A stretch of DNA of 64,000 bases, taken from assembly GCF_030816485.1 (NCBI RefSeq), contig NZ_JAUSYC010000001.1, positions 558,001-622,000 of the forward strand, written 5' to 3'. The DNA comes from Arthrobacter sp. B1I2. Lineage in GTDB: Bacteria; Actinomycetota; Actinomycetes; Actinomycetales; Micrococcaceae. The position numbers and the translations under genes were made by a program. Below the pieces are notes generated by a model. It saw only the letters and a list, made by a program, of their open reading frames with translations, made no database searches and was not told the origin of the DNA. Shown piece after piece: positions 1-64,000 of this stretch; the stretch's first letter is position 1; each line of letters opens with the position of its first letter.

Positions 1-147
1 CTCCCGCGCTGATTCAGGCCAGTCCCTGCCGGCGCGGCCCAGCCCCCAGGCTCCCCGTTCGGGCAGGACGGGAAGCAGGTACTCATGACGGCCGCGGACA
101 AAGGCGTCCGTCCAGGAACCGTGGACATGCCAGAGCAGGATTCTCAT
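1..147 (-). CDS. Glycosyltransferase, N-terminal fragment (gene runs off the left edge)
   Basis: Only the first 49 codons are in the window. The ATG at 147 overlaps the stop of the upstream glycosyltransferase gene by four bases (ATGA), so it is the third gene of the operon. The reading frame is open to the window edge and begins MRILLWHVHGSWTDAFV, continuing into HEYLLPVLPERG. This resembles the N-terminus of actinobacterial GT-B glycosyltransferases (GT4-like), where a first beta strand is followed by a glycine/tryptophan loop. With GT9 and GmhB-like neighbours, a role in cell-surface glycan assembly is inferred. The acceptor and donor cannot be read from this fragment. Confidence 0.7.
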   Translation of the reverse strand, partial: MRILLWHVHGSWTDAFVRGRHEYLLPVLPERGAWGLGRAGRDWPESARE

Positions 148-1232
148 CTGTTGCGGGCCTTTCTACGGGTGCTGACGTGGGTGCTGAAGGAGCTCACTCC
201 GCTGATCAGGCGTTCCACCGCCGCCACCACTTCCTCCGGGGACACCGAGTCGAGGCAGGGGTGGCCCGGGATGGGGCAAACCCGGGCGCGGGACATGCGG
301 CAGGGTGCGTTCTGGTCCCCGAGGAGTTCCAGGGGCACGCCATAGGGTGCCCAGCGGATCGCCGGGACCACGGGGGAAAACAGGCACGCCACCGGTGTTC
401 CCACCGCGGCGGCCAGGTGGGCCGGCCCGGTGTTGCCGCTGATCACGGCATCCGCGCCCGCCATCACGCCGGCCATGGTGGGAAGGTCGGTGCGCCCACC
501 GAGATCCAGCGCCGAGGGGCCGGCCACGGTGGCGGTCAGCGACTTCTCGCCCGGACCCCCGGTCACCACCACCCGGTACCCCGCACCCTGGAGAAGTTCG
601 ACGGCGGCCGCATGGTGCAGCGGGGGCCAGGCCCTGGCGGGAACAGCGGCTCCGGGGTGGACCACGACGTACGGTTCCTCACCCACCAGGTGCGTCACAT
701 CGGGAACGGAGCTGACGTGCAGCTTTCCGTCGTCGCCGGCGGGAAGCCGGAAGCCGGCGGCCTCGGCGATACCCAGCGCCCGTTCCGCCTCGGGCTGGTC
801 TTCGGGGAAGTCCTCCCCCGGCTTGAGGCGCACGTCCAGCAGCGAACCGGCGTAGTCGGTTGAAGCGCCGGTGATGCGCTCCACGCCTGCCAGCCGCAGC
901 AACAGGGCCAGCGGCAGCGGTGACTGGTGGAAGGACGTGAGGATGACTGCTTCGGTGATCCGGGAGTTCCGGACATATTCGATCAGCCTGTCGGCGTGCG
1001 GGCCGGTCATCCGTGGCGCCGGGTTCATGATCCAGGGGCTGTCCCAGCTGTAGACCTCGGCGACGCCCGGGAGCATGGCGGCCGCAGCTTCGCCCTGCCT
1101 GCCGCACAGCATCACAACGTGGTTGGTGCTTCCGCCGTGCTGGGCGCGGCCGTTGGCCACCGCGCGGACCGCTGGACCTGCCAGCAGGACATCGCCCATG
1201 CTGTCCAGCCGGGCCACCAGGACGCTCCCCAT
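144..1232 (-). CDS. Glycosyltransferase family 9 protein (heptosyltransferase-like)
   Basis: The 362-residue protein has the two Rossmann halves of a GT-B enzyme. The N-terminus VLVARLDSMGDVLLAGPAV matches the first strand and loop of ADP-heptose:LPS heptosyltransferases. The C-terminal half carries SGNTGPAHLAAAVGTP at about residues 264-280, the typical GT9 sugar-nucleotide motif. Length is normal for GT9. It overlaps the upstream HAD gene by one base (TGATG) and the downstream glycosyltransferase by four, so the three are co-translated. Gram-positives lack LPS, so transfer of a heptose-like or other sugar to a surface glycan is an inference supported by the GmhB-like phosphatase next to it. 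Confidence 0.85.
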   Translation of the reverse strand: MGSVLVARLDSMGDVLLAGPAVRAVANGRAQHGGSTNHVVMLCGRQGEAAAAMLPGVAEVYSWDSPWIMNPAPRMTGPHADRLIEYVRNSRITEAVILTSFHQSPLPLALLLRLAGVERITGASTDYAGSLLDVRLKPGEDFPEDQPEAERALGIAEAAGFRLPAGDDGKLHVSSVPDVTHLVGEEPYVVVHPGAAVPARAWPPLHHAAAVELLQGAGYRVVVTGGPGEKSLTATVAGPSALDLGGRTDLPTMAGVMAGADAVISGNTGPAHLAAAVGTPVACLFSPVVPAIRWAPYGVPLELLGDQNAPCRMSRARVCPIPGHPCLDSVSPEEVVAAVERLISGVSSFSTHVSTRRKARNR

Positions 1233-1768
1233 CAGGGCGTCCCCTGCAGCAGGCCGACGGCGGACGCCAGATCGGAGGCGACCAGCCGTGCCGCAGCCAC
1301 CTCTTCAGCGCGGGTCACGGGCGTGGGAACCAGGACTCCGGTGGCGCCGGCAGCCTCGGCAGCCCCCACGTCGGCGCCGATGTCCCCGATAAGGGCAGCC
1401 TCCGATGCGTGGATGCCCAGTTTGCGGCAGGCGCTGTGGACCATTCCCGGGGCGGGTTTGCGGCAGGCACAGCCGTCCTGCTCGGCGTGGGGGCAAACTT
1501 CCCACACGTCAAAAGGTCCCAGCAGTTCTTCCACCCGGGCATTGACTTTTGCCACGTCCTCGGCCGTGATCAGCCCGCGGGCAATACCTGACTGGTTACT
1601 GATCACACCGGTGGCGATTCCTTCTGCCCGCAGGCTGTCCAGCACTGCCTTGGCACCGGCCATTGGCCGTACTTTGCCGGGGTCCCCGTTGTAGGGCACA
1701 TCGACCACCAGGGTCCCGTCCCGGTCGAACAGGACAGCCCGGAGCTTGGAGGTTTCAGAGCTTCCCAT
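1232..1768 (-). CDS. HAD-family phosphatase, GmhB/HisB-N type (heptose-1,7-bisphosphate phosphatase-like)
   Basis: HAD motif I is LFDRDGTL near residues 13-20, with both catalytic aspartates. The zinc loop CPHAEQDGCACRKP, about residues 93-106, is diagnostic of the GmhB/HisB-N histidinol-phosphatase-like subgroup. Motif IV is IGDIGADVGAA. At about 178 residues it has the normal GmhB length. I chose the ATG at 1768 over a TTG two codons upstream; a G-rich ribosome-binding stretch lies about 12 bases before it. Known GmhB enzymes remove the C7 phosphate from D-glycero-D-manno-heptose-1,7-bisphosphate. The adjoining GT9 gene supports a heptose-type nucleotide sugar route, although no heptose kinase or isomerase is visible here. 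Confidence 0.85.
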   Translation of the reverse strand: MGSSETSKLRAVLFDRDGTLVVDVPYNGDPGKVRPMAGAKAVLDSLRAEGIATGVISNQSGIARGLITAEDVAKVNARVEELLGPFDVWEVCPHAEQDGCACRKPAPGMVHSACRKLGIHASEAALIGDIGADVGAAEAAGATGVLVPTPVTRAEEVAAARLVASDLASAVGLLQGTP

Positions 1769-2007
1769 AACCAACCAGTTCCCCCCTGCTGCTGCTCCTA
1801 AACAGGGCCGCAGGCTTTTTCAGCTGCAGTAGCGGGTTCTTGCCGGGCGTTTGAACAGGCAAGATAGGAAGCCTGTTGCTTTAGGTGCTCCTTCCGTTGC
1901 CCGCCGAAGCCCTTCTGCGCAGCCTTCCGGCAGGCCGGCGGCGAGAGCTCCTGGAGCCGTCGTCCGCCGTCGAACCAGTGACAACGCAGGGCTGTCTGGG
2001 GCGGCCT

Positions 2008-2967
2008 TTACCTGGTCCTCGTGCCGCCGAAGCGGCGGCCGGCAGCAGTGCCCGCACTGCTGCCGGCATGCCCATTCCTGGTTTGCCGGAATGGCGCAAC
2101 GTGGTTGGCTGTCTGGTCCGCGCGAGCAACCCGGGACGACGTTTCATTGGCGGCAGCATCCTCCGGCCCACCGAACTGGGCGCTTGCCTCGAGGCGGCGC
2201 TGCAGTTCCACCAGCACCTTGGCGAGGCGGCGGGACACCTGCATTTGGGACATTCCCAACCGCTTCCCCAGCTGAACCTGTGTTTCCTCGCAGAAGTAGC
2301 GGCGGTACAGGAGCTCGCGGTCTGAGTCGTCCAGGTCCTGCATGGCGTCGCGCAGGCAGGCGAGTTCCTCGAGCCGCTCCAGGGGCGTTTCCGGGCAGGC
2401 CAGGATTTCGCCAATGGACGGTGCATCCGAGTTCGGGTTCACGGCGTCAAGGGAGTCCGGGTGCATGCTGCTGGATGCCGAAATGGCTTCCTGCACCTCA
2501 GCGGGGTCAGTCCCCAGCTCGCCGGCCAGTTCGGCAACGCTGGGGTTCCGGCCCAGCGACTGGGTCAACTCCGGCTCTGCCCGGAACAGCCGGGTCCTCA
2601 AGTCCTGGATATGGCGGGGCGGGCGCACAACCCACGTCCGGTCGCGAAGGTATCTCTTCAGTTCGCCGGTGATGGTGGGCGCGGCGTAGGCGGGAAAGCT
2701 TTCACCCTTGGCCTGGTCGAATCCGCGTGCCGCCTTCACCAGGCCCAGGTAGGCCACCTGGTTCAGGTCTGCGCGCTCCCGGCCGCGGGCCTCGAACCGG
2801 GCGGCGAGGGCTTCGGCGAGGTCCAGGTACCGTAGGACCAGGTCATTCTCGAACGTCTCCCGCAGCCGTCCTGATGTGGCGGGAGGAGCTTGTTGTTGTG
2901 CCGGCTCGGACTGCTGGTGATGGACAGGCGCAGCGTCCACGGCAAGTGCGGCAAAGGACTCGGGCAT
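2008..2967 (-). CDS. RNA polymerase sigma factor, SigF/SigB (sigma-70 group 3) family
   Basis: Region 2 covers roughly residues 45-130, with the core-binding stretch DLNQVAYLGLVKAARGFD and a -10 recognition segment ending in RDRTWVVRPPRHIQ. Region 3 follows (LGRNPSVAELAGELG). Region 4.2 has the helix-turn-helix LGKRLGMSQMQVSRRLAKVL, characteristic of SigF/SigB stress and sporulation sigmas. I chose the ATG at 2967, preceded by AGAGGGA ten bases upstream; the alternative start at 3009 has no ribosome-binding site. A low-complexity tail of about 45 residues follows region 4. No anti-sigma kinase or antagonist gene is adjacent, unlike most SigF loci. It is divergent from the SDR gene at 3114. 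Confidence 0.9.
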   Translation of the reverse strand: MPESFAALAVDAAPVHHQQSEPAQQQAPPATSGRLRETFENDLVLRYLDLAEALAARFEARGRERADLNQVAYLGLVKAARGFDQAKGESFPAYAAPTITGELKRYLRDRTWVVRPPRHIQDLRTRLFRAEPELTQSLGRNPSVAELAGELGTDPAEVQEAISASSSMHPDSLDAVNPNSDAPSIGEILACPETPLERLEELACLRDAMQDLDDSDRELLYRRYFCEETQVQLGKRLGMSQMQVSRRLAKVLVELQRRLEASAQFGGPEDAAANETSSRVARADQTANHVAPFRQTRNGHAGSSAGTAAGRRFGGTRTR

Positions 2968-3029
2968 GAGTGTTGGTTCCCTCTGTCTGGTTCCGAAAGC
3001 CTGCGGCAAGACTTAGAAGTAGGAAATCA

Positions 3030-3041
3030 TAAGGTTGCTTA
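3030..3041. promoter_or_regulatory. Weak copy of the TAAGCATGCTTA-like palindrome
   Basis: The sequence TAAGGTTGCTTA lies between the divergent sigma factor and SDR genes, 62 and 72 bases from their starts. It matches the palindrome seen at 19398-19409 at 10 of 12 positions. Position and spacing resemble the stronger copies at 4873, 19398 and 56240. With only 10 of 12 matches it could be chance. Confidence 0.25.
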
Positions 3042-3113
3042 TAAAACAATCCTTCTCCGCTATAGGCTCGGCATGTAAGACGGAACCGGACCACCGGCCA
3101 AGGAGTCGTTATC

Positions 3114-4178
3114 ATGCGCATAGCCATCACGGGAGCCAGCGGAAACGCAGGAACAGCATTGCTGCGCAATCTTCAGGGCCAACTCGCCCGGAAGCCCGGC
3201 AGCCTGCAGCTTGTCGGAATCAGCCGCCGGCTGCCCAATACCTCCCAGGACCCCTACGGCGGCGTGCAGTGGCACACCCTGGATGTGGGCCTGGAGCAGG
3301 ACAGGCCGCAGCTGGAGGAGGCGCTCGCGGGCGTTGATGCGGTAGTCCACCTGGCGTGGCAGATCCAGCCGAACCGCAATCTGGCGCTCCTGCACAGGAC
3401 CAATGTCACGGGCACGAGGAATGTCCTGGAAGCTGCCGCCAGGATGGGCGTGAAACAGGTTGTGTGCGCCTCGTCGGTGGGCGCCTACTGCAAGGCGGAC
3501 AAGGACCAGCGGAGGGACGAGTCCTGGCCGGCAACAGGCATGGCCGGCTCGCACTACAGCCGCCACAAGGCGGAGCAGGAAAAGCTCCTTGACGAGTTCG
3601 CGGCCGCAGAGCCAGGCATTACTGTCGCCCGGCTGAGGCCGGGACTCATTTTCCAGGGAAGGGCGGGAAGTGAAATCGGCAGGTATTTCCTGGGGCACGC
3701 ATTTCCGCGGCTCGTACCGCGGAAGCCCTGGGTTCCGCTGCTGCCGGTTCCGGACAACCTGATCTTCCAGGCGGTCCACGCGGATGACGTGGCAGAGGCT
3801 TACTGGCGGGTGGTGGACCAGCGGGCCAGTGGCGCCTTCAACATTGCCGCCGAACCGGTTTTGACTCCCCGGGAGCTTGCCCGCATCCTTGGCGCCAAGA
3901 GGATCCTTCCCATCCCCATGCGGCTGCTTCACGCAGTGGTGGACCTGACTTGGCGGGCACGTATTCAGCCCACGGATTCGGGGTGGGTGGAGATGGCGGC
4001 CGGCGCACCCATCATGGACACGAGCCGCGCACAACGGATTTTGGGGTGGGAACCGAAAGTGTCATCCATTGACGCGGTCAAGGAACTCCTGGCAGGCATG
4101 GGAACGGGGAAAGGCATTGACCCTTCCCCCGTTCTCAGGCCGCGGCAGACCATCCCTGGCTTACGGCGCCGGCCCTAG
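3114..4178 (+). CDS. NAD(P)-dependent epimerase/dehydratase family protein (extended SDR)
   Basis: The nucleotide-binding glycine motif TGASGNAG sits at residues 6-13. An active-site tyrosine and lysine appear as HYSRHKAEQ near residues 144-152, with the partner serines in CASSVGAY. The 354-residue length fits extended short-chain dehydrogenases that act on nucleotide sugars or similar substrates. The ATG at 3114 follows an AAGGAG site at good distance. The gene is divergent from the sigma factor and convergent with the gene at 4215-4763. Nothing in the context identifies the substrate. Confidence 0.88.
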   Translation: MRIAITGASGNAGTALLRNLQGQLARKPGSLQLVGISRRLPNTSQDPYGGVQWHTLDVGLEQDRPQLEEALAGVDAVVHLAWQIQPNRNLALLHRTNVTGTRNVLEAAARMGVKQVVCASSVGAYCKADKDQRRDESWPATGMAGSHYSRHKAEQEKLLDEFAAAEPGITVARLRPGLIFQGRAGSEIGRYFLGHAFPRLVPRKPWVPLLPVPDNLIFQAVHADDVAEAYWRVVDQRASGAFNIAAEPVLTPRELARILGAKRILPIPMRLLHAVVDLTWRARIQPTDSGWVEMAAGAPIMDTSRAQRILGWEPKVSSIDAVKELLAGMGTGKGIDPSPVLRPRQTIPGLRRRP

Positions 4179-4214
4179 CACCCGCGACTGTTTTTGCCGC
4201 GGGAGCGGCCAGCC

Positions 4215-4763
4215 TTAAATGCCGGTTCGCGGATGTCCCTCATCGCGCAGATCACGTCCACCGGAAGTGTCCGTGGCGTCCGATTGCCGCCTCCGTGCCG
4301 ATTCAGCGTCCGGCCCGGTCGTATTGGCGTCGTCGGCAAGGGTGTCAGGGCTCCCTGCGTCGCGACGTCCGGCGTCGGCATGCCCTTCCCGGCGATCCCG
4401 TCGGCTGCCATCCGCTCCGACGTCGGGATCGAGTTCGTCAGCCTTCCGGGCATGGGTGGCAACGTCACCCCGCAGGGACTGGGCTTCATGGGCCCGCTGC
4501 TCGGCTTCCTGCCGAAGGCGCGCTGCGTCAACCTGTGCCTGCTCAGCATCAGCCCGCGCCCGAATGGCCTTAGCTTCCCGCTCACGGGCATCAATTTCCA
4601 TATTCTCGGCTTCACGCCGGATTTCGGCAGCCTTTTCCCGGTGCTCCTGGTCCCGTTTCTGCTGGGCAGCCTTCCGGCGCTTTCCACCGGCCAGAAGGAG
4701 CACCACGATCAGTGCAACGACAACAATGGCAACTACCACCCATACCCATGGAGCTGTATCCAT
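4215..4763 (-). CDS. Hypothetical single-pass membrane protein with a charged coiled-coil domain
   Basis: About 182 residues. An N-terminal hydrophobic segment (WVWVVVAIVVVALIVVLLLA, roughly residues 6-25) is followed by KRRK, so the bulk of the protein is probably cytoplasmic. Residues about 27-100 are rich in Glu, Arg, Ala and Gln with a coiled-coil look, and the C-terminal third is hydrophilic and probably disordered. I chose the ATG at 4763, which follows GGTGGGA; a start 20 codons upstream would place an odd leader before the membrane segment. No enzymatic motif is visible. It shares a divergent promoter region with the envelope/stress cassette starting at 4951. Confidence 0.7.
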   Translation of the reverse strand: MDTAPWVWVVVAIVVVALIVVLLLAGGKRRKAAQQKRDQEHREKAAEIRREAENMEIDAREREAKAIRARADAEQAQVDAARLRQEAEQRAHEAQSLRGDVATHARKADELDPDVGADGSRRDRREGHADAGRRDAGSPDTLADDANTTGPDAESARRRQSDATDTSGGRDLRDEGHPRTGI

Positions 4764-4868
4764 TTTTCCCACCACTTTCCACTTCGTTGTGACCGGGCAG
4801 GCCCTCGCCATTCCGGCTGACATTTTTGGAACGGTTATAACTCGCTTAGCAAGGGTACTTACTTTTTA

Positions 4869-4885
4869 TTAGTAACCATGCTTAT
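4869..4885. promoter_or_regulatory. Palindromic motif ATTAGTAACCATGCTTA upstream of the envelope/stress cassette
   Basis: The core TAACCATGCTTA (4873-4884) differs by one base from the perfect palindrome TAAGCATGCTTA at 19398. The flank ATTAGTAA is identical to the copy at 56237. It lies 66 bases before the ATG at 4951 and about 105 bases before the divergent gene starting at 4763. A regulator binding site or promoter element is inferred from recurrence and position only. Confidence 0.45.
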
Positions 4886-4950
4886 CATTTTACGGCCAGT
4901 ATTGCTGGTTCTTGATCAACAACCGGCCTTCTTGGAAAGAGAGAGCGAAG

Positions 4951-5938
4951 ATGACAGAGAACCAATGGCCCGAGGACCCGGCTTACACCACTTCCTCCGG
5001 GCAGTACAGGAATCCCTGGCGAGCGGGAGGCCACCACCTTCCCATCGACTGCCAGCCCATACGGAGGCGACGCCGGAACCGGCTACGCCACCGCCGATGA
5101 AACCTCTGGATCCTCGCGCAAAGAGGCTGCAAAGGAAGAAGCAGCCGACGTGGCCCGTACTGCGGCGGGGTCCGCCCAGGGCGTTGCCCAGACTGCCAAG
5201 AGTGAGGCCGCGAACGTGGCGCATGAGGCGAAAACCAACGCGCAGGACCTCCTGCACCAGGCCAGGTCGGGACTGACCAGCCAGGCGGGCACGCAGCAGC
5301 AGAAGGCAGCGGAGGGCATCCGCAGCATTTCGAGCCAGCTGCAGAGCATGGCCAGTGCCCCGGACCAGCAGGGCATGGCTTCGGACCTCGTCCGGCAGGC
5401 GGCCGAGCGGACCTCCTCGATGGCGTCCTGGCTGGAGAACCGGGAGCCGGGTGACCTCCTGGACGAGGTCCAGCGGTTCGCCCGCAACCGTCCCGGAACG
5501 TTCCTGCTCCTCGCCGCCGGCGCCGGCGTCCTGGCCGGACGCCTCACCCGCGGCCTCACCGCAGGCGCACCCGAATCTTCCACCACTACCTCTTCCGGCG
5601 CCGCGGGCCTGTCCGGCCAGTACTCCGGCAGCACCTACGGCAGCGAGTACGGCCAGCCGTATCCCCCTGCCGGCGGTACCGTTCCCCCGCCGCCTGTCCA
5701 GCTTCCCGGCCCGGCCACCACTACGGCCGGTTACGACGGCGGCGCACCGGGCAGCAGCTATCCCGAGGCTTCGGGTGCGGCCAGCGGCCTTGACAGCCCG
5801 CAGCTGGTGGAGGAGCCATGGTCCGGCAACCAGGTGTCCGACGACCCGCTGCGTGACCGCGACCTCGCCGACGATCCCATGGCGAACGATCCCCTCACCC
5901 AGGACCGCGCGCGTCGGGGCCAGACGGGTGGTTTGTGA
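4951..5938 (+). CDS. Ala/Ser/Gln-rich hypothetical protein, interrupted by a +1 frameshift near 4999-5001
   Basis: The natural start is the ATG at 4951 (MTENQWPEDPAYTTSSG), but this frame runs into unlikely Arg/His-rich sequence. If one G of the GGG at 4999-5001 is dropped, the frame joins smoothly as SSGSTGIPGEREATTFPS and continues to the stop at 5938, giving about 328 residues. As read, the longest intact part starts at a GTG at 5150. The rest has an amphipathic Ala/Gln-rich helix region, a hydrophobic segment (GTFLLLAAGAGVLAGRL), then a Gly/Pro/Tyr-rich disordered tail. Its stop overlaps the holin-like gene. It heads a cassette of membrane-associated proteins; function unknown. The shift may be a sequencing error or a genuine mutation. 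Confidence 0.7.
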
Positions 5939-6369
5939 TGAGTAGCCAGATTCCCGAGATGCCGCCCAGTGAGGCGCATGTGAAAGCGGACAACGCGTCC
6001 CTGGGTGAGTTGCTCGGTGACGTGACCCGGGACCTGTCCACCCTGATGCGCCAGGAAGTGGAACTGGCCAAGGCCGAACTGAAACAAACCACTTCCCGCG
6101 CAGGCAAAGGCGCCGGCATGCTCGCCGGCGCCGGCGTCGGCGGACACTTCGTCCTGCTCTTCCTGTCCCTGGCCCTGATGTGGGCCCTGGGCGCCATCAT
6201 GCCCCTGGGCTGGTCCGCGCTGATCGTCGCCGTGATCTGGGGCATCATCGCCGCGGTCCTGGCCTCCATGGGCCGCAAGGAACTCAAGCAGATCAAGGGC
6301 ATGCCCCAAACAGGCGAAACCCTCTCAGAAATTCCCCCAACCCTAAAACCAGGTGAGGTAAACCGATGA
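5938..6369 (+). CDS. Phage-holin-like family membrane protein (Phage_holin_3_6/DUF1469 type)
   Basis: The protein has about 143 residues. The N-terminal part is amphipathic (SLGELLGDVTRDLSTLMRQE), then VELAKAELKQ, which is characteristic of this family. Two membrane segments follow (about residues 60-85 and 90-112). The ATG at 5938 shares its A with the preceding TGA (TGATG). It overlaps the DUF3618 gene by four bases. In actinobacteria this family occurs with DUF3618 and Ala-rich YtxH-like proteins as a chromosomal envelope cassette, so a true phage holin role is unlikely. Confidence 0.88.
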   Translation: MSSQIPEMPPSEAHVKADNASLGELLGDVTRDLSTLMRQEVELAKAELKQTTSRAGKGAGMLAGAGVGGHFVLLFLSLALMWALGAIMPLGWSALIVAVIWGIIAAVLASMGRKELKQIKGMPQTGETLSEIPPTLKPGEVNR

Positions 6370-7028
6370 GCGAAAACCCTGACGTCATCCGCGCAGACAT
6401 AGAAGCCACCCGGGCACGCCTGGGCACCAACGTGGACGCCGTGGCCGACAAGGTCACCCCGTCCAACATCGTCCACCGCCAAACCGACAAAGTGAAGGGC
6501 GCCGTGAGCGGGGTGAAGGAGAAAATCATGGGAGCAGCAGACACCGCCACCACCAAGGTCCACGACACCACCAGCACCGGTGCCGGGCACACCACCAACG
6601 CCATGCACTCCGCCGGGGACAGCCTGCACCAGGCCGGGGACACCGTCTCGGCCAGACTCTCCGACGCCGGCCAGGCCGTCTCCGCCGCTCCGGACCAGGT
6701 CAAAGCCAAAACCCAGGGCAACCCCCTGGCCGCCGGGCTGATCGCGTTCGGCGCCGGCCTGCTGGTCTCCTCACTGATCCCGCCGAGCCAGAAGGAACGC
6801 GAAGCCGCGGACCAGCTCAAAACCGCAGCCCAGCCCCTGGCCACCCAGGTCACCGACGCCGCGAAAACCATGGCCCAGGACCTCAAGGAACCAGCCCAGG
6901 AAGCCATGGAAAACGTCAAAGCCACCGCCACCGACGCCGCCCAAAACGTCAAGACCGAAGGCCAGCAAGCCGCCACCGACGTCAAAGACCGCGCCACAGA
7001 CGCCAAAGACAACGTCCAAAACACCTAG
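6366..7028 (+). CDS. DUF3618 domain-containing protein
   Basis: The N-terminus MSENPDVIRADIEATRARLG, followed by VDAVADKVTP, is the DUF3618 signature (residues about 5-55). One hydrophobic segment lies near residues 115-135 (NPLAAGLIAFGAGLLVSSLI). The last third is a repetitive Ala/Lys/Gln/Asp helix (KTAAQPLATQV, DAAQNVKTEG, DVKDRATDAKD) reminiscent of apolipoprotein or LEA-like stress proteins. It overlaps the holin-like gene by ATGA. Codon choice in this gene is strongly C-ending, perhaps reflecting good expression. Molecular function is unknown. Confidence 0.9.
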   Translation: MSENPDVIRADIEATRARLGTNVDAVADKVTPSNIVHRQTDKVKGAVSGVKEKIMGAADTATTKVHDTTSTGAGHTTNAMHSAGDSLHQAGDTVSARLSDAGQAVSAAPDQVKAKTQGNPLAAGLIAFGAGLLVSSLIPPSQKEREAADQLKTAAQPLATQVTDAAKTMAQDLKEPAQEAMENVKATATDAAQNVKTEGQQAATDVKDRATDAKDNVQNT

Positions 7029-7069
7029 CCCACGGCGGCCGCAGCACCCGCAAGGCAACAGCTTTTATC

Positions 7070-7106
7070 GACAGGCCGGCACCGCCACCCGCGGGGCCGG
7101 CCTGTC
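7070..7106 (+). terminator. Stem-loop after the DUF3618 gene
   Basis: A perfect 11-bp inverted repeat (7070-7080 with 7096-7106, arms GACAGGCCGGC/GCCGGCCTGTC) with a 15-base loop lies 42 bases after the DUF3618 stop. There is no T run, so it may be a weak terminator or mRNA-protecting hairpin between this operon and the BrkB gene. Confidence 0.5.
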
Positions 7107-7138
7107 CGCTTCGGCCCCCTGATTTGAGAGGACGCCCC

Positions 7139-8377
7139 ATGGCCACTCACGACGATTCCGAGACCAGTACCGCGAAGGCGGGCCAGGCTCCGGATCCAAA
7201 CGACGCAAGGAAACCCGACAGCCCGAGGGACCTGGATAAACCGTCCTGGAAATACATCACCAAAAAGACGCTTCGGGAGTTCACCAAGGACCAGTGCCCC
7301 GATCTGGCAGCCAGCCTGACGTACTACGCAGTGCTCTCGCTGTTCCCGGCCCTGCTGGCACTCGTTTCACTGCTTGGCCTTTTCGGTGATCCACAGAAGA
7401 CAACCAACGCCTTGCTCGAGATCGTGCGCGGCTTCGCTCCGGCAGAGACTGTCAACACGATCAGCGGCCCAGTGTCGGAACTGACCAGCGCCCCGGCCGC
7501 CGGGTTCACCCTGGTGCTCGGCCTCTTGACCGCCCTGTGGTCCGCCTCCGGATATGTAGGTGCTTTCGGCCGGGCCATGAACCGGGTCTATGAGGTGGAT
7601 GAGGGCCGTGCCTTCGTGAAGTTGCGCGGCACCATGCTCGCCGTCACCCTCCTGGCCGTGGTCATCGTGGCGCTGCTGGCCGGCATGCTGGTGCTCAGCG
7701 GGCCGGTTTCCGAGGCAGTGGGCGGCCTGATCGGCCTCAGTGGCCCCTTCCTCACGGTGTGGAACATCGCCAAATGGCCGGTAATGGTCATCCTGATCGT
7801 TGCCATCATTGCCGTCCTTTACTACGCCACACCCAACGTCAAGCAGCCCAAGTTCCGGTGGATGAGCATGGGCTCGGGCATTGCCTTGTTCGTGTTCCTG
7901 ATCGCTTCGCTTGGCTTCGGCTTTTACGTAGGCAACTTTGGCAACTACAACAAGACCTATGGCGCGCTGGGCAGCGTGATCATCATGTTGCTGTGGCTGT
8001 GGATCCTGAACATGTCACTGCTGTTTGGCGCTGAGTTCGACGCAGAGGTGGAGCGCGGCCGTCAACTCCAGGCCGGCATCAAGGCAGAGGAAACTATCCA
8101 GCTGCCGCCGCGGGACACCAAGAAGAGCGAAAAGCTGCAGCAGCAGATCGAGGAAGACATCAAGCACGGCCGTGAACTCCGGGAAAAGTACAGCTCGGAG
8201 GAGGACCTGGACGGCCAGGACGGCTCCGGCGACAGTCAGGATGAGCAGCCTGCCGGCAACGGGCAGGCCGGCGATTCCCACGGGGAGCGGCACCGCGACA
8301 GGGTTCGCGAGAAGGTGCAGCACCGCGCGGGCAACGGAGAGTCCGACGACGGCGGCCGGCACAGCAGGGACGCTTAG
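7139..8377 (+). CDS. YihY/virulence factor BrkB family membrane protein
   Basis: The 412-residue protein starts at the ATG at 7139 after GAGAGGA. The family core runs from about residue 40 to 315: the conserved DQCPDLAASLTYYAVLSLFPALLA, split here as DQCPDLAASLTYYAV then LSLFPALLALVSLLG, a region ALWSASGYVGAFGRAMNRVY, and about six membrane helices ending in LLWLWILNMSLLFGAEFDAE. A charged tail of about 100 residues, rich in Asp, Gly, Gln and His, follows. The family is named from a Bordetella serum-resistance locus, but its biochemical function is not established. It stands directly after the DUF3618 cassette and probably shares its envelope role. Confidence 0.92.
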   Translation: MATHDDSETSTAKAGQAPDPNDARKPDSPRDLDKPSWKYITKKTLREFTKDQCPDLAASLTYYAVLSLFPALLALVSLLGLFGDPQKTTNALLEIVRGFAPAETVNTISGPVSELTSAPAAGFTLVLGLLTALWSASGYVGAFGRAMNRVYEVDEGRAFVKLRGTMLAVTLLAVVIVALLAGMLVLSGPVSEAVGGLIGLSGPFLTVWNIAKWPVMVILIVAIIAVLYYATPNVKQPKFRWMSMGSGIALFVFLIASLGFGFYVGNFGNYNKTYGALGSVIIMLLWLWILNMSLLFGAEFDAEVERGRQLQAGIKAEETIQLPPRDTKKSEKLQQQIEEDIKHGRELREKYSSEEDLDGQDGSGDSQDEQPAGNGQAGDSHGERHRDRVREKVQHRAGNGESDDGGRHSRDA

Positions 8378-8394
8378 CCCGGCGGGTGCAGCCG

Positions 8395-8418
8395 CTGCGC
8401 ACGGGGACCAGTGCGCAG
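8395..8418 (+). other. Perfect 8-bp inverted repeat after brkB-like gene
   Basis: CTGCGCAC (8395-8402) and GTGCGCAG (8411-8418) with an eight-base loop, 18 bases after the stop. It precedes the stronger hairpin at 8429-8470 and may be a first mRNA 3'-end structure. Confidence 0.4.
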
Positions 8419-8428
8419 GGGGACTAGG

Positions 8429-8470
8429 CAGGACCTTCGAGATGGAGGAAAATTCATCTTGAAGGTCCTG
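8429..8470 (+). terminator. Strong rho-independent terminator after the BrkB-family gene
   Basis: Arms 8429-8444 and 8455-8470 form a 16-bp stem with one G-T wobble and a ten-base A-rich loop, followed by TTGTTTTT. This is the most canonical terminator in the window. The remaining stretch to 8715 (about 245 bases) shows no convincing gene; it holds a GGGTAT at 8497-8502 that could be a SigF-type -10, but the -35 spacing is poor. Confidence 0.75.
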
Positions 8471-8715
8471 TTGTTTTTCCCGGGATGCAATACTCCGGGT
8501 ATATACGGGGTCGGCGGTGAGATGGCCTCTTCTGAGACCGAGGCCAGTCCCCCCAGTCGCCGCCGGCCCCCCTCGCAACTCCCCGGGCCCTGGCCTAACT
8601 GGACAAAACGCCTTGAACTGCAATACTTTCTTGAATACCTCGCCGGGATCCTACGGAAACCGGCAGGTCCGCTGAAGCAGCCGGCGGCATCACTGTCAAC
8701 CCTTAATGAGCGGAC

Positions 8716-8973
8716 ATGCCTGCTACCCATTTTGAACAGTTTCTTGCCGAAGCAGTTGTCCCGGACAGGGAGCCCGGACTGGGCCTCGGACGCGACGAGC
8801 TATACGGCCTTTATACAAGCTGGTGCCTTCTGCACAAGGCCGAACTCCAGTCGCCGGCCGCCCTTTGGGAGGCCTTGCAGGACGCCGGAATCAACCCGGA
8901 CAGCAATAACCTCTCCATGACTGGACCAGCCGCGGCCGACTACATCGTGGCCAGCGCCCCGGACCTGGTGTAA
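8716..8973 (+). CDS. Hypothetical small acidic protein
   Basis: The 85-residue protein has no membrane segment. It contains DREPGLGLGRDELYGLYTSW and then an LQSPAALWEALQDAGI-type helical stretch. The pattern of an aromatic and Leu-rich amphipathic helix followed by NPDSNNLSMTGPAAADYIV looks like a folded domain rather than random translation. I do not recognise the family. It stands alone between the terminator at 8429 and the convergent hairpin at 9046. Confidence 0.65.
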   Translation: MPATHFEQFLAEAVVPDREPGLGLGRDELYGLYTSWCLLHKAELQSPAALWEALQDAGINPDSNNLSMTGPAAADYIVASAPDLV

Positions 8974-9045
8974 CAGCCCGGTAAGCGGGCCTCGTGAAGC
9001 GGGCCGATGAAAGGCCAGGGACGCTTCATGGCAGAGAGAGCTTAG

Positions 9046-9083
9046 AGAGAAGGGCTGTTGCCGTTGGGCAGCAGCCCTTCTCT
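9046..9083. terminator. Long bidirectional hairpin between convergent genes
   Basis: Arms 9046-9062 and 9067-9083 pair over 17 bp with one wobble and a GTTG tetraloop. It lies between the convergent genes ending at 8973 and 9165, so it can end transcription from both sides. There is no clear T run on either strand. Confidence 0.65.
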
Positions 9084-9164
9084 GCGTCCCAGGCCCGCTC
9101 CGTCTTCCGGACAGCTCATGGCTGGGCAAGCGCCAGGAGGTACGCGGCAACCCCCGGGTACCGC

Positions 9165-9854
9165 CTACTGTTTTTGCGGGAGGATGCGCGCCAGGGCGAA
9201 CCCGTCCCAGCCCTTGGAGCCGACGGTCTGGATGACGGTGGCGTCCAGCCGCGGGTGGTCGCCGAGCAGCTTGAGTGCATCAATGATCCCTGGCGCATTG
9301 ACGGGGTCGATCTCCGGATCGAGTACCGCCCCCTCCCAGATCGTGTTGTCCAGGACGACGGCCGCACCCGGCCTGCCGAGCCTGACGGCCCAGTCAAGGT
9401 AGCGGCTGTTGTTCTGCTTGTCGGCGTCGATGAAAATGAAGTCGAACGGCTCCCTGTCCTCTTCCTCGAGGGCGGCGAGGGTATCCAGTGCGGGGCCCAG
9501 CCGGATTTCCACCCTTTCCCCCAGGCCGGCGGCGTCGATATTGGCCCACGCCACCTCTGCATGCTGGGGCAGGTATTCGCACGTGACAATCTTGCCGTTG
9601 TGGGGAAGTCCCCGGCCCATCCAGATGGTGCTGCAGCCCGCCAGCGTCCCGATCTCCAGGATGCGGCGGGCACCGGACAACTGCACCAGGAGTTTCAGGA
9701 GCTTGCCGGCGTTTGGCGCCACCTCAATGGCCGGCATCCCGGCTTCGGCCGCAGCGCGGATGGCCTGCTGGACGGCTGCGTCCGGATGCACGACAGCACT
9801 GGATAAGAACTCCTCAGTGGCAATCCACTCCGGCCGGGGTTTGTGCTCGAACAT
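9165..9854 (-). CDS. Class I SAM-dependent O-methyltransferase (family 3, metal-dependent type)
   Basis: About 229 residues. The SAM-binding motif ILEIGTLAGCSTIWMG lies near residues 65-80. The metal and catalytic region FIFIDADKQNNSRYLDW lies near 137-153, followed by VVLDNTIWEG. This is the layout of caffeoyl-CoA and catechol O-methyltransferase-like enzymes. I chose the ATG at 9854 over a GTG two codons upstream. It is a single gene followed by the hairpin at 9046-9083. The physiological substrate is not indicated by context. Confidence 0.9.
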   Translation of the reverse strand: MFEHKPRPEWIATEEFLSSAVVHPDAAVQQAIRAAAEAGMPAIEVAPNAGKLLKLLVQLSGARRILEIGTLAGCSTIWMGRGLPHNGKIVTCEYLPQHAEVAWANIDAAGLGERVEIRLGPALDTLAALEEEDREPFDFIFIDADKQNNSRYLDWAVRLGRPGAAVVLDNTIWEGAVLDPEIDPVNAPGIIDALKLLGDHPRLDATVIQTVGSKGWDGFALARILPQKQ

Positions 9855-9914
9855 GGGCACAGTTTGGCACGCGGTGTCCCGGGGGTCCAGACACCGCGCC
9901 TCCCCAGCGCAGGC

Positions 9915-10238
9915 TTAGGGCTCCTGCGCCAGGGCGTTTTCGAGGCGGTCCACCTTCGCCGTCAGCTCGCCGCTGTAGCCGGGCCTGATGTCGGCCTTGA
10001 TCACCAGCGAGACGCGGCTGCCGTAGCGTCCCACGGCCTCGGTGGCCCGCTTAACGACGTCGAACACTTCATCCCACTCACCCTCAATGGTGGTGAACAT
10101 GGAATCCGTCTGGTTGGGCAGCCCGGACTCCCGGACGATCCTCACCGCGGCTGCAACGGCGTCGTGCACGGACGCGTCGGTTGGCCGGGAGCCCTCGCTG
10201 GGAACGCCTGATGGGGCAACAGAGAATGCAAGCAACAT
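9915..10238 (-). CDS. MTH1187/YkoF-like thiamine-binding family protein (DUF77)
   Basis: The 107-residue protein starts at MLLAFSVAPSG (ATG at 10238). It has the family features VHDAVAAAVRIVRESGLP, then TTIEGEWDEVFDVVKRA and the ending VIKADIRPG. Members form small ferredoxin-like tetramers, and some bind thiamine. Longer upstream reading in this frame is a shadow of the divergent TetR gene. It is divergent from that regulator with starts about 124 bases apart, so regulation by the TetR protein is possible. Confidence 0.85.
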   Translation of the reverse strand: MLLAFSVAPSGVPSEGSRPTDASVHDAVAAAVRIVRESGLPNQTDSMFTTIEGEWDEVFDVVKRATEAVGRYGSRVSLVIKADIRPGYSGELTAKVDRLENALAQEP

Positions 10239-10361
10239 GCCTCCCAGTCTCGCATGCGGCCTGGCGCCGCCGCAGGCCCGGGCGCGGCTGCCCGCCGTCA
10301 CATAAGCCCCTACCCCGCAGTAACGGTGTTGGCCCCGGGCTCCGTTGCTAACCTTTTGGGC

Positions 10362-11024
10362 ATGAGCCTCGCAGTCGCCCGAAAGCCCCTCCGCGCAGAC
10401 GCAGCGCGGAACGTGGACAAGATCATTACGGCGGCGCGCCAGTGTTTCCGGGAGTTCGGCCCGGAAGTGCCGCTCCAGACCATCGCAACCACCGCGGGCG
10501 TGGGCCCGGCAACCTTGTTCCGCAACTTCGCGGACAAGGAAGAACTGGTCCTGGCAGCGCTTAACCGGCAGCTCCGGCTCACCGTGGACCCCGTCATGGA
10601 CGGCGCCCTGGCCGATATTGATGCCGCTGCCGGGCTGTTGCGCGTGCTCGAGGCCCTGATGTCTGCCGCAAGCGACGACGCCAACCTGCTGTGCGCCGTG
10701 GCCGGCCGGCGGGAACTCCTCACCGGAATCACCGGATCGCTGATGGAATCCATGAGCGTCCTGCTGGTGCGCGGGCAAGGCCAGGGAAGCCTGCGCACAG
10801 ACATCTCCATGACGGACATGTTCCGGCTGCTCGCCATGCTGATCGGCGTTGTGGACACCATGGAACCGGGCTCTGATGCCTGGCGCCGGCCCCTGGCGCT
10901 GGTCGAGGACGCCATCCGCACGGTCCGCCCGTCACGCCCGCTTCCCGTGCTGGTTCCCGTCCCGGCTGCCGCAGCACCTGGCATCCCCGCCGGCACCATT
11001 GTCGGCACACAGCAGGTGCAATAA
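10362..11024 (+). CDS. TetR/AcrR family transcriptional regulator
   Basis: About 220 residues. The N-terminal helix-turn-helix spans residues 15-60, with VPLQTIATTAGVGPATLFRN followed by FADKEELVLAAL, the classic TetR DNA-binding domain. The C-terminal ligand domain (residues 75-200) resembles the SbtR-like subgroup. The ATG at 10362 was chosen because the sequence before it is Ala/Gly/Arg-rich and unlike a TetR leader. It is divergent from the thiamine-binding protein gene, its most likely local target. The ligand is unknown. Confidence 0.88.
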   Translation: MSLAVARKPLRADAARNVDKIITAARQCFREFGPEVPLQTIATTAGVGPATLFRNFADKEELVLAALNRQLRLTVDPVMDGALADIDAAAGLLRVLEALMSAASDDANLLCAVAGRRELLTGITGSLMESMSVLLVRGQGQGSLRTDISMTDMFRLLAMLIGVVDTMEPGSDAWRRPLALVEDAIRTVRPSRPLPVLVPVPAAAAPGIPAGTIVGTQQVQ

Positions 11025-11065
11025 ACTCAGAGCGGGGTTAGGCAGCCAGCCTCGATAATTGCGAG

Positions 11066-11347
11066 ATGGAGCAGACCCATGCATCTTTTCGTGCGTATCC
11101 GCCCTGCAACGGCCACGCTGCGATGAACAGCTCAAAGCTTTTCCGGTTCCTCACTGATCCACGCGGGCCGGAGGAAGTCCTGCCTACGCTGACATCCGGG
11201 GAACTCGTGGAACTGCTGGACGCCCTGTACCAGAACCTTGATACCCCTGAGCCTGAGTTCGGCGCGCAGGTCTGGTACGAAATGGGCGTCGAAGAAAGCT
11301 GCCGCAGGGCCGTCTCCCCTGACGGCGCCGCCCACGGGGTGGCCTAG
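11066..11347 (+). CDS. Hypothetical small acidic protein
   Basis: Up to 93 residues; an ATG at 11123 would give a 74-residue form starting MNSSKLFRFLTDP. The body EVLPTLTSGELVELLDALYQ, then EPEFGAQVWYEMGVEESCRR, looks like a real small helical protein. Neither start has a good ribosome-binding site. No membrane segment or known motif is visible. It follows the TetR gene by 41 bases and could be co-transcribed. Confidence 0.55.
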   Translation: MEQTHASFRAYPPCNGHAAMNSSKLFRFLTDPRGPEEVLPTLTSGELVELLDALYQNLDTPEPEFGAQVWYEMGVEESCRRAVSPDGAAHGVA

Positions 11348-11394
11348 CTACCGCTGTATCCAGCTCCTGCCAACCGGTCAGCGCCGCCCGGTTG

Positions 11395-11811
11395 TCAGGA
11401 GTCTTCCCGGCCTGCCTGCCCGGCGCCGGTTTCTTCCGCTTCGGCGCTGCCGTCAGTGCCGCGGGGCGCCTGTCCAGGTCGTGGCGGCTGTCCAGGTCCG
11501 GGACGCTCATTTCCCTCGTCCTGGTGTCCCTGGTGTTCGTGCCCCTGGTGCTCATGGAACTCGTTGGGGACGTGGTGCTTCGCCTCCATCAGATGCTGCT
11601 GGAGTTTCTCCTCGGCATCCCGGCGCCGCCGTGCGGTGTCCCGCAGTTCACGCGTTGATTCGGAGCCGCGGGGGTCCAGGTAGGCAGGCCGCTGCTTCCC
11701 GGACTGCTCCGCGGCAGGTACTCCAGCGCCATGCGCCTCGGCAGCGCTCTCTCCGGTGTCCTCGGTGCCGTGGCCGTCTTGCGGCTCAACCGGCGGTGAC
11801 TGTTCGTCCAT
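11395..11811 (-). CDS. Hypothetical hydrophilic protein with His/Glu/Gln repeats
   Basis: The 138-residue protein starts at the ATG at 11811 behind a strong AGGAGAAAT site. It is almost entirely hydrophilic. It contains an Arg/Glu helix (ELRDTARRRRDAEEKLQQHL), a repeat HEHQGHEHQGHQDE near residues 92-105, and a Pro/Gly-rich acidic tail. Such composition suggests disorder and possible metal binding by the His cluster, which is inference. It is upstream of no obvious partner on the same strand; the next minus-strand gene upstream ends at 11895. Confidence 0.65.
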   Translation of the reverse strand: MDEQSPPVEPQDGHGTEDTGESAAEAHGAGVPAAEQSGKQRPAYLDPRGSESTRELRDTARRRRDAEEKLQQHLMEAKHHVPNEFHEHQGHEHQGHQDEGNERPGPGQPPRPGQAPRGTDGSAEAEETGAGQAGREDS

Positions 11812-11894
11812 CTCGATTTCTCCTTTGGTGGCCGCCTGGGTCTTGGCTGCATCTCTTCCAGTCCACCACATATGGCATCCGGGATGTGGGTCCG

Positions 11895-12152
11895 CTAGGC
11901 GTTGCCCGCATCTGCACGCTTGCGGATTTCCTGCCGCACCAGGGCCTGCAGGGCCGGAACGGACGACGACGGGTCGAGGCCAAGTGCCGCACGGAGCCTT
12001 TGGGAGAGAATTTCCAGGTCCTCTTCCGGTACGTCCCTAAGGCCGGAAAAGCGCTTGAAGAAGCGTTTGGCTGGGAGGCCTGCACGCCGTCGGGCATTCT
12101 TGTGGCGGGGTCTGCCCGCCAAGCCCCCCAAAAGATGCAGCTGATTTTCCAT
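11895..12152 (-). CDS. Hypothetical small basic protein
   Basis: The 85-residue protein is Arg/Lys-rich at the N-terminus (RPRHKNARRRAGLPAKRFFK), followed by a helical stretch EEDLEILSQRLRAALGLDP and ALQALVRQEIRKRAD. The pattern of a basic N-terminus plus an amphipathic helix could suit nucleic-acid or membrane contact, but no family is recognised. The ribosome-binding site is weak. It is 83 bases upstream of the His-repeat gene on the same strand. Confidence 0.5.
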   Translation of the reverse strand: MENQLHLLGGLAGRPRHKNARRRAGLPAKRFFKRFSGLRDVPEEDLEILSQRLRAALGLDPSSSVPALQALVRQEIRKRADAGNA

Positions 12153-12264
12153 GGTCGCCGTTCATAGGAATGCCATGGCCAACTGCATAAGCCGATCTCA
12201 TAGTACAACCGCCAACCCGCCTGTAAAGTGACCTGCGTCACGACTCTTGCCGGCGGGCACCCTG

Positions 12265-12576
12265 TCAGTTCCAGCCCAAAGCCCTCAGCAGAGCAGCTGT
12301 GCCGGCTCCGGCGATGACCACCACCAGGAAGGGTGCCCGGCACACCAGTGCGATCGCGGCCGCGGCAAGCGCCCCCAGCCTGGCGTCCGCGGCGAGTCCT
12401 TGGCCCGACACCACGGCGTTCACCACGGTCAGGGAGGCAAGCAGGCCGATGGTCACGGTGCCCGCAACGCGTGATATGCGCGGGTCCTCCAGAAATCGGG
12501 CGGGCACGAAATACCCCACGATTTTCCAGGCATAGGCAAGCGCGCAGGCCACAAGCAGCCAGATCCACAAGCTCAT
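12265..12576 (-). CDS. azlD: AzlD-family branched-chain amino acid transport subunit
   Basis: The 103-residue protein has three to four membrane helices (LWIWLLVACALAYAWKIVGY, ISRVAGTVTIGLLASLTVVN, AIALVCRAPFLVVVIAGAG). The motif RAPFLVVVIAGAGTAALLRA near the end is typical of AzlD. Its ATG at 12576 overlaps the azlC stop by four bases. AzlCD pairs are known or predicted exporters of branched-chain amino acids, and AzlD is the small partner. The pairing here makes the call firm; the exact substrate is inferred from the family. Confidence 0.88.
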   Translation of the reverse strand: MSLWIWLLVACALAYAWKIVGYFVPARFLEDPRISRVAGTVTIGLLASLTVVNAVVSGQGLAADARLGALAAAAIALVCRAPFLVVVIAGAGTAALLRALGWN

Positions 12577-13364
12577 GCGCCTGCCCCCGGATCCGTGCCT
12601 TTCGTACTCTGCCCGTCCGTACGGGGGCCGCTTACCTCCCGGTGGTGGCCGGGGTGATGCCCGGCGTAAGGCTCGATGTCCGGCTCAAGGCCCTCGTCAC
12701 GGCGCCCGTGGCTGAACCAGCCCATCAGGGCGGCCACCAAGGCAGCCACCAGGATGGGTACGCCAGCAGGCACAAAGGGAACGGCAACTACGGTGGCCAC
12801 GGCGCACACCACCGCGATGGCGACGGGCTCCCTGCCCTTGAGACGCGGCCAGAGCAACGCCAGGAAAGCGGCGACGGCGGCACCATCGAGCCCCCACTGC
12901 TTGGGATCGCCCAAGCTGCTGCCCGCTACCGCACCCACGGCCGTGAAGAGGTTCCACAACACGTAGACGCCAATCCCGGCAGCCCAGAATCCACGCCGCT
13001 GCTCGGCCGGGTCCGTCTGGCCCGTACTGGTGGCTGTGGATTCGTCGATGGTCAGCTGCGCGCCTACGTACTTGCGCCAGCCGGTGGGCCGCAGCAGCGC
13101 GTTCAGCTGCATGCCGTAGATGCCGTTGCGCATGCCCAGTAGGGTCGCAGCGCCCATGGCCGCGATACCCGAACCACCACCTGCCACCACGCCGATGAAT
13201 GCGAACTGCGAACCGCCGCTGAAGAGGAGCAGGCTCAGGGCCATGGTCTGCCAGAAGTTGAACCCGGATGTCACGGCGAGCGCCCCGAAGGACACCCCGT
13301 ACAGGCCGGTGGCGATGCTGATGGAGATACCCACCCTGACCGCCGGCGAGGCCAACAGCTTCAC
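12573..13364 (-). CDS. azlC: AzlC-family branched-chain amino acid permease
   Basis: About 263 residues with some seven to eight membrane helices. Family stretches are GLYGVSFGALAVTSGFNFWQ, SGGSQFAFIGVVAGGG and LLGMRNGIYGMQLN. A hydrophilic His/Gly-rich tail of about 40 residues ends the protein. I chose the GTG at 13364: it overlaps the DoxX stop as GTGA and has GGAG eight bases upstream. An ATG at 13421 would add 19 residues but overlaps the upstream gene by 61 bases. It is translationally linked to azlD and probably co-transcribed with the DoxX gene. Confidence 0.88.
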   Translation of the reverse strand: MKLLASPAVRVGISISIATGLYGVSFGALAVTSGFNFWQTMALSLLLFSGGSQFAFIGVVAGGGSGIAAMGAATLLGMRNGIYGMQLNALLRPTGWRKYVGAQLTIDESTATSTGQTDPAEQRRGFWAAGIGVYVLWNLFTAVGAVAGSSLGDPKQWGLDGAAVAAFLALLWPRLKGREPVAIAVVCAVATVVAVPFVPAGVPILVAALVAALMGWFSHGRRDEGLEPDIEPYAGHHPGHHREVSGPRTDGQSTKGTDPGAGA

Positions 13365-13861
13365 ATCCGTGCTCCAGTTCCAGCTGCCTGCAGCGAGGGT
13401 TTCCGCAGGCTCCAGGCCCACACGATCAGCGGCGCCTGGAGCGGCAGCCGGACGGTGTGTATCTTCCGCCGGCGGGGTGTGCCCTGCGGGCCGTATGCCC
13501 TTACGAGGGCGTCAACATGTCCTGCCAGGAAGGCGGTGAACATCGCCGTGAGGGCCGTGGCAGTCAGCTTTCGGGTAGGCGGCAGGATGATTCCGACGGC
13601 GGCTGCCAGCTCCAGCAGCCCGCTCACGGCGATCCACTCATCCCGCGACAGGATGGCCAGCGGAGGGTTGACTACAGCGTTTTTGTTCGTGCCGGGTTCC
13701 GGATCTTGGCCAAGTTCCGGATCCCGGCGGCAGAGATATTCCGGAACTATGTCGCGGTAAAAGCCGGGATCCCTGAAGTGCTTGCCCGCGCTGGCCAGCA
13801 GGGCTCCCATGGCAGCTGCGGACAGGTTTTTGACAGCACGGCCGGACCAGGGAAAAGACAT
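13361..13861 (-). CDS. DoxX-family membrane protein
   Basis: About 166 residues with four hydrophobic segments (MGALLASAGKHFRDPGFY region, AVSGLLELAAAVGIILPPTR, ATALTAMFTAFLAGHVDALV, LQAPLIVWAWSLRKP). The Glu in SGLLELAAAVGIIL and the overall layout match DoxX-like proteins. The ATG at 13861 is preferred over a TTG four codons upstream. Its stop overlaps the azlC start. DoxX-like proteins are linked in some actinobacteria to oxidative-stress or quinone complexes, but no such partner is present here. Confidence 0.8.
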   Translation of the reverse strand: MSFPWSGRAVKNLSAAAMGALLASAGKHFRDPGFYRDIVPEYLCRRDPELGQDPEPGTNKNAVVNPPLAILSRDEWIAVSGLLELAAAVGIILPPTRKLTATALTAMFTAFLAGHVDALVRAYGPQGTPRRRKIHTVRLPLQAPLIVWAWSLRKPSLQAAGTGARM

Positions 13862-13951
13862 GGAACCACTCAATCACAGCCGCGGCGGCGGCCAGAAACC
13901 GGTGGGTTAGGGCAGGCCGGCGACGGCGGAACCGCCGCGTGCGTGCGGCGG

Positions 13952-15349
13952 TCATGCCCAGGCCGGCGGCGAGCTTCCGTAGGGCGGTGGCGGGGACGGG
14001 TAGTCCAGCCGCTGGCCCGCGGCCATCAACGGCGGACCAACATAGCGGAGCTTTCCGTAGCTGCTGTCCATCCACCGGTATTCGGGTGCGGGCACTTCTG
14101 CCGGGCGTTCAGTGTTCTTTGGAAGGGAAAACAGTTCCTCGGCGGTGCGGGCAAGCGACAGGTGTGCGGAGCCACCCGTCCCCGCCTCCCGGCGTCCATC
14201 CAGAAGGCGGACGGCAGCCGCAGCAACGCCGTACCCTGTGGCGTGGTCCAGCGCCTGGACCGGAAGGGCACCTGGGCGCCATCCGCCGTCGTCGTTGTCC
14301 TTCCCGTAGACGTGCGCGATTCCGCAGGCGGCCTGGACGATGCTGTCAAAGCCGCGCGTACCGCTCCATGGCCCCGTGCTGCCCCAACTGTCGAGGGTGA
14401 CCACCACCAGCCCGGGGTGCGATGCCAGAAGTTCCCCCGGGTTGAGCCCGAAGCGGCCAAGGGCGCCGTGCCGGTAGCCAGTAATAACGACGTCGGCACC
14501 GGCCACGAGCTGCTGGAGGTCGTGCCGGCTCTGCGGGAGCCCGAGATCAGCCTCCGCGCTGCGCTTGCCGAATGCCGTGTCCACGAACTGGTCTTCGATT
14601 TCCGGTAAGGCAGGCGGGTCGATCCGCAGGACGTCGGCTCCCAGCGCCGCCAGCAGGCGGGTGGCCACCGGCCCAGCGATCACCCGGGTCAGGTCCAAAA
14701 CCCGCAGCCCGTCCAGGGCCCGCAGCCCGTCATGGGGCAAGCCGCTATGGGGCGGGCCGTCGACGTGCCCGTTACCGGCGCCGGAACCGCCGCCCGCAGC
14801 TGTCGCCGCTGCAAAATCCTGCAGCCCTAAACCGGCTGTGGTGCCGTTGGCGAACTCGAAGGCAACCCAGGGCCCGGAGCCCGCCGCCCGGCCCATGTCC
14901 GAGGCCAGCCATTCACTGCGTGTCCTGACGGCCGAGGCTATCCCGCCGTGGCCCTGGATGGCGGCCTCGGCCTCCAGGGCCGTCATGGAGCGAAGTTCCC
15001 GTTCAACCCCCTCCGCGGAGGTGGCACCCAACGCCTGCAGCAGCCGCTGCTCATGGTGCGGGTAGTTCGCGTGGAGCCGGATCCAGCCGTCGCCGGTGCG
15101 CCGGAAGCCGGAGAGGGGCGCGAAGCCTTGCGGTGCACGTCCGGCGATGCGCAGGTGTCCGAAGGAATCGAAGGCAGCAGCAGTGAGCTCGGGTGTGGTG
15201 CTGAAACGGCCAGGGGTGCGGGCATACAGGTTCAGCGCCGCAGCCGCGGCTCCTACGGACTGCAGTGCCAGGCCTTCGACGTCGAGCGGCCCGGCCCACC
15301 AGCGGCGCGGGGAATATGGACCCGGCGAATACAGGCGCGGGGTGCCCAT
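13952..15349 (-). CDS. CaiB/BaiF-family (class III) CoA transferase with unusual domain order
   Basis: The 465-residue protein has the large-domain signature LRVLDLTRVIAGPVATRLLA near residue 215, not at the N-terminus as usual. The likely catalytic aspartate is in RGFDSIVQAACGIAHVYG. The preceding 200 residues contain DGWIRLHANYPHHEQRLLQA, which resembles the small-domain segment that normally comes later. The protein may be a fused, partly duplicated or permuted family III CoA transferase. The ATG is at 15349. It lies nine bases before the stop of the glycerophosphodiesterase reading frame upstream. The acid substrate is unknown. Confidence 0.8.
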   Translation of the reverse strand: MGTPRLYSPGPYSPRRWWAGPLDVEGLALQSVGAAAAALNLYARTPGRFSTTPELTAAAFDSFGHLRIAGRAPQGFAPLSGFRRTGDGWIRLHANYPHHEQRLLQALGATSAEGVERELRSMTALEAEAAIQGHGGIASAVRTRSEWLASDMGRAAGSGPWVAFEFANGTTAGLGLQDFAAATAAGGGSGAGNGHVDGPPHSGLPHDGLRALDGLRVLDLTRVIAGPVATRLLAALGADVLRIDPPALPEIEDQFVDTAFGKRSAEADLGLPQSRHDLQQLVAGADVVITGYRHGALGRFGLNPGELLASHPGLVVVTLDSWGSTGPWSGTRGFDSIVQAACGIAHVYGKDNDDGGWRPGALPVQALDHATGYGVAAAAVRLLDGRREAGTGGSAHLSLARTAEELFSLPKNTERPAEVPAPEYRWMDSSYGKLRYVGPPLMAAGQRLDYPSPPPPYGSSPPAWA

Positions 15350-15358
15350 GTGTCCGCC

Positions 15359-16259
15359 CTACTTTCCCTGCGGTGAGGCCATGTGGAGCTGGTCAAGGAC
15401 ACGGGCCGGCACGTTGGTGGTGATTTCCTGGATGCCCAGCTCCTGGCAGAGGGCCACGTCCTCCGGCGAGTCCACGGTCCACACGCGGAAGCGCCGGCCG
15501 GATTCCAGCCAGCGGCGAATGGTGCCGGGGCGCTCGCGGACATAGTCGATGCCAGGGCCCGCCATGCCCACCTCGCAGTCGTCCAGGATCTGTTCACCCT
15601 CCAGCTGCGTGGCCTTCATGAAGTTGGCGATGGCGCCGCCGGCAATTGGCCCCACGCCCAGTCCACCGCGGATCTCGTGGATGGTGAGATCGTCGACGAG
15701 CTGGCAAATGTACTGGGGCGGGACGGAGCGGAGCAGATGGCGGACGGAATCCGGACTGAAACTCATGAAGGTCACGGCCACGTTGTCCACCGTGGAGCTC
15801 CGGGGGTCCCAGCCCTCGCTGCGGAGGACCTCCAGCACCCGGTCCTCCAGTTTCAGCTGGTAGGGGCTGGGATGTTTCAGCTCGATGGCGAGCCTTACGG
15901 CGCGGCCCGCTCCACGGAGGACGTCCAGCAACTCAGGGAGGGTGAGGAGCTGTTCCGAGCGTGCCCCATAGGTTTCGGGGATGCGGACGCCCTTTCCAGG
16001 ACGAAAAATCCAGCTGGTGCAGCTCGCGCAGGGTCCGTTCAGCCACCGGCCCCGTCCCGTCCGAGGTGCGGTCCAGGTTGGCGTCGTGGAGCAGGACCAG
16101 GTGCTGGTCCCTGGTCAGGTGGACATCGCACTCCACCCCGTCCGCCCCGTCAGCCAGGGCCTGCAGGTAGGCGGCGCGGGTGTGTTCGGCGTAGGCGCCG
16201 CTTGAACCGCGGTGGGCAAAGACCAGCGGCCGCTGCAGCACTGACTCGTCAATTGTCAT
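15359..16259 (-). pseudogene. Glycerophosphodiester phosphodiesterase, interrupted by a +1 frameshift at about 15990-15992
   Basis: The N-terminal part starts at the ATG at 16259 and carries FAHRGSSGAYAEHTRAAYLQ, then DGVECDVHLTRDQHLVLLHD, the GDPD catalytic region. It runs to LDFSSWKG and then shifts into nonsense, stopping at 15933. Dropping one C from the plus-strand CCC at 15990-15992 restores KGVRIPETYGARSEQLLTLP, which joins directly to the second frame (LLDVLRGAGRAVRLAIELKH) ending at 15359. The rebuilt protein has about 299 residues, normal for the family, which hydrolyses glycerophosphodiesters to glycerol-3-phosphate. No other damage is visible, so a base-calling or assembly error is as likely as a true pseudogene. 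Confidence 0.85.
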
Positions 16260-16308
16260 GGACACACGGTAGCCGACCCGCCCCCGCCTTCGGGGCTAGG
16301 CTTGGCAC

Positions 16309-17670
16309 ATGCAGGTGAACTCTGAGGCAACTACTGGGCCAACCACGCTGGAAGACCCCACCGAAGCAGTGCAGCAGGTGCGGCCCGGCACCAAGGCGGC
16401 AGGCGCCGTCGTAAGCCAACAACTAAGTGCCGGTGACGCCGAAAAGGCGGCAGCGCTGCGGAAGATGAAGCTGCTGGCGCTGGGCCTGCTGATTGCCATG
16501 GCCGTGATTTTCGTCTTCGCGTTCGCGCTGCAGAAGGAGTATCCGTGGCTGCAGTACGTGCGCGCGGCGGCTGAGGGCGGCATGGTGGGCGCGCTCGCCG
16601 ACTGGTTCGCCGTGACCGCGCTGTTCAAGTACCCCATGGGCATTAAGATCCCCCACACTGCCATCATCCCGCGACGGAAGGACCAGATCGGCGCCTCCCT
16701 GGGCGAGTTTGTGGAGACCAATTTCCTTTCTGAACAGGTGGTTCAGGACAAGCTGGCGAGCGTTAATATCGCCCGCCGGGCGGGTGTTTGGTTGGCCGCG
16801 CCCGGCGGCGCCGACAGGGTGGCAAAGGAGGGCGCAGCGGTCATTCGTGGCGCCTTCAAGGTTTTGAATGACGACGACGTCCAGGCCGTCATCGAGGGCA
16901 TGGTCCGCAAGCACCTGCTCACGCCGCCGTGGGGGCCTCCGGTGGGCCGGCTGGCGGAGCGGATTTTCCATGACGGACACCATCACACGCTGGTGGACCT
17001 GCTGGTGGACCGCGCGGCGGACTGGGTGGACGACAACCACGAAACCGTAACGCACCTGGTGTCCGACCGGTCCCCCACCTGGGTTCCGCAGTTCGTGGAC
17101 GGGCTGGTGGGCGACAAGGTCTACATCGAGATCCTGAAGTTTGTGCGCGCCGTCCAGGCGGACCCCCGCCACCAAGTGCGGCAGTCGATCGACAAGTACC
17201 TCAACGACCTCGCGCAGGACCTGCAGCATGATCCGGCAATGATCGCACGCGCAGAGGACATCAAGGCACAGGTCCTGGGTGACCCGGAGGTGCGCGAGCT
17301 CGCCTCGCGGACGTGGGGCACCGTCAAGAATGCCCTGCTTGGCGCCGTGGACGATCCCCACAGCGAACTCACCATCAAGTTCAAGGCAGCGGTGCGCGAT
17401 TTTGGATCGCGGCTCGTGGAGGATCCGGAACTGGCCGGGAAGGTCAACGCCTGGATCGGCGACGCCGCGGGGTACCTGGTCAGGACCTACCGTTCGGACA
17501 TCGCAGGGGTCATCACAGACACTGTGGCGCGGTGGGATGCGGAGGAAACCTCGCAGAAGATCGAGCTCCAGGTGGGCAAGGACCTGCAGTTCATCCGCAT
17601 CAACGGCACCGTGGTGGGGTCCCTGGCCGGGCTGGCGATCTTCACGGTGGCGCACCTGATCTTCGGGTGA
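16309..17670 (+). CDS. DUF445 family membrane protein
   Basis: The 453-residue protein has an N-terminal hydrophobic helix (LLALGLLIAMAVIFVFAFAL, about residues 55-75) and the DUF445 hallmark EGGMVGALADWFAVTALFKY near residues 88-107. A long, mostly helical soluble region follows. A final membrane helix (GSLAGLAIFTVAHLIFG) ends the protein. This matches the YjiN/YheB-like layout with both termini near the membrane. Its function is not established. It is divergent from the glycerophosphodiesterase gene with about 50 bases between starts. Confidence 0.9.
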   Translation: MQVNSEATTGPTTLEDPTEAVQQVRPGTKAAGAVVSQQLSAGDAEKAAALRKMKLLALGLLIAMAVIFVFAFALQKEYPWLQYVRAAAEGGMVGALADWFAVTALFKYPMGIKIPHTAIIPRRKDQIGASLGEFVETNFLSEQVVQDKLASVNIARRAGVWLAAPGGADRVAKEGAAVIRGAFKVLNDDDVQAVIEGMVRKHLLTPPWGPPVGRLAERIFHDGHHHTLVDLLVDRAADWVDDNHETVTHLVSDRSPTWVPQFVDGLVGDKVYIEILKFVRAVQADPRHQVRQSIDKYLNDLAQDLQHDPAMIARAEDIKAQVLGDPEVRELASRTWGTVKNALLGAVDDPHSELTIKFKAAVRDFGSRLVEDPELAGKVNAWIGDAAGYLVRTYRSDIAGVITDTVARWDAEETSQKIELQVGKDLQFIRINGTVVGSLAGLAIFTVAHLIFG

Positions 17671-17715
17671 TCTGTTGCCGCGGGCTTGCGACCCGGATAA
17701 ATTCTGACGACGCGG

Positions 17716-17759
17716 AGGTTACTTTTCGCACCCCATATATGGGGTGCGAAAAGTAACCT
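17716..17759. repeat. Perfect 44-bp palindrome between convergent genes
   Basis: The left arm AGGTTACTTTTCGCACCCC runs into a palindromic ATATAT centre and then its exact reverse complement, with no mismatch over 44 bases. It lies between the DUF445 stop (17670) and the PxpA stop (17793). It may work as a two-way terminator or be a mobile palindromic element; as a cruciform it has essentially no loop. Confidence 0.8.
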
Positions 17760-17792
17760 GCGTAGCGCCAGTTAGCGTGGGTGTCGAAATTC

Positions 17793-18542
17793 CTACGCGA
17801 AGGGCTCAAGCCCTACGCCGGCAGCCTCAAGTCCTGCCCGTACGCGGGCGGCCAGCTCTATTGCGGCAGGGGTCCCGCTATGGAGCCGCAGCGAATCCGG
17901 CCGGACCGCAACCACCGTTCCGTCCACGGCCACCACTTCGCCCTTCGTAGCCAGGCGGACGGCGCGCTCAACCACTGCGTCGACGTCGTGCAGGACCGCA
18001 TCCTCCCCGGACAGCGGCAGCAGACTGCCGTCGGCGAGGTAGGCCCGGTCGGCGAAGGCCTCGATGAACACGGGGTGCCCTGCCTCCTTGGCCTGCTTCA
18101 GCAGCTCCGAGCCCGGGAAGCCCAGGATGGGAAGGCCTGGATCGTAGGCGTTGACGGCCGCAACCACGGCCGAGGCCTGCTCGGCGTCGTGAATCAGCGT
18201 CTCGTACAGGGCTCCATGCGGCTTCACGTAGTCCACCGAGGCACCCACGGCGTGCGCCACGCCGTCGAGCGCGCCCAGCTGGTACAGCACGTCACCGAAA
18301 AGCTCATCGAAGCTCATCCCAAGCGCGCGGCGCCCATAGCCGGCCAGATCGCGGTAGCCCAGGTGCGCGCCGACGGTGACATCCAGTTCGTACGCAGCAC
18401 GGCAGGTGTCCAGCATGGTGACGGGGTCGCCGGCATGAAGGCCGCAGGCCACGTTGGCGCTGGTGGCCAGCTGGAACATGGCCGGATCGCCTCCAGTGGT
18501 CCAGGCGCCGAAGGATTGGCCTACGTCAGCGTTGAGATCCAA
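17793..18542 (-). CDS. pxpA: 5-oxoprolinase subunit A (LamB/YcsF family)
   Basis: The 249-residue protein begins with the family signature DLNADVGQSFGAW and contains NVACGLHAGDP, VGAHLGYRD, VKPHGALYE and AFADRAYLADGSLLPL, all characteristic PxpA motifs. PxpA acts with PxpB and PxpC in ATP-dependent opening of 5-oxoproline to glutamate. The start appears to be a TTG at 18542, eight bases after GGAAGG, overlapping the end of the upstream gene by 17 bases. PxpB and PxpC are not adjacent, which is unusual but not rare. Confidence 0.9.
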   Translation of the reverse strand: MDLNADVGQSFGAWTTGGDPAMFQLATSANVACGLHAGDPVTMLDTCRAAYELDVTVGAHLGYRDLAGYGRRALGMSFDELFGDVLYQLGALDGVAHAVGASVDYVKPHGALYETLIHDAEQASAVVAAVNAYDPGLPILGFPGSELLKQAKEAGHPVFIEAFADRAYLADGSLLPLSGEDAVLHDVDAVVERAVRLATKGEVVAVDGTVVAVRPDSLRLHSGTPAAIELAARVRAGLEAAGVGLEPFA

Positions 18543-19338
18543 GTATGTTGCCTTCCAGCGTCAGGTTGTCCGGCCCGGCAGCGGCGGTCAGCTCTCCGGG
18601 GATGGTGTCCGGCATCGGCCCGAACGCCTCACGGGCATTCCTGGCCACCGCACGGCCCATCACGAGGTTACCGGCTCCACCCACCACGGCCCCTATGCCG
18701 AACGGAAGGGCCCTGCCGAACAGTGCAGTTCCCTGGCGCTTGAGCAGGTTCTTGAGGAAAGCCGTCTGGATTCTCTTCCGGACGCTGCCGAATCCCGGCA
18801 CCACCATGGACTTGGACAGCACGTTGCCCCAGGTATTGGTGGCGCTGCCGGATGCCTGCCCGCCGAGAGTTCCCAGGAGGGCTGTGCCCTCCTCACCGAG
18901 CATGATGGCCATGACCATGGTGCCGGCCTTCTCCGGATTGGTGAGGCGGATGCCGTGGAGTTCAGCAAGCGAGGTTGCGTAAAGTGCCGTCGCTTCCAGG
19001 AAACCCACGGTGGCGGCGGCGGAAAGTCCCAGCGACGCCACGGTCCCAACGCCGGGGACGACGGCGGTTGCACCCACCAGGGCGCCGCCGCCGGCAACAG
19101 CACGCAGGTAGTCACGCTCTGCGATGTCCGCCAGCTGCGCAGCGGTGGCCCGTGGATGCTTCTTCTGGAGCCGGCGGATGTAGCCAACCACCAGTGGGCG
19201 TTGGATCTGCACCGCCTTCAGGAGCATGTTGTGGACGCCGGGCTTCGGCTTGCCCTCCGAATCGAACATTGTTCTGTGGGCGGTTTCCTGTGCAATACGT
19301 ACTGCTGGGTTGCTGCGCCGGGCCATGGTCACCTTCAT
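18526..19338 (-). CDS. Hypothetical membrane-associated protein, EcsC-like features
   Basis: The 270-residue protein has a basic N-terminal half followed by hydrophobic, Gly/Ala-rich stretches (GGALVGATAVVPGVGTVASL, GLSAAATVGFLEATALYATS, FGIGAVVGGAGNLVMGRAVA). The alternation of VPGVGT and GIGAVVGGAGN resembles EcsC-like proteins, but I would not assign the family firmly. Its 3' end overlaps pxpA. A perfect TAAGCATGCTTA palindrome lies about 60 bases upstream of its start. Function unknown. Confidence 0.75.
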   Translation of the reverse strand: MKVTMARRSNPAVRIAQETAHRTMFDSEGKPKPGVHNMLLKAVQIQRPLVVGYIRRLQKKHPRATAAQLADIAERDYLRAVAGGGALVGATAVVPGVGTVASLGLSAAATVGFLEATALYATSLAELHGIRLTNPEKAGTMVMAIMLGEEGTALLGTLGGQASGSATNTWGNVLSKSMVVPGFGSVRKRIQTAFLKNLLKRQGTALFGRALPFGIGAVVGGAGNLVMGRAVARNAREAFGPMPDTIPGELTAAAGPDNLTLEGNILGSQR

Positions 19339-19397
19339 TCAAATCGACCTGCAGCGGGTAGGCTGCCGTGCTCTTTCCATCCTATGTGGACAGACAC

Positions 19398-19409
19398 TAA
19401 GCATGCTTA
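19398..19409. promoter_or_regulatory. Perfect 12-bp palindrome TAAGCATGCTTA upstream of the 19338 gene
   Basis: The palindrome lies 60 bases before the ATG at 19338 on the minus strand. Near-identical copies stand upstream of the cassette at 4951 and the gene at 56341. It is a candidate operator or alternative promoter element of an unknown regulator. Confidence 0.5.
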
Positions 19410-19441
19410 ACTTTCCGGTCCGTGGCTCAGGACCGGGCCGC

Positions 19442-19476
19442 TGCTGCGGCAGATTCCGTGGGATCCTGACGCAGCA
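19442..19476 (-). terminator. Weak stem-loop downstream of purU
   Basis: TGCTGCG (19442-19448) pairs with CGCAGCA (19470-19476), with three more pairs inside after one mismatch. It lies 14 bases beyond the purU stop on the minus strand. There is no T run. Confidence 0.35.
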
Positions 19477-19489
19477 ACAGGGATTGAGG

Positions 19490-20434
19490 TCAGCGCAGGA
19501 CCACGGTCCGGCCGCCGGACAGGATGACCCGGCCTTCAGCGTGCCAGCGCACGGCATTGGTCAGGGCGCGGCACTCGGCATCCTTGCCCACCCGCACCAG
19601 GTCGGCCGGCGTGTAGGTGTGGTCCACCTCGATGACCTGCTGGGAAATGATCGGTCCCTCGTCAAGCTCGGAGTTGACGTAATGAGCGGTGGCGCCCACC
19701 GTCTTCACACCCCGCTCGTAGGCCTGGTGGTAGGGCCGGGCCCCCTTGAAGCTCGGAAGGAACGAATGGTGGATGTTGATGGCCCTCCCACTGAGCCGGG
19801 AGGTTGTGCCGTCACTGAGAACCTGCATATAACGTGCCAGCACCACCAGTTCCACACCGTACGCGTCCACCAACTCAAGCAGCCGGGTTTCCGCCTCGGG
19901 CTTCGTTTCCGGCGTGACCGGGATCAGGTGGAACGGAACGCCGTGCCATTCCGCAAGGCCGGCCGTGTCCGGATGGTTGGAGACCACCGCAACGATTTCC
20001 ACCGGCAGGTCGCCGTCCCGTGCCCGGACAAGGAGGTCGTTCAGGCAGTGCTCGTATTTGGACACCATCACCAGGATCCGCTGCCGGCGGCTATGCGGCT
20101 CCAGCCGCCATTCCATGCCCCAGTCCCCCGCAACGGGACCGAACCGCTCGCGCAGCATCCCGCCGTCGAACTCTTCCTGTGCGGTGAAATGCACCCGCAT
20201 GAAGAACTCACCCGATGCCTTGTCACCAAACTGCTTGATGTCCACGATGTAGCACTCCTGCGCCAGGAGGAACGTGGCTACAGCCTGGACGATGCCCAGC
20301 GAATCCCGGCATTTGAACGTGAGGATGAAATCGGTGGCAGGTGACGGTGCACCCTCGGGATCGCCGGGCATTCCGGCCGGCTGTGCGGCGGGCTGTGCGG
20401 CGGACATGACAGTTGCTGAACCGCCGGCCGTCAT
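19490..20434 (-). CDS. purU: Formyltetrahydrofolate deformylase
   Basis: The 314-residue protein has an N-terminal ACT domain (FILTFKCRDSLGIVQAVATF, about residues 36-110), then a formyltransferase-type hydrolase domain. The latter carries NIHHSFLPSFKGARPYHQAY and AHYVNSELDEGPIISQ, the PurU active-site features. It hydrolyses 10-formyl-THF to formate and THF and so balances the one-carbon pool. The ATG at 20434 overlaps the permease stop as ATGA, so it is in the same riboswitch-controlled operon. In E. coli PurU is regulated by glycine and methionine, which fits control by a glycine riboswitch here. The N-terminal 25 residues are an Ala/Pro-rich extension; an ATG at 20407 is possible. Confidence 0.95.
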   Translation of the reverse strand: MTAGGSATVMSAAQPAAQPAGMPGDPEGAPSPATDFILTFKCRDSLGIVQAVATFLLAQECYIVDIKQFGDKASGEFFMRVHFTAQEEFDGGMLRERFGPVAGDWGMEWRLEPHSRRQRILVMVSKYEHCLNDLLVRARDGDLPVEIVAVVSNHPDTAGLAEWHGVPFHLIPVTPETKPEAETRLLELVDAYGVELVVLARYMQVLSDGTTSRLSGRAINIHHSFLPSFKGARPYHQAYERGVKTVGATAHYVNSELDEGPIISQQVIEVDHTYTPADLVRVGKDAECRALTNAVRWHAEGRVILSGGRTVVLR

Positions 20435-21972
20435 TTCCTGGCCTGCTCAGCCTCGTGCGCAGCAGGATCAGCATCCCGGCCCGCGTTCCGCCCGACGGCG
20501 GCTTCGTCGGCGCGAAGCTCAGCCCGGAAGACCTCGAAGCGGGCCAGGTGCGCGGGCCGGCGCCGCAGAATGGCCCATGCCACGCCGAGGACGGCGAACC
20601 AGATGGGCGTTACCAGCAGGGCGATGAGCGTGTCCGGCTGGGTTGTCAGGGCCCAAAGGACGAAGGCGAAGAACGCGTAGACCACCCACACTGCGGGGAT
20701 GCCGCCGGGCATCTTGAACTTGGAAGCCGCGTGCAGGTGCGGGCGCCGGCGCCGGAAGGAGATGTAGCTGGCCAGGATGATCGACCAGACGAAGACGAAG
20801 CAGACGGCTGACACGGTGGTGACCATTTCGAACGCCTTGCCAATATCCTGGCCGGCATACATGAGTACGACGCCGGAGAGCAGCAGGACGCAGGACAGGA
20901 ACAGTGCGTTGCTGGGCACCTTCCTCCTGGACAGGCGGCTGAAGAGGTTAGGGGCATCGCCTTCCTGGGCGAGGCCGAAGACCATGCGGGAGGTGGAGTA
21001 GATGCCGGAGTTGGCGGAGGACATTGCCGAGGTGAGGACCACCAGGTTGACCACAGTGGCTGCGGCGCCGAGGCCGGCCAGGGAGAACATTCCGATGAAG
21101 GGGCTGTGGCCTGCGGCGAACTGTGTCCAAGGGGTGACGGCCATCAGGATGATCAGCGCGCCAACGTAGAAGAGCAGCACGCGGACGGGGATGGCGTTGA
21201 TGGCCCTGGGCAGGGTGCGCTCGGGGTTCTTGGCCTCGGCGGCCGTGGTGCCCACCAGTTCGATGCCTACGAAGGCGAACACTGCGATCTGGAATCCGGC
21301 CACGAAGCCCATGAATTCGTTGGGGAAGAACCCGCCGTGGCTCCACAGGTTGGTGAAGCTTGCCGTGCCCGCGTCGCTCTGGAAGCCGGTGAAGATCATG
21401 AAGAGACCCACGATGATCAGGGCAGCGATGGCGATGATCTTGATGAGGGCGAACCAGAACTCGGTCTCGCCGAAAGCCTTGACGGTGGCGAGGTTCAGCA
21501 GGAGCAGGATGGCCACCGTGGCCAGGCCCGGGATCCAGAGCGGCAGGGCCGGCCAAAGTTCCCGTGAGTAGCCGGCGATGGCGATGACGTCCGCGATTCC
21601 GGTGATCACCCAGCAGAACCAGTACGTCCAGCCGGTGAAGAAGCCTGCCCAGGGCCCCAGGAGGTCAGCTGCGAAGTCGCTGAAGGACTTGTAGTTCAGG
21701 TTGCTCAGCAGCAGTTCGCCCATGGCCCGCATGACGAAGAAGAGCATGAAGCCGATGATCGTGTACACGAAGATCACGGATGGGCCGGCCGCGGAGATGG
21801 TCTTGCCCGAGCCCATGAAGAGGCCGGTTCCAATCGCGCCGCCGATGGCGATGAGCTGGATATGCCGGTTGGTAAGCTGCCGCTCCAGGTGGGGAGGCTC
21901 GCTGCGGGCTGCCGTGGTGGCGCCGTGATTGCGGGCTGGTTCGCCGTTGGACGTGGGGGGATGAATCGCCAT
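20431..21972 (-). CDS. Amino acid permease, CycA-like (glycine/D-serine/D-alanine type)
   Basis: The 513-residue APC-superfamily protein has twelve predicted membrane helices. The family motif LTNRHIQLIAIGGAIGTGLF lies near residues 30-49, followed by GSGKTISAAGPS and later AFVGIELVGTTAAEAKNPER. Sequence style is close to the D-serine/D-alanine/glycine transporter group. I chose the ATG at 21972, preceded by GGAGTTCCTC, rather than one four codons upstream. A tandem glycine riboswitch in its leader (22021-22208) makes glycine or a closely related substrate likely. It is followed by purU with a four-base overlap. Confidence 0.9.
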   Translation of the reverse strand: MAIHPPTSNGEPARNHGATTAARSEPPHLERQLTNRHIQLIAIGGAIGTGLFMGSGKTISAAGPSVIFVYTIIGFMLFFVMRAMGELLLSNLNYKSFSDFAADLLGPWAGFFTGWTYWFCWVITGIADVIAIAGYSRELWPALPLWIPGLATVAILLLLNLATVKAFGETEFWFALIKIIAIAALIIVGLFMIFTGFQSDAGTASFTNLWSHGGFFPNEFMGFVAGFQIAVFAFVGIELVGTTAAEAKNPERTLPRAINAIPVRVLLFYVGALIILMAVTPWTQFAAGHSPFIGMFSLAGLGAAATVVNLVVLTSAMSSANSGIYSTSRMVFGLAQEGDAPNLFSRLSRRKVPSNALFLSCVLLLSGVVLMYAGQDIGKAFEMVTTVSAVCFVFVWSIILASYISFRRRRPHLHAASKFKMPGGIPAVWVVYAFFAFVLWALTTQPDTLIALLVTPIWFAVLGVAWAILRRRPAHLARFEVFRAELRADEAAVGRNAGRDADPAAHEAEQARK

Positions 21973-22020
21973 GAGGAACTCCATCGATAAAGCGGCTTCT
22001 TGGGTGCCGCAAAAGATTTG

Positions 22021-22208
22021 GTTCCTCCCCGCTCTGTTGTGGACCTGAGAGTTTCCGCAGCCAAAGCCGCTTGCACCGTCGGTGAGCCAGGGACATGCCT
22101 GGCTGCTTTCCAGAGTTGCCTGTCCGCGGCGGTACGGGGGCCTGAGAGTTTCCTGGGGAGGATTTGCTCCTACGGCGCCTGCTGGATGTACCGGCAGGGC
22201 TCTCCCGC
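22021..22208 (-). ncRNA. Tandem glycine riboswitch controlling the permease-purU operon
   Basis: Read on the minus strand, the first aptamer has CGGGAGAG, then GGCGCCGTAGGAGCAA and AACTCTCAGGC. A short linker leads to the second aptamer with ACTCTGGAAAGC, CACCGACGGTGCAAGC and AACTCTCAGGTCC, ending in AGAGCGGGGAGGAACC. These are the conserved elements of the cooperative two-aptamer glycine riboswitch. It ends about 48 bases before the permease ATG. On-switch or off-switch behaviour cannot be decided from sequence alone. It shares 33 identical bases (22150-22182) with the plus-strand riboswitch. Confidence 0.92.
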
Positions 22209-22342
22209 CGCAGGTCGAAGGCGTGTTCAGTTGGAAGCCGCAGCCTTTTGGGCCACAGCCGTCATGCGATGGGATGGGCGCCGGCAACCAGCCGCTCCGG
22301 ATACGCTGAGCCAGCCACTGGCAGGCGCCGATCCCGGGGTTC

Positions 22343-22372
22343 AGTGTGGTGTCCGTCACGATCGAATGTCAA
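22343..22372 (-). promoter_or_regulatory. Candidate promoter for the permease riboswitch transcript
   Basis: On the minus strand a consensus -35 TTGACA (22367-22372) is followed after 18 bases by CACACT (22343-22348), a plausible -10. Transcription would begin near 22336, upstream of the minus-strand riboswitch. For the plus strand, TTGTGA near 22471 followed by TGAATA near 22494 is a weaker candidate for the gcvP leader. The 307 bases between the two riboswitches hold no gene I can support. Confidence 0.4.
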
Positions 22373-22515
22373 ACCCCTCCCGACACAAAGCAGGTGCCAG
22401 CGCGCTTCAGATGCCGGGTCCAGCCCCAAACGCTGCCGCCGATTTGCCAGAGGGCCGCATATCCCGATACCTTGTGAGCCGAATCACCCACATTTGAATA
22501 AGCCTTTCGAGCTGT

Positions 22516-22720
22516 GACGGGAGAGTCCTCCCGGCATCCACCGGGCAGGCGCCGTAGGAGCAAATCCTCCCCAGGAATCTCTCAGGCCCACGTACCGTCA
22601 TGGCGAGGCGACTCTGGAAAGCAACCGGGCTTCAGTCCGGTTCACCGACGGTGCAAGCGGCCCCCTGCCAAGAGCAGGCAACGCGGAATCTCTCAGGTCC
22701 AATACAGAGCGGGGAGGAAC
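22516..22720 (+). ncRNA. Tandem glycine riboswitch controlling gcvP
   Basis: Aptamer 1 has GACGGGAGAG, GGCGCCGTAGGAGCAAATCC and AATCTCTCAGGCCCA (about 22516-22592). Aptamer 2 has ACTCTGGAAAGCAACC, CACCGACGGTGCAAGC and AATCTCTCAGGTCC (about 22608-22700), ending in AGAGCGGGGAGGAACC. This is the classic pair of glycine aptamers found before gcv operons. The gcvP ATG lies about 48 bases downstream, behind GGAGTTCCTC, the same leader as in the permease operon. Confidence 0.95.
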
Positions 22721-22767
22721 CCATCACACGCCGTGCCACCTCAGGCCGGCCAGAACCGGAGTTCCTC

Positions 22768-25620
<2,853 letters not shown>

Positions 25621-25631
25621 GGACCGGCACC

Positions 25632-26768
25632 ATGACCGAGAACTACACCGCCCTTTACGACGAGCACAAAAAGCTCGGAGCCTCGTTCACGGACTTCGGC
25701 GGCTGGCAGATGCCGCTCAAGTACGAATCCGAACTCGCCGAGCACCACGCTGTCCGCAGCGCTGCCGGCCTGTTCGATCTCTCCCACATGGGCGAGGTCT
25801 GGGTGACCGGCCCGGACGCCGCCGCCTTCCTGGATTACGCCCTCGCAGGGAAACTCTCCGCGGTGGCTGTTGGAAAGGCGAAGTACTCGCTGATCTGCGA
25901 TGCCGACGGCGGCATCATCGACGACCTCATCACCTACCGCCGGCCGTCCCCCGAAGAGGGCATGGACAAGTACCTCGTAGTGCCCAATGCGGGCAACGCC
26001 GCCGTGGTAGCCAAGGAACTCCTGGCACGCTCCGCCAACTTTGACGTCACAGTGGAGGACGCCTCTGCGGAGACTTCGCTGATCGCCGTGCAGGGGCCGA
26101 ATTCCGAAGCGATCCTCCTGCAGCTGGTCCCGGCCGAACAGCACGGACTGGTCGCGGAGTTGAAGTACTACGCCGCCGTCGAGGTGGAAATCAACGGGCA
26201 GGACCTGTTGTTGGCCCGTACCGGCTACACCGGCGAGGACGGCTTCGAAATCTACATCCCCAACGGGGACGCAGCCGGCCTGTGGGAAGCGCTGCTGGAA
26301 GTTGGCGCCGGCCACGGGCTGATCCCCGCCGGGCTTGCCTGCCGCGACTCCCTCCGTCTCGAGGCCGGGATGCCGCTCTACGGCAACGAACTCTCCCGCC
26401 GCACCAACGCCTACGCGGCCGGGCTGGGCCCTGTGGTGTCGCTGGCAAAGGAGAGCGACTTCGTGGGCAAGGAAGCCCTGGCCGCCATCAAGGCCGCAGG
26501 AGTCGGTTCAACCATGGGGCAAAAGCTGGTGGGCCTCAAGGGCACCGGACGACGGGCCGCCCGAGCCCACTACTCCGTCCTGAAGGCCGGCAGCCTCGTG
26601 GGGGAAGTGACCTCCGGCCAGCCCTCCCCCACCCTCGGCTACCCCATTGCCATGGCCTACGTTGACGTCGAATTCGCAGAAGTCGGCACCATGCTGGACG
26701 TTGACCTTCGCGGCAAGCCGGAGCGCTTCGAAGTGGTAGCTCTCCCCTTTTATAAGCGAAGCAAGTAA
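25632..26768 (+). CDS. gcvT: Aminomethyltransferase, glycine cleavage T protein
   Basis: The 378-residue protein transfers the methylene group from aminomethyl-lipoyl-GcvH to THF, releasing ammonia. It starts TALYDEHKKLGASFTDFGGW, with LFDLSHMGEV, RTGYTGEDGFEIY and CRDSLRLEAGMPLYGNEL, all GcvT signatures. The ATG at 25632 follows AAGGAC. Length is normal. A 174-base gap containing one arm of a 35-bp inverted repeat separates it from gcvH. Confidence 0.97.
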   Translation: MTENYTALYDEHKKLGASFTDFGGWQMPLKYESELAEHHAVRSAAGLFDLSHMGEVWVTGPDAAAFLDYALAGKLSAVAVGKAKYSLICDADGGIIDDLITYRRPSPEEGMDKYLVVPNAGNAAVVAKELLARSANFDVTVEDASAETSLIAVQGPNSEAILLQLVPAEQHGLVAELKYYAAVEVEINGQDLLLARTGYTGEDGFEIYIPNGDAAGLWEALLEVGAGHGLIPAGLACRDSLRLEAGMPLYGNELSRRTNAYAAGLGPVVSLAKESDFVGKEALAAIKAAGVGSTMGQKLVGLKGTGRRAARAHYSVLKAGSLVGEVTSGQPSPTLGYPIAMAYVDVEFAEVGTMLDVDLRGKPERFEVVALPFYKRSK

Positions 26769-26840
26769 CAACGTGCGCACCGTCGCTCCAACCTTTCGGC
26801 AAGTGAGTGACTACGCCCATGGTGGCTGAGCGGATTCCGG

Positions 26841-26875
26841 AAGCGTGCGTCAAAGCGACGAAGGAGCAGCACGCG
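26841..26875. repeat. Left arm of a perfect 35-bp inverted repeat flanking gcvH-glyA
   Basis: The 35 bases are the exact reverse complement of 28673-28707, 1.8 kb away after glyA. Each copy contains its own short inverted ends (GCGTGC near one end, GCACGC near the other), so a single copy can also fold as a hairpin. It occupies the gcvT-gcvH gap. Confidence 0.85.
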
Positions 26876-26942
26876 GAGGAATTCGGTCAGACGCCACCCA
26901 ACTGAACCACGACCTGTTTTTGATGAGTAAGGAAAATAGATA

Positions 26943-27322
26943 ATGAGCAAAGTTGTTTCTGAACTGAAGTACTCCGCCGAGCACGAGTGGGTTGCCGCTG
27001 ACGGAGCCGGACCTGCGGGGATCGGAATATCTGCCGTCGCCGCCGATGCCCTGGGCGACATCGTGTACGTGGACCTGCCCGAGGTGGGCTCCACCGTTAC
27101 CGCCGGCGAGACCTGCGGCGAGGTGGAATCCACCAAGTCCGTCTCCGACCTTTACGCTCCGGTGACCGGTGAGGTCATCGAGATCAACGACGGCGTGGTG
27201 TCCGACCCCGCCCTGATCAACACCGATCCCTACGGGGCCGGCTGGCTCTTCAAGGTGGCCGTTACAGAGGAAGGCCCGCTCATGTCGGCCGAGGAATACG
27301 CAGCAGCGAACGGCGGCGAGCT

Positions 27323-27326
<4 letters not shown>
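26943..27326 (+). CDS. gcvH: Glycine cleavage system H protein
   Basis: The 127-residue carrier protein has the lipoyl attachment site [19 protein letters not shown] with the modified lysine at K65. The N-terminus [12 protein letters not shown] and the later [11 protein letters not shown] are typical. It shuttles the aminomethyl group between GcvP and GcvT, and its lipoyl group is reoxidised by a dihydrolipoamide dehydrogenase not encoded here. The ATG follows AAGGAAAATAGATA. Its stop overlaps a GTG of glyA. lipA, needed to make its cofactor, lies downstream at 30239. Confidence 0.97.
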
Positions 27327-28639
<1,313 letters not shown>

Positions 28640-28672
28640 TCCCCTGCGGGACCGTCGGACCGGACATTTTCA

Positions 28673-28707
28673 CGCGTGCTGCTCCTTCGTCGCTTTGACG
28701 CACGCTT
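28673..28707. repeat. Right arm of the 35-bp inverted repeat, within a larger hairpin
   Basis: This is the exact reverse complement of 26841-26875. Around it, CCGGACATTTTC (from 28660) pairs imperfectly with GAAAAGTCCGG (to 28722), giving a nested palindromic unit of about 63 bases in the glyA-sdaA gap. The structure is that of a REP- or MITE-like element without a coding region. Confidence 0.8.
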
Positions 28708-28797
28708 TCGAAAAGTCCGGCTCCGCCAGCCCCTCGTGCCCACGTCGCCTTGGTGACGCTCTACCCGCCCGCTACACGACTAGTAAGGAATCCCACC

Positions 28798-30225
28798 ATG
28801 GCCGTTGGCGTATTTGATCTCTTTTCGATCGGTATTGGCCCTTCCAGCTCCCACACTGTGGGGCCGATGCGGGCTGCTGCCGTTTTTGCGGAGGAGCTCA
28901 AGGGCCTGGGCAAGCTCGCGGAGGTGGCCTCGCTGCGGGTGGACCTTTATGGTTCCCTCGCGGCGACGGGGCATGGGCATGGCACAATGACCGCGGTCCT
29001 GCTGGGGCTGGAAGGGTTCCATCCGGAGCTCATCCTGCCCGACGAGGTGGAAGAACGGCTGGTCGCCATCGCGGAGACCGGGATGTTGCAGCTCGCCGGG
29101 GCGGTGTCCTTGCCGTACGGGGTGAAGGATATGGTGCTGCGGCCGCTGACTGTCCTGCCCCGCCACACGAACGGCATGACCTTCACGGTGTCCGACGCCG
29201 AGGGCAACGTCCTGCACGCCGCCACGTTTTTCTCGGTGGGCGGCGGCTTCATAGTGCGCGAGGGCGAGGAGGACGCCGCCCAGCAGGAACTCGAAGAGTC
29301 CAAGAAGGAACTGCCGCTGCCGTTCCGCACCGCTGCCGAGCTGCTGGAACACTGCCGGGAAACCGGGCTGGGCATCAGCGACGTGATGCGGGTCAATGAG
29401 GAGGACAGCCGTACTCCCGGGGAAATCCGCGAGGGCCTGCTGCACATCTATTCCGTGATGGAGGGCTGCGTAGCCACCAGCCTGAAGCGCGAAGGCGTGC
29501 TGCCCGGGGGACTGAAGGTCCGCCGTCGTGCCCCGGACTGGTACGACCGGCTGAAAAAGGAAAGTTCACGGCCGGACTGTAAAGGCCAGGACCAGGACTT
29601 CTACGACCAGAAGTATTGGCAGGAGTGGGTTAACTTGATCGCCCTTGCGGTGAACGAGGAGAACGCCTCCGGCGGTCGCGTGGTCACCGCGCCGACCAAC
29701 GGCGCGGCAGGGATCATCCCTGCAGTGTTGTTCTATGCGCTGCACTTCGCCCCGGGGATGGAGAACGCCACACAGGAGGACCGCGACGACGTCGTGGTGA
29801 AGTTCCTGCTCGCCGCCGGCGCCGTCGGGGTGCTCTACAAGGAACAGGCCTCCATCTCCGGGGCGGAGGTGGGCTGCCAAGGCGAAGTGGGTTCGGCGTC
29901 GTCGATGGCGGCCGCCGGACTCGCGGAAGTGATGGGCGGGACCCCTGCCCAAGTGGAGAATGCGGCCGAGATCGCGATGGAGCACAACCTGGGCCTGACG
30001 TGTGATCCGATCGGCGGGCTGGTGCAGGTTCCCTGCATCGAACGAAACGCGATCGCCGCGGCGAAGGCCATCAACGCCGCGAAGATGGCGCTCTGGGGGG
30101 ACGGTTCGCACCGCGTCTCGTTGGACGAGGTCATCATCACCATGCGCGAAACGGGCAAGGACATGAGCTCCAAATACAAGGAAACGGCCATGGGCGGCCT
30201 CGCCGTCAACGTCGTCGAATGCTGA
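28798..30225 (+). CDS. sdaA: L-serine ammonia-lyase, single-chain iron-sulfur type
   Basis: The 475-residue enzyme deaminates L-serine to pyruvate using a [4Fe-4S] cluster. The start [20 protein letters not shown], followed by VGPMRAA, is diagnostic. The C-terminal domain has [20 protein letters not shown] and [19 protein letters not shown] with the cluster cysteines. I chose the ATG at 28798 behind TAAGGA; upstream residues in this frame are not SdaA-like. It lies 158 bases after glyA, across the palindromic repeat, and completes a glycine-to-serine-to-pyruvate route. Confidence 0.96.
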
Positions 30226-30238
30226 AGGAAGTACAGAA

Positions 30239-31252
30239 ATGACATTGGCACCTGAAGGCCGGAAGATGCTGCGGATCGAGCAGCGCAACGCTGCGGTCCC
30301 GGTGGAGCGCAAACCGGAATGGATCAAGGCCAAGGTCCAGATGGGCCCGGAGTTCGTCGGGCTGAAGAACCTGGTGAAAAAGGAAGGCCTGCACACCGTC
30401 TGCGAAGAAGCCGGCTGCCCCAACATCTTCGAATGCTGGGAAGACAAGGAAGCCACGTTCCTGATCGGCGGCTCCGAATGCACCCGCCGCTGCGACTTCT
30501 GCCAGATCGACACCGGCAAGCCCTCACCCGTGGACCGGTTCGAACCCACCAAGGTGGCCCGCTCCGTCCAGTCCATGGCCCTGCGCTACGCCACCGTCAC
30601 CGGGGTGGCCCGCGACGACCTCGCAGACGAAGGCGTCTGGCTCTACGCCGAAACGGTCCGCAAGATCCACGAACTGAACCCCGGCACCGGGGTGGAACTG
30701 CTGATCCCGGACTTCTCCGGCAAACCCGACCACATCAAGGCGATCTGCGACTCCGCCCCCGAGGTCTTCGCGCACAACGTCGAAACCGTCCCCAGGATCT
30801 TCAAGCGGATCCGGCCCGCGTTCCGCTACGAACGCTCCCTGGACGTCATCACCCAGGGCCGGAACCTGGGCATGGTCACCAAATCCAACCTCATCCTGGG
30901 CATGGGCGAAACCCGCGAAGAAATTTCCGAAGCCCTCCGCGACCTCCACGAAGCAGGCTGCGACCTGATCACCATCACCCAGTACCTGCGCCCCTCCGAA
31001 CGGCACCTGCCCGTGGACCGCTGGGTCAAACCCCAGGAATTCGTGGACCTCCAGCACGAAGCCCAGGAGATCGGCTTCCTCGGCGTCATGAGCGGACCCC
31101 TGGTCCGCTCCTCCTACCGCGCCGGCCGCCTCTGGGCCACCGCCATGCGCAAAAAGGGCCGCGACATCCCCGCCGAACTCGCCCACATCGCCGACGGCAT
31201 CCAGGACTCCGGCACCACCCGCCAGGAAGCCGCCACCCTGCTGGCAGGCTAA
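30239..31252 (+). CDS. lipA: Lipoyl synthase (radical SAM)
   Basis: The 337-residue protein has both cysteine motifs: [13 protein letters not shown] for the auxiliary cluster and CTRRCDFCQ for the radical-SAM cluster. The C-terminal part includes [13 protein letters not shown] with the conserved RSSY serine ligand. It inserts two sulfurs into octanoyl groups on carrier proteins such as GcvH. It follows sdaA by 13 bases behind GAAGGAAG, so it is co-transcribed. lipB is not in the window. Its place in the glycine operon links cofactor supply to GcvH demand. Confidence 0.97.
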
Positions 31253-31306
31253 GAACTTGCTAAGCGGCAGGAATGGGTGGAACGCACGACGGCGGCAGGA
31301 TACCCA

Positions 31307-31338
31307 GGCGGGCCGGCGGGACTACCTGCCGGCCCGCC
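31307..31338. terminator. Bidirectional terminator hairpin between lipA and the GH65 gene
   Basis: Arms 31307-31320 and 31325-31338 pair over 14 bp with one wobble and an ACTA loop, very G+C-rich. It lies midway between the convergent stops at 31252 and 31372. No T run is present. Confidence 0.65.
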
Positions 31339-31371
31339 GTCGGACGGGTACCCCTGAACCTGGCAACCCGC

Positions 31372-33717
31372 TCAGCTGTTGCCGCGCACCACGGGGATGC
31401 TCGCCGTCGGCAGTCCGCTCGGGAAGACCGTGGGCTCCGGTTCCGGGACGCGCTCCAGTGGCACCTGCACGGGCTGGCCCGCCACAGTGAGGCGCTGGCC
31501 GCGGACATCCACCTCCAGCGGCCCGCCCTCCTGGACCGTCAGCGTGATGGCGCCGGCCGCAAGCTGCACCAGCAGCAGGCGGCCCCGGATCTTCAGGTGG
31601 AAGGCGAGTCCTTCCCATTCGGCGGGCAGGCGCGGATCGAAGAACGGGACGCGGCCCTGGTCACGCATCCCGGCGAAGCCGCATACCAGCGAGCTCCAGA
31701 CTCCCCCGGTGGAGGCGATGTGCACGCCGTCGATGGTGTTGCCGTGCGTGTCGTCAAGGTCGATGAAGACGGCGCTGGTGAAGTGATCCAGGGCTTCCTT
31801 TGAATAGCCCACCTCGGCGGCCATGATTCCCTGAACACAAGCGGACAGGGTGGAGTCGCCCGTGGTGATGGGATCGTAGAAGTCGAAGGCGCGCTGCTTT
31901 TCCTCGGCTGTGAAATCCTGCCATTGCAGGAACATGGCCAGGACCGTATCCGCCTGCTTGAGGACCTGGTGGCGGTAGATCACCAGCGGGTGGAAGTGCA
32001 GCAGCAGCGGGTACTTGGACCGCGGCGTGGTCCAGTCCCAGGCCTCCAGGGTCATGAAGTCGTTGTCCTGGGAGTGCACCTGCATCCGCTCGTCGAACGG
32101 CAACTGCATCCGGCTGGCCGCGGCCTCCCACAGCTGGCGTTCCTCGTGTGAGATGCCGGCGTGCTCAAGCGCGGCCGCTGCGCGCAGGTTGAAGCGGGCC
32201 ATGACGTTCGTGTAGAGGTTGTCGTTCACCACCGCCGTGTACTCATCAGGACCCGTAACGCCGTGGATATGGAACTGCCCGTCCTTGCCGAAGAAGCCAA
32301 GGGATATCCACATCCGGGCGGTCTCGATCAGCAGCTCCGCGCCCATTCCTTCCCGGAAAGCGGAGTCGCCGGTAGCCCAAAGGTACCTGTTGGTGGCGAA
32401 GGCAATCGCGGCCGCAATATGGAACTGGGCCGTGCCGGCGGCGTAGTAGGCACTGGCTTCGAGCCCGTTAATGGTGCGCCAGGGGAAGAGTGCGCCGTCC
32501 ACGCTCAGCTCCTTGGCCCTGATTTTTGCTTCGGGGAGCATGCCATGGCGGAACTCCAGGACCTGCCGCGCGCCGTCGGGATTCGTGTAGGTCAGATACG
32601 GCAGGAGGTACACCTCCTGGTCCCAGAAGTAGTGCCCCTCGTAGCCGGAACCAGTCACGCCTTTGGCGGGGATGCCGGCGACGTCGGCCCTCGCCGTGGC
32701 CTGGGCGAGCTGGAACAGGTTCCACCGGATGGCCTGCTGCAGGCCTGGGCGCCCGCCCTCAACCACAATGTCGGATGTAGCCCAGTAGTCACGGAAGTGG
32801 GCAACACTTTCGGCAAAGATGTCATTCACCGGACGTAACGCCTCTTCCGCCACCGCGGCTGCGTCGATGTCCGGGTCCTGGACGGTGCGGCCGGCCGCGT
32901 AGCTGACGCTTTTTTCCAGCCGGAACGGATCGTAGGCGTCGACTGCAAGAACGTACCGGACGCTGCTGTCATCCTGGTCCACCAAGGTCTCGAACGGCTG
33001 GTGACCGGCGGAGGTCCAGTGGTCCACCGCGATCCCCACCCGCTGCTTGGATTCGGCCGCCTCCCAGGACAGTCGCAGGGAGCCGTCGCCGCCGTCGAGC
33101 CGCACGGGCAGCAACACCCGTCCGGCGTGCCGGCCGGCCCTGCGCGGATCATGCACGGAGTGGTCTTCCACCGGCTGGTCCTGGCGGTTGATGACTGAGG
33201 AGGTGACGTCCAGGGAGACCTGCCGGTCCGTGGCCACCTCCAGGGAGATGGCAAGACTGCCGCGGGATGCGTAGCCAACGGCACGCCGTTCAGTGGTGGT
33301 CACCGTGGCACCGGACCGGCACTGCCAGGTGATCCTGCACTCGTAGATGCCGGTGGAGAAATCGACGGTCCGCCGGTAATCGAGTACCTCGGATTCGGCC
33401 AGGCTCAGGCTTTCCCCGTCCACCACCACCGTGAAGTTGTTGGCGTCCGGGATGTAAAGGATGCGCTGCCCCGTCCGGGCGAACCCAAAGGCGTTCTCCG
33501 CATGCTTGATGTCCCAGATTTCGTGCAGCCCGTTGATGAAACTGCCCGGCAGTTCCGCGTCGGCCGCCGACCAATGGGAACCCCGGATCCCCAAGTGCCC
33601 GTTTCCCAGGGCGAACAGGGTTTCAAGGGCACCCGCGCTGCCGGTCTCGTGGCGCGTTTCAACGAGTTGCCAGGGGGTGTCGGGGAACCGTTCGCGGTCC
33701 GCGGTGATCAGTGCCAT
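31372..33717 (-). CDS. Glycoside hydrolase family 65 protein (disaccharide phosphorylase)
   Basis: The 781-residue protein has the GH65 layout: an N-terminal beta-sandwich, an (alpha/alpha)6 barrel and a small C-terminal domain. The proposed general acid is E492 in VTGPDEYTAVVNDN. YEGHYFWDQEVYLLPYLTY and the phosphate-site-like stretch STGGVWSSLVCGFAG are typical of maltose, trehalose or kojibiose phosphorylases. I chose the ATG at 33717 behind AAAGGAC. The beta-phosphoglucomutase gene immediately upstream strongly supports a phosphorylase releasing beta-glucose-1-phosphate. The disaccharide cannot be read from the sequence. Confidence 0.92.
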   Translation of the reverse strand: MALITADRERFPDTPWQLVETRHETGSAGALETLFALGNGHLGIRGSHWSAADAELPGSFINGLHEIWDIKHAENAFGFARTGQRILYIPDANNFTVVVDGESLSLAESEVLDYRRTVDFSTGIYECRITWQCRSGATVTTTERRAVGYASRGSLAISLEVATDRQVSLDVTSSVINRQDQPVEDHSVHDPRRAGRHAGRVLLPVRLDGGDGSLRLSWEAAESKQRVGIAVDHWTSAGHQPFETLVDQDDSSVRYVLAVDAYDPFRLEKSVSYAAGRTVQDPDIDAAAVAEEALRPVNDIFAESVAHFRDYWATSDIVVEGGRPGLQQAIRWNLFQLAQATARADVAGIPAKGVTGSGYEGHYFWDQEVYLLPYLTYTNPDGARQVLEFRHGMLPEAKIRAKELSVDGALFPWRTINGLEASAYYAAGTAQFHIAAAIAFATNRYLWATGDSAFREGMGAELLIETARMWISLGFFGKDGQFHIHGVTGPDEYTAVVNDNLYTNVMARFNLRAAAALEHAGISHEERQLWEAAASRMQLPFDERMQVHSQDNDFMTLEAWDWTTPRSKYPLLLHFHPLVIYRHQVLKQADTVLAMFLQWQDFTAEEKQRAFDFYDPITTGDSTLSACVQGIMAAEVGYSKEALDHFTSAVFIDLDDTHGNTIDGVHIASTGGVWSSLVCGFAGMRDQGRVPFFDPRLPAEWEGLAFHLKIRGRLLLVQLAAGAITLTVQEGGPLEVDVRGQRLTVAGQPVQVPLERVPEPEPTVFPSGLPTASIPVVRGNS

Positions 33718-33857
33718 GGTCGGGGTCCTTTTGGCCTTGCCGTGCTGCCGGGCAGGCCGGCACGGAGTATTCGGGGGAAGAGTGGTATTCGGACTTGAGC
33801 TGCCCGGGGAAGCAGCAGAGTTGCCCGGGGAAGGCAACAGGGGGTCTGGCGGCGGGT

Positions 33858-34595
33858 TTAGGGGATGAGTTCCTGAAGGTCGTCGACCACCAGGGTGGCC
33901 CCGGCGTCCAGGAGCGTCTGCCGCCCGGCACCGCGGTCCACCCCGATGACCAAATGGAACGATCCCGCTTGTCCGGCCTGCACGCCCGACACCGCGTCTT
34001 CCACCACAACGCACTCGGAGCTGGGCAGGCCCAGCAGTTTGGCTGCATATTCGTAGGTGTCCGGGTTTGGCTTGCCGGGCAGCCCCTGCGCTGAAGCCAC
34101 CACGCCGTCCACCACGACTGCAAAGTGGTGGCTGAGTCCGGCGGCCTTCAGAACGGCGGGGGCGTTGCGGGAGGAGGAGACGACGGCGACCTTGAGTCCG
34201 CGGTCCAGCGCGGCCTGGAGGAAGCGCACCGAGCCCTCAAACGGTTCGACGCCGGCGCTCACGATGTCATTGAAGATCGCGTTCTTACGGTTGCCCAGGC
34301 CCTGGACGGTTTCGTTGTCAGGGGCATCATCCAGCGGGCCTTCCGGCAGCTTGAGCCCCCGGGAGGCCAGGAAGTCGCGCACTCCGTCAAAACGGGGCTT
34401 GCCGTCGATGTGGTCGAAGTAGTCGCTTTCGCTGTATCCGGAGACCCCGGGCTGCGAGGACAGGTAACCGTCGAACAGTTCCTGCCAGGCACGCTCATGC
34501 ACGGTGGCCGTGGGCGTCAGCACCCCGTCCAAGTCAAACAGGATCGCTGCCGCGCCGGTCCAGGCGGCGGTATCAGCTGCAGTTTGTTGTGTCAT
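33858..34595 (-). CDS. pgmB: Beta-phosphoglucomutase family HAD protein
   Basis: The 245-residue HAD enzyme has motif I ILFDLDGVLTPTATVHERAW with D21 and D23, motif II VVSSSRNA and motif III/IV GKPNPDTYEYA with VVEDAVSGVQAG. It converts beta-glucose-1-phosphate, the product of inverting GH65 phosphorylases, to glucose-6-phosphate. It is the first gene of a two-gene operon with the GH65 gene 140 bases downstream. A promoter with an overlapping LacI-type operator lies upstream at 34731-34760. Confidence 0.92.
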   Translation of the reverse strand: MTQQTAADTAAWTGAAAILFDLDGVLTPTATVHERAWQELFDGYLSSQPGVSGYSESDYFDHIDGKPRFDGVRDFLASRGLKLPEGPLDDAPDNETVQGLGNRKNAIFNDIVSAGVEPFEGSVRFLQAALDRGLKVAVVSSSRNAPAVLKAAGLSHHFAVVVDGVVASAQGLPGKPNPDTYEYAAKLLGLPSSECVVVEDAVSGVQAGQAGSFHLVIGVDRGAGRQTLLDAGATLVVDDLQELIP

Positions 34596-34730
34596 CGGCA
34601 GTGCGATGTCCTCTCGATTTGCGGACTGGCGGCACTGCCGGGGCGGCCTGCAGGAGGGTACTGCTGGCGCGGCATGCGCGCAGCATCGCTTCCTGTCCGC
34701 CCACTGCAGGACCGACTATGGCCGTAGACG

Positions 34731-34760
34731 AGTGTAAGCGCTTGCAAATTTGACTTGCAA
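34731..34760 (-). promoter_or_regulatory. Promoter with LacI/GalR-type operator before pgmB-GH65
   Basis: On the minus strand -35 TTGCAA (34755-34760) and -10 TACACT (34731-34736) are 18 bases apart. Overlapping the -10 is TGTAAGCGCTTGCAAA (34733-34748), whose AAGCGCTT core is the classic LacI/GalR-family half-site pair with a central CG. CTTGCAAAT also repeats directly at 34741 and 34754. No LacI-family gene is in the window, so the repressor must be encoded elsewhere. Confidence 0.6.
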
Positions 34761-34793
34761 ATGTTTTTTATGGCTGACGCATTTGCCTGCGGC

Positions 34794-35411
34794 TCAGCGC
34801 AGTACGTAATGGCGCAGGAAGGCGCTGACGTCCACCATTTCCGTCTTTGACATGGCATGCCCCATCCCCGGGTACGTCCGGGCCGTCAACAGGGTGTTTT
34901 CTTCCAGCCATTCCTCGGTGTAGGCCACGGCGTCCTCGTTGATCACCAGGTCCGCCTTGTCCCGGCCCCAGAAGAACGGGGGTTTAGCGTCGAAGGAATC
35001 CGTCACCGTGAGGAGCTCGTTGTTGAGTACGAAGCCGGACAGGCCCACAACGGCCTTGTAGTCATCCGGATGCAGCCGCAGGAGCGTGGTCGCCATGGCC
35101 ATGCCCTGGGAGTACCCCATCAGGCTGACGCTGCTGTGCTGGTCTTTGACGGAGCTGATCCAGGCCTGCACTGCGTTCGCGGCCGAGATGACGTCGGCGA
35201 AGTCGTTTGCCAGGAAGTAGTCGAGCAGGAACCAGCCCCAGTGGTCGCCGATCGGCATCGGGGCACGCAGGGCCGCGAAGGTGAACTCCTGCGGCAGGTA
35301 ATCGAAGAGGCGTACCATCCGCGACTCATCCGTGCCGTAACCGTGCATCATCACCAGCAAGGGAGTGCCGGCGCGCTGGCCTTCCGGCTTTGACCACACA
35401 ACTGTTTCCAC
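34794..35411 (-). CDS. Alpha/beta hydrolase, phospholipase/carboxylesterase type
   Basis: The 205-residue protein has the nucleophile elbow LMGYSQGMAMATT, an oxyanion-region motif MMHGYGTDE and a C-terminal catalytic histidine in YPGMGHAMS. This fits the small esterase/phospholipase family related to carboxylesterase 2. It probably begins at a GTG at 35411. It lies divergent from the DUF6458 gene and upstream of pgmB on the same strand, with its own gap. Substrate unknown. Confidence 0.87.
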   Translation of the reverse strand: METVVWSKPEGQRAGTPLLVMMHGYGTDESRMVRLFDYLPQEFTFAALRAPMPIGDHWGWFLLDYFLANDFADVISAANAVQAWISSVKDQHSSVSLMGYSQGMAMATTLLRLHPDDYKAVVGLSGFVLNNELLTVTDSFDAKPPFFWGRDKADLVINEDAVAYTEEWLEENTLLTARTYPGMGHAMSKTEMVDVSAFLRHYVLR

Positions 35412-35580
35412 CGGACAAGCCTAACGAGGTAAGCGCGCCGTACCGGCCGGGTCATTGAATCCGGAATCACCGGGAGGTAGCGTGACGCTTGACAGACAGC
35501 AGGCTTAGCTTTGGCAGTGTACGCACCACCTCTCCGTAACGCCCAACCAGTGCCGCCCAGACGCGGCTAAGGAGCAAGTC

Positions 35581-35838
35581 ATGAGAATCGGCTCTTCAAT
35601 CTTCCTCATCGCCCTTGGCGCCATCCTTGCCTGGGCCGTGGCTCCCGGCTTGATCCCCTTCGTGGACCAGCAGCTGGTGGGCTACATCCTGATGGCCGTG
35701 GGCGTGATCGGGCTCATCGCTTCGCTGGTCCTCGCCTCCCCCGGCCGCAGCCGCCGCGTGAGCGAGTCCCGCTCCGTCATCGATCCCGATACGGGCGAGC
35801 GGATCACCCGCCACGAAAGCCGCGACGGCGGCATCTAA
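35581..35838 (+). CDS. DUF6458-like small membrane protein
   Basis: The 85-residue protein has two membrane helices (IFLIALGAILAWAVAPGLIP and YILMAVGVIGLIASLVLASP) and a charged tail (SVIDPDTGERITRHESR). The pattern is that of a small actinobacterial membrane protein family I recall as DUF6458. The ATG follows AAGGAGCAAGTC. It is followed by a clear hairpin at 35891. Function unknown. Confidence 0.8.
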   Translation: MRIGSSIFLIALGAILAWAVAPGLIPFVDQQLVGYILMAVGVIGLIASLVLASPGRSRRVSESRSVIDPDTGERITRHESRDGGI

Positions 35839-35890
35839 CCTAAGCGGAACCGGGACGGGGATCCCGGAGTGCTGCTGATGACCCCGACGA

Positions 35891-35922
35891 GCCGGGCTGG
35901 ACCACCACGCGTCCAGCCCGGC
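35891..35922 (+). terminator. Terminator after the DUF6458-like gene
   Basis: Arms GCCGGGCTGGA (35891-35901) and TCCAGCCCGGC (35912-35922) pair perfectly over 11 bp with a ten-base loop and a short TTT after the stem. Confidence 0.7.
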
Positions 35923-35935
35923 TTTCGCATTCCCC

Positions 35936-36000
35936 GGAGTTTTTGGGCAGCTGTGAAGAGTTGGAGGGCCCGGAAGTCCCGGCATCTGCCCAAAAATTCC
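35936..36000. repeat. Intergenic palindrome with TTTTTGGGCAG arms, copy 1
   Basis: GGAGTTTTTGGGCAG (35936-35950) pairs with CTGCCCAAAAATTCC (35986-36000) with one wobble; the loop is 35 bases and ends GGCAT. The arms and the loop end are shared with the element at 62285-62355 while the rest of the loop differs, so both belong to one repeat family. Confidence 0.75.
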
Positions 36001-36027
36001 AACGGATCGTAAGGGAATCTTTGTTTC

Positions 36028-36085
36028 ATGTTGATTTCCATTGACAAACCAACAGAAGCAAAGATAAAGTCAAGTAACTCAACAT
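36028..36085 (+). promoter_or_regulatory. Promoter and possible repressor sites before fruR
   Basis: TTGACA (36041-36046) and TAAAGT (36065-36070) with an 18-base spacer form a good promoter. ATGTTGA (36028-36034) and its inverse TCAACAT (36079-36085) flank it symmetrically, an arrangement expected for autoregulation by FruR binding on both sides. The A+T-rich character contrasts with the surroundings. Confidence 0.55.
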
Positions 36086-36144
36086 CCGTGTGATACCAAT
36101 CACGCTGGAAACAGAAACAGCAGGACCTACGCAACGGAGGGTAC

Positions 36145-36951
36145 GTGTTCGCCGAAGAGCGCCAGCAAAAGATTGCCGAGCTTGTAGCCGGCAGCGGCCG
36201 GGTCAGCGTGACCCTGCTGGCTGAGCGCTTCCGCATCACCACCGAAACAGTCCGCCGGGACCTTGCCGCCTTGGAAAACGCCGGCACCCTCCGGCGCGTC
36301 CACGGCGGTGCCGTGGCGGCGGATCGTTTCAGCACCACCGAGGAAAGCATCACCGAGCGCGCCATCCAGCGGCCGGACCAAAAGATCCGCATCGCTGAAG
36401 CCGCCCTGGCCCTGATACCCCGGAACTCGCCGGCCAGTGTCCTCATGGACGGCGGCACCACCACCGAGGTGCTGGCGGACATGCTGGCGCGGCGCACCGC
36501 CGTCGAACCTTCCGACGGCAGCGGGCCGCACCACGAACTGGTGGTCATCACCCACGCGGTACCGATCGCCAGCAAGCTTTCCAACGTTCCCGGCGTTGCC
36601 CTGCAGATCCTCGGTGGCCGGGTCCGCGGAATCACCCAGGTGGCCGTGGGACAGGCAACGGTGAACGCCGCCGCCCGCATCCGCCCGGATATCGCGTTCA
36701 TTGGCACCAATGGCATCCACGCCACTTTTGGCGTCAGCACTCCCGATCCTGAAGAAGCAGCCGTCAAGGCAGCCTTCGTCCAGTCGGCACGCCGCATTGT
36801 GGTGCTGGCCGACTCCTCCAAGCTGGACACGGAAACCCTGGTCCAGTTCGCCTCCCTGAAAGATCTGGACACCTTGATCACAGACAGTGAACCCGGACCT
36901 GAACTCGCGGCCGCCCTGGAAGATGCCGGCGTGGACGTGGTGGTCGCATGA
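36145..36951 (+). CDS. fruR: DeoR/GlpR-family transcriptional regulator of the fructose operon
   Basis: The 268-residue protein has the DeoR helix-turn-helix VSVTLLAERFRITTETVRRD followed by LAALENAGTLRRVHGGAV (residues about 18-58). The C-terminal sugar-phosphate sensor domain contains MDGGTTTEVLADML and FIGTNGIHATFGVSTPD. It starts at a GTG at 36145 behind ACGGAGG and overlaps fruK by ATGA. Co-location with fruK-fruA identifies it as the local regulator, probably sensing fructose-1-phosphate or fructose-1,6-bisphosphate. Confidence 0.92.
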   Translation: MFAEERQQKIAELVAGSGRVSVTLLAERFRITTETVRRDLAALENAGTLRRVHGGAVAADRFSTTEESITERAIQRPDQKIRIAEAALALIPRNSPASVLMDGGTTTEVLADMLARRTAVEPSDGSGPHHELVVITHAVPIASKLSNVPGVALQILGGRVRGITQVAVGQATVNAAARIRPDIAFIGTNGIHATFGVSTPDPEEAAVKAAFVQSARRIVVLADSSKLDTETLVQFASLKDLDTLITDSEPGPELAAALEDAGVDVVVA

Positions 36952-37970
36952 TCGTCACCTTCACGGCCAACCCCAGCCTCGACCGCACCGTCGCCCTCCC
37001 CGGGCCCCTGGCACGCGGTGAGGTGCAGCGCGCCGTCTCCGTCCGCCAGGAGTCCGGCGGCAAGGGCGTCAACGTCTCCCGCGCCCTGGTGGCTTCCGGC
37101 CTGGAGTCGCTCGCCGTCCTCCCCGGCGCGGACAGCGATCCCGTCCTTGCCGGCCTGCGCGAAAGTGCAGTGCCGTTCGTGTCGCTTCCCATCGATGAGC
37201 CGCTGCGCACCAACGTGGCACTCACCGAGCCCGGCGGCGTGACCACCAAGATCAACGAGCCCGGGCCGGTCCTGGCCGCCGACCAGCAGGAGGCCCTCAT
37301 CAAGCTGCTGCTGGAAAGCTCGCGCGGTGCCGGCTGGGTTGTCCTGGCCGGCTCCCTGCCGCCGGGATTCCCGGACAACTTCTACGCCACGGTGGCGCGG
37401 CGGATCCGGGAGGCGGGCAACGGCACTGCGCCGCTGATCGCCGTCGACTCCTCCGGGGCGCCCCTCGCCGCCGCTTTGACCGACGCCGGAACCTCCGACG
37501 ACGGAACAGGCACCGGCGGAACAACCACAGGTTCCGGGAAACCGGACCTCCTCAAGCCCAATGCCGAGGAACTGGCGGAGCTGGCCGCAGCCGCCGGTTT
37601 TGCCCCGGTCACCGGTGACGAGCTGGAAGCGGACCCGGCTGCTGCCGCTGCCGCCGCAGCCGCCGTCGTACGTTCCGGTGTGGGTGCTGTGCTGGCAACT
37701 CTCGGTTCCAAGGGAGCTGTCCTCGTAACGGCAGACGGCGCGTGGCTGGCCACGCACCCGCCGGTCGCCGCGGTCAGCACGGTAGGCGCGGGCGATTCCG
37801 CACTTGCCGGCTACCTGCTTGCCCACGGCAGGGGCGCCGCCCCTGCCGACTGCCTTCGTCAGGCGGTGGCCCACGGTGCCGCCGCTGCCTCCCTGCCGGG
37901 TTCCACTGTTCCGGCAGTAAACCAAACCACCCCGGATGCCGTAATCATCACGGCCCTTCGAAAGGATTGA
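36948..37970 (+). CDS. fruK: 1-phosphofructokinase (PfkB family)
   Basis: The 340-residue kinase phosphorylates fructose-1-phosphate, the product of the PTS, to fructose-1,6-bisphosphate. The N-terminus IVTFTANPSLDRTVALPGPL and the ribokinase signature STVGAGDSALAGYLLAHG with catalytic Asp are clear, with SGGKGVNVSRAL as the substrate-binding block. A Gly/Thr-rich insert (about residues 182-198) is specific to this protein. It overlaps fruR by four bases and is two bases from fruA. Confidence 0.95.
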   Translation: MIVTFTANPSLDRTVALPGPLARGEVQRAVSVRQESGGKGVNVSRALVASGLESLAVLPGADSDPVLAGLRESAVPFVSLPIDEPLRTNVALTEPGGVTTKINEPGPVLAADQQEALIKLLLESSRGAGWVVLAGSLPPGFPDNFYATVARRIREAGNGTAPLIAVDSSGAPLAAALTDAGTSDDGTGTGGTTTGSGKPDLLKPNAEELAELAAAAGFAPVTGDELEADPAAAAAAAAAVVRSGVGAVLATLGSKGAVLVTADGAWLATHPPVAAVSTVGAGDSALAGYLLAHGRGAAPADCLRQAVAHGAAAASLPGSTVPAVNQTTPDAVIITALRKD

Positions 37971-37972
37971 CA

Positions 37973-40051
37973 GTGACCCAGCTCATCACCACGGAACTGG
38001 TCGAGCTCGACCAGAACCTGGGCAACACCCCCGAGACGGTGATCCGGCACTTGGCAAGCAAGGTTGCAGCCACCGGACGCGCATCAGAAGTTGAAGGCCT
38101 CTTCGCCGACGCCTTCGCCCGCGAGCAGAAGACCGCCACCGGCATCCCCGGCGGCATCGCGATCCCGCACTGCCGCTCGGCGGCGGTCACCGTACCCACC
38201 CTGGCCATGGCACGGCTGAACCCGAAGGTGGACTTCGGCGCCAAGGACGGCCCGGCAGACCTGGTGTTCTTCATCGCCGCTCCGGACGGCGCGGACCAGG
38301 AGCACCTGAAGCTGCTGTCCAAGCTGGCCCGGTCCCTGATCAAGAAGGACTTCACCGCAGCCCTGCGCAACGCTTCCTCGGAGGCGGAGATCGTGGAGCT
38401 GGTGGACGGCGCCCTGGCCGACAAGCCTGCCGCACACGCCGCAACCGCCCCGGCTGATGCAGTCCCGGTTGGCGCCGCCGTTGGTGCCGCCGGCTCCTCC
38501 GCAGCAGCCGGCAGCACGGCAACCGGCGCTGCAGGTTCCGCCGGCCGGGGCCCCAAGCGCCTCGTGGCCGTAACCGCCTGCCCCACCGGCATCGCCCACA
38601 CCTACATGGCGGCCGATTCTCTTGTGGCAGCCGCCCAGGAGGCCGGCGTCGACCTGCAGGTGGAGACGCAGGGTTCCTCCGGTGCCAAGCCGCTGGATCC
38701 CGCCGTCATCGCGGCCGCCGACGCCGTCATCTTCGCGGTGGACGTGGATGTACGCGGCAAGGAACGCTTTGCCGGCAAACCCGTCATCAACGCCCCGGTC
38801 AAGCGCGGCATCGACGAGCCGGCCAAGATGGTCCAGGAAGCCCTTGCCGCGGCGGACAACCCCCATGCCCGCCGTGTCCCGCACTTCGGGGCTGAAGAGC
38901 AGGCAGAGCATGAGGCCGAGGAAAGGGGCGAGCACATCGGCCAGAAGCTGAAGCGCGCACTGCTCACCGGCGTCAGCTACATGATTCCGTTCGTGGCGGG
39001 CGGCGGCCTGCTGATCGCCCTGGGCTTCCTGCTCGCTGGCTTCGACATCGCCCTGGGCACCAAAGCCAATGACATCCTGGCAGCCAACACGCTGTTCAAC
39101 CTGCCTAACGGCAACCTGGCTCTCTACGTCGGTACTGTCCTATACAAGATAGGCAGCCTGTCGATGGGCTTCCTGGTCCCCGCACTGGCCGGTTATATCG
39201 CCTACGCAATCGCCGATCGACCGGGCATCGCGCCCGGCTTCGTTGCCGGTGCGGTTTCCGGATTCATGGGGGCCGGGTTCCTCGGCGGCATCGTTGGCGG
39301 CCTGTTGGCTGGATACATCGCCCATGTCATAGGGACCTGGAGCGTTCCCCGCTGGCTCCGGGGCCTCATGCCTGTGGTGATCATTCCGCTCCTGGCCTCC
39401 ATCGTTGCCTCCGGACTGATGTTCCTAGTGCTCGGCGGACCCATCGCCGCCCTGACCAACGCCCTCAACAGCTGGCTGTCGGGCATGACCGGTGCCTCCG
39501 CCGTGGTCCTGGGCGTCATCCTCGGCCTCATGATGTGCTTCGACCTGGGCGGCCCGGTCAACAAGGTCGCCTACGCGTTCGCTGTCGCAGGGCTCGGCGC
39601 CGGCAGCGCCACCAATCAGGCTCCGTGGCAGATCATGGCAACGGTGATGGCTGCGGGCATGGTGCCCCCGCTGGCGATGGCACTGGCCACTGTCCTGGAC
39701 CGGAAGCTCTTTAGCCTGGCCGAGCGTGAAAACGGCAAGGCAGCCTGGCTGCTGGGCGCGTCCTTCATCTCCGAAGGTGCCATCCCGTTCGCCGCAGCCG
39801 ACCCGCTGCGCGTCATCCCCGCCAGCATGCTGGGCGGCGCCCTTACCGGAGCACTGACCATGGCCTTCGGTGTGACGTCGCAGGCACCCCACGGCGGCAT
39901 CTTCGTGTTTTTCGCCATCGGCAACGTGCTGATGTTCATCCTCTCGATCATTGCCGGCACCATCGTCACCGCCCTTGCCGTCGTGGCACTGAAGCGCTGG
40001 GCAGCCCCGAAGACCGCTGATACCGTGGAGAGCGTTCCCGCAACGGTCTGA
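37973..40051 (+). CDS. fruA: Fructose-specific PTS transporter, IIABC components
   Basis: The 692-residue protein has domains in order IIA-IIB-IIC. IIA carries the phosphorylated H66 in GGIAIPHCRSAAV. An Ala/Gly-rich linker leads to IIB with C203 in VAVTACPTGIAHTYMAADSL. IIC (about residues 325-675) has eight to nine membrane helices with DLGGPVNKVAYAFAVAGLG. It imports fructose as fructose-1-phosphate. The start is a GTG at 37973 after AAAGGATTGACA. HPr is encoded just downstream. Confidence 0.95.
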   Translation: MTQLITTELVELDQNLGNTPETVIRHLASKVAATGRASEVEGLFADAFAREQKTATGIPGGIAIPHCRSAAVTVPTLAMARLNPKVDFGAKDGPADLVFFIAAPDGADQEHLKLLSKLARSLIKKDFTAALRNASSEAEIVELVDGALADKPAAHAATAPADAVPVGAAVGAAGSSAAAGSTATGAAGSAGRGPKRLVAVTACPTGIAHTYMAADSLVAAAQEAGVDLQVETQGSSGAKPLDPAVIAAADAVIFAVDVDVRGKERFAGKPVINAPVKRGIDEPAKMVQEALAAADNPHARRVPHFGAEEQAEHEAEERGEHIGQKLKRALLTGVSYMIPFVAGGGLLIALGFLLAGFDIALGTKANDILAANTLFNLPNGNLALYVGTVLYKIGSLSMGFLVPALAGYIAYAIADRPGIAPGFVAGAVSGFMGAGFLGGIVGGLLAGYIAHVIGTWSVPRWLRGLMPVVIIPLLASIVASGLMFLVLGGPIAALTNALNSWLSGMTGASAVVLGVILGLMMCFDLGGPVNKVAYAFAVAGLGAGSATNQAPWQIMATVMAAGMVPPLAMALATVLDRKLFSLAERENGKAAWLLGASFISEGAIPFAAADPLRVIPASMLGGALTGALTMAFGVTSQAPHGGIFVFFAIGNVLMFILSIIAGTIVTALAVVALKRWAAPKTADTVESVPATV

Positions 40052-40112
40052 CCGCCACTCATAACCTAACCGGCGCTGATCCAACAGCAAGCCGAACCAC
40101 AAAGGAGCAACA

Positions 40113-40391
40113 ATGCCAGAACGCACCGCAACCGTCGCCAGCCGTGTAGGCCTGCACGCCCGCCCCGCCGCGATCTTCGCGGAGGCAGCCGGCGAGTTCG
40201 ACCTGGACATCACCATCGCCCGTGAAGGTGAGCCGGCCGACGAGGCCATGGATGCCGCCAGCATCCTGTCCCTCATGAGCCTGGGCGCCTCACACGGCGA
40301 CGTGGTGGTCCTGCGCGCTGAGGGTGCCGGCGCGGACGATGCGCTGGAGCGCCTGGTGCAGATCCTGGAAACGGATCACGACGCCGAGTAG
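40113..40391 (+). CDS. ptsH: Phosphocarrier protein HPr
   Basis: The 92-residue protein has the active histidine H15 in SRVGLHARPAAIFAEAAGEF. The regulatory-site region is DAASILSLMSLGA, with S50 aligning to the HPr serine. It receives phosphate from enzyme I and passes it to FruA-IIA. The ATG follows AAAGGAGCAACA. It closes the fru operon and is followed by a strong terminator. Enzyme I is not in the window. Confidence 0.95.
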   Translation: MPERTATVASRVGLHARPAAIFAEAAGEFDLDITIAREGEPADEAMDAASILSLMSLGASHGDVVVLRAEGAGADDALERLVQILETDHDAE

Positions 40392-40422
40392 CAGCCACGC
40401 TGCCTGACAGCACAATGCCGTC

Positions 40423-40470
40423 GGCCGCCGTCGGGCTTTCCCCTTTGCGGGAGAAGGCCCGACGGCGGCC
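40423..40470 (+). terminator. Terminator after ptsH
   Basis: GGCCGCCGTCGGGC (40423-40436) pairs perfectly with GCCCGACGGCGGCC (40457-40470), 14 bp, 20-base loop, followed by GCTTGGCTTT. It lies between the convergent ptsH and SRPBCC genes and can act on both. Confidence 0.75.
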
Positions 40471-40510
40471 GCTTGGCTTTAAGCGTCATACCCACCCAGT
40501 GCGGGACCAG

Positions 40511-40942
40511 TCAGCCCCGCTCGGCGATCGCTTTGACGTCAGCCACCAGCTTGTCCCACATGGCCTTCGAATGCGCCGCCGCCTCTTCCGTGGGATTGTT
40601 GTCCTGGGCCAGGGTCAGCCGCGTTGAGCCGTCCAGTTCCTCCAGGGTCCACTCGAGTGTGTGGTAGTTCTCCGGCTTGTCCTCCTGGCCGGACAGCGCA
40701 CTGAAGTGGGTGTGCACCAGTTTCTGTCCCGGCCGGACGTCCTTGATCTCTCCCTTGTCCTGGTATGTCTTGCCGTTCCACTCGCCCTGCCAGGTGATGG
40801 GGTTTCCCACTTTCCAGTCTGTTGCCAGCTCTGTCCCGAACATGAACTCCTTCACCGCGGCCGGATCGGTGATCACCTCCCACACGCGCTGCGGAGGGGC
40901 GTTGATGGTGGTGACGGCCGTTGCCACATGGCCTTCCGGCAT
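40511..40942 (-). CDS. SRPBCC/AHSA1-like domain protein
   Basis: The 143-residue protein has the START-like pattern TTINAPPQRVWEVITDPAAV at the N-terminus, a beta-rich middle (ITWQGEWNGKTYQDKGEI) and a long C-terminal helix (SKAMWDKLVADVKAIAE). This is the activator-of-Hsp90 homology group of SRPBCC proteins, which bind hydrophobic ligands or act as cofactors. It begins three bases after the stop of the methyltransferase gene, so the two form an operon. Ligand unknown. Confidence 0.88.
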   Translation of the reverse strand: MPEGHVATAVTTINAPPQRVWEVITDPAAVKEFMFGTELATDWKVGNPITWQGEWNGKTYQDKGEIKDVRPGQKLVHTHFSALSGQEDKPENYHTLEWTLEELDGSTRLTLAQDNNPTEEAAAHSKAMWDKLVADVKAIAERG

Positions 40943-40945
40943 GGC

Positions 40946-41788
40946 TCACGCCTTTTTCGCAGTGAAAAGCAGGTACTCCCATTCCATCTGGAACGGGATA
41001 TCCCCGTGCGCGTCCCCGAAGGAGTCAGCCAGCTCCGTGAGGGCCTGGTCCAGTGCCTGGACCTTGTCCTGGTCCTGTCCCAGCGATTTGTAGACGGAGA
41101 TGATGGGACCGTAGTGGGACTTGAAGTACCGCACGAAGTCCGCCGGCTGGTGGAAGCTTTTGACGGCCAGGTTCTGCTTGCGGGTATGGACGCCGGTGAT
41201 CCTGCCGCCGAGCAGTTCGCGGACATGCTCCTCGCTCCCCCACAGCGGCGCGGGCTGCGCGCCGGGCGGTGGCGGCGGAGCAAAGGGCTTCATGGCGGCA
41301 AACATCTGCCCGATGAATCCCTCCGGTGTCCAGCACAACAGCCCTACGGAGCCTCCGGGCTTGCACACCCGGAGCAGCTCGTCGGCAGCCGCCTGGTGGT
41401 GCGGCGCGAACATGACGCCGATGCAGGACATCACCACGTCGAACTCCGCATCGCCGAAAGGCAGTGCTTCCGCATCCCCTTCCTGCCACTCCAGGCTGAC
41501 GCCCCGGTTTGCGGCCTCCCGGCGCCCTGCCTCGAAAAGTTCGGGAGTGAGATCGCTGGCCACCACTTTGGCGCCCATCATTGCGGCAGGAATGGCTGCG
41601 TTGCCTGTTCCGGCCGCAACGTCCAGGACCCGTTGGCGGGACTTGATGCCGCAGGCCTCCACCAGGACCGCGCCCAGTTCCAGGAGCATCTCATCCGCCA
41701 GGGCCGGGTAGTCCCCGGACGCCCACATTGCCCGGTGCTTCTTTTTCAGCTCCCGGTCCGCCTCCGCCACATCGGTCTGATCGCTCAT
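40946..41788 (-). CDS. Class I SAM-dependent methyltransferase (UbiE/Methyltransf_11-like)
   Basis: The 280-residue protein has motif I VLDVAAGTGNAAIPAA (about residues 54-69), motif II EWQEGDAEALPFGDAEFDVV and motif III LLRVCKPGGSVGLLCWTPEG. These fit small-molecule methyltransferases of the UbiE-like group. A Pro-rich loop (FAPPPPPGAQPAPLWG) follows the core. It is the first gene of a pair with the SRPBCC gene. The substrate cannot be inferred. Confidence 0.9.
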   Translation of the reverse strand: MSDQTDVAEADRELKKKHRAMWASGDYPALADEMLLELGAVLVEACGIKSRQRVLDVAAGTGNAAIPAAMMGAKVVASDLTPELFEAGRREAANRGVSLEWQEGDAEALPFGDAEFDVVMSCIGVMFAPHHQAAADELLRVCKPGGSVGLLCWTPEGFIGQMFAAMKPFAPPPPPGAQPAPLWGSEEHVRELLGGRITGVHTRKQNLAVKSFHQPADFVRYFKSHYGPIISVYKSLGQDQDKVQALDQALTELADSFGDAHGDIPFQMEWEYLLFTAKKA

Positions 41789-41809
41789 GTCCGTGCCCCT
41801 TTACATGTC

Positions 41810-41874
41810 CGTCCACAATGGGTGACAGCACGCTGTTGGCCCAGCGGAGGCTGCGATGCGACCCATTGTGGACG
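41810..41874. repeat. Intergenic palindrome with CGTCCACAATGGGT arms
   Basis: CGTCCACAATGGGT (41810-41823) and ACCCATTGTGGACG (41861-41874) pair perfectly over 14 bp around a 37-base loop. It lies between the methyltransferase start and the ku stop, so it may serve as the ku terminator on the minus strand. Confidence 0.7.
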
Positions 41875-41919
41875 CGATGCAGGCCGCTGTAAAGGCAGGG
41901 TTGCAGGCGGACGCCCGGG

Positions 41920-43080
41920 TCAGGCGGGCTTGCGGGCCCTGGTGGTCTTGGCTGCGGTCTTGCTTCCCGTGGACTTGGTGTCCGAGTTGGTGCCGGATGC
42001 CTTGGACGCGGTTGACTTGGCTGTGCTGGATTTGGCGGCGGTGGACTTGGACGCGGTTGACTTGGCTGTGCTGGACTTGGACGCTGTTGAAGCGGCTTTC
42101 GTGGACGCGGACTTCGCGGACGACTTCGCTGCCGCAGGCTTCGCATCGTCCGTGCCGGTCTTGGCAGCCGTCTTCGAGGTTGACCGCGAAGAAGCGGTTT
42201 TGGTGCCGGAAGACCCGCGCGCCGGCTCGGCATCCTCGTCCGCTGTGTCCGCTTCGTCGTCGGAATTTCCACCGGCGGAGGCGGCCTCCCCGCCGCCGCG
42301 CTTCCTGTCCAGGCTCCGCTTGAGGGCCTCCATAAGGTCGATGACCTCGCCCTTGCCGCCCTCCCCGGCCTCGACGCCAAAGGTCTCCTCCGTGTCCAGC
42401 GATTCGCCCTGTTCGAGCTTGGCGTCAATGAGCTGGCGCAGCTGCACCTGGTACTCATCCGTGAAGGAGGTGGGTTCGAAGTCCGCGGCCATGGACTCCA
42501 CCAGCGCCGCAGACATGTCCCTTTCCTGCGCGGAGATCTTGATGGAGGCGTCCAGGGACGGGAAGTTCGCCTCGCGCACCTCATCGGGCCACAGGAGTGA
42601 CTGCAGCACCAGCACGTCGTCCTTGATCCGCAGGGCACCAAGCCGGGTCTTCTCCCGCAGCGCGAACTGGACGATGGCCACCCGGTCCGTGTCCTCCAGT
42701 GCCCGGCGCAGCAGCACGTAGGCCTTGGGCGACTTGGAGTCCGGTTCCAGGTAGTAGCTTTTCTCGAACATCATGGGTTCAAGCTGCTCGGACGGGACGA
42801 ACTGCACCACTTCGATCTCATGGCTGTTCTCCGCGGGAATGGACTTGAGCTCATCCTTGGAAAGGACCACCGTGCGGCCGTCCTCCTCGAACGCCTTCTC
42901 GATGTCCGAATAGTCCACCACCTCCCCGCAGACCTCGCAGCGGCGCTGGTAACGGATCCTGCCGCCGTCGGCGTTGTGAACCTGGTGCAGACTGATGTCA
43001 TGATCCTCAGTGGCGCTGTAGACCTTCACAGGCACGTTGACCAGCCCGAACGCGATGGCACCTTTCCAGATGGCTCTCAT
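41920..43080 (-). CDS. ku: Ku protein, non-homologous end joining
   Basis: The 386-residue protein has the prokaryotic Ku core (residues 1-255): MRAIWKGAIAFGLVNVPVKV, GRIRYQRRCEVCGEVVDYSD and LEPDSKSPKAYVLLRRALED. After the core comes a long low-complexity tail of Lys, Ala, Ser and Thr (KSTASKSTAAKSSTAKSTAS and similar), as in other actinobacteria, expected to contact DNA. The ATG is at 43080. It binds DNA ends and recruits LigD, whose gene is divergent with only 40 bases between starts. Confidence 0.95.
   Translation of the reverse strand: MRAIWKGAIAFGLVNVPVKVYSATEDHDISLHQVHNADGGRIRYQRRCEVCGEVVDYSDIEKAFEEDGRTVVLSKDELKSIPAENSHEIEVVQFVPSEQLEPMMFEKSYYLEPDSKSPKAYVLLRRALEDTDRVAIVQFALREKTRLGALRIKDDVLVLQSLLWPDEVREANFPSLDASIKISAQERDMSAALVESMAADFEPTSFTDEYQVQLRQLIDAKLEQGESLDTEETFGVEAGEGGKGEVIDLMEALKRSLDRKRGGGEAASAGGNSDDEADTADEDAEPARGSSGTKTASSRSTSKTAAKTGTDDAKPAAAKSSAKSASTKAASTASKSSTAKSTASKSTAAKSSTAKSTASKASGTNSDTKSTGSKTAAKTTRARKPA
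42001..42075. repeat. Direct repeat encoding the Ku C-terminal tail
   Basis: A 30-base sequence at 42001-42030 is repeated exactly at 42046-42075, a 45-base period equal to 15 codons. A degenerate third unit starts at 42076. It encodes the Ser/Lys/Ala/Thr tail of Ku and is a likely site of length variation. Confidence 0.8.
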
Positions 43081-43120
43081 TCCTACAGTCAACATCAGAG
43101 CGGGCCGGAGGTGAAGCCCC

Positions 43121-45610
43121 GTGGCCGGCAGTAAGGAGCGTGTCCGGGTTGCGGGACGCGAACTGACCCTCACCAACCTGGACAAAATCATCTATCCGGA
43201 GACCGGCACCACCAAGGCGGACGTGCTGGCCTACTACGCCGCGGTGGCCCACGTCCTGATCCCGGCGGCGGCCAACCGACCGGCAACGCGCAAGCGGTGG
43301 GTCAACGGAGTGGGCACGGCAGACAAGCCCGGTGAAGTGTTTTTCCAGAAGGACCTGGAGGACTCTGCCCCCGGCTGGCTGCCACGGGCCGCCATCACGC
43401 ACAAAGACCGGACCATCCACTACCCCATGGTCAATGACGCCGCCACGCTGACCTGGTTCGGGCAGATCAATTCAGTCGAAATCCACGTGCCGCAGTGGCG
43501 GGTGGACTCGCACGGCAACCAGCTCAACCCGGACCGGCTGGTGCTGGATCTGGACCCGGGCGAGGGCGCGGGCCTGCCGGAATGCCGCGAGGTGGCCCTC
43601 CTGGCGCGCACCATCCTGCAGGACGTGGGCCTGGACCCGGTGCCGGTCACCAGCGGCAGCAAGGGCATCCACCTCTACGCAGCGCTGGACGGGACGCAGA
43701 CCTCGGACCAGATCTCCGCTTTCGCGCGGGAACTGGCCCGGGCGCTTGAGGCCGACCACCCGGACCTGGCGGTCAGCGACATGAAGAAGTCTCTCCGGAC
43801 GGGCAAGGTGCTGGTGGACTGGAGCCAGAACAACGCCGCCAAAACCACCGTGGTCCCCTACTCGCTGCGGGGAAGGCCCACGCCCATGGTGGCCGCACCC
43901 CGGACCTGGCGGGAAATCGACTCGCCCCGGCTCAGCCACCTGGACTACCTGGAAGTCATGCGGCGGGTGCGGGACGGCAAAGACCCTTTCGCCGCCGTCG
44001 TCAATGCTGCGGCAAGCACAACGGAGGGTGCCGCCAGCCACGAGGAAACGCACGACGGCGACCCCCGCCTGGGCAAGTACCGCTCCATGCGCGACCCCGA
44101 GGCAACACCCGAACCGTTCGCAGGAGTTCCGGCCGGCGGCAACTCCTTTGTCATCCAGGAGCACCACGCCAGCCGGCTGCACTGGGACCTCCGGCTGGAA
44201 CATGAGGGCGTGCTGGCCTCCTGGGCCCTGCCCAAGGGTGTCCCGGAGTCGGGCGGCAAGAACCACTTGGCTGTCCAGACCGAGGACCATCCCATGGATT
44301 ACCTCACCTTCCACGGGACCATCCCAAAGGGGGAATACGGGGCCGGTGAGATGACCATCTGGGACACCGGCGCCTACGAGCTGCACAAATGGATCAACGG
44401 CAAGGAAGTCATCGTCACCCTGACCGGTTCCGAGGGCGGCGGGCTCGGTGGCACCAGGAAGATCGCGCTCATCCACACGGGACGCGGGCAGGGCAAGGAC
44501 GCCGAGGGGCAATGGCTCATCCACCTGATGGACCAGGAGCATACAGGCGGACGACGGCGGCATGCGGCTCCCGCGGCTCCGGAACCTTCGCAGGAAGCCG
44601 GTGAAAGCGAAGCTGCCGCTGATGTGCAGCCCTCAGCTGATCCCGTCGCGGACCCGCTGGAATACCAGCCCATGATGGCCACCTCCGGGGATACTGCCGA
44701 TCTTCAGGGCAGCAACTGGCAGTACGAGCTCAAGTGGGACGGTGTGCGGGCCATCCTGGTGGCGGACAGGGAGAGGGTCCGGATCTTCTCGCGCAACGGC
44801 AACGACGTCAGCCGGACGTACCCCGAATTCACGGACCGGGCCTGCTGGCCGGAGCAGCCGTTCGTCGCCGACGGTGAGATCATCGCCGTCGGGCCGGGTG
44901 GAAAGCCTGATTTCGGGCTGTTGCAGGGCCGGATGAAGCTCACCCGGGCCGCCGACGTCGCCAAAGCCCGCACCGCGATCCCGGTCCAACTGATGCTGTT
45001 CGACCTGCTTTTCGACGATGGAAAGGACCTCCGGCGCCTGCCGCTCAGCACCCGGCGCCAGCGGCTGGAGGCATTCTTCCGCCCGTCCGGCTGCCCCGTG
45101 GACCTCTCCACGGTGCTCAACGAGCCCGTGGAACTCCTCCTGGAAAGCGCGCAGGAACTTGGCCTCGAAGGAATCATGGCCAAAAGGACGGACAGCCGCT
45201 ACGTCAGTGGCCAGCGGACGCGGACGTGGACCAAACTCAAGACCGAGAAGACCCAGGAAGTGGTGGTGGGCGGCTGGCGGCCGGGAAAGGGAGGCCGCCA
45301 GGACACTGTGGGGTCACTGCTGGTGGGGATTCCCGACGGCGGCAAGCTTCAGTACGTGGGCCGCGTCGGCTCTGGATTCAGCAGCCGGGAACTCACGGAA
45401 CTGCGGCAGACGGTGGAACGCCTCGGCCGGAAGACATCGCCTTTCCACGACGTCCCCCGCCCCGATGCCGCCGACGCCCACTGGGTGTCACCGGAGCTTG
45501 TGGGCGAGGTGACCTACAGTGAGTGGACCGGGCCGGGCAGGCTGCGGCACCCACGGTGGCGGGGCTGGCGCGTGGACAAGGACCCGTCGGAGGTGGTTCG
45601 GGAAGACTGA
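43121..45610 (+). CDS. ligD: ATP-dependent DNA ligase LigD (polymerase, phosphoesterase, ligase domains)
   Basis: The 829-residue protein has domains in the order POL-PE-LIG. The N-terminal primase-polymerase domain (about 1-290) contains TLTNLDKIIYPETG and LVLDLDPGEGAGLPECREVA. The 3'-phosphoesterase domain (about 335-480) has FVIQEHHASRLHWDLRLEHE. The ligase domain (about 520-820) has the AMP-accepting lysine K538 in YELKWDGVRAI, and later EGIMAKRTDSRYVSGQRT. The start is a GTG at 43121 behind GGAGGTGA. With Ku it repairs double-strand breaks. This domain order is the mycobacterial/actinobacterial one. Confidence 0.96.
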   Translation: MAGSKERVRVAGRELTLTNLDKIIYPETGTTKADVLAYYAAVAHVLIPAAANRPATRKRWVNGVGTADKPGEVFFQKDLEDSAPGWLPRAAITHKDRTIHYPMVNDAATLTWFGQINSVEIHVPQWRVDSHGNQLNPDRLVLDLDPGEGAGLPECREVALLARTILQDVGLDPVPVTSGSKGIHLYAALDGTQTSDQISAFARELARALEADHPDLAVSDMKKSLRTGKVLVDWSQNNAAKTTVVPYSLRGRPTPMVAAPRTWREIDSPRLSHLDYLEVMRRVRDGKDPFAAVVNAAASTTEGAASHEETHDGDPRLGKYRSMRDPEATPEPFAGVPAGGNSFVIQEHHASRLHWDLRLEHEGVLASWALPKGVPESGGKNHLAVQTEDHPMDYLTFHGTIPKGEYGAGEMTIWDTGAYELHKWINGKEVIVTLTGSEGGGLGGTRKIALIHTGRGQGKDAEGQWLIHLMDQEHTGGRRRHAAPAAPEPSQEAGESEAAADVQPSADPVADPLEYQPMMATSGDTADLQGSNWQYELKWDGVRAILVADRERVRIFSRNGNDVSRTYPEFTDRACWPEQPFVADGEIIAVGPGGKPDFGLLQGRMKLTRAADVAKARTAIPVQLMLFDLLFDDGKDLRRLPLSTRRQRLEAFFRPSGCPVDLSTVLNEPVELLLESAQELGLEGIMAKRTDSRYVSGQRTRTWTKLKTEKTQEVVVGGWRPGKGGRQDTVGSLLVGIPDGGKLQYVGRVGSGFSSRELTELRQTVERLGRKTSPFHDVPRPDAADAHWVSPELVGEVTYSEWTGPGRLRHPRWRGWRVDKDPSEVVRED

Positions 45611-45654
45611 CCCGGGCTTACGGCGCGGCAACCCCGGCGACCATGTGCCCTGGC

Positions 45655-45730
45655 GACGCGCAAATTACCTGCTGACGCACAAATTACCTGGCGACCCGAT
45701 ATTCGGTGGTCGCCAGGTAATTTGCGTGTC
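45655..45730. repeat. Intergenic palindrome with CAAATTACCTGGCGACC arms and an extra direct copy
   Basis: Arms 45680-45696 and 45708-45724 pair perfectly over 17 bp with an 11-base loop; with one mismatch and a wobble pairing extends to 45674-45730. A further direct copy of CAAATTACCTG stands at 45660-45670. It sits between the convergent ligD and 45780-46037 genes and may terminate both. Confidence 0.75.
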
Positions 45731-45779
45731 GAGATGCGAACGTGCGCGTCGTGGGTGCGGCGCCCGCTACGGCCGCGCC

Positions 45780-46037
45780 CTACGAAGAGTGCGGCATCTG
45801 CGGCCGGCCGGTGCGGTGGACGGCGGTCACGGCAGCCTCATGTCCCATGCGGCCATGCCCGGCAGCCCGGTCCTTGGGATGCCGGCGTTTCCCGTAGCCG
45901 TCCGGCCACCCGCTTTGCTGCTCCGCGGGGACGGCGACCATTGCCGCCGGGCCTGGGGCCACCGTCGCATCCATGGCTGCCGCAATGTGGTCCGCCACCT
46001 CGGGCCTGATATGGAACTGGTTGGACTGTTCACCCAT
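45780..46037 (-). CDS. Hypothetical small hydrophilic protein
   Basis: The 85-residue protein starts at an ATG at 46037 behind AAGGGAAGAACC. It begins NQFHIRPEVADHIAAAMDAT and ends in a His/Gly/Arg-rich region (KRRHPKDRAAGHGRMGHEAA). No family is recognised. The N-terminal part looks folded and the rest disordered. A longer reading upstream has Arg/Glu/Thr-rich sequence and no ribosome-binding site, so I reject it. Confidence 0.55.
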   Translation of the reverse strand: MGEQSNQFHIRPEVADHIAAAMDATVAPGPAAMVAVPAEQQSGWPDGYGKRRHPKDRAAGHGRMGHEAAVTAVHRTGRPQMPHSS

Positions 46038-46473
46038 TCTTGGTTCTTCCCTTCTTTCCTTCGTTCTTCCATGAAACGAAACGCCAACGAATGCGCCCGG
46101 GCGCACGCGGACTACTGCCCGGAAAGAGGTGTGTTCATCGCTCCACCATAGGCACGTCGGAGGCTCCTGTGAACCCCCTCCAGGCTGCGTGGGCCGGGTC
46201 ACTTCCCCGCCCACAATCACCAAAAAAAGGGGCCTGAAACGGAGCTCGACGAAAAATTTTTGGGAACCCTGCCGTTGATCAGCCTGCTTCCCAGTAATGG
46301 TGCGGGAAACGGCGGCGCAGAAATCTCTGGAATATGCCCCTGAAGCGGCCCAAAAGGGTGCACTCTACGCCATTGAACTGTTGTCACGCTACAGCATCCC
46401 GTAAAATTGAAGGCCTGCCCGGAGCGGGGCAGCTACAAGTCGTAAGCAAATGACCTCCACAGGAGTTGCCCAA
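46038..46473. other. Intergenic region upstream of the MFS gene
   Basis: About 436 bases between two divergent genes with no supportable gene. It holds a short self-complementary AAAAATTTTT near 46250 and a small CTGCCC/GGGCAG hairpin near 46413-46429. TTGTCA near 46381 followed by TAAAAT near 46402 resembles a promoter, but the 15-base spacer is short. Confidence 0.4.
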
Positions 46474-48063
46474 ATGCCCACAGACCGAAGCATGACCGAC
46501 TCTTCAGCAGGCGCCAGGAACGCCCGCGGAACAGACCCGGCAGCCGCCAAGGCTGCCAAGAAACCAAAGCTTTTGCCGCGGCGACGGCTCAAGGAATCCG
46601 ACGTCAACGTCGTTGACCAGCCGATGCTCAAGAAGGCCCTCGGCGGGACCATCGTGGGAAACACGATGGAATGGTACGACGTAGGCGTCTTCGGCTACCT
46701 CATCACCACCATGGGCCCGGTGTTCCTTCCCGAGTCAGATCCCACCACGCAGACGCTGTTCCTGCTGGGAACCTTCGCTGCCACCTTCATCGCCCGCCCC
46801 CTGGGCGGCGTGATCTTCGGCTGGCTCGGCGACAAGGTGGGCCGCCAGAAGATCCTGGCCACCACGCTGATGATCATGGCGGCAAGCACCTTCGCCGTCG
46901 GCCTCCTGCCCGGGTACGCGCAGATCGGACTGTGGGCTGCCGCGCTGCTGGTGCTCCTCAAGGTCGTCCAGGGCTTCTCCACCGGTGGTGAATACGCCGG
47001 CGCAACCACCTTCGTGAGTGAATATGCGGCCGACAAGCGCCGCGGCTTCTTCGCAAGCTTCCTGGACCTCGGCAGCTACCTGGGCTTCGCCATGGGCGCC
47101 GCCCTGGTTTCCGTCCTGCAGCTGACGTTGGGCCAGGACAGCATGGTGGACTGGGGATGGCGCATCCCGTTCCTCGTTGCAGGCCCGCTGGGCCTGATCG
47201 CCGTCTACTTCCGGAGCAAAATCGAGGAATCGCCGCAGTTCCAGGCCACCCTTGATGCCCAGGAAGAAAACGCAAAGAATGCATCCGCTGGTGAGACTGC
47301 CACGGCCAAGGGTCCCGTGGGGATCGTCAAGGCCTACTGGCGCCCCATCGTCGTTGCCATGGTTGTGGTGGCTGCTGCCAACACGGCCGGCTATGCGCTG
47401 ACGTCCTACATGCCCACCTACCTGACCGAGTCCAAGGGCTACGACGAGGTGCACGGCACGCTGCTGACCATTCCGGTGCTGGTGGTCATGAGCCTCTGCA
47501 TCCCGCTGACCGGCAAGCTGTCTGACCGGATCGGCCGCCGTCCGGTGCTCTGGATTGGTGCCATCAGCACCATCGTCCTGGCCATCCCGGCGTTCCTGCT
47601 GATCGGTATCGGCGCCGTGTGGTCCACCCTTGCCGGGCTGGCCTTGATTGCATTCCCTGTAACCTTCTACGTGGCCAACCTGGCCTCGGCACTGCCGGCC
47701 CAGTTCCCCACGTCCAGCCGCTACGGGGCCATGGGCATCGCCTACAACTTCGCCGTGGCCATCTTCGGCGGCACCACGCCCTTCATCGTGGCGGCCCTGA
47801 TCAGCGCCACCGGGAACGACATGATGCCTGCCTACTACCTCATGGCCACCTCCCTGGCGGGCGCCATCGCCATCTACTTCCTGAAGGAATCCGCCAACCG
47901 TCCCCTCCCGGGATCCATGCCCAGCGTGGACACCCAGGCAGAGGCAAGGGAACTGGTGGCCACCCAGGACGAGAACCCGCTGATCAACCTCGACGAACTG
48001 CCGTTCGAAACCCTGGACGGCACCGACCCCCAGGCACACCGCGGGGTTCCGGCGCGGGCATAA
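46474..48063 (+). CDS. MFS transporter, metabolite:H+ symporter (MHS, ProP-like) family
   Basis: The 529-residue protein has twelve predicted helices with the MHS features GNTMEWYDVGVFGYL at helix 1, FGWLGDKVGRQKILATTLMI after helix 2, and STGGEYAGATTFVSEYA. The interdomain loop includes KIEESPQF. A hydrophilic N-terminal extension of about 45 residues and a C-terminal tail flank the core. The ATG at 46474 follows ACAGGAGTTGCCC. MHS members import organic acids or compatible solutes such as proline and betaine; the sequence style is ProP-like, but the substrate is uncertain. Confidence 0.9.
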   Translation: MPTDRSMTDSSAGARNARGTDPAAAKAAKKPKLLPRRRLKESDVNVVDQPMLKKALGGTIVGNTMEWYDVGVFGYLITTMGPVFLPESDPTTQTLFLLGTFAATFIARPLGGVIFGWLGDKVGRQKILATTLMIMAASTFAVGLLPGYAQIGLWAAALLVLLKVVQGFSTGGEYAGATTFVSEYAADKRRGFFASFLDLGSYLGFAMGAALVSVLQLTLGQDSMVDWGWRIPFLVAGPLGLIAVYFRSKIEESPQFQATLDAQEENAKNASAGETATAKGPVGIVKAYWRPIVVAMVVVAAANTAGYALTSYMPTYLTESKGYDEVHGTLLTIPVLVVMSLCIPLTGKLSDRIGRRPVLWIGAISTIVLAIPAFLLIGIGAVWSTLAGLALIAFPVTFYVANLASALPAQFPTSSRYGAMGIAYNFAVAIFGGTTPFIVAALISATGNDMMPAYYLMATSLAGAIAIYFLKESANRPLPGSMPSVDTQAEARELVATQDENPLINLDELPFETLDGTDPQAHRGVPARA

Positions 48064-48105
48064 CTCCAGCCGGCCGCGCGGGCACTCTTGTAGCCCACGC
48101 TCACA

Positions 48106-48150
48106 GGCCCGTCCTGCGTGTTTCCTTGGGGGAAGCACGCAGGACGGGCC
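48106..48150 (+). terminator. Terminator after the MFS gene
   Basis: GGCCCGTCCTGCGTG (48106-48120) pairs perfectly with CACGCAGGACGGGCC (48136-48150), 15 bp with a 15-base loop, followed by TTCGCGT. Confidence 0.75.
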
Positions 48151-48273
48151 TTCGCGTGTCTGCCGGATGTCCTCGTGTGACTGCCGGCAATATGACTCTG
48201 CCTGATGCCCGGTGATACGTTCCCAAGGGCCTTCGGGCCGAGGCAGGACAACAAGACAGGACAGGTCAGGGAC

Positions 48274-49383
48274 ATGAAGCGCGTCGTGGAACAGGTACGC
48301 GCACTCCACCGGCTGGAACCGGCCAACAACGACCACCTGGCTGCGTTGCGCGTGGCCCTGAGCGTCGCCGTCCCGTCGCTGCTCCTGCTGGCCGCCGGCC
48401 GGACCGACCTCATCATCTACGCCGTGTTCGGCGCCCTGACCGGCATGTATGGCCGCTCAGAACCCCACCAGCTGCGGCTCCGCCATCAGGCCCAGGCTGC
48501 CCTGGTGCTGCTGACCGGAGTAGCCGTGGGGGTAACGCTGTCGACGAGCCACATCCATTCCTGGTGGCTGGTAGCGGTGGAAGCCACCCTGGCAGGAGTG
48601 GGCTCGGTGTACTCGGACCGGGTACGGCTGAAACCAAACGGGCCCTTCTTCGGAATCCTCGCCTTGGGCGCGTGCGCCTCCGTTCCCACCGCAGTCCCCT
48701 GGTACGCCGCCCTGCTCATCGCGGCCGGATCCGCGTTGTTCTCCATCGCCGTGGGCTTCAGCGGCTGGATGCGGCGAAGGTCATGGGAACCCGGCGCAAC
48801 GAGGAGGGTGCCGACCCGCTCGGCGGCAAAGCGGCGCGAACTGGCGGTCCACGCCGCCCGGTACGTCCTGGCCGTGGGTGCCGCCGGGACAGTGGGCGTC
48901 CTGAGCGGCAGCGGCCACCCGCACTGGGCCATGGCCGCGGCCGCAGTGCCGCTCGCCGGCGCAGACCTGCCCAGCAGCGTCCGGCGGGGTGTCCACCGCA
49001 TCGTGGGGACGCTCCTGGGCCTGGCGGTCACCGCCGTCGTGATCCTTCCGGGACCCTGGACCCTGTCAGCGCTCTATCCCGCGTTTCAGGAGCCGGTACG
49101 CCAGGCCACGGTGCTGGCCCTCCTGGTAATCCTCTTCCAGTTCGCCACCGAGCTGTTCATGACCAGGCACTATGGCCTGGCGATGGTCTGGTTCACGCCG
49201 GTCATCCTGCTGATGACCCAGTTGGCGTTCCCCACCGAACCGCAGGTACTGATCCTTGAGCGCGCGGTGGAAACCCTGGTGGGCGCGCTGATGGGGATCC
49301 TGGTGGTGGTGGCTGTCCGCCGGTCCGGTTGGCGCACGCGGACCGCGCCCCTACTTCGGTTTCCGCGCCGGTCCCGCCATTAG
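48274..49383 (+). CDS. FUSC-family inner membrane protein
   Basis: About 369 residues from the ATG at 48274 (MKRVVEQVRALHRLEP). There are two similar sets of membrane helices: one near residues 25-150 (VPSLLLLAAGRTDLIIYAVF, GALTGMYGRSEPHQLRLR) and one near 210-350 (HWAMAAAAVPLAGADLPSSV, RRGVHRIVGTLLGLAVTAVV). RRGVHRIVGTLLGL is the FUSC/aromatic-acid-exporter-type block. The family includes putative efflux proteins for fusaric or aromatic acids. Its last 33 bases overlap the end of the convergent SDR gene. Confidence 0.88.
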   Translation: MKRVVEQVRALHRLEPANNDHLAALRVALSVAVPSLLLLAAGRTDLIIYAVFGALTGMYGRSEPHQLRLRHQAQAALVLLTGVAVGVTLSTSHIHSWWLVAVEATLAGVGSVYSDRVRLKPNGPFFGILALGACASVPTAVPWYAALLIAAGSALFSIAVGFSGWMRRRSWEPGATRRVPTRSAAKRRELAVHAARYVLAVGAAGTVGVLSGSGHPHWAMAAAAVPLAGADLPSSVRRGVHRIVGTLLGLAVTAVVILPGPWTLSALYPAFQEPVRQATVLALLVILFQFATELFMTRHYGLAMVWFTPVILLMTQLAFPTEPQVLILERAVETLVGALMGILVVVAVRRSGWRTRTAPLLRFPRRSRH

Positions 49384-50124
49384 CCGCGCCGGGGCCACCT
49401 TGGCTACCGCTGCCAGCACCTTGTAGCGTTTGGACGGGATGGACACCGCCTTGCCGCGCTCGTTGTCCGCCAGGCCTTCACGGACCACGCGCTCCGCGCG
49501 CAGCCACGTCCAGGCCGGGGCCACCGACTTGTCCATCCCCATGCGGTCGTGGAACTCGGTGTGGGTGAAACCCGGACAGACCGCCGTGACCTTGATGCCG
49601 CGCGGGCGGTAGGCAAGGTTTGCCCACCGGCTGAAACTGAGAAGCCAGGCCTTGGCCGCCGAATACGTACCGCGCGGCAGGAACGCGGCCACGCTTGCCA
49701 CATTGATGATCCTGCCTTCTCCGCGCTCCAGCATGCCCTTCAGTGCCGCGTGGGTGAGCACCATGGACGTTTCCGTGTGCAGCTTCAGGTGCTTCTTCTC
49801 CTCCCCCGCGTGGTTGTCCTCGAAGTTGTGCAGCAGGCCGATCCCTGCGTTGTTCACCAGGATCCCCACCGGACGCCGGGCGTCTTCAAGGCGTTCGACG
49901 ACGGCGGCCACGTCGTCATCCTGCGTCAGGTCGGCGGGGAGCACCTCAGCGGTGATTCCGTAGCGCCGCCGGAAGTCCTCCGCTGTTTCCGCGAGCCGGG
50001 ACGCGTTCCGCGCCACCAGGACCAGGTCGTGCCCCTGCGCGGCGAGCTGCTGGGCGAATTCGTGGCCGAGCCCGGCGCTGGCGCCGGTGACGAGTGCTGT
50101 TGTCCGGGAGCTGGATGGCGTCAT
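49351..50124 (-). CDS. Short-chain dehydrogenase/reductase (classical SDR)
   Basis: The 257-residue protein has TGASAGLGHEFAQQLA (cofactor-binding TGxxxGxG), NNAGIGLL, the catalytic serine in INVASVAAFLP, and YSAAKAW as YxxxK. VCPGFTHTEFHDRMGM follows. The pattern matches cytoplasmic DltE-like or SadH-like SDRs. It is convergent with, and overlaps, the FUSC gene by 33 bases and lies 14 bases downstream of the siderophore operon stop, on the same strand; whether it is part of that operon is unclear. Substrate unknown. Confidence 0.9.
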   Translation of the reverse strand: MTPSSSRTTALVTGASAGLGHEFAQQLAAQGHDLVLVARNASRLAETAEDFRRRYGITAEVLPADLTQDDDVAAVVERLEDARRPVGILVNNAGIGLLHNFEDNHAGEEKKHLKLHTETSMVLTHAALKGMLERGEGRIINVASVAAFLPRGTYSAAKAWLLSFSRWANLAYRPRGIKVTAVCPGFTHTEFHDRMGMDKSVAPAWTWLRAERVVREGLADNERGKAVSIPSKRYKVLAAVAKVAPARLMAGPARKPK

Positions 50125-50137
50125 GCTGCAAGCCTAG

Positions 50138-52033
50138 TCATGCCGGTGCGCGCCCGTCCGCGAACGGGGCCAGCGGGTTGGCCAGTCGCCCGGCCATCTG
50201 CAGCCCTCCGGACGGATCCGCGAGGTCCAGCATGTTCTGGTTGTTGCGGAGCTGAAGGCGGTTCAGGCAGGACAATGCGAAATCAGGAGCGAAAAGATCG
50301 TGCCGTGCGAACTGGTCGGCGAGTTCCGGATGCTGCCGCTGGTAGTCCTGGATGGCCGCGGCTGCCGTGCGCCAGAAATTCTCCTGGCACAGCCGGCCGT
50401 CCTCCTCCAGCAGGGCGGCCAGGAACCTGAAGATACAGTCGAAGATGTCCGTGAAGATGGCCAGCACCTTTTCGCCGTCGGGAATGGCGGTGCGGATCCT
50501 GGATACGTCCGCAGGCAGGTCCAGCCGGTCCCCCATCACCACGATTTCCTCCGCGATGTCCTTCATGATGGCCCGGACGGGAACGCCGTCCTCAAGGACC
50601 AGGATGACGTTCTCGCCGTGCGGCATGAACGCCAGCTCGTACCGGTACAGGCCGTGCACCAGGGGCACCAGGTAGGCCTCGAAGTAGCGGCGCAGCCAGT
50701 CCTCCGGGTCCAGGCCGGACCGTTCGATGAGCGCGGAAACCATGGGTTTCCCGGCGGAATCCACGTGCAGGAGCGAGGCCATGGTGGCCAGCTGCTGGCC
50801 GTCCCGCAGGAGCGGCAGCGGGCTCTCCCGCCACAGCGCGGAGAGCATCTTGCGGTAGGGGGATCCGGCGGCGGAAGCGGCCTCGTAGTACCGGTTGTGG
50901 TAGCCGATGGCCGCCACTTCCCCGATCATGGTGAATCCGCGCCGCTGCAGGGCACCGTCCGCTCCGATCAGTTCCCGCAGCCAGTCGTTGATGGCGGGGG
51001 TGGCCTTCATGTATTGCGGTGACAGTCCCCGCATGAACCCCATATTCAGCACGGACATGGCCGTTTTGACGTAGTTCCGTGCCGGCGCCGAGGTGTTGAA
51101 GAACGTGCGGATGGACTGCTGCGCCTGGTATTCGTCCGTGCCCGTGCCCAGGTGGACGATCCGCTGCCCGGAAATCTCGGCCGCGAACGTCACGGTCAGC
51201 TTGTTCTCCCACTGCCAGGGGTGGACCGGCATGAAGAAGTACTGGTCCGGGTCCAGGCCCTGCCGCTGCAGGTCAGTGCTGAAGTCCCCGGCGAGCGGGC
51301 CGAGTTCAGCCTCCACGTGCGCCGTGTAGTCGAGCCCGGCGCTTGATGTGAACACGGCATGGGACCGGTGGACTGCGATCCACTCCAGCCGGACGGGCGC
51401 CCCGGCCTCCGGAGCGTACGCGTGGTAGTCGCTCATGCCGAAGCCCAGGCGGCCGTTGTTGGCCACGAAGCACGGGTGGCCCTCGGTCATGCTGCGCTCG
51501 ATGGCCTGGAAGTCGGCGGCAACGTCCCGTCCGCCCGTGACCCCGGCGGCGAGTTCGGCAGCTGGGGGCTGGTCCGCCCGCTGCTTGTAGGCGTGGCTGG
51601 CCAGGGTGCTGCTGACCTCTTCCAGGTAAACCGGGAGCATCTGGAGGCTGATGCCCAGCGTCCCATGGAACTCCGTAATGAACCCAAGGACGTCCAGCGG
51701 GACTTCGGTGCCATTCCGGAAGTACCGGATGGAGGCAGCATCGATGGACCAGTGCTCAAGCTCCAAAATCCTGGCGCTGAAACGGTATTCGTGCGCACCG
51801 TCCGCACTGGTGACACGGTAGCTGCCGGCGTCCGGCGTGGCAGAGACCCGTTCAGGCGGGAGGATCCGTTCGGGCGAGAGGATCCGTTCGTGAGAGAACT
51901 CCGCGAGCGCCTTGCGGAGCAGGTGCCGGTTGGCGGCGTCCCAGCGGTCTGCCGTCAAGTGGGAAACGGCGGTGCCGGCGGGCATGGCCGTACGGGCGGC
52001 AACGGTTTTGTGGTCTTCGAGGTGGACAGTCAC
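50138..52033 (-). CDS. desD: IucA/IucC-family siderophore synthetase (DesD-like NIS synthetase)
   Basis: The 631-residue protein carries IucA/IucC features: EGHPCFVANNGRLGFGMSDY, VHPWQWENKLTVTFAAEI, KTAMSVLNMGFMRGLSP and YELAFMPHGENVILVLEDG. It joins N-hydroxy-N-succinyl or acetyl diamine units by ATP-dependent amide formation. The GTG start at 52033 overlaps the acetyltransferase stop. With the three genes upstream it makes a complete desABCD-type set, so a desferrioxamine-like product is likely. Product length and cyclisation cannot be read. Confidence 0.92.
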   Translation of the reverse strand: MTVHLEDHKTVAARTAMPAGTAVSHLTADRWDAANRHLLRKALAEFSHERILSPERILPPERVSATPDAGSYRVTSADGAHEYRFSARILELEHWSIDAASIRYFRNGTEVPLDVLGFITEFHGTLGISLQMLPVYLEEVSSTLASHAYKQRADQPPAAELAAGVTGGRDVAADFQAIERSMTEGHPCFVANNGRLGFGMSDYHAYAPEAGAPVRLEWIAVHRSHAVFTSSAGLDYTAHVEAELGPLAGDFSTDLQRQGLDPDQYFFMPVHPWQWENKLTVTFAAEISGQRIVHLGTGTDEYQAQQSIRTFFNTSAPARNYVKTAMSVLNMGFMRGLSPQYMKATPAINDWLRELIGADGALQRRGFTMIGEVAAIGYHNRYYEAASAAGSPYRKMLSALWRESPLPLLRDGQQLATMASLLHVDSAGKPMVSALIERSGLDPEDWLRRYFEAYLVPLVHGLYRYELAFMPHGENVILVLEDGVPVRAIMKDIAEEIVVMGDRLDLPADVSRIRTAIPDGEKVLAIFTDIFDCIFRFLAALLEEDGRLCQENFWRTAAAAIQDYQRQHPELADQFARHDLFAPDFALSCLNRLQLRNNQNMLDLADPSGGLQMAGRLANPLAPFADGRAPA

Positions 52034-52614
52034 AGTGCTCCTTGCGGGACAGGGGTGCGGGAAGGGCTGGAAGGGGTGTTGCGCGGCAGCATGGCGCGGG
52101 CGGACAGGTAGTCGGAGCGGCTGCAGAAGCTCAGCAGTGCCTCCTTGTCCGGAAGCGCCACCACCCCTGCCGGCCGAAAGCCGAGCCGTTCGTTGAGTGC
52201 GTGGATCCTGGTGTTCCGGACGTCCGGTTCCACCACCACGCGTTCCACCTCAGGCCTGTCGAACAGCCGGCCAAGGACTGCGTCCATCACCGCGGCGGTG
52301 TAGCCCGGCTGTGGAGCGTCCGACGGCGGCCCCACCAGCAGGTGCATCCCCACGTCACCGGGGCGGACCGGGTAGGCACCGGCCAGGGGTGAGGACCCCG
52401 GAAGGTACTCCTCCGTCAGGAAGGCGGGGACGCCGCCGTCGAGCCCCAGCAAGGCGTGGTGGTGTCCGCTCGCCTGGATGCCGGCATATTCGGCGGCGAC
52501 GTCGGCGACGCCGTCGGACAGCATGCCCCAGAAGGAGGCGTAGGGCCTGGTGACCCAGCTGTGCAGGAGCGGCGCGTCAGTCTCCGGGTCCACGCAGCGG
52601 AAGGTGAACCTCAT
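52030..52614 (-). CDS. desC: GNAT-family acyltransferase of siderophore biosynthesis (DesC-like)
   Basis: The 194-residue protein has a FRCVDPETDAPLLHSWVTRP start and acyl-CoA-binding features near HLLVGPPSDAPQPGYTAAVM. VERVVVEPDVRNTRIHALNE follows, with LGFRPAGVVALPDKEALLSF at the end. This matches the IucB/RhbD/DesC-type enzymes that acylate N-hydroxy diamines. It overlaps the genes on both sides by four bases. The acyl donor (acetyl or succinyl) is not clear. Confidence 0.92.
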   Translation of the reverse strand: MRFTFRCVDPETDAPLLHSWVTRPYASFWGMLSDGVADVAAEYAGIQASGHHHALLGLDGGVPAFLTEEYLPGSSPLAGAYPVRPGDVGMHLLVGPPSDAPQPGYTAAVMDAVLGRLFDRPEVERVVVEPDVRNTRIHALNERLGFRPAGVVALPDKEALLSFCSRSDYLSARAMLPRNTPSSPSRTPVPQGAL

Positions 52615-53951
52615 GCCGGCACCCCTTCGGTCACGCCCGCCGGTACCCCGAACTGCTGGAAGGCGATGCTGCGCTCCACGGGGTACACTTCCCGGCCGGT
52701 GATCTCCCGGAGGATGCAGGAGTTTCGGTAGGCACCCATGCCAAGGTCCGGGGTGGCGAACCCGTGGGTGTGCAGCTCGGCATTCTGGACGAAGACCTCC
52801 CCCGGTTCCACGCCCGCGCCGTAATGGCGGTCCACTGCCAGCCGGCCGGCGTTGTCCCGGGCGATCCGGTCCTGGATGCCGGCCAGGAAGGCCGGCTCGC
52901 GGTAGCGGTAGCCGGTAGCAAAAACCACCGCTTCACTTTCCACCGTGTAGGCCCGGTCCTGTTCCCCATGGTGAAGGTGCAGGGTGTGGGTTCGGGCCTC
53001 CGGATCCCACCGGGCGCCGGTAAGGGTGGAGTGGGTCAGCAGCTGCGTGTCCACCATGCCGGAGATGCTCCTGGTATAAAGCAGGTCGTAGATGGCATCG
53101 ATCAGGTCCGGGTTGATGCCCTTGTAAAGGTTCTTCTGCGTCTTGTTGAGGTGGTCGCGCCGATGCGGCGGCAGGCCGTGGAAGTAGTCCACGTACTCCG
53201 GCGACGTCATCTCCAGCGTCAGCTTGGTGTACTCCAGGGGGAAGAACCGGCCGGAGCGCGTCACCCAGTTCAGCTGGTACCCGTGGCTGTCCGACTCCTG
53301 CAGGAGCTCATGGTAGATCTCGGCCGCGCTCTGGCCACTGCCCACGATGGTGATGCTGCGCTGCCGCTGGAGTTCGGCCTTCCGGGACAGGTAGTCGGCA
53401 TTGTGCAGGGCCGCTCCCCCGCGCCCGGCGGTTGCTTCCGCGAGTATGCCCCGGCCGGCTTCCGGCACGTACGGGGAGGTTCCGGTGCCCAGCACCAGCC
53501 GCCGCGCCAGCAGCACCTCCTGCCCGGCCGGACCGGAGACGGACAGCCGGTACACGCCGTCGTCGTACGCAGCATCCAGCACAGCTGTGCCAAAACGGAC
53601 CGAGGGCAACTGCCCGGCCACCCACTGGCAGTACTGGTTGTACTCGGCGCGCAGCGGATAGAAGTTCTCCCGGATATAGAAGCGGTACAACCGGCCCGTC
53701 TGCTTGAGGAAGTTCAGGAACGAATACGGCGAGGTGGGGTCGGCCATGGTCACCAGGTCCGCCATGAAGGGAACCTGCAGGTGGGCGGGCTCCAGCATCA
53801 TGCCGGGGTGCCACTCGAAGGAGCCGCGCCGCTCAAGGAAGACGCCCCGAAGGCCCTCCACCGGTTCGGCAAGGGCGGCAAGGCCCAGGTTGAAGGGCCC
53901 GACGCCGATCGCGGCGAAGTCGTAAACGGTACCGCGCGTGGGGGTGCTCAT
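52611..53951 (-). CDS. desB: Lysine/ornithine/diamine N-monooxygenase (DesB-like)
   Basis: The 446-residue flavoprotein has the FAD motif AIGVGPFNLGLAALAEPVEG and the NADPH motif ITIVGSGQSAAEIYHELLQE. FLNFLKQTGRLYRFYIREN and the C-terminal ATGYRYREPAFL are typical of the SidA/IucD/PvdA family. In the des pathway it N-hydroxylates cadaverine (or putrescine) made by the decarboxylase upstream. ATGA overlaps couple it to both neighbours. Confidence 0.94.
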   Translation of the reverse strand: MSTPTRGTVYDFAAIGVGPFNLGLAALAEPVEGLRGVFLERRGSFEWHPGMMLEPAHLQVPFMADLVTMADPTSPYSFLNFLKQTGRLYRFYIRENFYPLRAEYNQYCQWVAGQLPSVRFGTAVLDAAYDDGVYRLSVSGPAGQEVLLARRLVLGTGTSPYVPEAGRGILAEATAGRGGAALHNADYLSRKAELQRQRSITIVGSGQSAAEIYHELLQESDSHGYQLNWVTRSGRFFPLEYTKLTLEMTSPEYVDYFHGLPPHRRDHLNKTQKNLYKGINPDLIDAIYDLLYTRSISGMVDTQLLTHSTLTGARWDPEARTHTLHLHHGEQDRAYTVESEAVVFATGYRYREPAFLAGIQDRIARDNAGRLAVDRHYGAGVEPGEVFVQNAELHTHGFATPDLGMGAYRNSCILREITGREVYPVERSIAFQQFGVPAGVTEGVPA

Positions 53952-55579
53952 GCGCCTGCCCCGTTCCGTACTGCCCCGTTCCGCAGCAGCCCCGCCCCGG
54001 TGCGGCGCAGGAGGTTGATGATTCCGGCGATGTCACCAAGGGTGGCCTCGGCATTGAGGAGCGTGAACTTCAGGTAATGGCGGCCACCGACCCTGGTTCC
54101 GGCCACCACGGCCTCACCGGAAGCGAACACTGCCGCACGGATGGCCGGGTTCAGTGCGTCTGCCCCGTCCTCGGACAACCGGGCGCCGCCTTCCGTCCGT
54201 GGCCGGTACCGGAACACCAGGGTGCTCAGCTGCGGCGGGGCCGCGAGCTCGAAGTCATCGTCGCTGTCAAGGAGTGCGCCCACCCGCCCGGCGAGGTCAA
54301 TCGCTTCGTCGAACAGCGCGCCGATGGCGTCCGCTCCCATGATCCGCAGGGTGAGCCAGAGCTTCAGGGCGTCGAAGCGGCGGGTGGTCTGGATGCTTTT
54401 GTCCACCTGGTTGGGAATGTCGGCCAGGGCCGCACTTTCCGGATTGAGGTAGTCCGCGTAATAGGTGATGTGCCGCAGCATCGCGGATTCGCGAACCAGC
54501 AGGGCGCTGGAACTGACGGGCTGGAAGAAGGTCTTGTGGAAGTCGACGGTAACGGAGTCGGCCAGGGAGATGCCGTCCAGCAGGTGCCGGTACCGGCCGG
54601 AAAGCATCAGGCCACCGCCGTATGCGGCGTCAACGTGGAACCAGGCACCATGGGCGCGTGACAGGGCTGCGAGCTCTGCGAGCGGGTCCACCGCGCCGAA
54701 ATCGGTGGTCCCGGCGGTTCCCACCACCGCCATTGGTATCAGGCCGCCGTCGTGCGCTTCCGCCATGGCCGTAGCGAGGGCCGCGGGATCCATCCGGTGG
54801 TCCGCCGTGCAGGGAACAGTGATCACGGCATCGAAGCCCAAGCCCAGCATGGATGCGGATTTTTGGACACTGAAGTGGCTGTCCGCCGAGCTGAAGATCC
54901 GCAGGGAGTCCAGCAGCGCCGGCAGCCGGAGGCCATTGCGGGCCGGGTCCTGCCGGAGGGCTGCCACGGCATGGTTGCGGGCGATCAGCAGTGCCTGCAG
55001 GTTGGACTGGCTGCCGCCGGAAGTGAAAACGCCGTCCGCGGCGTCCCCCAGCTGGAGCCTCTCCGCGGTCCAGTCCACCAGGCGCCGTTCGATCATGGTG
55101 GCACCGGCGCTTTGGTCCCAGGTGTCCAGGGAGGAATTCACGGCGGAGAGGACGGCCTCGCCCACCAGGGCCGGGATCACCACTGGGCAGTTCAGGTGGG
55201 CCGCGTACTTGGGGCTGTGGAAGTAGACGGCGTCCCGCAGGTAGACGTCCTCAAGTTCCTGGAGGGCGGTGGCAGTGTCCGGCAGTGGGGTGTCCAGGTC
55301 CACCGCGGCAACCCGCGCCTGTATCTCGGACGGGGTGATGCCGGTAAACGGTGCGGTGGTGCGTTCAACTTTGGTGGCCACCGCAGTGACGCCCTGCAGC
55401 ACCTGCGCCACGTACCGGGCTGAATTGCGGGGGTTGAAAAGATGGTTCCCCGCCGCCAGCGCAAGTTCGACGCGGCCAGCGAAGTCCTGGTCCGGAATGG
55501 TTTCCGGCAGTCTCCGGTCAGCCCGTGGATGGTCCACAGGCTGCTCCGATCGCTGGTTGGGCTGGTCGCGGCGGGTCAT
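53948..55579 (-). CDS. desA: PLP-dependent decarboxylase (DesA-like, lysine/ornithine or diaminobutyrate type)
   Basis: About 543 residues from the ATG at 55579; a GTG at 55609 is possible but lacks a ribosome-binding site. The fold-type I group II decarboxylase features are HLNCPVVIPALVGEAVLSAV, TSGGSQSNLQALLIARN, WFHVDAAYGGGLMLSGRYRH and the PLP lysine in VDFHKTFFQPVSSSALLVR. It is the first gene of the siderophore operon and supplies the diamine, by analogy with DesA cadaverine from lysine. An iron box lies 38 bases upstream. Confidence 0.92.
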   Translation of the reverse strand: MTRRDQPNQRSEQPVDHPRADRRLPETIPDQDFAGRVELALAAGNHLFNPRNSARYVAQVLQGVTAVATKVERTTAPFTGITPSEIQARVAAVDLDTPLPDTATALQELEDVYLRDAVYFHSPKYAAHLNCPVVIPALVGEAVLSAVNSSLDTWDQSAGATMIERRLVDWTAERLQLGDAADGVFTSGGSQSNLQALLIARNHAVAALRQDPARNGLRLPALLDSLRIFSSADSHFSVQKSASMLGLGFDAVITVPCTADHRMDPAALATAMAEAHDGGLIPMAVVGTAGTTDFGAVDPLAELAALSRAHGAWFHVDAAYGGGLMLSGRYRHLLDGISLADSVTVDFHKTFFQPVSSSALLVRESAMLRHITYYADYLNPESAALADIPNQVDKSIQTTRRFDALKLWLTLRIMGADAIGALFDEAIDLAGRVGALLDSDDDFELAAPPQLSTLVFRYRPRTEGGARLSEDGADALNPAIRAAVFASGEAVVAGTRVGGRHYLKFTLLNAEATLGDIAGIINLLRRTGAGLLRNGAVRNGAGA

Positions 55580-55616
55580 CAACGGCAAGGTTTTTCCTTC
55601 TGTCGGCACGGTCGGG

Positions 55617-55635
55617 TAAGGACAGCCTTACTTAG
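55617..55635 (-). promoter_or_regulatory. DtxR/IdeR-type iron box upstream of desA
   Basis: TAAGGACAGCCTTACTTAG matches about 15 of 19 positions of the actinobacterial iron-regulator consensus and stands just before the first siderophore gene. Repression by an iron-loaded DtxR/IdeR/DmdR protein is inferred from position and pattern. Confidence 0.7.
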
Positions 55636-55743
55636 GTGACCCTTTTAATCAAACTTTCGTGCCGTAATTATCCGACACAGGTCCGCGGACGTTAGGCTGT
55701 TGCCTTCAGCAGGCAGCCAGGCTGCCGGCAAAAAGGGGGAAAT

Positions 55744-56088
55744 ATGGACCAGCAACAGTCCGGCACCATCGGATTCCGCGAGGTGGACCGGGACGGCAAT
55801 CACGTGCCGGCGGAACTGCAGGACATGGAGCCGGCTGGGACGGGACGGTCCCGGCCCGCACCGAATCCGTTCATCGTGGTGTTGTGGCTGCTGGCGGCAG
55901 GGCTGATCCCCGGGGGAACGTCGGTGCTGCTGAACGGGCCAATGGCCGTTGGGCCCTCATCCAGCGGCGGGGTGCCGTTGGCATACCTGGTGTTCACGTT
56001 CGCCCCGCAGGTGCTCCTGGCCGGTTTCGCCACCCTGATTTTCCTGCTGTTCTGGCATGCCTGGCACTGGCAGCGCCGGCGCGGGTAG
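55744..56088 (+). CDS. Hypothetical small membrane protein
   Basis: The 114-residue protein has a hydrophilic N-terminus of about 40 residues and two membrane helices (FIVVLWLLAAGLIPGGTSVL and FAPQVLLAGFATLIFLLFWH), ending in WHWQRRRG. The ATG follows AAAAAGGGGGAAAT. It is divergent from the siderophore operon, with the iron box between them, so it might also be iron-controlled. Family not recognised. Confidence 0.7.
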   Translation: MDQQQSGTIGFREVDRDGNHVPAELQDMEPAGTGRSRPAPNPFIVVLWLLAAGLIPGGTSVLLNGPMAVGPSSSGGVPLAYLVFTFAPQVLLAGFATLIFLLFWHAWHWQRRRG

Positions 56089-56236
56089 CCGGGCTTTTCA
56101 CGGCAGCCGGACCGGCAGTCGATGGGTCAGCCGGTCCGGCAGGGAACAGCGCGAGGGCGCGTGCCCGGAACGCGGGAAAGTGCCTGCGAGCCGCGTCCCG
56201 GCTGGCTGGCCCGCCAATCCTGACTTGTGCATCAAT

Positions 56237-56251
56237 TAGTAAGCATGCTTT
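56237..56251. promoter_or_regulatory. Palindromic motif TAAGCATGCTT upstream of the 56341 gene
   Basis: TAGTAAGCATGCTTT matches the perfect palindrome at 19398 in 11 of 12 core positions and shares the ATTAGTAA flank (from 56235) with the copy at 4869. It lies 90 bases before the ATG at 56341. A second TGCTTAC follows at 56251. Confidence 0.5.
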
Positions 56252-56340
56252 GCTTACGGGGTAGATGAACCTCCGCAAGCAGTTCGCGGCGGGGCTGCCA
56301 ACGCTGGTGGTTCCGTGAAAGAAGCCCAAGGAAGAACATA

Positions 56341-56664
56341 ATGACCACCGCAATGGAAGACCAGCTGACGGCGTTTGGGGAACGCAGCGAAGCAGCTGGA
56401 CAGCTCTTGACCGCCACCGTACCCGTGGACGCTGGGCTGCTGATGACCCTTAATTCACGCATGCACTGCCGCATGCCCATGCAGCGCGTTGACCACGAGG
56501 AAATGCCGGTCCGGCAGCCCGTATACGTTGACGGCAACGCCGTCGTTGCCCTGCGGCCGGGATCCGTCCCGGAGAGCGTGGTCACCTACCGTTGTGCCTG
56601 CGGCTTCACCATCGATGATCCGGGCACCGCCATGCCGGTCAACGATCAGGCCCTCGCCAGCTGA
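56341..56664 (+). CDS. Hypothetical protein with paired cysteines (possible metal site)
   Basis: The 107-residue protein has no membrane segment. Cysteines occur in RMHCRMPMQR and in the pair YRCACGFTIDDP near residues 87-98, which could bind a metal. The start behind AAGGAAG is good. It ends inside a hairpin at 56663-56692. The TAAGCATGCTT motif upstream links it to the genes at 4951 and 19338. Family not recognised; probably a small actinobacterial stress protein (inference). Confidence 0.7.
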   Translation: MTTAMEDQLTAFGERSEAAGQLLTATVPVDAGLLMTLNSRMHCRMPMQRVDHEEMPVRQPVYVDGNAVVALRPGSVPESVVTYRCACGFTIDDPGTAMPVNDQALAS

Positions 56665-56692
56665 GCAGGCCCTCTTAGGCGCAGGCCTGCTC
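56663..56692 (+). terminator. Hairpin overlapping the stop of the 56341 gene
   Basis: GAGCAGGCC (56663-56671) pairs with GGCCTGCTC (56684-56692), 9 bp with a 12-base loop, lying between convergent genes. No T run. Confidence 0.5.
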
Positions 56693-56747
56693 CACATTGA
56701 GAGGCCCTCCCGCCAACCAGCTCTTTCCATCACAGGACCTTTAGCGG

Positions 56748-57713
56748 CTACTGCCCCGCAGGAACGCGGGCGGCCTCAACAGCGCGCCGCGTGTCCGCCA
56801 TGACCAGGTCTGCATTGATGGCCTCTGCCGCCCGGAGGCCCGCTGCGGCCGCCGTCATGACCTGGGCCGAAACGTCCACGGCGTTCCCGGCGGCCCACAC
56901 TCCCGGGGAGGATGTCCGGCCGCTTTCGTCGGCCTCCAGGCGGCTCCCCGGGCCTTCCTGGAGGGCGGCCGGTTCCAGCCCCAGCCGCTGGAGCATGTGG
57001 GCTTTGCTCATGGTGGCCGGACTGACCACCAGCACGTCCAGGTCCACCGTCCCGCCGCCATCCAGGGCGGCGCCGGCGAGCCGGTCCTCCCGGATCTCCA
57101 GCGCCCGGACCTTTCCCTCCACCACACGGACGGACCGCGCCGCCAGCTGTTCCTCCTGGCCCGGGCTGAGCTCCAGGGCGTCGTTCAGCAGCAAGGTCAC
57201 GTCCGGACTCCACTGCCGGAACGTCAAGGCCTGCATGACGGAGTGGGAATCGGCCGCCAAGACCCCGATTCTTTGATCGCGGACCTCCCAGCCGTGGCAG
57301 TACGGGCAGTACAGCACGTCCCGTCCCCAGCGGTCGGAGACTCCGGGAAGGTCCGGCAGCTCATCCACAATTCCTGACGCGATCAGCAGGCGCCGGGCAG
57401 TCCGGGTGGAGCCATCGTCCATGGTTAGGACGAACTGGTCTTCCAAGCGGCTTGCTGACCGGACAAACCCCGAAGCCATCATCCCGCCGTACCGGGCCAG
57501 CTCTTCCCTGCCGGCTGCGATCAGGTCCCGCGGGCTCGTCCCCTCCCGGCTGAGGAATCCGTGGACGCTTTCCGCCCCGAGGTTGCGCTGTTCACCGGCG
57601 TCGATCACCACCACCGAACGCAGTGCCCGTGCCAGGGCTATGCCCGCGCTCAGCCCCGCCGGTCCCCCGCCAATGACAGCCACGTCGAAATTGGTGTCCT
57701 GGTTATCCGCCAC
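56748..57713 (-). CDS. FAD-dependent thioredoxin-reductase-like oxidoreductase with altered NADPH motif
   Basis: About 321 residues from a GTG at 57713. The FAD motif VAVIGGGPAGLSAGIALARA is intact, and VWAAGNAVDVSAQVM near the end binds FAD. The redox cysteines are in YCPYCHGWE, as in GliT-type and related dithiol oxidases/reductases. The second dinucleotide motif, GGGDSA in true thioredoxin reductases, is replaced by VLAADSHSVMQA. The enzyme may use another electron partner or act as an oxidase. No thioredoxin gene is adjacent. Confidence 0.85.
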   Translation of the reverse strand: MADNQDTNFDVAVIGGGPAGLSAGIALARALRSVVVIDAGEQRNLGAESVHGFLSREGTSPRDLIAAGREELARYGGMMASGFVRSASRLEDQFVLTMDDGSTRTARRLLIASGIVDELPDLPGVSDRWGRDVLYCPYCHGWEVRDQRIGVLAADSHSVMQALTFRQWSPDVTLLLNDALELSPGQEEQLAARSVRVVEGKVRALEIREDRLAGAALDGGGTVDLDVLVVSPATMSKAHMLQRLGLEPAALQEGPGSRLEADESGRTSSPGVWAAGNAVDVSAQVMTAAAAGLRAAEAINADLVMADTRRAVEAARVPAGQ

Positions 57714-57820
57714 AGTGCCCTTCCCTGCCTTGCTGCACATGCCCTTTGGCACATGCGTACCTATCCGGGCTGTACCCGGGCAGGCCGGAAAGTAACGGAA
57801 GTGGCGATGGCCAGGGTGGG

Positions 57821-58150
57821 TCAGCCCTCCGGCCAGTCGATGAACTGGCCATAGCCTTCATGCTTGCGCAGGTAGCCGGAAATGAAGGGGCAATGCGGGA
57901 TGATGCGTTTGCCGGTGGCCACCACGTCATCAAGGGCAAAGTGCGCCAGGACTTTGCCAAGGCCCTGGCCCTCAAAGTCATCGCTGGTCTCGGTGTGGGT
58001 GAAATCGATGTGCCCGGGAAGGTCGCGGAAGAAGGCCTGCACAGCCAGCCTGTCATCCACCAGGAGTTCGTACCGGTGCTGCGCGTCATTGCGCCGCAGG
58101 GTGACATTGGCGGTGAACTTGTCCTCCGCGGACGTGGTGTTCTCGGTCAT
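57821..58150 (-). CDS. GNAT-like N-acetyltransferase (YjdJ-type)
   Basis: The 109-residue protein fits the short GNAT subgroup: ELLVDDRLAVQAFFRDLPGH, then FTHTETSDDFEGQGLGKVLA, in which EGQGLG is the acetyl-CoA pyrophosphate loop, followed by RIIPHCPFISGYLRKHEGYG with the usual CPF. Members are widespread small acetyltransferases of unknown substrate. It lies upstream of the FAD gene on the same strand and just downstream of the acyltransferase gene. Confidence 0.9.
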   Translation of the reverse strand: MTENTTSAEDKFTANVTLRRNDAQHRYELLVDDRLAVQAFFRDLPGHIDFTHTETSDDFEGQGLGKVLAHFALDDVVATGKRIIPHCPFISGYLRKHEGYGQFIDWPEG

Positions 58151-58165
58151 GGTTCGACACTGGCA

Positions 58166-59545
58166 CTACTTCACCGCGCTGGCAATGCCCCCTCGCCCCC
58201 TCTTCCGCCGGGCCCTGCCTTGAGCCCTGGGAACAGCAGCCCACCGCCGGAACGGAAAGCCCCCCAGCAGAAGTATCGCCACGGAAAAGCAGGCAGCGCC
58301 GGCTGCCAGCAGCCCCAGAGATAGTCCGTTGAGGGCGGCGTCCGCCACGGGGATGAAGACCACCACGACGGCGGCCCCTGCCACGGTGGGCCTGCAGCGG
58401 AAGGCGTGGGTCGCCGTCGTCCGTTCTTCCAAACGGCCAAAGGCTGCAGCCACCGGCAGGAGCAGCAGGACCAGCGCGAGGACCACCACGGGCCGCGACC
58501 ACCACCATTCAGCGGTTCCGGAGACCGGTTTGGGGATCGGCGCCAGAAGTAGTAACCCGGACATGCCTGCCAGCAGCGGCAGATGCCACAGGTACACCGT
58601 CAGGGACCTGGCACCAACCAGCAGCAGGAGCCGGCCGATCCAGCGGATGACTGCCAGCGGTGCCAGGAGCGGCCGCGCCAGTTCCATCACAGCCAGTTGG
58701 GAGGCGCCCAGGAGCACCAGGGTCAGGTTGGGCGGGTTGAGGTTGACCAGCATGTTACCCCGATACAGTCCCAGGCCCGTCACGAGCCCCAACAGCAGGT
58801 GTGCCGCCACGGCAAGGCCCAGGAGCCCAGAGCGGGACAGGCGGGAAAAGTGTCCGTCGGCAGCCAGGAAACCAAGTTGTTGGACCGCGCACCACACGAA
58901 CACCAGGTTGGCATTGGAAAGGTCCGGCAAGGCACCCCTGAGGCAGTCCACGGCAACCACCAGCCCGGCAAGCAGGCCGAAGGTCAGCCACGGCGCGCGG
59001 GCATGAAGCGCTGCCAGGACCGGAATGTTCAGCTGCGCCGCGAGGTAGGCGGCCAGGAACCACAGCGGCATGGCCGCCCCGGCGGACACGAGTTGGACCA
59101 CCTGCTGGTCCACGCCCAGCGCGGCTGCCACCGACAGGCCCGCCACCATCGTTGCCAGCAGGGCGGTGGCCGGGCGGACCAGGCGCAGGAGGCGGGCGCG
59201 CATGAACTGGGCCCCCGTCCCGCCGCTTGCTTTGAGCCGGCGCCAGGACTGCAGGCCGGTGATGCCGCCGGTGACGAAGAACAACGGCATCACCATGAAG
59301 ATCCAGATGACGGGTTCGAACCAGTCCTGTTCGGCGAGGGTGTTCTCGGTTGTCACCGTCCCGTCCGGGTGCAGGACCGGGCTGACCATCAGGGAGTGCC
59401 CCACCACCACCAGAACCAGGCAGATGAAACGGACAAGGTCGATGGCCGGATCACGGCCTGCCGTGTCCGGCCCGGTTCCTGTCCCCCGCTTGCTGGTGCT
59501 GCGCACGGGGATCCTACAAAGACTCGACGCTGCCCATGGGACCAT
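58166..59545 (-). CDS. Membrane acyltransferase family protein (Acyltransferase_3-like)
   Basis: The 459-residue protein has about ten to twelve membrane helices. The N-terminal AIDLVRFICLVLVVVGHSLM with its histidine is the acyltransferase-3 signature, and MPLFFVTGGITGLQSWRRLK follows, with the basic RARLLRLVRP. This family transfers acyl groups to sugars or other exported compounds. The C-terminal part has further hydrophobic helices. It follows a gap of 270 bases after the aldolase operon. The true start could be a GTG 13 codons downstream. Confidence 0.85.
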   Translation of the reverse strand: MVPWAASSLCRIPVRSTSKRGTGTGPDTAGRDPAIDLVRFICLVLVVVGHSLMVSPVLHPDGTVTTENTLAEQDWFEPVIWIFMVMPLFFVTGGITGLQSWRRLKASGGTGAQFMRARLLRLVRPATALLATMVAGLSVAAALGVDQQVVQLVSAGAAMPLWFLAAYLAAQLNIPVLAALHARAPWLTFGLLAGLVVAVDCLRGALPDLSNANLVFVWCAVQQLGFLAADGHFSRLSRSGLLGLAVAAHLLLGLVTGLGLYRGNMLVNLNPPNLTLVLLGASQLAVMELARPLLAPLAVIRWIGRLLLLVGARSLTVYLWHLPLLAGMSGLLLLAPIPKPVSGTAEWWWSRPVVVLALVLLLLPVAAAFGRLEERTTATHAFRCRPTVAGAAVVVVFIPVADAALNGLSLGLLAAGAACFSVAILLLGGFPFRRWAAVPRAQGRARRKRGRGGIASAVK

Positions 59546-59747
59546 TGTGCCCCCGGCGGCCCGCGCGGTATCAGGACTTTCGCCGGTTGCCGGCCTTTAC
59601 GGCAGTGTTGCCAGCAGCCCAAGAACGACGGCGAGCAGCGGCGTGGTGCCCTGTGTCAGGGCGGCGCGGAGGTACTTTCGTCCGGTGAAGGCCAGGACGG
59701 CGGCCGCCAGCAGCATGGGCCGACCCCGCGCCAAGCGCCACGAGCCC

Positions 59748-59795
59748 TGGGCAAAAAGAAGGGAGGCAGGGATCATTCGTTGATCCCAGCCTCCC
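59748..59795 (-). terminator. Terminator of the acid-sugar operon
   Basis: GGGAGGCAGGGATC (59761-59774) pairs with GATCCCAGCCTCCC (59782-59795) with one internal A-A mismatch. On the minus strand the stem is followed by TTCTTTTT (59748-59760), a convincing rho-independent terminator 22 bases after the aldolase stop. Confidence 0.75.
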
Positions 59796-59817
59796 GTCTT
59801 TGCTGCTTCCTGTGGCG

Positions 59818-60669
59818 TTACCGTGCCAGTGTGGCGAGCGTGGTGACGGCGAAGCCCTTGGCCGCCTGGTTCCACGTGGCCAGCAGGCCCTGCAGGTTTT
59901 CGCCGTCCGCGCGGTGGGCGGGAAGCTGGTCCTGGAGGGTGGCCAGCACCCCGGTCCGCAGCTCGGTGTTGAAGTTGACCTTGCCAACGTTCATGGCCGC
60001 GGCCTTGACGAGCTCCTCTGCGGGGATGCCGGAGGCGCCGTGCAGGACCAGCGGAATGTGGATCCGCGCCGCGATGTCCTGCAGCACGTCCCAGCGCAGC
60101 CGCGGCTCGCCCTTGTACTTGCCGTGGACGTTGCCCACGGCCACTGCCAGCAGTTCCGCACCAGTGCGGGACACGAAGTCCTCCACCTGCGCGGAGTCCG
60201 TCAGCCCTGCCACGTCCACGCCGGACTGGTCGGCGCCGAAAGCGCGGTCCTCGTCCCCTGCCAGGCCGCCGAGTTCCGCTTCCAGCACCACGTCGGGGCC
60301 CAGCAGCTCGCGGGCCGCCCGGACCAGCGCGATGTTGTCCTCGAAAGGGAGTGACGAACCGTCGGCGAGGACCGAATCCGCCCCTGCCGCGACGGCGTCG
60401 GCCATGACCTTGAGGTCAGTTGCGTGGTCAAGCTGCACCGCGACGGGCACGGCAGCGGCATCAGCCAGGCCGCGCAGCGCCGCGATGAGCCGGAGACCGT
60501 TCGCGGTGGCGGCGGTCTTGGGTGCCACCAGCAGGATCACGCCCCGGCCGGATTCCTCGGCGGCGCCCACCACGGCCAGCGCGGTGGTGAAGTCGTAGCA
60601 GGTGAAGGCGGGCACCGCAGAGCCCTGCTGCAGGGCGGAGGTGACCAGGTGGTCCAGTCGGGTACGCAT
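59818..60669 (-). CDS. Class II fructose-bisphosphate/ketose-bisphosphate aldolase
   Basis: The 283-residue protein has the zinc ligands in VAVQLDHATDLKVM, LEAELGGLAGDED, NVHGKYKGEPRL and LVLHGASGIPAEEL. It is of the FbaA/KbaY/GatY type with retro-aldol activity on ketose phosphates. Its ATG overlaps the GntP stop by one base. In this operon it probably acts last, cleaving the phosphorylated sugar acid made by the DUF1537 kinase. Typical acid-sugar operons have a class II aldolase/adducin-type decarboxylase (OtnC) instead. Confidence 0.92.
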   Translation of the reverse strand: MRTRLDHLVTSALQQGSAVPAFTCYDFTTALAVVGAAEESGRGVILLVAPKTAATANGLRLIAALRGLADAAAVPVAVQLDHATDLKVMADAVAAGADSVLADGSSLPFEDNIALVRAARELLGPDVVLEAELGGLAGDEDRAFGADQSGVDVAGLTDSAQVEDFVSRTGAELLAVAVGNVHGKYKGEPRLRWDVLQDIAARIHIPLVLHGASGIPAEELVKAAAMNVGKVNFNTELRTGVLATLQDQLPAHRADGENLQGLLATWNQAAKGFAVTTLATLAR

Positions 60670-62135
60670 CAGACGCCCAGGCCTCCCACCAGGATCCAGG
60701 CAACGAAGGTCAGCGCGAAGCCGGCCAGGCCCAGGACGGTGGTCAGGACCGTCCAGGTCTTCAGACCGTCGGAAACGGTGAGTCCGTAGTAGCGGACCAC
60801 AACCCAGAAGCCGGCATCCGTCACGTGCGAGAGTCCCAGGGCGCCGAAGCCGATGGCGATCACGATCACGGCAATCTGCGCGGGGCTGTAGCCGCCGCCG
60901 CTGACCGCTGCGGACAGCAGCCCGGTGGTGGTCACGATGGCCACGGTGGCGGAGCCCTGCGCGGCGCGGAGGGCCAGCGAGATGATGAAGCCAAGGAGCA
61001 GCAGGGGAACGCCGAGCGTGTCCAGGGTCTTGGAGAGCGCGGAGCCGATGCCGGAAACCTGCAGGACGTTGCCGAACACGCCGCCGGCGGCCACGACCAT
61101 CAGGATGGAGGCGATGGGAGGCAGGGAGCCTTCGAAGATCTCGCCGGTTTCCTTGAAGGACCAGCCGCGGCGGACGGCCAGCAGGAAGAAGGACAGCGCT
61201 ACGGCTACCAGCAGGGCCAGGAAGGGGTTCCCGATGAAGGCTGCAAGGCCATACAGCGGGTGGGACTTGGGGAGGATGAGGGTGCCGGCGGTACCCAGGA
61301 GGATCTGCACGATGGGGGCGGCAATCAGGAAGATGATCAGGGCCGGCCGGGGCGGTGCGATCGCGGCGGCACCGGGGCCGTCATGGCCCACCTTGACCAG
61401 CGAATCGGAGCCGAATTCCTCCACCTGGGCCTTCACGGCAGGCAACAGCTCGTAGTCCTTGCGGTTCATGATGGCGGCAACCCAGTAGGACAGGAAGCCC
61501 AGCGGGATGCAGATCAGCAGAGAAATCAGGGCGATGAGTCCGATGTCGGCACCGAGCACGCCGGCGCCGGCCACGATCCCGGGATGCGGCGGGACCGCAA
61601 CGTGGATGGCGAGCATGATGCCGGCCATCGGCAGGCCGAACTTGACCGGGTGGACCTTGGCGATCTTGGCGAAGGCGTACACGATGGGCACCAGCACGAT
61701 GATGCCCACCTCGAAGAAGACGGGGATGGCCACCAGGAAGCCGACGGCGGTGAGCGCGACGGCCACCCGCCTGGCACCCAGCTTGCGGGTGAAATGGTCC
61801 GCGAGGGACTGGACGCCGCCGGAGACCTCGATCATCCGGCCCAGCACTGCACCAAGTGCGATCAGGATGGCGACCTTGCCCATGGTGCTGCCCACTCCGC
61901 CGGAAACCACGGTGAAGATGTCCTGCAGCGGGATGGTGGCAGCCACGGCCACCAGGATGCTGACGGTGAGCAGGGCCACGAAGGCCTGGATCTTGAAGCG
62001 GATGATCATCACCAGCAGGATGGCGATGCCCACCGCGGCGATGGTGAGCAGCACCGGCGTGCCGAGCTCAACTGCGGGTTTGATGGCCGGGGCATCGGCC
62101 GCCCGCTGTATCAGCGGATTCATGAGGTGGTTCAC
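60669..62135 (-). CDS. GntP-family permease (gluconate/sugar-acid:H+ symporter)
   Basis: The 488-residue protein has about twelve to fourteen hydrophobic helices with FTVVSGGVGSTMGKVAILIA near residue 75, then GLPMAGIMLAIHVAVPPHPG, which carries the HxxxPPHPG motif of GntP transporters. It starts at a GTG at 62135 behind AAAGGAGAC. It imports gluconate-like acids; with the DUF1537 kinase and 3-HIBDH-type dehydrogenase the substrate is probably a four-carbon aldonate such as threonate or erythronate. Confidence 0.92.
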   Translation of the reverse strand: MNHLMNPLIQRAADAPAIKPAVELGTPVLLTIAAVGIAILLVMIIRFKIQAFVALLTVSILVAVAATIPLQDIFTVVSGGVGSTMGKVAILIALGAVLGRMIEVSGGVQSLADHFTRKLGARRVAVALTAVGFLVAIPVFFEVGIIVLVPIVYAFAKIAKVHPVKFGLPMAGIMLAIHVAVPPHPGIVAGAGVLGADIGLIALISLLICIPLGFLSYWVAAIMNRKDYELLPAVKAQVEEFGSDSLVKVGHDGPGAAAIAPPRPALIIFLIAAPIVQILLGTAGTLILPKSHPLYGLAAFIGNPFLALLVAVALSFFLLAVRRGWSFKETGEIFEGSLPPIASILMVVAAGGVFGNVLQVSGIGSALSKTLDTLGVPLLLLGFIISLALRAAQGSATVAIVTTTGLLSAAVSGGGYSPAQIAVIVIAIGFGALGLSHVTDAGFWVVVRYYGLTVSDGLKTWTVLTTVLGLAGFALTFVAWILVGGLGV

Positions 62136-62284
62136 GGGGAATTGTCTCCTTTGACCTGCCGGTCTGGGCGCAGACGGGCATCAGGGGTTAACGGTGTGGC
62201 CGGACGCGGCGGGGAACCGCTCCAGCCGCGCTGGGAGGTGCGACGACGGCGGAGGGGGGACCGCCGTCGTCGCACGTTCTTCGG

Positions 62285-62355
62285 CGTGGAGTTTTTGGGC
62301 AGATAACGGGACCAAAAGGCGTTTTTAGTCGTGGCATCTGCCCAAAAACTCCACG
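62285..62355. repeat. Intergenic palindrome with TTTTTGGGCAG arms, copy 2
   Basis: CGTGGAGTTTTTGGGCAGAT (62285-62304) and its exact inverse (62336-62355) form a 20-bp perfect stem with a 31-base loop. The inner GGAGTTTTTGGGCAG and the GGCATCTGCCC at the loop exit match the element at 35936-36000. It lies within an operon, between the dehydrogenase stop and the GntP start. Confidence 0.8.
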
Positions 62356-62365
62356 CGGGGGCGGT

Positions 62366-63265
62366 TTACTTGGTGCGCTTTGTGGGCGCGACCACCTTGA
62401 TGACGGCGGAGTCATCGGCGGCCGCCAAGCCCTGGGCCTGGCCCAGGAGGTACAGCTGCTCGGCGGCGGCGGCAACAGGGGCTGCCATGCCGGCGGCGCG
62501 GGTGGCCTTGCCCACGATGCCCATGTCCTTGACGAAGATGTCCAGGCGGGAGAGGACCTCGGCGCCTTCCTCGTCGTAGGCCTCCAGGATGCGGGGGCCG
62601 CGGTTGGAGAGCATGAAGGATCCTGCCGCACCGGCTTCCAGGGCGGCGAGGGTCTTGGCCTGGTCCAGTCCCAGTGCGTCGGCCAGGGCCAGGGCCTCGG
62701 CCGCGGCGGCGATGTGGACGCCGCAGAGGAGCTGGTTGACGGTCTTCAGGGCCTGCCCGTCGCCGGGTTTGTCGCCCACAACGGTCAGGGTGGAGGCCAG
62801 CAGTTCCAGTGCCGGCGCGGCCTTTTGGCGGGCTTCGGCGGAAGCACCGACGACGATCAGCAGGTCACCTTCGCCGGCGCGCTTGGGTCCGCCGGACAGC
62901 GGGGCGTCCACCAGGTCCACACCGTATTCGGCCAGCTTGGCCACGGTGGCGGGAATGGCTTCCGTGCCCACGGTGCTGCCAAGGATGACGACGGCGCCCG
63001 GCTCGAGTACCGGGGCCACGCCGTTCTCGCCGAAGAGGACGTCGTTGAGCTGTTCGCCGTTGCGGACGGCCAGGAGCACTGCGTCAGCACCCTTGGCGGC
63101 CTCGCGGGCCGTGGTGAAGGTGGCGATGCCGGCTTCCCGGGCGAGCTCCAGGCGCGGCTCGGCGATGTCGAAGCCGTGGACGGTCAGCTGGGAGGTCAGG
63201 CGGGTGGCCATGGGCAGGCCCATGGCGCCAAGGCCCAGGACGGTAACGGTGTAATTGCTGGTCAT
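62366..63265 (-). CDS. 3-hydroxyisobutyrate dehydrogenase family protein (L-threonate dehydrogenase-like)
   Basis: The 299-residue protein has the NAD-binding VTVLGLGAMGLPMATRLTSQ, the substrate-binding DAPLSGGPKRAGEGDLLIVV, and the catalytic lysine region GQALKTVNQLLCGVH. This is the beta-hydroxyacid dehydrogenase layout. With DUF1537 and GntP the LtnD-type reaction (oxidation at C2 of threonate-like acids) is the best inference. GGAGAACACC precedes its ATG. It is 29 bases downstream of the kinase gene. Confidence 0.9.
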   Translation of the reverse strand: MTSNYTVTVLGLGAMGLPMATRLTSQLTVHGFDIAEPRLELAREAGIATFTTAREAAKGADAVLLAVRNGEQLNDVLFGENGVAPVLEPGAVVILGSTVGTEAIPATVAKLAEYGVDLVDAPLSGGPKRAGEGDLLIVVGASAEARQKAAPALELLASTLTVVGDKPGDGQALKTVNQLLCGVHIAAAAEALALADALGLDQAKTLAALEAGAAGSFMLSNRGPRILEAYDEEGAEVLSRLDIFVKDMGIVGKATRAAGMAAPVAAAAEQLYLLGQAQGLAAADDSAVIKVVAPTKRTK

Positions 63266-63294
63266 GGTGTTCTCCGTTGAATTTCGTGCGGGTT

Positions 63295-64000
63295 TCAGAA
63301 AGTATTGCTGAGCTTGCGGGTGACCTGGGCCAGGGAATCGTCGTCGCCCACGTTGCCGGCGAACACGATGTACGGGATGCCCTTGGCGGGTCCGTCCACC
63401 GGTTCCCAGAGGCTGACGATGCCGGGGAGCATGGGGCCGCGGACAATCGCGTGGCGGATTTCCAGGCCGTGGGCTGCCACATCCGAGGAGGTGATGCCGC
63501 CCTTGGCGATGACAAACCGCGGCGGGAAGGTCTTCAGGGTCCGGTTGACCACGTCAACGACGGCGGCGGAGACGGTCCGGGCGATCCGCAGGCTTTCGGC
63601 GGGGTCGTCCGTCTTGATGAGCAGGCGGCTGGTGTGGACGATGACGTCACCGCTGCGGAGGGCTTCGACGACGGCGTCCACCGTCCGGTCCAGGTGCGCC
63701 TTGGCTTCCGGCTCGGCGCCAAGGAGCTTCTCGACGTCGATCTCGATGGTGCGCGCAGAGCCGTGTTCTGCCGTGAGGACGTTAAGCTGCCGGGTGGTGA
63801 GGCCAACGTGCGAGCCCACCACGATCAGGCCGCCTGCCTCCGACGGGGTGTTGCCCGCATAGGCCTCTTCGGCGGTGAGGGCGGTGCGCACTTCCTGGCC
63901 GATGCGGCCACGGACGAACGGGGGGCCGACGCGGTAGAGGAGCTTCTTGCCCCGGCGTTCCGCTTCATCAAGGCCCAGGGCCAGGGCGCGGAAGTCGTTC
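63295..64000 (-). CDS. Four-carbon acid sugar kinase, DUF1537 family (C-terminal part, gene runs off the right edge)
   Basis: The open frame continues to the window edge, giving about 235 C-terminal residues. The start of the visible part reads LYRVGPPFVRGRIG and is followed by GGLIVVGSHVGLTTRQLNVL, FVIAKGGITSSDVAAHGLEI and the C-terminal nucleotide-binding PGIVSLWEPVDGPAKGIPYI and VFAGNVGDDDSL. These are OtnK/DUF1537 signatures. Known members phosphorylate 3-oxo-tetronates or related acids at C4. It is the first visible gene of the operon with the dehydrogenase, permease and aldolase. Confidence 0.92.
   Translation of the reverse strand, partial: NDFRALALGLDEAERRGKKLLYRVGPPFVRGRIGQEVRTALTAEEAYAGNTPSEAGGLIVVGSHVGLTTRQLNVLTAEHGSARTIEIDVEKLLGAEPEAKAHLDRTVDAVVEALRSGDVIVHTSRLLIKTDDPAESLRIARTVSAAVVDVVNRTLKTFPPRFVIAKGGITSSDVAAHGLEIRHAIVRGPMLPGIVSLWEPVDGPAKGIPYIVFAGNVGDDDSLAQVTRKLSNTF

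Follow-up and report, generated by a model that had tools for sequence, protein, structure and literature searches.

Our results suggest, with a probability that we put at roughly two in three, that two tandem glycine riboswitches of Arthrobacter sp. B1I2 are both of the ON type, such that glycine would turn on import (cycA-purU) together with breakdown (the gcvP operon). The two leaders lie head to head in the intergenic span 21972-22768 of the window, the whole 64,000-nucleotide stretch of DNA analysed here, with cycA-purU running leftward and gcvPTH-glyA-sdaA-lipA rightward. As riboswitches they are ordinary for their class; it is their placement that is unusual, with ON-type leaders on both an importer and the cleavage genes. 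A search of the open-access literature turned up no description of a glycine riboswitch on cycA.

The leftward unit begins with cycA (20434..21972, minus strand), assigned to the D-serine/D-alanine/glycine transporters of the APC family (PF00324), which passes the NCBIfam equivalog cut-off of NF008272 by a narrow margin (735.1 versus 732 bits), and continues with purU (19490..20434, minus strand), encoding formyltetrahydrofolate deformylase (TIGR00655, 318.4 bits; cut-off 285.95). PurU strips formyl groups off folate, which is compatible with one-carbon units from glycine cleavage. On the plus strand, gcvP (gcvP1; 22768..25620; TIGR00461, 1324.4 bits) is followed by gcvT (25632-26768), gcvH (26943-27326), glyA (27338-28639), sdaA (28801-30225) and lipA (30239-31252), all assigned by NCBIfam. 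The identity of the permease bears on a reading in which both leaders are ON, CycA is a glycine exporter or exchanger here and the entire system detoxifies. We consider this quite improbable, given that the best family is the D-serine/D-alanine/glycine transporter at 735.1 bits and that E. coli CycA is an importer. Speaking for it, the available text of PMC5829553 has riboswitches generally raising the expression of glycine cleavage or glycine export genes. We favor a model in which both leaders are ON and CycA imports glycine.

The original prediction that each strand carries a complete tandem glycine riboswitch was borne out by covariance-model searches with RF00504 (gathering score 32 bits), run with cmscan on the window and across the whole genome: all four aptamers exceed the cut-off, both aptamers of the minus-strand copy among them. 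In the cycA leader (minus strand), aptamer 1 lies at 22120..22217 (63.7 bits) and aptamer 2 at 22024..22123 (40.5 bits by cmscan, at 22119-22024; 47.6 bits in the whole-genome search). In the gcvP leader (plus strand), aptamer 1 occupies 22508..22607 (56.4 bits) and aptamer 2 22604..22717 (45.3 bits), the latter being absent from both cmscan runs and detected only by the whole-genome search. That search also found a third tandem glycine riboswitch in the same genome, before a second gcvP gene (gcvP2), with an aptamer 2 of 30.3 bits that falls below the cut-off of 32. Separately, gcvP1 (22768-25620, plus strand) and gcvP2 (L036:2967-5816, minus strand) share an identical run of 392 nt between flanks of about 67-95% identity, which suggests gene conversion between the paralogs.

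The likeness of the two window leaders is as had been described from the letters: a 33-mer recurs exactly at 22150-22182 (minus) and 22545-22577 (plus), both leaders have the same aptamer-2 end, AGAGCGGGGAGGAACC, and both have GGAGTTCCTC directly before the ATG. The distance from aptamer end to ATG, given earlier as about 48 bases, is indeed nearly equal and counts 47 nt (minus) and 46 nt (plus) from the AACC end. Inverted paired arms of 117 nt (85%), 39 nt (92%) and 21 nt (95%) connect the leaders, and since the 21-nt arm spans the ribosome-binding site, start codon and first codons, the likeness extends beyond the ATG. We regard it as homology under constraint, with chance ruled out; transport (cycA-purU) and catabolism (the gcvP operon) each stand, as proposed, behind a homologous tandem glycine riboswitch. 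A weak Bp1_684 sRNA match, scoring 17 bits (E 0.52) against a cut-off of 44 and covering 22652-22751, was set aside as chance.

Both leaders have the elements that a switch acting on the ribosome-binding site would use. In the cycA leader (minus strand) these are the P3b loop of aptamer 1, TCCTCCCC, at 22155..22162, forming the 5' side of P5; GGGGAGGA after aptamer 2 at 22023..22030, the 3' side of P5, which overlaps the anti-Shine-Dalgarno (anti-SD) segment; and GGAGTTCCTC at 21973..21982, which holds the Shine-Dalgarno GGAG along with the stretch complementary to GAGGAAC. Their counterparts in the gcvP leader (plus strand) lie at 22565..22572, 22711..22718 and, before the gcvP ATG, 22758..22767. 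The segment GGGGAGGAAC after aptamer 2 is complementary both to the aptamer-1 P3b loop (P5) and to GUUCCUC near the Shine-Dalgarno, and because GAGG is common to both helices, P5 and the anti-SD helix are mutually exclusive. Both window platforms fold onto the anti-SD helix (z -2.25 and -2.68). We dropped the idea that the P3b pairing is new, as it corresponds to the P5 pseudoknot for which PMC13104608 cites Torgerson et al. 2020.

These complementarities, their overlap, their occurrence in both leaders and the exchange of P5 partners described below are seen directly; the order of events, the ON sign and the rise in uptake are inferred. We envision a scenario in which, without glycine, GGGGAGGAAC would pair with GUUCCUC, which lies between Shine-Dalgarno and start codon, and so impede translation. 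With glycine present, both aptamers would dock, the aptamer-1 P3b loop (CCUCCCC) would pair with GGGGAGG as P5, taking GAGG from the anti-SD helix, and the start site would presumably be freed. Each leader would be transcribed from its own promoter, and cycA and the gcvP operon would be switched on together by glycine.

Both helices were compared across leaders. A P5 helix of at least 6 bp, G-U allowed, can form in all 104 tandem leaders from near relatives (19/19 for cycA), a count that omits five of 109 hits with one aptamer only (L163, L195, L196 and both of L131), and in 58/58 gcvP leaders of a wider set, drawn from 73 gcvP upstream regions of which 15 were without a riboswitch. The anti-SD helix reaches at least 6 bp in 103 of the 104 near leaders and in 25/58 wider ones, where some automatic start codons look wrong (L041, L044). 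P5 partners swap together across Actinobacteria: the loop CTCCCC is paired with GGGGAG only (48/48 wider, 101/101 near), and CTCTCC, found in 10 wider leaders, is paired with GGAGAG in six, GGGGAG in three and another form in one; in the near set CTCTCC occurs three times, once with the GGAGAG partner. Counting Watson-Crick pairs only, over distinct pairs, P5 scored 6.98 versus 6.55 when shuffled and the anti-SD helix 4.89 versus 4.14, each with 0/2000 shuffles, which ignore kinship. The anti-SD pairing beats shuffles on the near and wide sets combined and on the wide set alone. Within the genus no anti-SD covariation was found, because the helix is too constant: 97.3% of cells are paired, equal to shuffles, and no pair shows changes on both sides. 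The paired share reaches 40-57% in slid registers, and RNAalifold favored a different register, GGGGAG/UUCCUC.

What sign should a cycA leader of this anatomy have? PMC13104608 and PMC6944388 characterize ON switches by P5 and a conserved aptamer 1, and OFF versions by the lack of P5; the former also describes the P5 pseudoknot as frequent in ON switches. Across 15 genomes, aptamer 1 of the cycA leaders is better conserved than aptamer 2 (mean identity 0.948 versus 0.774), as it is in the gcvP1 (0.933/0.765) and gcvP2 leaders (0.940/0.779). With P5 present and aptamer 1 better conserved, the cycA leaders thus have the ON-type anatomy of PMC13104608, as available, and lack that of the OFF-type transporter leaders, in which P5 is absent and aptamer 2 is better conserved. 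Because the cycA and gcvP leaders match in platform, P5 and the conservation of aptamer 1, the cycA leader is expected to be ON like that of gcvP. An ON leader on an importer would be unusual because glycine RNAs on importers are reported to shut uptake off, and this literature supplies the case for an opposite reading, namely that the cycA leader is OFF and that glycine lowers uptake while raising cleavage, as a detoxification pair. Surveys describe transport-gene glycine riboswitches as OFF (PMC6944388; PMC13104608, available text), and a S. pyogenes symporter gene was proposed to be down-regulated (PMC5829553, available text). We consider the OFF sign unlikely, since the cycA leader has the platform, ribosome-binding site, P5 and conserved aptamer 1 of the gcvP leader, and opposite signs from platforms so alike would need a difference, of which none was found. 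The transporter OFF rule may not cover CycA, because it was drawn chiefly from sodium-alanine symporters, which belong to a different family.

The ON reading places the window among known systems as follows. Like the ON-type tandem glycine riboswitches on the glycine cleavage genes of S. griseus, B. subtilis and N. gonorrhoeae (RF00504), each leader has two aptamers, one platform and P5-type pairing, with catabolic genes downstream of the gcvP copy. Unlike them, the window has a second ON-type leader, which runs divergently and serves a glycine importer. The gcvT leader of N. gonorrhoeae is described in PMC13104608 as a translational ON switch whose OFF state employs aptamer 2 itself, whereas the window leaders have a predicted post-aptamer anti-SD segment. 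The glycine riboswitches on transporters (sodium-alanine symporters, S. pyogenes, Vibrio, Bacillaceae) likewise control glycine transport, but are reported as OFF, with aptamer 2 conserved and P5 absent (PMC6944388 and PMC13104608, as available), while the window's cycA leader has P5, a conserved aptamer 1 and an APC permease as its target. Streptomyces gcv-glyA-L-serine dehydratase operons with a tandem glycine riboswitch correspond to the catabolic half of the window; the available part of PMC12452182 mentions no importer or purU with them, and the window has both.

Among 36 relatives of the same genus, the divergent cycA/gcvP leader pair recurs in at least 14; it is also found in G330, giving 16 loci with the window included. 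Four further relatives (G008, G023, G033, G034) have a cycA with its own leader apart from gcvP, and G051, of another family, has leaders on both genes. In an order-level sample of 149 genomes, CycA was found at E 1e-150 or better in 21 (23 places), with a riboswitch directly upstream in 5/23 places. In G020 a riboswitch precedes sdaA, lipA and an MTHFR-like gene, with cycA-purU downstream in the same direction. Further leader copies stand before lipA (three loci), sdaA (one) and MTHFR-like genes; two MTHFR-like proteins tested, from L122 and L154, match PF02219 (47.9 and 43.2 bits, cut-off 24) and both fall below the TIGR00676 cut-off. The frame opened by the leader ATG closes after 52 codons in L130 and after 34 in L169. 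Genes for an APC permease and a formamidase-family protein follow a tandem glycine leader of more divergent sequence at L142:6699-9396. In G449 (L230:1085-1500) the leader before cycA was captured together with its start codon, from which a frame of some 12 codons runs and ends before the cycA start; it could possibly encode a leader peptide. No riboswitch relics were recognized in L040 and L232, whose cycA leaders are riboswitch-free (best E 3 and 0.27).

The original prediction had further argued from the identical cores for duplication and inversion of one leader. Homology stood; the argument for a local copy did not, as the cores recur elsewhere. The 33-mer is exact in 53/104 tandem leaders, the window's two included (cycA 6/19, gcvP 38/73, lipA 2/3, sdaA 1/1, other 6/8), and cycA and gcvP1 leaders of the same genome are 0.689 identical (15 genomes) versus 0.692 between genomes (210 comparisons). 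Because the 33-mer is widespread and within-genome identity is no higher than between-genome identity, the shared core reflects constraint and not recency. A recent inverted copy at the locus, kept alike by gene conversion, would account for inverted arms that are 85-95% alike, and recent inverted gcvP1-leader copies are known in four relatives; nevertheless, the equal identities within and between genomes led us to reject it, and the separation of 14/16 divergent cycA leaders (clade at 96) from the gcvP1 leaders (clade at 100) adds to making it highly improbable. The copying behind the cycA/gcvP pair is, by these comparisons, judged to be old.

The clades come from a tree of 105 leaders, from which L142, L043 and L077 were omitted and to which four from L227, L230 and L232 were added; its mthfr label includes L164, whose downstream gene is off contig. 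The 36 gcvP2 leaders group at 96, the 16 divergent-locus gcvP1 leaders group with four MTHFR-like copies and L193 at 100, and the four non-divergent cycA leaders stand together at 99. Two divergent cycA leaders (L125, L126) fall outside the main cycA clade. The tree singles out no particular leader as the donor of the cycA leader. The third leaders of G009, G017, G026 and G035 group with the gcvP1 leaders of their own genomes at 100 and are clearly, as placed in the tree, inverted gcvP1-leader copies. Such a third, recent inverted gcvP1-leader copy lies after purU and before an MTHFR-like gene at L122:9547, L124:10834, L128:10788 and L130:10836. The cycA leader of G449 (L230), from another genus, sits among gcvP1-type leaders (group support 78) and, because of that placement, was probably captured separately. 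In a CycA protein tree of 33 sequences, which took 11 of the 23 CycA places with three genomes entered under other loci, the leader-bearing cycA genes form one group except for G051, with G020 inside, split with support 0.91 from riboswitch-free genes including that of Paenarthrobacter DKR-5. We infer at least two captures of a leader by cycA, in Micrococcaceae and in G051, and probably three or more; the alternative is a single gain followed by several losses.

Promoter motifs point to how the cycA leader may have arrived. A predicted cycA promoter, TTGACA-N18-CACACT (22343..22372, minus strand), belongs to a motif shared among the divergent loci: TTGACW-N18-CACACT lies upstream of the cycA leader at 16/16 of them and also before the riboswitch-free cycA of L040 (Paenarthrobacter DKR-5), though it was not found before that of L232. 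Within 22443..22488 (plus strand), the predicted gcvP promoter (22443-22473) consists of TTTGCC and TACCTT, which we take to be its boxes, 19 nt apart, and is overlapped at its 3' edge by a TGTGAN6TCAC palindrome (22473-22487), presumably CRP/GlxR-like. By raw counts with at most one mismatch, this palindrome lies just upstream of 62/73 gcvP, 4/4 non-divergent cycA, 2/3 lipA, 1/1 sdaA and 4/8 other leaders, and of 0/15 divergent cycA leaders. From this pattern the window's cycA leader was apparently inserted downstream of an older cycA promoter, probably between that pre-existing promoter and the gene, while other leader copies appear to have moved together with their own promoters. The cycA promoter faces cycA at 16/16 loci, so the promoter segment flanked by the inverted leaders shows no inversion.

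These findings raise the possibility, which we hold to be evenly balanced, that the ON-type leader, with its ribosome-binding site, start and first codons, is a portable cassette that the glycine importer gene has captured more than once, so that glycine induces both its uptake and its breakdown. If so, it would represent riboswitch-run positive feedback for amino-acid consumption, contrary to the reported rule for transporters. With ON-type anatomy on an importer, the window offers a directly testable exception to the proposal that the sign of a glycine riboswitch and the identity of its conserved aptamer both follow from the kind of gene it regulates, transport or cleavage. The roughly one hundred leaders of near relatives, with copying events of differing age, offer a natural series for studying how leaders are copied from gene to gene. 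If the ON sign is true, glycine would be a food for these bacteria and not a toxin alone, consumed through a self-reinforcing loop of two like RNAs.
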